This document shows positions 1 to 25,505 of a stretch of 25,505 bases of DNA, in pieces (within the stretch, counting starts at the first letter, position 1; every line of letters starts with the position of its first letter). This DNA comes from Ectocarpus siliculosus (Eukaryota; Sar; Phaeophyceae; Ectocarpales; Ectocarpaceae): the NCBI GenBank assembly GCA_000310025.1, contig FN649743.1, positions 2,880,454 to 2,905,958 of the forward strand, written 5' to 3'. Made by a program: the position numbers and the translations under genes. The notes under the pieces were generated by a model. That model saw only the letters and a program-made list of their open reading frames with translations, ran no database searches and had not been told where the DNA came from.

Positions 1-1
1 A

Positions 2-268
2 CCCAGCCAACACAGCAGTTCCATGGAAGACAGCGACGACGGCGGCGGTGGCGGCGATGGGATAGGAGGCCTTTCCCAGTCCGTCTGGCCGAAAAAACGA
101 ATGAGGGGTTGGCCCCCCCGGGGAGGTGAAGAAGAGCTCGAGACAGCCGAGAACCACCGCGAGGAGAGGGAGGGGCGGCACGAGGGAAAGGATGAATCGC
201 GGCAGCCGGGGCGGCGGGGGCGGCGGTGGCACCAAAGCAGCGGCCTTGAAGGCGGGCACACATACTGA
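2..268 (+). CDS. Possible 3'-terminal exon of a hydrophilic protein (partial)
   Basis: The frame is open from the window edge to a TGA at 266-268. It encodes a very hydrophilic tail: a Ser/Asp/Gly stretch (MEDSDDGGGGGDG, ATG at 23), then Glu/Arg-rich and Arg/Gly-rich sequence. No domain is recognisable. It could be the C-terminal tail of a gene that begins upstream of the window, converging on the receptor-RGS gene. It could equally be chance, because the DNA is GGC/GAG-rich and a second frame is also open here. Codon composition is the only support. Confidence 0.25.
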   Translation, partial: PSQHSSSMEDSDDGGGGGDGIGGLSQSVWPKKRMRGWPPRGGEEELETAENHREEREGRHEGKDESRQPGRRGRRWHQSSGLEGGHTY

Positions 269-2897
269 GGTGGTTTGGCTTGGTACGGAGGCTAGACGCA
301 GACGTCGAAGCGAGGGTGGGGGCCGGCATCGACCCTAGGGAGAGCATTTTGCGTACTTATGTTTTGCATGCCTTAGCGGTTAGACCTTTGACCACGCGTC
401 CTCAAGAGGGCAGAGCATTGGGAGAGCCCGGGGGGATGGTTTGGGACGGAAACACGAGGCACCCAAGCATCGAGGAGGGCCGGGGGTGAAAATTCTGCAA
501 ACTGGAGGGCGAAAACGGAGGATTTCATGGGAGGGCCAGGGGGCGGGGTGACGTTTGGTTGGAGTTGCTCGGGTGGGACGTTTTGTTGAGGTGAAGGTGG
601 GAATGATGCGACGAGGAAATGGGGGCGGAAACGGGTGAACCGGTTGTAGGAGTATCTGCCGTCGAAATACCTGCGCCGACCACCGCCCATGTACAGTACC
701 CTTTGAGTGGGAATTTTGCTGCAGTTGGAGACAGGGCGTGTTCTCGCAGATGTAGAGCAGAGCCAGCGGGTAGTGAAGGGGCGGGGCGAACTGGGCATGA
801 CGCCAACAATGGTATAAACTTTCATTCATGGTGATGCCTGTGAACGCGGGTGGTGCAAAACCCAAGTTCGACGGAATGGAAGGGCACAAAGTCGAGGCAC
901 CAAATCTTCCAACCGTAGCATCCTCTTCCCCTAAATTACTCCGGCAATATAAGATCGTCACACGTAGGCCTATTCCAGTATGTTATTGAAAACCCTGGGT
1001 CCGTGGGGACGGGCGAGGTACAAATATTCATAAATCCCTGGTGAATCTCTCGAGCGCTGTCTGCATAATCTACAACCCCCCCCGGGTGTGCCAGAGGGCG
1101 CCTACCTTTGTGTACAAGAGTGATGAGGTACGCGAACAGCCGATGCTACGGAAGCGCCCTCTTGGCAATGCAGCGCGCGACAAACGAGAATCGCGCGCGC
1201 CCGAGTCAACGGGACGCCCCGTTCTGCCGTATGTGAGGATTTATGCCGTGGGGTGTCGAGTTGTTAACGAATGCGCGCCAAAGCAAACACAAAGATTACG
1301 ACCTGGTCTTCTTTCTGACGAGCCCGTCGCCGCCGTGCTATCCAAGGGCAAGAACGTAGGGCCACGGAAGAGGATACAGTTTCATTTTCAATACCTCAAG
1401 CCACTTCGGATCTTGTGAATCAGCGAAAGTGAATTTCTCCGTCATATCATTCGGATGTAATGGGGTTGGGTGCTTTGCAAGATCTGAGTAAAAAATCGGC
1501 GGTAGAGTGCGTAATCTTGGGCAGGGTTCCGTTGGGACGCGGTGCGAGCCAAACAGTGCGTCCAGGTGCCAGAATGAGTCACCAACTCGCACAACGTTGT
1601 TAGATTATGCTATGCATACAACAATTAATTTTGGTATCGGCAAAAAAAAAAATGGCAACTTGCGCCGGGCAACCGTGCCTTTCATCTAAGAAACCCTCGG
1701 TATCGTTTTGAAGACGGTGTAGAGAGCACAGGTGAGATGGAGATTCGCACACAACAATTAAACCATACCTGTGTGCAAAATAGTGGGCGTGTTTCTTGTT
1801 GTATCCTTACGACGACGGTTTAGTCGAGAAGAAGGCGGCGGGGAAAGACGGAAAACCATCGACCAATACTCAATGTGATGCTTTATTTAGGCTATTGGTA
1901 CTACAATAAACTGCGTGCTGCCCGAAGCCAGGATTCACACGATCCTTATCCAGGGACACATGAGACCCTCTAGCCCTCAAACTACACGTAGGCATGTCAC
2001 TTGCATCAATCTTGGTGGCCCAACTGCCGCGCGAAGAGAAAACGGATGCGAAATATTTCGAGCTCTAGTCTAATGGCTTGATGAAACCTGCTGAAAACCT
2101 TTGATGTTGGTATTCGTGTAGTTTATTGCATCTGTATACACTATCAATCTTGTCGGGCTAAAACGAACTCAACCAAATTATTCTTCAATTCTATATACCC
2201 TTGACTTCATTCTTCTCACATTATATATTGACGCCCAAGGCCGAGGGTAGCGCTGCTGTCTGTACCATGGCGAAACAATTATGATTCCTCTTTCTCCCCC
2301 TCTCGTCGGGGGTCACTCCCAGCAAGAAAATCGGAAACCGCGCCCGCTTGCTAAGTAGTTAAGTGCTTCATGCTCAACATGATATCATAACCTAAGACCT
2401 TGAACACCATTTGTGAGCCGGGTCAGCAAAAACTTATTCAGTCGCCTTTGGTAGCCGACGGTATTCCTGGGAACAAACATTGACTTGTACGGACCGCAGC
2501 CTCGAAACTACGAAGAGGGTCTTAGCCTAAAGTGTATCCGGAAACAGATATTTCCGGCTTCGAACTACAAACGCGATGGTCCGATGCCTTCAGAACGGTC
2601 ACCAGATCCACATCCCCATCCGCAGCCGCGAGCAGCTGGGCCTCTGACAAGGCAAATTGCGCGGGAGGAGATGAAAGCGTGAGCGCAATGTGTGGCTTAG
2701 GAAAACCGCGACACGCGCAAACGGTTGATTGAGTGGGTGAAGAGATCTTGTAGCCCCGACAAAACGCACAGTCATACGAGGGGACAACTCTGATTTCATC
2801 CGTCTAAGAGTACCGAACTTCTGCCGATTCTCTCTGAAAGATATTGACCCCGCGGCAAGTGAGCGGGGTATGCCGCCTAGGGTTGATATCAGCGCAG
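269..2897. other. Intergenic stretch, no supported gene
   Basis: Several open frames of 60-190 codons lie here on both strands, but they overlap one another, lack recognisable domains and do not chain through splice sites. The stretch from about 1600 to 2480 is AT-richer and has many stops in all frames. It probably includes the 3' untranslated region of the minus-strand receptor-RGS gene at its right end. No tRNA, rRNA or mobile element was recognised. Confidence 0.6.
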
Positions 2898-5800
2898 TCA
2901 CCCATTTTTCCTGCAGGATTTACTAGGTGAAGAAGAGGACCGCACTCGAAAACTGTTGGAGCGCATCCCAGAGGTTTCTGCGTTAGAATTCCCCCCTACA
3001 TAGTCACAGGAAAACGCACCCCGGTCCACAGCTACGCGTCTCTGGAACTTGTTTAGCAGATTTTGCTCCAGCATCCGGACGATCTCGTCGAAGGGTTCCC
3101 CTAGTATGCCGATCCGCTCCTCGAGGCTGAGCTCGTTGAAGGCGTCCCTGTGGTTCGGCGCAAATACCGACCGAATGAAGTCTGCAGTATGGATGTATCA
3201 AGGGCCGGCGATCGTTGCAGACATCTACTGAGACCCCCGAGCCCACGATGCCAGCACTCTGACACTCTAGCGTACGCTGAACTCAAGGTGAAGCGATGTG
3301 CTTCACACCGCCTGGGTGCGCGTGTTTTGAGACGCGGGTACCCATCCTTGAATCGCGTGACCCAAAGGGCTTGGGGCTACCGAGATAGCGGGATCACCTT
3401 GTTCCGAACGCCAAGATGCGTGTGCTCATTGAGCTTGATATGTTGATCTCGTCGGGTGACGTGGGAAGCAGGTATTGGTTCAGGATGAACAAGAAGGAGT
3501 TGAACTGCTCGTCCTCGGGGTCGTTCGCGACCTGTGGGTAACACAACATGGTGCGCACATACATGCGGTGAGCCTATGGAGCAGAGAAGATTATCGACTG
3601 CACACAGACTTCACACACACACGACCAACACCGTTTCAGTTGACGTCGGATAGCAGGCGGTATCTCTGTTCGCGAGGAATTCGATCCTCGATCCTGCACA
3701 AGGAATGAATGCCCCGAACATCTCAAGCACGCCGCCGAATCGATGTTCATATGTAACGTCTACATAGTCCATCCCGCAGAGCGCAGAGAGTGAATGAGCT
3801 AGCTTGTGTGTGTCACTGGGTAAAAGTAGCACCATATCTTTCGTATTCTGTGTCTTGCACACTTCATAGAATACGCACGAGGCTTGGCGCAATCCGTTCG
3901 TAGCGGACAACGTCGACGAGGAAATCCCAGCTCTCCATGCACAAGTTCTCCTGACAGAATTTTCCAAACTGCTGAGCCAGTTCTCCACCGCCGCTTGCGA
4001 GCCGTAACACGCCGCATTCATCCGACGCCTGCACCGTAAATACTTCTTCAACGGGAACCACGGTGGCCCTGAACCATTCCTGCACCCCGCCACGGTGAGC
4101 TCTCGCCATGGGAAGCAACAAGCTGCGTCGAAGCAACCGCCAACGCATTGGGTAAAGATTATTATCGCGAAGGCGACCAAAATAGAAATGGAGCGTTGGC
4201 TTCATGGACGCCCCGGCAGCAGGAGAGGATCGAATTGCCCCATAAGCTGTCGTTCGTCCTCGCCAAGAGGGAGGGAGGCCTCATGACATAGCATGCGCTA
4301 CATAGTATCACGTTCCGCTAGGAAACCAAAACTTACGTCAGTCTAGGAAACGCACAGACGTGTCTTGCTCCAAAACCAATCACTTCGCACTACTTTTCAT
4401 CTCACCCCCAAACCCCTGCGTTGATTCCGAACAGGAGCGATAGCACCTCAACTACCACATGAAATGCAGGTGTGTTTGACAACACGTCCAACTCCAACAG
4501 CACTTGGAGCACAAAATGTGTAGCTGAGTGGAGCGCAGGGAGAGACGGGAAGGTGGAATATTCAGGAACAGCGTGAGCAATTGATGAATGAATCGAAACA
4601 GCATCACACAGTCAGTCGTCGCTGGGACGTGGTACTCTACAACAGAATGTGCCAGCGTTTGCTCTCTCTGTCCTTTTTGCACAGCGCGGAAATACCCGCA
4701 GCCACCACGGCCTCAGCCCACCTCCCTACATGGAGTGTGGTCGATAATGCATGGCATCATATACAATACGAACCGAAGACACAGAACCACCATGTGGAAG
4801 ACATCGTGGTCTATTGGTTGACAGAGAGCTCTTCACTCCGGGCCACGACGTCCGTTCGCCCTTCGAATGCTTGCGTCGGAAACCCTCCACATAGAGAAAA
4901 AATATGAGGCCATTTCCGCGTAATTATTTTCCTCACTTGCGATGGTGCTGCCAACGATCATCGAACAGCACAACTCCTCGCGAAGCTTGAAAGCGTCATT
5001 TACGCGTGATATCCGTATGACCAAAATGGACAGTGGCCCTCCGGCCACAATGAGTACTGCTCCCCCCAGCATGGCGTCATCAAAGTAGAAGCACTCTCGC
5101 ATGTCACTGTAGAGAAGAGATACCATATTATTCGGTTGAGCTGGCGGGTTCACGAGGTTGGAGGAGAAACGCACCTATCTTTAACCCACGTTAATCGTGT
5201 TCGGTACGACAGTCGTAGCTACTCCACCGGCGTGCATACATGCTGTCACAGATAAATGTGGTTACTCGTCGGGGCAGAGGGAAGCGTCAGGCGGTGAAGG
5301 GACCTTTTCACCGTGCACCTCCTTCAAGCCCGTCAGTATATAGATATGAGTGCGACGCAATCTTGCTTGGCGTGTCTATGCAATAGGAAAGAATCGTTCA
5401 CATTAAACACTCATCCGTGTACAAAGAAGCCGTCCGCTCTGATAGGCCCAAGCAGTGATTGTGTGGTGTCACCTCGAGTAGTGTGCAGGATCGTCCCCGA
5501 AGAACAAGCCGGCTCGGATGGTGAGCACAATGAAGGTCAGGACCAAGACGCCCGTTGCATGTTTTCTCTTCACGAATTTGGCGTACTTCAGCCGATACTT
5601 GCGATTGTACGCGATCACCAATCGGACGGCCCGGATAAAGTACGGCATCGTGCCAAACTGGAGCACTGCGGCCAGCCAAAGCCCAAGCATGCATTTATTT
5701 ACCGCAGGTGACGGCCGACAAATGTCGTGAAGGGAGCAGAACCGTGTGCACCGCGGTGTAAGCCGACGCTTGGTAGTTGTAAACAACACGTTGACTGAAG

Positions 5801-7911
5801 GATCGTATTCGGGAGGGGCGCACTGCAGCAGCATTCACAGTACAGTAAGACGGCAGCTTCCATTGCGCCTTCCCTGATATTACCGTCGTACGGAGATAGA
5901 AGCGAAAAAACGACACCTACTGCACCTATCAATAATAGAAGATGAGAGTGTCAAGAATGTAGAACTTTCAAGTAGTGCGTGTGACCGTAGTACATTGAGC
6001 AAGTTCAGATTACACACTGTAGCAATGAAGTGAATGTATATCATATTTGAGTACACACTGTCTGTCTACGGCCGTTTGGTAATCGCGTTGTTGCCCGGCG
6101 TTTTACCAGCCACTATGTCGTATGGATCCAAGCGCTGTTCTACTTCTCGCTCGGCGATACCTCTACCATCGACGGTGCTCCTCAGCATTGCCGCGTGCGA
6201 ATTGAGTTCAAAACTCTCATGTGCACACATCACATTGCAGGTACGTAGTCGTTGCGATATGTTGCTACATACATCGAACTTTGCAGGTATTCACGGGAAA
6301 CGATTTGAGGGCATATCATTTTCTCTTCATTAGGCCCTTCCCTTTACGAGACAGGAAGAGTTCTTGTCTCGTTCTTCATAAAGTTATCAGCTCTCACTCC
6401 ACGTACACAACATTTCTGCCGTGTAGGAGCTCCAATCCGTGGCCACCCAGAAGGTCTGAGGCGCTTTCCTTCTTGTTTTGCTTGCAAGGAGTAAAAGAGT
6501 GGGACTGCTCTGTTGCTTCGCTACTGTGCACACGTCCCGTTCGTATTGAAGTGACTGCCACGGAGGGTGGGTGTACTTGCACCCTGTTGCGAATATCTGT
6601 GGTTCACAAAGAACGGTCTATTTTGTCATTCCCCGCATCAACGCCTATCATTTTTCCTTTCATCGTCGCGGCGGGATGCCATGTGGCCCACCTCATTCCC
6701 TCTCTACTCGAGAGCATGGAACGAGCTCGAAACACCCGTCTAACGGACAGCTAGCTTATCCTCACCCTTGCGTGTTCTCAACAGTTTTCTCATTCTGGTC
6801 GCCCAAGGAGGCCGGCCAATCCCCCCAGCCGTTTAAACTACAAGAGACTAAACAAGGAATAGTAAAGACTAAAGTTTGTAGGATATTTGGCAAGAGTGAA
6901 CGTATTATTTTCGTCTTACCGACGTATGAGATGATGAAGGTGACCGGGCAAGGTAACGTCGTGGTACCCATGCTTTGCAGCAGCCAGTTCAAGAGCACGG
7001 ACGCGACCAAAATGAGGCACGTCACCTCAGTCATCAATACTAGTGAAGGCGACCTCGCCGCGATCTCGAACTCTTTCCTATGAGCGACAAGTCTCCACAG
7101 CAAGGCCAACCACCCGAGTACGACGGTCACCAATGACAGAAAAAGAACCACGGGCACCCAAACCATGTTCGAGATATGCCGGCGTCCAGACTTGCCGTCT
7201 GGTCGACTTGGTTTTGCGCATTCAACTACTGTAGTCGGGATGCCACATCCGCGCGCGGAAACTACTGTAGGAGCTGTACAAGTTCAAATTGCGGTCTATC
7301 CAGTGTCAAACGCCACGAAACAACGCGATTGGCTGATGAGGAGGTACAGTCCATGACGTTATGTGCCGATTCCGGCGTACCTGTTTAGGTTAATCCGTGA
7401 TCGAACACGCACGTGCCGAACGCGGACATCGAAGACGCACAAACACGTGCTGCCTAGGTTATGTCCCAGAGACCAAATCGAAAATAAGTTCACGACACCG
7501 TACAAAGCCCATGACAACGCAGTTTCCTCAATCATGTGGACATGAATATACTCGTCGTTGTGTTGGCGGTGCACGGGGTCATGACGCGGGATGCTGCGTG
7601 ATACAGCAGATTGTCATGATGGCGATGGTCGATCACCCACTCAAGCGATGCATACATGCCTGCGACGAGTGAGTGTGATTCTCTTCCAGACGAATATTGT
7701 TGTCGATCACAACCCGCCAGACCCATCACCAGGGGCGATCCTACTGTACAGTGCGTGCGGATCGGCGAGCGTTACATTACGGGAAAAAAACGTACGTACG
7801 TGAAGAGGTTCGAGTTGCGGCGGAATAAGCTTCCGGGGGCACGTGGCAGAGGTTGGTACAGCATTGGAGCAAACACAGCCACACAGCTGCCAGTTTCAAA
7901 GGGTTGCCCAT
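2898..7911 (-). CDS. Seven-transmembrane receptor fused to RGS domain (multi-exon)
   Basis: This gene predicts a membrane protein with a C-terminal regulator-of-G-protein-signalling domain, the layout known from plant AtRGS1 and some protists; RGS domains speed GTP hydrolysis by G-alpha. Exons read on the minus strand are 7911-7800 (signal peptide MGNPLKLAAVWLCLLQCC), 7659-7552, 7380 to about 7277, about 7190-6920 (TM1 VWVPVVLFLSLVTVVLGWLA, TM2), 5665-5473 (TM3 with PYFIRAVRLVIAYN, TM4), 5106-4937 (TM5, then DAFKLREEL), 4523-4406 (TM6/7), 4199-3879 (last hydrophobic segment, then RGS start FGKFCQENLCMESWDFLVDV), 3531-3398 (FLFILNQYLLPTSPDEINIS) and 3181-2898 (DAFNELSLEERIGILGEPFD). Phases agree across 7800/7659, 7552/7380, 6920/5665, 5473/5106, 4937/4523, 4406/4199 and 3879/3531. 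Three places do not close: about 7277-7190, between the last hydrophobic segment and the RGS start (about 4144-4029), and 3398/3181. The start ATG sits in AAGATGG. The stop could instead lie further on, because a GTGCGT donor follows GACCGGG in the last exon. Confidence 0.85.
3181..4028 (-). other. RGS domain region of the receptor-RGS gene
   Basis: Three exon pieces together match the RGS fold order. The first (about 4028-3879) has the early helices with a Phe-x-x-Phe-Cys core, then the Glu-Ser-Trp-Asp-Phe-Leu and Tyr-Glu-Arg segment. The second (3531-3398) carries the Tyr-Leu-x-Pro-x-Ser-x-Asp-Glu-Ile-Asn-Ile signature typical of RGS helix 5-6. The third (3181 to about 3040) has the late helices, ending near MLEQNLLNKFQ. 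The Glu and Asn residues that usually contact G-alpha seem present (QEN and EIN). The loop between the second and third pieces is longer than in compact RGS domains. Confidence 0.85.
7791..7800 (-). other. Tandem 5' splice sites, exon 1 of receptor-RGS gene
   Basis: On the minus strand exon 1 runs into CACGTACGTACGT, giving two overlapping GTACGT donors four bases apart (exon ends at 7800 or 7796). Only the first, phase 1, joins in frame to the exon at 7659. Confidence 0.5.
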
Positions 7912-8358
7912 CTTGATGATGATCAAGACATACACAATTTGGTGTTGGAGCACCACGGGTGTCCAGGCACCGCTGAGGGCGTGAAACTTACAGCACGGCA
8001 GCAGTATCGACTGCGCGACGGCCAATCAATTTCACGACCTCGGGGGTTCGGAAGAAATAAAACGTGCGTGGCTCCCGTAGGGATTTTCCGACAAATAGAG
8101 AGGCGATCATCTGTCATCATCTATCTACTACTCTACCGTACAGTACATACAGAAGTAGTTTGCCGCAGACTACTATTGTTTTTTGTCGAGCCTGTTTCCC
8201 ACAGGGATATATCTGCTCGGGGAATCGTTGAAATACAAGTTGCTAGCGCCTGCCCCAGCACCGCACGATTGTGAGCCAGCAGGCTTGCCGCCTCCTCGTA
8301 AATGCGAGAAGTCGTGTCTGAGGCCCCCGGTGCGCCCGTCGCACTCTCCCCCCCCCCC

Positions 8359-8404
<46 letters not shown>

Positions 8405-8730
8405 ACCGGCATTGCTGATCTTTTTACGGACAGGCGCGTCCAAATTCGCCGCGGGTCCCTTCTTCTCATCTATCTATCTGTGGAAGGTACATTATGATTT
8501 GTTGTGTTTTTCGTGAGAAAAAGAAACAAGACAAAGCAATACAAAAACCCCTTTAGGGCTGGATCGCCTTTTGGGGACACTTTTTGTCCCCATCTTCTTC
8601 ACCTGCTTTACCTGGAAAGCGCTACGAGGGCAAGCGCGGAAGAAGTACCCATAGCCAACCGTTGATAGAAGGCACCGAGCAACCTAGGGCTTGAGTTAGA
8701 AGGTCTCGCTTTCCCTCTAGAGAAATAGCT
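7912..8730. other. Region upstream of the receptor-RGS gene
   Basis: This is the presumed promoter and 5' untranslated region of the minus-strand receptor-RGS gene. It contains a C13 run and a CTG/CAG tract (listed separately). A short hairpin, ggggac-7 nt-gtcccc, lies at 8573-8591. No coding exon could be joined here. Confidence 0.4.
8348..8403. repeat. C13 homopolymer followed by (CTG)14-15 triplet repeat
   Basis: The + strand has 13 consecutive C at 8348-8360, then an uninterrupted CTG array to 8403 (44 bases, read as CAG or AGC on the minus strand). It lies about 440-490 bases upstream of the receptor-RGS start codon, in its promoter or 5' untranslated region. If translated on the minus strand it would give poly-Ser or poly-Gln, but no gene model uses it. 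Confidence 0.95.
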
Positions 8731-11206
8731 TGAAAACCTCCTTTTCGTGCCCGGTTTACCACGCTCCTACGAGGGGACATTTGATAGGGATTATGGACAA
8801 GAGACGGCTCAAGTGGGAAGACAGCTTTGCACTTGCACCCAGGGATGGAACTGTCTGCACCATCCAATCAGCAGGCGTCGTTCGCTCTTTTTCTTACAGT
8901 TCAGAAATTTCGCAAGAACGCCGAATTTTCTGTGCGTGGTAAGGGGGTTAAACGAGCGTATGTTTATTTTCTCCGTCCACACGGCGCGAGTCCCTGAGAT
9001 AACATTTTCCTCGGCCATTTGTTGTCAGGATATATCATTGACTCTACGTCATTGGAGGAATACGAAAAAACGCCAGAAAATGGGGAGAGAGAGTGGGAAT
9101 GGAGTTGGGAAAGAGTCAACTATCAAATTTTTCTACAAGTATCTCACGCTATCAAGAATTATCACTCACTGTAGAATGGAGTGGAAACCACGCACGTCCA
9201 CCTGCAGAAATACAAATGTGTTACCACCCCGGCTTCCAGTATGTCGCCGAAGCGAGAGGAATAATGGGTGCGGTAGGTCCAGTGCCCCAGAACAACAATT
9301 TCGGCTCGAGCGTCTGCACCAATCTCTTTCCTCGCACGTTAAGGTTGACGTCGTCAATTTCGGAACAAACTCCCTTGCGGGCATTGACAATCTCCTAGCC
9401 AGTTACCTTTCCAGCGCTGGCAAAGTGTCCAGTCCAGAGTGAGGGATTGAGAAGAGTGCCTCTAATAACGAGGCGGGATCCCTAACCTGCCACAGCACAG
9501 GAGGTGTGGCCTTTGCGGATGTCTAAGAAAGCTCGAAGTGAGGTTCACTTCACTCGAAGAGTTGTTGAGTACGGGCGCCACGTGACGCGTCAAAGAGACA
9601 CCAACAGATGACCCGACAAACCAACCGTTTCTTAACTCGTTAACCCCACCGGTACGGATATTTGAAGGTACTGCATGGAGGCCAGAACATTTTTCTACTG
9701 CGGCAGACAACAACAACCACTACATGGAACGAAAATACGAAAGTCATGACTCTCCATCCTTCCAAGAAATGGACGTTCTTCCCCCGAAAAATATTGCCTG
9801 GGTCTTCCTGGCATGGTGCGCAGGTTAATCCTTTGAATTCTCCTACGCGATTGTTTCCGCACAAAAGAATGGGAGTGTTCCGTCAACTCCACGTGCAAAT
9901 ACGGTTGCGAGGTCAAGCGTTGACGATAATGCATTCCCATTAGGTTCTGCGTCTATCTTGCTTTCGCCATCAAGTCGAGCACGACGTTGGTTGTTCGTGC
10001 AGACCCCACCGTAAAAGGTCGAATCCTTGATTCAACGTCGAACTCCGGACGTGTCCCACACCCCAAACTCTTCGACGAAAATGCTAACAATCCCAGCACG
10101 GGTCGCCGCATCAAAACGAACGGCCCCTCGCAAATTGACCGGTATTGTACGGGGATGAACATAAGGCTAGCAATACACGCAAACCACACTCGCTCTCAAA
10201 ACCCTTCGTACGAGTGCATACTGTGGCAATGCTACCTTGGCCGCGTCGTACTACGACGACAGTGACATGGCGGCGGGACTGAGAGATGCGCGCAACAAAA
10301 TAGTACACATCGCCAACACTGTTTCACAATCGAGTGACCCTACTTGGTGAAGTCACTTTATGGTGTGGGACGACAATCATGCCCGGGTGCGGATGGACCT
10401 TCCGGAGTAACTAATGGAGGCATACAGGCCGTCTTTTTTGTCCTTTTCGTGGACTGGGGGTGGTCACCTTTTGCAGAGAATATCTTGCAAAATATTGCAA
10501 GTCTACTTCAGTTTGGTGTCGGACAACTGCAGGGCAGCGTGCTCCAGCCAAGCCAGGGATTCCTTCAGCGCGGAGCGCTGGCCCTTCCCGATCAAATGCT
10601 TAGACGGGTAGCAAACGATATTAACGTGGGGCCGCCAGGTGAGGAACACGGATGGAGTACAGGTGAGGGGGTCGTTGTTCAGGACAAGCGTTGATTGGAT
10701 TGCTGTCAAGGATTGATGGGGATAGAAACACGGGCGGGAGAAGTTGGGATGCAAGACAAAGAGGACTAACAATTAGTTGAAGAAGGCATGCGAGGCTTTC
10801 GATATGACCGCAGACGGATGGAAGCACTGGTTTAGTTGATGGGGTACGGTTCGAGGAGAACACCGGTCTAATACTTGAGTGGGTGAACGCCCGTCGCCGA
10901 GGCAATGTCGAGTCATTTCCGTTCCCTTAGCAAGAGGCATGCAAGATAATTATCTAATGTAGTCCAATCCTCCTCCGTTAGCATCGTATTCCCTCTACAA
11001 CGCTTAGACCATCTAAGGGCTAGTGGGTGGACAAAAGCGGGAGATTGTGCAATGTAGCGCGTAAGCACGTCTGCCACAGGCCTGCGGCGACGTGAAGTCT
11101 CATGCCAAAGCCGAAATACCCCGTGGGTATCGTTGTGCTCTCATCGTCTTCGCTACTGCTGCTGTGGTGGTGATCCTCCTCGTTTGTCCTTTTCCGTGCG
11201 GTGTGG
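8731..11206. other. Mostly intergenic, isolated exon-like fragments only
   Basis: No complete gene could be built. A 231-codon frame on + (8747-9442) ends in a segment resembling the proteasome subunit RPN10. A minus-strand frame at about 10620-10506 reads as an amphipathic helix ending in a TAG. Both are treated under findings. The rest shows short overlapping frames with no domain. Confidence 0.45.
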
Positions 11207-14202
11207 TCACCCAAGCACCTGGTATTCTGCCCGAATAGCGTCTCGGTCGAAGATGGCCCCTTCAAGCCGCCGCGTCTTGTTCTTCAACCGAGCTTTCAGC
11301 CTGGCCACCTTTCGTCAACGCCACAGAGGATGCCGCCAAGGTTCAATCGAGGACTAGGGTTGGCTACGCACTGTACAACGAACGTGTGTAGAGTACGATA
11401 GGAGATCAGTACAAGGCATCACGAACGAAACAATAATTCCCGAGTGGGAAGCGACACTTTCATACTGCTGTTGTTGCAGGCTCACGTGGCAACGAGGGGA
11501 CCAATACCACCCCCCCTTAGCTTGGTGCTATCGTTGTCAGCTCAGGGCAGCACAGTGAAAGGCAATACAAAAACCCATATTTCTCATCGGGGAGAGCAAG
11601 ACCACCCGCCCATGTTTCCCCTCCAGAAAGCACGAGAGCCCCAAACCGTACCAATCTTGTTTTCGAGGCACTTGACGCTCTTAAAAATGTCATGAACCGT
11701 TCCTTTAACCCCCCTCGACCAGATCAAGGAGTTTCCAAGGGTCAAAGCGTATACGGTCCCCCTCGATCGATAGCCAGCCCGAGACAACTAACCGACCAAG
11801 ACACCCCGAACCCATGCCGCACTGACCTCGTCCTGCGCGTCGCTTGGAGCCCTCCCCACCCCCGCCACGTTGACGTCTGCCCCACTCCCCGCCCCCAAAG
11901 CTTCCTCCAGCCGGAGGGTCTCGACCTCCACGCGCAGCGACAGCGCCAGGTCCTTGGCCCGCTCGAGGGCATCTTTCGGTAGGGTGCCCCCGCCCCCGCC
12001 GCCGCCACGATCTTCTTCGACTCCGTCGAGCGCAAGACGGGCGGCGTCACCAGCAGCAGCAGCTCCGGCAACACGAGCACCAGCTGCCCTTTTTGGCGAG
12101 CGCTCATCATCGTGGGGCGATTCTCGCCGTCGGAGGGGCACGGCGGCTGCGGCGCCTATGGGGGGGGGCGTGGTGGTGACGGTTTCATTCTCTCTCCGCC
12201 ACTGATGTCGCGTGTGCCGGGCCTCCGCTTCGGTGAGCCGGGACCGCAGCTCGTCCAGCTCTTTGAGGTCGGCCTCTCGCGCCAGTCGCGCCGCTTCTCC
12301 CGCCGCAACCACTCGCCGTCTCGCCTCGGCTAGGGCCTGCACAGGCAACGGAGATTTTTGGCAATTCTCAACCGCCACGTCGTAGATGCCCAGCGTCTCG
12401 AGCGCGTGGTGTGCCTTCCGAGAAATAACTCTGAGGGTTTTCGTTTTATTTTGGGGATTATTTTTTTTTTGAGCGGAAACATCGGTTTTCATTCTGGTGT
12501 CTACTCAGAGAGGGCGAAATAGTTCTCGATACGACAATCGTTGTATCTCTCTGCTCCGTGTTGCTATTTCTCAGTCATGCGAATCTATACCGTCGTCGTG
12601 CCCGCCCTGAATGGCCGGCCTGCTTGCCTGCTCAGCCGGCGAGCTCTCGGTGAGGTTATTCACAAGGGTATCTCTGCCGTAAGGGCTTCTGTTTATGACG
12701 GAAGAACCATTTCCCGAGATTTTAGCCTGAATATTCACAATCCTAGTCGTGAAAGTAAATTCCTGTCAAACGCACCGTGTACAGCTCCTCCTGCCGCCTC
12801 AGCTCGGCGGCCAAACCTTCCTCCACGAGGCCGCCCTCGTCGTCAATATCCAACGTCCTCCGGTCAAACGCAACGACGGCGCCCGACGACTCCGCCGCCA
12901 CCACAGCCGAGACTTCCTTTCCTGTCGTTCGAGAACTCGCACATCGCCCATGAGCACCGTTCTCCAGAGAAGCCACGGTCAGGGAAGACCTGCACGGTTT
13001 TTCGAGAGAAGGAGACAACCTACCGATCTGTATCCGTGCCGTGGGTGCGGGGACGCCGCTATTTGTCCTGTAGGACCGTCTACCGTGGTCACATTGTGAT
13101 TATCATTCCCGCCCCGTGAAACAATCGGAGATATTCATGCGAAGTGTAACGATGTCCGTGGAGTTCATATAACGACCCGCCCCTTCCCGCCGTGCACGCT
13201 GCCATGAACCACCCTCTGTCCCTGCCCGTACCACACCCCGCTCCCCCGGTGCCCGTTTTCTTTGCCCTTGCTTGTACCGAAACCGAATTTTCCGCCCGAT
13301 AGACGTCTAAAGTTCCCCTGCCGCTCAACGTGGAAATAAATGCCCCTTGGCTTGCGTGCGTACCTCCTGGCGTTGGCCTCCGTCCACAGCGTCTTGGCCC
13401 GCAGCGCCTCGACCCGTGCGCGCACAGCGGCCGCCTCCGCCGCAGCGGCCTCCACCGCCGAAGCCAATGCCTCCCTCTCGTCGTACAACTCCCGCCACCC
13501 AGCCGTCTCCTTCTTCCCCGCCGCCGCTGCTTCGCCACCGCCCGCCGAGGGCGTTGTGCTGTCCCAGCAGCCTGCGACTACAGGGTGCCCAACCCGTCGT
13601 CGATTGCTGCCAGATTCAACGGTACTACGGACACCGGCGGCGTGCGGCGGCGCTTCCCCTTGTAGTCCTCCGACAACAGTCCCGTCGCTTCGTTGTCGAC
13701 GGCGGCGGCGGTGGCGGGGCTGCTCCGTAAAACCAACGCCAGCGCCGCCGGCGGCGCCACCACCTCGGGGCACACAGGGTGCTCTCCCCACGCGCTCGTA
13801 GCAGCGGGGCTCGCGGGTGTTAGGGACCGCCTCGCGGATGACCTTGAGCCGCCGCTCCATCCTCTCGTTCTCGCGGGCAATGCACTCCTGCCGCTTCACT
13901 TTCCGCCGAAGGAGGGCGGCCCCGTGATCATGGGCTCTCCAATCCCTGTTGCCGCCGCCGCTGTTCGCGTGCCCCCCCCCCCTCTTGGCTCTTGTCGTCC
14001 TTCGATCTCCTTTTCCTCGCGCTCGCCCTGCAGACCGCGTGGGCATATCTGCCAGGCCCAATCCTCCCGGTTTTCCCGCGCGGCGCGCACCCGTTTCGTC
14101 GAAGACGACCCCGCCGTGCGGCGGGACGGGTTCTCGTTCCGCGCCAACCGTTGCGTACGGCGCCGCTGCCGTTCCTACGGCTTCCTTGGGGTATCCTCCC
14201 AT
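11207..14202 (-). CDS. Coiled-coil protein with CFAP97-like segment (4 exons)
   Basis: Exons on the minus strand are 14202-13364, 12989-12776, 12336-11827 and 11308-11207, joined with phases 2, 0 and 0. Donors are GTACGC, GTGCGT and GTCAGT. The predicted product is 554 residues. Residues 1-95 are basic and Gly/Arg/Ala-rich. Residues 97-127 (RRKVKRQECIARENERMERR and on) resemble the conserved CFAP97/Hemingway motif of cilium-linked proteins. Residues about 236-350 and 352-400 are Ala/Glu/Arg-rich coiled coils. Residues about 400-490 are low complexity (Pro, Ala and Gly runs), then helical again to the end (VARLKARLKNKTRRLEGAIF). A strong 3' splice site with CTAAC branch sequence and pyrimidine tract ends at 14257, so exon 14256-13364 has a spliced leader or a further coding exon upstream. 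The first in-frame ATG after it is 14202. The last exon either stops at TGA 11209-11207 or is spliced at CTTGG/GTGACC (11211). A ciliary or flagellar role is only a guess; the splice structure is firmer than the function. Confidence 0.65.
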
Positions 14203-14256
14203 CGTTTGAGCGGCCGCGCGATTTCGGGGTTCGGTTGGACATGCGAGGTCTTCCGG

Positions 14257-14291
14257 CTGGGAGATAGAAGGCACAGAGAGATGGTTAGTCA
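14257..14291 (-). other. 3' splice site with branch point, coiled-coil gene
   Basis: Read on the minus strand this is a TGACTAACC branch sequence, then a pyrimidine-rich run and CCCAG, followed by the exon at 14256. It shows that the long open frame extending left of here is intron, and that at least one exon lies further upstream (higher coordinates). Confidence 0.65.
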
Positions 14292-16556
14292 CTTGCGTGA
14301 AGAACCAGGGAGGGTGTTCGTGGGTCTACGGACATAGTTTGGATATGTTAGCCGCGTACAAGTGTGACGCAGACGGTGTAGAACCTTTTAGGTAGGGGTA
14401 CGGTGATGATGCACCGGGACCCCCCTGGTAATGGGAAGCGCGGGGGGGGGTTCCGTGACTGGGGAAGAGGATCACAGGGGATCGTGACGACTACGGCGCT
14501 GGTTCGTTCCGATGGCGGTGTGAAGAGTGGTCAGTGGGAGCATGGTGTCGTGCACACGGAATATTCTAGGGTTTCCTGCTTGGGGGGTCTTACTCAACGG
14601 TAGCATATTTCCTTACAAAAGGCCTCAGGTTGGAATGCAAACTGCTACCTTCCACACAGGGCCAATTTCTTCCTCACACTCGACATTAACCCTGGTGCTG
14701 TGCCCCACGGCCGTCGCCCAAGTTGACCACGGGACTGGAAAATCCATAGGCTGATACCGAACGCGACTTTTACGCTGCGTGGATTTGCAACAATACGTAC
14801 AGGCCTCCCGTTCTCTACCTCTTTATCCCGCTACCTCCTCCCCTCCCCGCCCCACCTCTCGCTCTCTCTCTCGCTCTCTCGCCGCTCTCTCACCGGTTTT
14901 AAGGAAAACGACACCGAAAGCCTCAGCTGAAGAACAAGCGGTGCGTTCCCCGCGGTCTCAACCCTGCCGAGTCGATCAGCCGCTCGAAACGCGCCTGAGA
15001 CGTCCCCGCGCAACAACCTCCAGGAGCCGCTATCGGTGTTATTTCTGATGATGCCATCGTTATTGTCGTCATCGCTGCTGCTGATGTTGATACTGGGTCG
15101 GGCGTGGGTGCCCGTCGCCGCTTCCTCCTTATCCACGCCACTTTTTTGGGGTCCCGGCGCGATGTCGACCGGCTGGAGGCCTAGGACGGCGTTGCGCACG
15201 GGGAGGACAACCTGTAACGTGCAGGCGGCGACGCAGCAGCGAGAGGCACGGGAGAGAGGGAGGGACGCGATAGCCGTTGCTGGGTTTGGCACGAATGGAG
15301 GCCGCTGGCTACTGAGTGGGCCGGGTGACGGCTTGTTTGGCTTAGTGACTCGCCCAGAGAGAGATTTGACGTGCGTTTGCGGCCCTGGAGCGATTTCGGG
15401 TTGTGAAGAATGTCCCACCGAGTCATGTACGTTTGTGGACAACCCTAGGACAACGAGGTTTCGACGAAGAAAAAATGTCCTGTTCTTTTGGCCGTCGAGT
15501 GTCAAACGTGTCTCCCTTTCAGGAGATATATTAGTAGCCCAGAATCGGTCGCATTCTTCGGGGTTATCACCAGAATATGTGGAGATATAAGCTTGCAATA
15601 CCCGCCAAAGAAGCGAATGGTTCAGCTACGTGACTGTTGTGTGAGGCTCGCCTGCCCCAGGAAGCCTTCGCGATCCAAGCCCCGCGATGTGGCTCCTCTT
15701 TTGCCGCACCACCTCCGGTGTACGGAGAATAGCACTGCTGCGTTCGCCAGCTCACCCAGCCGTCCACCATGGAAGGTCTGCATCGTAGTTTCGCCAGAAC
15801 GCCGCGAACGGTTCGATGATGTTGGCGGGGGATGGGGAGGGTGTTACCAGAGAATATGGCGTATGGACCACAATAGCAGCGGTATCGATAGCGAATGTTG
15901 TTCGCTACTGCAAAGACGAAGCACCTAACGTGGCAACGACAAGAACGACGAGAAATAGGATTATCGCGGACTACGTTTTCCCATTTATGGGAGAAACGCC
16001 AAACGAAGAAAAGAATGAAGCTCAAGAGCGTTTGGATGAAAACGCGCACCTCGCACTGAAATTCTCCGTCAGGCCAACCACCGCCGCCACCGCCGGCGCT
16101 ACACGTCGCTGGTGCAGAAGATCCCGTTGTGTGCAGGAGGGTCTTGCAACGGAACATGGCGTTGGTCGTCGACGCCAACCCCCCTTCGATAAAGCTTATC
16201 TGGGTGATCGAATTCAGCACCATACTTATTGCACAGGAGGTTGAGATAACAGCGCGGAGTCTAAACGTGTGCATCGTGGTTGCCTGTGTCGGCTGTGGTA
16301 CTGGTCTGTACGAGTATTGAGAGTTAGGAACGTTGGTCAGCGAGAGCTGCGCAATCATGTTCGAGACGGCGGTCGTATTTCGTCTACAGCGAAAACGAAA
16401 CAGGGAAAAATATGCCAAACAGTCTGAATCTTCGGACAAGACCTTTCGGCTTGTAGACCAGCTCGACCGACGAAGAATTCGAGGAGCTGTGAGAATCAGA
16501 TAAAATCGGCAAGCTTTCGAGACTGGGTAGCGACGTGTTGCCAATGCCCAAAATAT
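14292..16556. other. Gap between genes with long unassigned open frames
   Basis: This stretch holds a G9 run (14442-14450), a CT-rich tract and a candidate GTACGT donor on the minus strand at 14798-14793, which could end a 5' untranslated exon of the coiled-coil gene. It also holds overlapping open frames on both strands at 14831-15598, and a 325-codon minus frame at 16544-15567. None could be tied to a domain or spliced into a neighbour. Confidence 0.4.
14823..14892. repeat. Pyrimidine-rich (CT)n / (CTCG)n tract
   Basis: The + strand is almost pure C and T with TCTC and CGCTCTCT units (GA-rich on the minus strand). It lies about 600 bases upstream of the coiled-coil gene's first ATG, just before a GTACGT donor-like site, so it may belong to that gene's promoter or leader. 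Confidence 0.7.
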
Positions 16557-19500
16557 TCAGGCCGGTCCTGCTTCAGCTCGTTTGTCGACCCCTGTGCGAG
16601 GTGCAGAAGGGGGATGCAGGTTTTCGCTGTACGATGTCCTCTCAGTTTCCGGCAGATTCGACGCTTCCACAAAGGAGGATGGCTCACTACCACCGAACGA
16701 GAACACTAGTCTAGCCCCTCAAGCTCAAATTCATGACAACCACAACGAGAGGTCAATACAAATGACGCTCTCTGCCGACGAACTCCATCGAACCACTGGC
16801 TCTGATCTATGGTCCCCGGCTATCCGCCCCCACGCAACACATTGCACGTCCGACTGCGGGCACTCATGAAGCGAAATAATCCAACCGACTCCAGCAGCGG
16901 ATAAGCCGTCTTGTATAATCATGGAGGCAACAGCAACGATGACAGCGTTCCTCTGGACGTGACACTACCGGAATCCAACTGTTACACGGGTCGCCGACCT
17001 TCACGAAGACTCCCTCCTCCCCCGCGGTCTCGCCATCCGCGCGGAGCGCTGCTGTTCCACCCCCTCCTCTGCCGCGTTCCACCCCTTCGACGGCCCCCTG
17101 CAACATTGCCGTATCGTGGACGAACCCTTCTAGAGCTTTTAGGCCGTCTTCCGGGTTGTCACTGCCGCCGACCACAGCGCCACGGCCATCGGTCCGCCCG
17201 TCTCCCGTCCGCCACGGCGAGGTGCGACATGGGAGTGACTCGTGGTTTTCCCCGGGTGTGCCGACACCTGATCCTGCGGAGGCAAGCATGGCGTTCCGAA
17301 GCGCGGAAATAAACGCCTCTGTCGTCTTGTCTAGCGCATTGGCTGTGGTGACGTGTGCTCCTTCGTTGTGAAACGAAAAGGCTTCCTGCGTGTGAAACCA
17401 CCGATCGTCAGGGTTGTTAGGCGACTGTCAGGGCAGGCTTCCGTTTCTTCATCCATCCAGATGTACGGCTTTCACTTCGGGGATTGAAGTACAGGGGCGG
17501 ATGAATCATAGCTTTTCCTCGACTACAGAGCAGACCCAAATCAACCGATCAATGCCATGCTACGGGTACTCTGTTCAGAGTTGTGTGTTGAATGCGGGGA
17601 GGCGCTTACATAACGAAAAGAAGCTTGGGAATGTCTGTCTTTGTGTGAACTCAGTCGCAAGGGACACCGGGCTTGGTCTTAGCCCTTGAGTGCGGAATGA
17701 ATACCACGGGGCCCGCTTTCGGGCACAAGGTGTCAAAACAATATGACCAAACGTTTAATCCTCGCTCGCTGTGTGTACCAACATGGTACACTGCGCTTTA
17801 ACCAATTGCTTCAACCGTTAGCCCAGCAAGAAGCTCTTGTGACCTAGGTATGCATAGCAATAGCTGAGAGAAAACACACAACTATTACCGGAGAAAATGT
17901 ATCCCCACTACCTACACTTACCTCTCCGTGATACATTTTATCGCATACCATTCATCAGACCAGACCAATTCACGACAACTTACTTCTTCGTCCCCTGCAG
18001 CCTCTGAGAGCCGTTCCCGGTTCCGGTCCTCGCGGCGACGCCAACTCGGGGACGAGCGGCGGGAGGCGCCAACGAGATCCGCCCCCCTTAGCGGCGTCCA
18101 GTCCGAGCTGTTTTCTGAGAGTGAAAATTTCTCCACGGAGCTGTCATCTCCTCCTCTGCCTCCTTTGCTCGCGGCCAGTCTCCCTCCTCTGCGTCCTTGT
18201 CCTCCCGGTGTTTGCTCGTCGTCGTCGTCATCGTGTCCGAAGTTGCCACCGTGATCTTCGTTTCCACCGTAGAAGCCGTCGCGGTCGTTGCTGCTGCTGC
18301 TGCTGCTGCTGCTGCGGCAGGACGCGGGCCCGAAAATCCCGGCCTCCTCGTCTTCGCTTCCGAAGTCGAAGCTGTCGTAGTCGATAGCGCCTTTGTCGTC
18401 ATCGTCGTCGTTCGAACTCCAGGCCGAGCCACTCCTGTTTCCCGCGCCGTCGCGACCGGTTGGTTTTGTGGCTGTCCTTTCTCTCGTTTTTCCAAACTCT
18501 CCGCTTTGGAAGCCGTTGTCGTCGGCGACGTTTCCGGCGGAACGGTGTCTGGAACGTTCCATGCTCAGGTTGGAACGTGGGCTCGTGTTGCTGCCGTCGC
18601 AGTCTGGAGGCGAGGCAGGCCGCCCGATCTCCCTGGTGTGCATGTTGAGCGGGGAGGGTAAGCGTTGTTGCCTCGAGGACGGCGTGGTGAGACGTGGATT
18701 GAAACCGATGTTCGAAACGTGCAGAGCGAAGACAATTCAACAGTGATATGGACGCCATTCACTTCTTGTGACGGTTACGTATGTTATGATGTTCAGAACA
18801 AGTTCGCCTTGTCTCCGCGTGGTCCCCACGCGGGCGCTTAGAAGGAGTGAGCGACTACTGTTCGGTGGCTCGTTTCCCGTCACAAACCAACGAAAGATAG
18901 AGCTGTGTTCCCTTCTCGTGGTAGGCGTGGCTTCACTGGTGTCGTGTTCTTGGCCTTTGGCACCTTTCAGGTTTTGCCCTTCGCACGTCGTTTTGTACAC
19001 AAGACTGCAAGCATTATTCATAGCACCAAAAAATGACACACAGCAGAGAACACGCGCAACGTACATGTGCCACACCTGTACGACATTGCGGCCAAGCCGC
19101 TGCCGGTTGGCGTTGGGCTGTCCGGTTCGCTGGTAGCTTTGCCTCGCTGCCCTATCCTTCCGTTTTCTCCCTCCTCTTCCGGCACACCGGGTTTATCATC
19201 CCGCCGGTGAGCAACCCCCTGAGCAGCAGCAATGATAATGAACCCGGGATCAACAACCTTGTCAGTACCCTCCTGGCGTTGGTGCGGCTGGTTCTCGCCG
19301 GACAAGGCCACGATTGTCATTTCCCGTGGGAACTTACGACGATGCTTGCACAATCAGCATAGTACAGACTTCGTTTTCGTGCTCGAAAATACGAGAAAAG
19401 GCCCCACAACAAAACGCTTCAACATACTGTAACGACGAACCGTACACACACCTCAGGGGGGTTGCGGTTGTCGCCTCCATCTGGCGGGGACCACAGCGGT

Positions 19501-20046
19501 AGAAGATGAATATCGTCCCTGCCGTCAATCTGTTCCCCGAGCACTTCCTCGTCCCCATCATCGTAGGTCACGTGGTATCCCGCCGCGTCGTCATACCCAT
19601 CCAGCTCACCACAATACCTGCAAAAGTTGTGGATAAACAAACCGAGCTTAGAGTCTTAACATTTTGGGTGTGGAGACATCCAACATTTGGTAATGGAAGA
19701 ACGTGTTCATCGATCACCGGAATGGTTTTGGGCTCGATCCAACGACCGCGGCATCAACTCTGTCTGCCAAGCACACCCGTGCGATGCCTTCGTCGTTAGG
19801 CTCTGCCATGCTTTCGATCGACGAAGGTACACAGAAAACATCGGAATTTGACCCGGTCATATTTTCGCTGTGGTGCACGACAATTCCCGGCAGAGTCGTC
19901 AACGGGGTCGGGAGTCCAGGAGTTGTGGTCACGTCGAGAGTTTGTCGCGACCGACTCAAAGCGTTTAGCTGCACTTACCAATTTCCTTCTGTGTCGTCTC
20001 CCTCCGGCGGCCAGAACACCTCGACGCGCTGTCCCACGTGCGCCAT
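16557..20046 (-). CDS. Tudor-like domain protein with acidic/Ser-rich middle
   Basis: Exons on the minus strand are 20046-19979, 19617-19452, about 19344-19076, 18632-17984, 17385-16988 and 16710-16557. Phases are 2, 0, 2, 0, 2 and all agree; donors include GTAAGT twice. Residues 3-66 form a Tudor-like barrel: VGQRVEVFWPP, then WYCGELDGYDD, YHVTYDDGDEEV and IHLLPLW. Aromatic residues (F11, W12, W23, Y24, Y31, Y37, Y41) could form a methyl-lysine or methyl-arginine cage as in chromatin and RNA-processing readers. The exon at 18632-17984 is hydrophilic, with runs of Asp (DDDDD twice), Ser (eight) and Gly, and is likely disordered. The exon at 17385 looks helical (TTANALDKTTEAFISALRNA). The last exon ends EAGPA-stop. 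The third exon's left edge and the last join are the weakest. Cellular role unknown; a nuclear methyl-reader is a family-based inference. Confidence 0.72.
18287..18316 (-). repeat. (AGC)n poly-Ser tract inside the Tudor-like gene
   Basis: The + strand reads as about nine CTG units. On the coding (minus) strand these are AGC codons for a run of eight Ser, between an acidic segment and an Asn-Asp-rich one. Nearby GTC-repeat DNA encodes the Asp runs. Confidence 0.85.
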
Positions 20047-20120
20047 TTAAATGTGCGGAACAGCCTATCCATTCCGTGTTATGACGGGTCACACGGCAGA
20101 ACGAGCGGGGACAGCGGGCG

Positions 20121-20141
20121 GCTATATTAAGACCCGCCCAC
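20121..20141 (-). promoter_or_regulatory. Candidate core promoter of the Tudor-like gene
   Basis: Read on the minus strand, a GC-box-like TGGGCGGGTC is followed directly by TTAATATAG, about 75-95 bases upstream of the start codon at 20046. Position and composition fit a TATA-like promoter, but such short matches are common. Confidence 0.25.
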
Positions 20142-22648
20142 AAGACTAACAGTGTTTGTTCGAGAAAATCGTGGGGGCTGGAGTAACAGTTTTTTTGTGC
20201 CGCCTCGGCACCGCCAGCCTCGTCTGTATTATGACGAGCGGAGATGAGTCGTGTTGTCAGCCCACCGGCGAGATGGCGAGACATTCAGTGTGCGTTCGTC
20301 CCCCTCTAATCTGGCGCCAACAGTGGACACATCTTCCGGTGGTAGACTGTCAGGTTGACGTAAATATTCATCAGCATACGCCTATCGGAGTTTCTGTTCA
20401 TTGTAGTTGTGCCCCACCTGTCCTGGAGGAAGAAAGCTGAGCCACAGAGATTATCGAAACCCTTAGTCTAATGAAGAGGGTGAATTGACCCGTCAATTCA
20501 AAACTCCGCGTAGCAAACAAGCGACGTTACAGGCTGGTGAGAAAATTGTTTAAATAGCAGAAATCAATCTTACATCGCCGCTCGCCTTTAGCCGTTATAT
20601 GATAGCAATGCCTTGAAGCTTTATGGGGGTTCAAAATACTTCGGACGTAATGGAGTTAAACATAGCCTGTCTCCACGTGCTTTAAGGCTATGCAGACTTC
20701 CATGACATGCTCGAACAGGTTCTTGTGACAGGCTGCATGCAAATCGTTGCCAATCAATAATCTGGATATAGCGCTGGTTTGCAGCCACAAGGTCCGAGGG
20801 CACTACTGTTGCTGAGAACTTCAAAAGGAGTTAGCCAACTTCATTGTGAACTTCGTCGAACTACATCCACGTCCAGCGTGAATTGCACGACACCATCTCG
20901 TATGATCCAACTGTCATGCCAAAACACGACTCGGTGTATCTTTGGCCTGTCTCACGGGACGGCTGTCCGACGCACTGGTTCAGTTTATTTTCCATGCTCA
21001 CCCCAAGTGATCGTGCACACCGAGCTTTTGATGGGACTCCGTCTAGAAGCGATCTTCCTTTGCATTGCAGATCCTTGCTGCTATGGTGTGCAATGCACCA
21101 TACACCAAACCCGCGGCCCTCTCACACATCAAATCTTGATCGCGAAGAAAAGTGTCTGAATGCGGGGCAATTTCGGAGAACTGTGCAGTAACCGCCACAT
21201 TGGCAAACGCCTCCGGTGCAAAGTCGAACTCCCCAGAGCGTTAGAGCGCGCAACGTACCGACTTGCGGCGGCTCGCGCGGTTCCGTTGTTTGTACGTGGA
21301 CGGACCGGTTTGGGGCATTGCTGCTCGGCAACATCTAGGACGGCCTGCCTGCTTATACCATGGTGAGAGGTCAGCGGTGGAACAAGCGCGAGTACACTAC
21401 ATCACTTCAAGCAGTTCCGCTTACCTCTGATACGAGAGTTGAACCTTTTCGGAGAACACGCCGCCTTGCAACGGCGTTGCCAACGTCCTTCCTTCTTCCC
21501 TTCCTGCTGATCCACGGTGGCATGTCTCTGCACGACTACCGTTTTTCCCCTTGCATGCGGCTTTTTTTGTGTGAGCCTCTGGGCAAAAGGTATGGCCGAG
21601 CACAGAATTTGCCCATGGAATAGTCTACACTCAGAATACAGATTTCACACCGCTGTGCACTCAGCAGGCATCCTCGGGAGGTTACAGCAGCAGACTCCCG
21701 CATAGCAGGATACGTATCGTGCGACCTTAACTCCACTCCCGTTGACACTGCTGTCGTTTACTCGAGCCGCCAACGACGTTTATTGGCGCTGATTGTGGGC
21801 TCCATCCACAGCGTGAAATGAAAACGGGCGTGTTGCGAACGAACCTCGCTAGTCTCACCGGCCCGTGCTCTTGGCGCCTATGGCCCGCCGATGCTCCCCC
21901 AACACTCTGTGCATGCTGCCCTAGGCTGCTGCTGTTGAGAGCATTGCTGATTCCCAAGTTGTCACACATCGACGGGGTCACACATCGAAAAGCGGAACTG
22001 TTCGGCGCAGAGACACCCTGCTTTGCTGGAAACTGGAAAGGCTGTTTTTGTTATACATCTCGCTCGCTTTCATCTCCCGGTGTTGGAATCATTGACGCTT
22101 ACTATATACGCGACTTTACCCCCCTCCCCCCCTCGTGTTGCCGCCTCCCTCGCCCTGTTACCGTCACGACTACTGTAGATCCGTTTCCTCCTGCTTCAAA
22201 ACCGCCAGGGTAAAACCCGCCTCTCGAAGTGGTGGATTCCCTTGCACGATGAGAAGGAGAAGGTGGGAGGACGGACGATCCAGCAGAATTCGGTCTACGC
22301 TTAGATTTTATGTATTGTAGACACACGAACACGACGCCAGTCTTCGTATGAAGCCCAGCTTGGGGTGCTGTCCAAAGCCGGATTTGGCGCACGGAATGGT
22401 ATATGCATCCCCTGCGGACAGGATTGTCGACAATGTCTGGTTCGAGAGGATGGTTCGAGCCGAGCGTTTGGCCCCCTTTTCGGTGGCCTGCGTGTACATT
22501 GCAGCGGCGAAATATGCAGACCCCCCCCGGGCCTCCTGTCTTGCCGTATAGACGATTTTCGACTGCGAAGGCGGGGATGCCGTAGTTTCCGTTCAGAGGC
22601 TGGTCGAAAGAATTGCCTTCTGACACACCATCGCCAGAGCTTCACAAT
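20142..22648. other. No certain gene; a few exon-like segments
   Basis: Open frames overlap on both strands. Protein-like minus-strand segments at 21242-21044 and about 20830-20660, and a + segment at 22405-22551, are described under findings. No start-to-stop model with consistent splice phases could be assembled. No repeat or RNA gene was recognised. Confidence 0.45.
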
Positions 22649-25486
22649 CCCCCCCCCCCTATATACCTACAACAGAAGAGAGTCATACAGAGTAGGCGAC
22701 GCAGGAAAATGTACAGATGGAGAATAGATAAGCTAGAAGTAGAAGAAACGAGGGTAGAGTTCCAAGAAGAGATGGCTATAAACGACAAGAAACTCTCGGA
22801 GTTGATGGAGGCAATGGGTACACCGAAGGATGCCGAAGGCCGGGACCAGGCCGGGTCTAGAATCATAGAAGGGTGGGAAGAGCTGGTAAACACAACAGCA
22901 AGCAGAGTTCTAGGTAGAAAGTTGATAGTTTGTAAGAGAGCAGTGAAGTGGTGGGACGAAGAAATCAAGCAAGCAATTCGAGTACGTAGAGAGTCACACG
23001 CAAAATATGCGGCAGGGAAAACAGATGCAGGATGGAAGGAGTATGTTGAAAGTAGAAAGAGGGTGAAGGAGTTGGTCGTGAAGAAGAAGAAAGGGTTGTG
23101 GGAGGAAGTAGTCCAAAAGACTAACGAAGATTTTGAGGGGGGGATGAAGCAAATGTGGGTAGGAATTCAAGGGATAGTGGGCAACAAAAGAGGGGGAGAC
23201 ACGGAAATAACGACACTAAGATCTGCCGAGGGTAAGATGGTAAGCAGTTCTAAAGGAAAGAGGGAAGTACTAGTAGAGCACTACCGCAAACTTGGGACAC
23301 CCACCACCAACGACAACTTCGACTCGGAGTTTGAGAAGGAAATCAACTCGTGGGCAGAGGAAAACGTTGAAAGATCTCAGAGGGAACGTAGTGATGTGGA
23401 CGGGTTGCAGGGAGAGTTCACACGAGAAGAGGTAGAGGACTGCGTAGCGAAACTCAAGAATAGAAAAGCGGCAGGGGCTGATGGAATTGTGAACGAGCTT
23501 TTGAAACAGGGGGGGGAGGGGATGATTAACATGTTGATCCGGATATTCAACTGGATATGGAAACACGAGTACGCGCCGAAGAGATGGAGAGAAGGAGTAG
23601 TCGTGAACCTGTTCAAAAAGGGGGATAAAGCTGACCCGGGGAATTATAGAGGGATAACCCTGTTGAGCACAGTGGGGAAACTGTTTGGCAAGATGATAGA
23701 CAATAGAATGGGAGACATGTTGGAGGGGAAACAAAAGATCAGCGAAGGACAAGCTGGATTTAGACCAGATCGTAGTTGTGTAGACCATGTATATACGTTG
23801 AGTAAAATCATCCAAGGTAGGAAAGACGCCGGGCGTACGACATACTGTTTCTTCCTCGATATACAAAAAGCCTACGACACCGTATGGCGCAATGGATTGT
23901 GGAAAAAGATGTGGGACATCGGCATCCGGGGGAAAATGTGGAGGATGTTGAAAAAGATGACAGAATGCACAAGAAGTGCGGTGATGTTGGATGGGGAAAT
24001 TTCGAAGTACGTGGATATACTCCAAGGAGTCGCACAGGGCTGTACGATGTCACCCACTCTATTTAAGATTTACATCAACGATTTGATAAGGGCGGTTGAA
24101 GCAGTAAGACAGGGAGTTCAAGTAGAGGGAAAGAGTGTGTCCGGACTGATGTTTGCAGATGATTTCGTGGGGGTATCCGAAACACCAGAAGGGTTGCAAG
24201 AACAAATAGATGCGGCGGTAGGATACACCCGAAAATGGAGACTGTCGGCGAACGTAGGAAAATGCGCAGTAGTGGTCTGTAACGAAGATAAGAAAAATCC
24301 CGTAGAATTCAAATGGAAATGGGGGGAGGAAGAACTACCGGTAGTAGACAAGTATACGTACCTGGGAGTAGAGATTTCGAAGGAGTGCTCATGGGACGCA
24401 CACATAGCGAAGTTGATTGGGAAGGGTAAAGCTCAGATAGGCAAGATGGACGAGATCCTTACGGACCCACACCTAGACACTAGGATTAAGAGGTGCATTC
24501 TCTTGAAGGTGATTGTACCTAAGCTAGAGTATGCAGGAGAGATATGGGAAGGTAACGAAAAGGCCGTCAAGCAGCTGGAAACGGTGCAGATGGCAGCGGC
24601 CAAGAAAATACTTGGATGTTCAAGTACAACGAGCAACACTGTATTGAGAGCAGAATTGGGGATGTACTCTCTTAAAACAAAGAGAGACATGCAGAAGTTG
24701 AAGTGGCAGTACAAGGTAAGTAGAATGTCGGACGATAGACTACCAGCCATGGTTGACGAGGCAGCTTGGGGAAAAGCGACTCCAGGGAAGAAGGGAATCA
24801 GATGGGACAAGGTGGTAGAGAAGGTTTGGAAGGAGATAGGAGACGAGGAGGAGACGTTGGACACGGAAGGGTTCGGGGGGTTCAAGACGAAAGTCAAGGA
24901 GATGCTAGAGAGTAGGGAGGAGACAACCCTTCGGAAGAAGGTACGAAGCGAAGACCACTTGGAGATATACGGGAAGTTGAAAGAAGGGATAGGGATGAAG
25001 ACGTACTTGGACGGCCCCATGGACTATGCGAAAAAGCTGAAATTGCAATTTCGAGTAGGCGATCTGGAAAGGCCAGAACGGAGGAAGAGGTATACCAGCC
25101 GTAGGAGAGAGGAAGAGGAGGATAGACACACATGTCCATGTGGCAAATCGGAGGAGAGTAGACCCCACATAGTTGGGGAGTGTGAGTTGTACAGGAAGGA
25201 AAGAGAGGATCTCGAGGAGGAAATGAGACAGAGAGGGTGTGACATGGACAAGTTTGGTAAATTAGACAACAGCGAAAAAACGATCGCGATAATTGGGGAT
25301 AGATGGTGGGCACAAGAGGCCCTAGAGGACGGGGATAAGATGTGCAAGAAATTTTTATGGAGTTTGTGGCAGAAACGTAAAGAGCTCCCAAATGTTGGTG
25401 GTGTCTCTACTAGGGGTAGGAACGGTGCTCCGTCTCGAAAGGGACGCGTGGTCCATGGTCAAATGACTACGGCAAGCGACAAATGA
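22613..25486 (+). CDS. Reverse transcriptase of non-LTR retrotransposon (N-terminally truncated)
   Basis: The product is 957 residues. RT blocks appear in order: KNRKAAGADGIVNELL (282-297), YRGITLLSTVGKLFGK (345-360), GQAGFRPDRSC (379-389), FLDIQKAYDTVW with its catalytic Asp (414-425), QGVAQGCTMSPTLF (471-484), the catalytic FADD box (514-517) and KYTYLGVEI (580-588). A zinc-knuckle-like CPCGKSEESRPH with a later Cys (841-857) follows, typical of the region after the RT in APE-type LINEs. The first ATG (22613) lies in flanking DNA. Codons up to about 22660 read the host sequence and the C11 run (Pro-Pro-Pro-Pro). The first ATG inside the element is at 22709. RT activity could remain, but without the endonuclease it would not be autonomous. 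The sense strand is strongly A/G-rich, unlike the neighbouring genes. The clade cannot be fixed by eye. Confidence 0.95.
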   Translation: MPSDTPSPELHNPPPPIYLQQKRVIQSRRRRKMYRWRIDKLEVEETRVEFQEEMAINDKKLSELMEAMGTPKDAEGRDQAGSRIIEGWEELVNTTASRVLGRKLIVCKRAVKWWDEEIKQAIRVRRESHAKYAAGKTDAGWKEYVESRKRVKELVVKKKKGLWEEVVQKTNEDFEGGMKQMWVGIQGIVGNKRGGDTEITTLRSAEGKMVSSSKGKREVLVEHYRKLGTPTTNDNFDSEFEKEINSWAEENVERSQRERSDVDGLQGEFTREEVEDCVAKLKNRKAAGADGIVNELLKQGGEGMINMLIRIFNWIWKHEYAPKRWREGVVVNLFKKGDKADPGNYRGITLLSTVGKLFGKMIDNRMGDMLEGKQKISEGQAGFRPDRSCVDHVYTLSKIIQGRKDAGRTTYCFFLDIQKAYDTVWRNGLWKKMWDIGIRGKMWRMLKKMTECTRSAVMLDGEISKYVDILQGVAQGCTMSPTLFKIYINDLIRAVEAVRQGVQVEGKSVSGLMFADDFVGVSETPEGLQEQIDAAVGYTRKWRLSANVGKCAVVVCNEDKKNPVEFKWKWGEEELPVVDKYTYLGVEISKECSWDAHIAKLIGKGKAQIGKMDEILTDPHLDTRIKRCILLKVIVPKLEYAGEIWEGNEKAVKQLETVQMAAAKKILGCSSTTSNTVLRAELGMYSLKTKRDMQKLKWQYKVSRMSDDRLPAMVDEAAWGKATPGKKGIRWDKVVEKVWKEIGDEEETLDTEGFGGFKTKVKEMLESREETTLRKKVRSEDHLEIYGKLKEGIGMKTYLDGPMDYAKKLKLQFRVGDLERPERRKRYTSRRREEEEDRHTCPCGKSEESRPHIVGECELYRKEREDLEEEMRQRGCDMDKFGKLDNSEKTIAIIGDRWWAQEALEDGDKMCKKFLWSLWQKRKELPNVGGVSTRGRNGAPSRKGRVVHGQMTTASDK
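22649..22659. repeat. C11 run at 5' edge of the retrotransposon
   Basis: Eleven consecutive C on the + strand. Downstream the sequence abruptly becomes purine-rich and enters the reverse-transcriptase frame, so the run marks the 5' junction of the truncated element. Confidence 0.9.
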
Positions 25487-25501
25487 GTACGCCCCCCCCC
25501 C
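22660..25501 (+). mobile_element. 5'-truncated non-LTR (LINE-type) retrotransposon
   Basis: The element consists almost entirely of the linker, reverse transcriptase and C-terminal part of a LINE ORF2. The apurinic-type endonuclease that normally precedes these parts is missing, as expected from incomplete reverse transcription that starts at the 3' end. No LTR, integrase or RNase H motif is visible. After the stop codon at 25484-25486 there are only five bases before a C10 run, so the 3' untranslated region is nearly absent unless it continues beyond the window. Target-site duplications cannot be defined, because both flanks visible here are C runs. The frame has no stop or frameshift over 2.8 kb, which suggests a recent insertion. 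Confidence 0.9.
25492..25501. repeat. C10 run at 3' edge of the retrotransposon
   Basis: Ten consecutive C begin six bases after the stop codon. They are either the element's own tail or the target sequence. The window ends four bases later. Confidence 0.9.
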
Positions 25502-25505
25502 GCAT

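What the first reader, a model, noticed from the sequence alone, without database searches (positions are those of the whole stretch)
2898..7911. Receptor and RGS domain fused in one gene
A signal peptide, seven hydrophobic segments and an RGS domain are encoded in order along one minus-strand gene, with most exon phases agreeing. Such 7TM-RGS proteins are established in plants (AtRGS1) and scattered protists, and link ligand sensing to G-alpha deactivation. The N-terminal extracellular part (exons 7659-7552 and 7380 onward) shows no known ligand-binding domain to my eye.
Basis: partly seen in the sequence, partly recalled or inferred. Interest (0 to 1): 0.7.

Follow-up and report, generated by a model that had tools for sequence, protein, structure and literature searches.

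The report
Membrane receptor fused to G-protein off-switch
One gene in an unnamed eukaryote appears to join a seven-helix membrane receptor to an RGS domain, the part that switches G proteins off, a layout already known from plants, fungi and some protists, but here with a receptor half that looks more like the glutamate/GABA receptor class than like the plant one.

Summary
On the minus strand, eight GT-AG exons (7911-7800, 7264-6920, 5665-5473, 5106-4937, 4523-4406, 4122-3879, 3531-3398, 3147-2898) give an unbroken 521-residue frame. It encodes seven hydrophobic helices, with loop charges that mostly fit N-out/C-in, and a near-complete RGS domain (PF00615, 30.5 bits, cut-off 23.9). Exon 7659-7552 is optional.

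The architecture is known (plant AtRGS1, fungal GprK, Naegleria, Trichomonas), so this is a new member of a known kind. Pattern-preserving shuffles matched it in 2 of 27 cases, at E 0.63 and 0.96 against 1e-4. No similarity to the 7TM of recalled AtRGS1 was detected. The modelled N-terminus is 70 residues, without a recognised ligand-binding domain. Most likely a membrane-tethered GTPase accelerator for a Gα. Expression, ligand and activity were not testable.

The parts
7800..7911 (-). Exon 1: start codon and a hydrophobic N-terminal segment (possible signal peptide, residues about 4-25)
   Evidence: Open frame, GT donor, ends in phase 1; hydropathy run at residues 4-25. No signal-peptide predictor was available.
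7552..7659 (-). Optional exon: 108 bases, phase-neutral; may or may not be included
   Evidence: AG acceptor and GT donor, open in the matching frame; no Pfam match at E 1
6920..7264 (-). Exon: extracellular stretch, TM1, TM2 and the start of TM3 with Cys143
   Evidence: In phase with exon 1; TM1 7166-7095, TM2 7043-6975
5473..5665 (-). Exon: rest of TM3, basic intracellular loop 2, TM4
   Evidence: GT-AG, in phase; loop has 10 K/R and 0 D/E
4937..5106 (-). Exon: extracellular loop 2 with Cys222, TM5, intracellular loop 3, start of TM6
   Evidence: GT-AG, in phase
4406..4523 (-). Exon: rest of TM6 and most of TM7
   Evidence: GT-AG, in phase; frame stops at once if the donor is not used
3879..4122 (-). 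Exon: end of TM7 (LLLPMA), linker and first part of the RGS domain; this exon carries the junction of the two modules
   Evidence: GT-AG, in phase; RGS match starts at 3977
3398..3531 (-). Exon: middle of the RGS domain, including Asn424
   Evidence: GT-AG, in phase
2898..3147 (-). Last exon: last RGS helices and a 39-residue tail with 11 Ser, to the stop codon
   Evidence: Acceptor at 3147 keeps the frame (3126 also would); RGS match then runs to profile position 110 of 117; tail counted
2522..2643 (-). Possible alternative 3' exon reached from a donor at 3020, giving a different C-terminal tail
   Evidence: In-frame GT-AG; no Pfam match to this peptide at E 1

Best explanation
This is a single protein-coding gene for a 7TM-RGS protein: a short extracellular N-terminus, a class C-like seven-helix domain and a cytoplasmic RGS domain. 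SHOWN: an in-phase exon chain, seven hydrophobic helices whose loop charges mostly fit N-out/C-in, and a near-complete RGS domain. INFERRED: it sits in a membrane, probably the plasma membrane; the RGS domain binds an activated G-alpha there and speeds GTP hydrolysis, holding the G protein off; a small ligand or partner acting on the 7TM changes this activity or removes the protein from the membrane, so the G protein turns on. That is the AtRGS1 logic, with a receptor half related to class C GPCRs.
For: Phases agree over eight exons, 1566 nt to a stop. GC by codon position is 54, 43 and 66%, a coding-like pattern. RGS 30.5 bits, above the cut-off of 23.9; none of its three exons matches alone. 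The equivalent of AtRGS1 Glu320 (Glu376) and the Asn of the E-[IL]-N motif (Asn424) are kept in the alignment with recalled AtRGS1; their importance is recalled. The three intracellular loops have 4, 10 and 4 K/R; the three extracellular loops have 0, 1 and 0. 7tm_3 matches end to end, residues 6-239 to profile 6-238 of 251, E 1e-4, versus 2 of 27 shuffles at E 0.63 and 0.96. AtRGS1-type biochemistry is described in passages of PMC3386157 and PMC3718340.
Against: No RNA evidence, and no homologue in the collections searched, so no exon boundary is confirmed by comparison. The 7tm_3 score is below its cut-off of 33.5, and falls to 19.3 in the full chain. Residues 55-70, just before TM1 and so on the outer side in this model, hold five K/R and one acidic residue; the loop count left them out, and they go against the positive-inside rule at that end. 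Exon choices were guided by the frame and the domain, so the agreement of phases is partly built in. Whether this genome encodes a G-alpha was not testable.
Confidence: 0.72

Rival explanations
1. Two neighbouring genes: a 7TM protein ending near 4400 and a separate RGS protein starting near 4200.
For: The RGS exon's frame is open upstream to 4280 and contains an ATG.
Against: Reading on from the TM7 exon stops at once, cutting TM7 short. The splice 4406 to 4122 is GT-AG, in phase, and supplies the end of TM7 (LLLPMA) from the same exon that begins the RGS domain.
Confidence: 0.1
2. A conventional ligand-activated receptor that acts as an exchange factor for G-alpha and carries its own brake in the RGS domain.
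For: Class C resemblance, a basic TM3 inner end (R164, R167) and cysteines at TM3 and extracellular loop 2. Ectocarpus, a possible relative, is reported to have six G-alpha paralogues and GPCR-like genes (passages in PMC3879662).
Against: The class C TM7 'PK' motif reads 'PM' here, and no Venus flytrap or other ligand domain was recognised. The passages read on AtRGS1 describe a GTPase accelerator, not an exchange factor.
Confidence: 0.2
3. A decaying pseudogene whose RGS end is out of frame.
For: With the strong-looking acceptor at 3181 the last RGS helices are out of frame.
Against: Acceptors at 3147 and 3126 keep the frame and give higher RGS scores; no internal stop in the 1566 nt; GC3 is 66%.
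Confidence: 0.08

Closest known systems
AtRGS1 and plant 7TM-RGS proteins
   Same: Seven helices followed by a cytoplasmic RGS domain; similar length (521 versus 459 residues); RGS halves alignable above all 300 shuffles (recalled AtRGS1); Ser-containing C-terminal tail in both.
   Different: 7TM halves show no detectable similarity; recalled AtRGS1 has no 7tm_3 match at E 10, this protein does.
Fungal class VI receptors (GprK)
   Same: 7TM followed by RGS (passages in PMC5008803 and PMC13308352).
   Different: Sequence not compared here.
Naegleria and Trichomonas 7TM-RGS proteins
   Same: Same fused order; 28 such proteins predicted in N. fowleri (passage in PMC9283941).
   Different: Sequence not compared here; a number of the Naegleria proteins are said to carry a GPCR proteolytic feature, not looked for here beyond the Pfam scan.
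GPR158 with RGS7-Gbeta5
   Same: A class C 7TM without a Venus flytrap domain works through an RGS protein (passages in PMC8611064).
   Different: There the RGS is a separate subunit and the receptor has a PAS-fold extracellular domain; here the RGS would be part of the same chain. Functional analogy only; no homology of the pairing is claimed.
Stramenopile GPCR and RGS proteins: diatom class C-like GPCRs, oomycete GPCR-bigrams, Ectocarpus GRK
   Same: Class C-like 7TMs (PMC3727952), GPCRs fused to C-terminal signalling domains (PMC6033456) and an RGS-containing GRK (PMC3307776) are reported in stramenopiles; passages read.
   Different: The passages read list no RGS among the bigram types and report diatom C-termini without similarity to known proteins; a GRK has a kinase in its RGS domain and no 7TM, whereas no kinase matched here. 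That this window is from a stramenopile is itself an inference.

Membership tests
RGS domain (PF00615) | Profile score above the curated cut-off, near full length | tested here: met
   30.5 bits versus 23.9, profile 12-110/117; 26.9 in the full chain
RGS domain (PF00615) | GTPase-accelerating activity on a G-alpha | not testable with these tools
   Needs purified protein
7TM-RGS (AtRGS1-type architecture) | Seven helices followed by a C-terminal RGS domain in one chain | tested here: met
   Hydropathy with helix boundaries set by hand; in-phase chain; RGS match; transcript not tested
7TM-RGS (AtRGS1-type architecture) | N-terminus outside, RGS domain inside | tested here: inconclusive
   Loops 1-6 fit, K/R 4,10,4 inside against 0,1,0 outside; but five K/R lie just before TM1 on the presumed outer side. 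No topology predictor was available
7TM-RGS (AtRGS1-type architecture) | 7TM domain homologous to AtRGS1's by sequence | tested here: not met
   BLASTP best E 0.82; 253 of 300 segment-preserving and 148 of 300 full shuffles score at least as high. AtRGS1 was recalled; length 459 and Glu at 320 agree with recalled literature
Class C GPCR (7tm_3, PF00003) | Profile score above the curated cut-off of 33.5 | tested here: not met
   22.5 bits on the 7TM alone, 19.3 in the full chain
Class C GPCR (7tm_3, PF00003) | End-to-end collinear match better than composition and helix pattern would give | tested here: met
   6-239 to 6-238/251, E 1e-4; 2 of 27 shuffles match, best E 0.63
Class C GPCR (7tm_3, PF00003) | Cysteines at TM3 and extracellular loop 2; basic residues at the inner end of TM3 | tested here: inconclusive
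   C143, C222, R164, R167 are in the expected places by eye; no residue-level profile alignment was available. Feature list from a passage of PMC3727952
Class C GPCR (7tm_3, PF00003) | PK motif in TM7 | tested here: not met
   Sequence reads LLLPMA, P then M
Class C GPCR (7tm_3, PF00003) | Large extracellular ligand-binding domain (Venus flytrap, Cache or similar) | tested here: not met
   70 residues before TM1 in the model, no Pfam match there at E 1; exons upstream of 7911 were not modelled
Fungal class VI GprK | Sequence homology of the 7TM | not tested
   No GprK sequence was at hand

The most novel reading that the evidence does not exclude
A class C-type 7TM domain fused in one chain to an RGS domain: a receptor-RGS fusion that arose separately from the plant AtRGS1 type, and a one-chain counterpart of the animal GPR158/RGS7 pair, in which a receptor without a flytrap domain switches G proteins off rather than on.
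Probability: 0.4. Interest if true: 0.6.

Novelty: new member of a known kind. Interest (0 to 1): 0.4.

Why it matters
7TM-RGS proteins are thought to regulate self-activating G proteins at the hydrolysis step rather than at activation. A member with a class C-like receptor half would suggest that RGS domains were joined to unrelated or distantly related 7TM modules more than once, and would give a natural single-chain system in which to ask whether receptor conformation controls GTPase acceleration.

Tried and rejected
Exon starting at 7380: rejected because of stops in the TM1 frame. Acceptor at 3181 for the last exon: rejected because it shifts the frame out of the RGS domain. Relatives: none confirmed in viral contigs or genome contigs; the latter holds bacteria and archaea, so absence there says nothing about eukaryotes, and both scans reach close relatives only. 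Solved structures: no phmmer match at E 10 for the 7TM or the RGS domain. NCBIfam: none at E 1. Origin of the window: no genome held, no tRNA or Rfam match, no relative of the LINE reverse transcriptase in viral contigs. A brown alga is my guess from intron length (mean 493 over seven introns), GC content and general look; it was not tested. Papers: nine searches of the held library showed no description of a brown-algal or class C-type 7TM-RGS fusion in the rows listed; several lists were cut (for example 20 of 1,170), only listings and passages were seen, and the comparative survey that I recall as Bradford et al. 2013 is not held, so it may already be listed there.
Full report
What is there. 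The minus strand from 7911 to 2898 was read for GT-AG exons. Eight exons (7911-7800, 7264-6920, 5665-5473, 5106-4937, 4523-4406, 4122-3879, 3531-3398, 3147-2898) give 1566 nt with phases agreeing and a single stop at the end, 521 residues. GC at codon positions 1, 2 and 3 is 54, 43 and 66%, a pattern usual for coding sequence. A ninth exon, 7659-7552, is phase-neutral and optional.

An exon from 7380 has stops in the frame that leads into TM1, so the TM1 exon must begin later. The natural-looking acceptor at 3181 leaves the last RGS helices out of frame. A listing of GT-AG pairs in that stretch shows four in-frame choices, donors after 3410 or 3398 with acceptors at 3147 or 3126; middle exons and other splice types were not listed. 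The RGS score rises from 28.8 bits (acceptor 3181 with an X at the join) to 30.5 (3398/3147) and 32.3 bits (3398/3126). I use 3147; the data do not decide between it and 3126. These choices were guided by the frame, so they are a model, not a measured transcript.

The RGS domain. PF00615 matches at 30.5 bits (cut-off 23.9), E 5.3e-7, profile 12-110 of 117, and at 26.9 bits in the full chain. Each of its three exons alone matches nothing at E 1, so the signal depends on the joining. No solved structure matches by phmmer at E 10, so the domain is divergent. Against the RGS part of AtRGS1 (recalled sequence) the global alignment beats all 300 full shuffles, z 4.7. Glu376 aligns with AtRGS1 Glu320 and Asn424 with the Asn of its E-L-N motif; that these are key G-alpha contacts is recalled.

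The 7TM domain. A hydropathy scan finds one N-terminal hydrophobic run and seven further hydrophobic regions, several of them split over adjacent peaks at the threshold used (15 rows); the seven helix boundaries were set by hand. With them, the three inner loops hold 4, 10 and 4 K/R and the three outer loops 0, 1 and 0, which would put the N-terminus outside and the RGS domain inside. Against this, residues 55-70 just before TM1 hold five K/R and one acidic residue. Among Pfam families the only GPCR match at E 10 is class C, 7tm_3: 22.5 bits, E 1e-4, residues 6-239 to profile 6-238 of 251. This is below Pfam's cut-off of 33.5, and 19.3 bits in the full chain. As a control the residues of each helix and loop were shuffled within that segment: 1 of 9 shuffles (E 0.63) and 1 of 18 (E 0.96) matched 7tm_3. 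The real match is thus more than a thousandfold better by E-value than any of 27, but it is still one weak profile match. Recalled AtRGS1 has no 7tm_3 match at E 10, and its 7TM is no more like this one than shuffles are (253 of 300 segment-preserving and 148 of 300 full shuffles score at least as high; BLASTP best E 0.82). Of the class C features named in PMC3727952 (passages), the Cys pair and basic TM3 end look present by eye; the TM7 PK motif is PM.

How it probably works. From the architecture, the RGS domain would act as a GTPase accelerator at the membrane, and the 7TM would tune or place it. In Arabidopsis the G-alpha activates itself, AtRGS1 speeds its GTP hydrolysis, and sugar and other stimuli uncouple the two or cause endocytosis (passages in PMC3386157 and PMC3718340). 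The 39-residue tail here has 11 Ser, which might be phosphorylated as in AtRGS1; that is inference. A rival is a receptor that both activates G-alpha and carries its own brake; nothing here excludes it.

What is known. 7TM-RGS fusions are described for plants (PMC3386157, PMC3718340), fungi (class VI GprK: PMC5008803, PMC13308352), Naegleria with 28 predicted members, and Trichomonas (PMC9283941); passages only were read. Class C-like receptors are described for diatoms (PMC3727952), GPCRs fused to other signalling domains for oomycetes (PMC6033456), and a GRK, which contains an RGS domain, for the brown alga Ectocarpus (PMC3307776). GPR158 is a class C receptor without a flytrap domain that terminates signalling through a separate RGS7-Gbeta5 (PMC8611064). 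Ectocarpus is reported to have six G-alpha paralogues and GPCR-like genes (PMC3879662). Nine searches of the held library showed, in the rows listed, no account of a brown-algal or class C-type 7TM-RGS, but a key comparative paper that I recall is not held.

Verdict. It is a new member of a known architecture. The class C resemblance of the receptor half is the one point that could raise its interest, and it needs orthologues and a structure to settle.

Noticed in passing
22586-25486, + strand: Long open frame of what looks like a non-LTR (LINE-type) retrotransposon, with a reverse transcriptase domain (PF00078, 115 bits); no relative in viral contigs.
   Followed up: partly
8360-8403 and 18289-18315: Perfect trinucleotide repeats, CTG x 14.7 and TGC x 9; the first lies about 450 bases upstream of the gene's modelled start.
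   Followed up: no
11788-14325, - strand: GC-rich open frames that by eye look like exons of a charged, coiled-coil type protein; of the two tested, one has no Pfam match and one only a chance-level one (E 0.17).
   Followed up: partly
2522-2643, - strand: Short in-frame candidate exon beginning EAQLLAAADGDVDLV, which reads by eye like the start of an ankyrin repeat; no Pfam match.
   Followed up: partly
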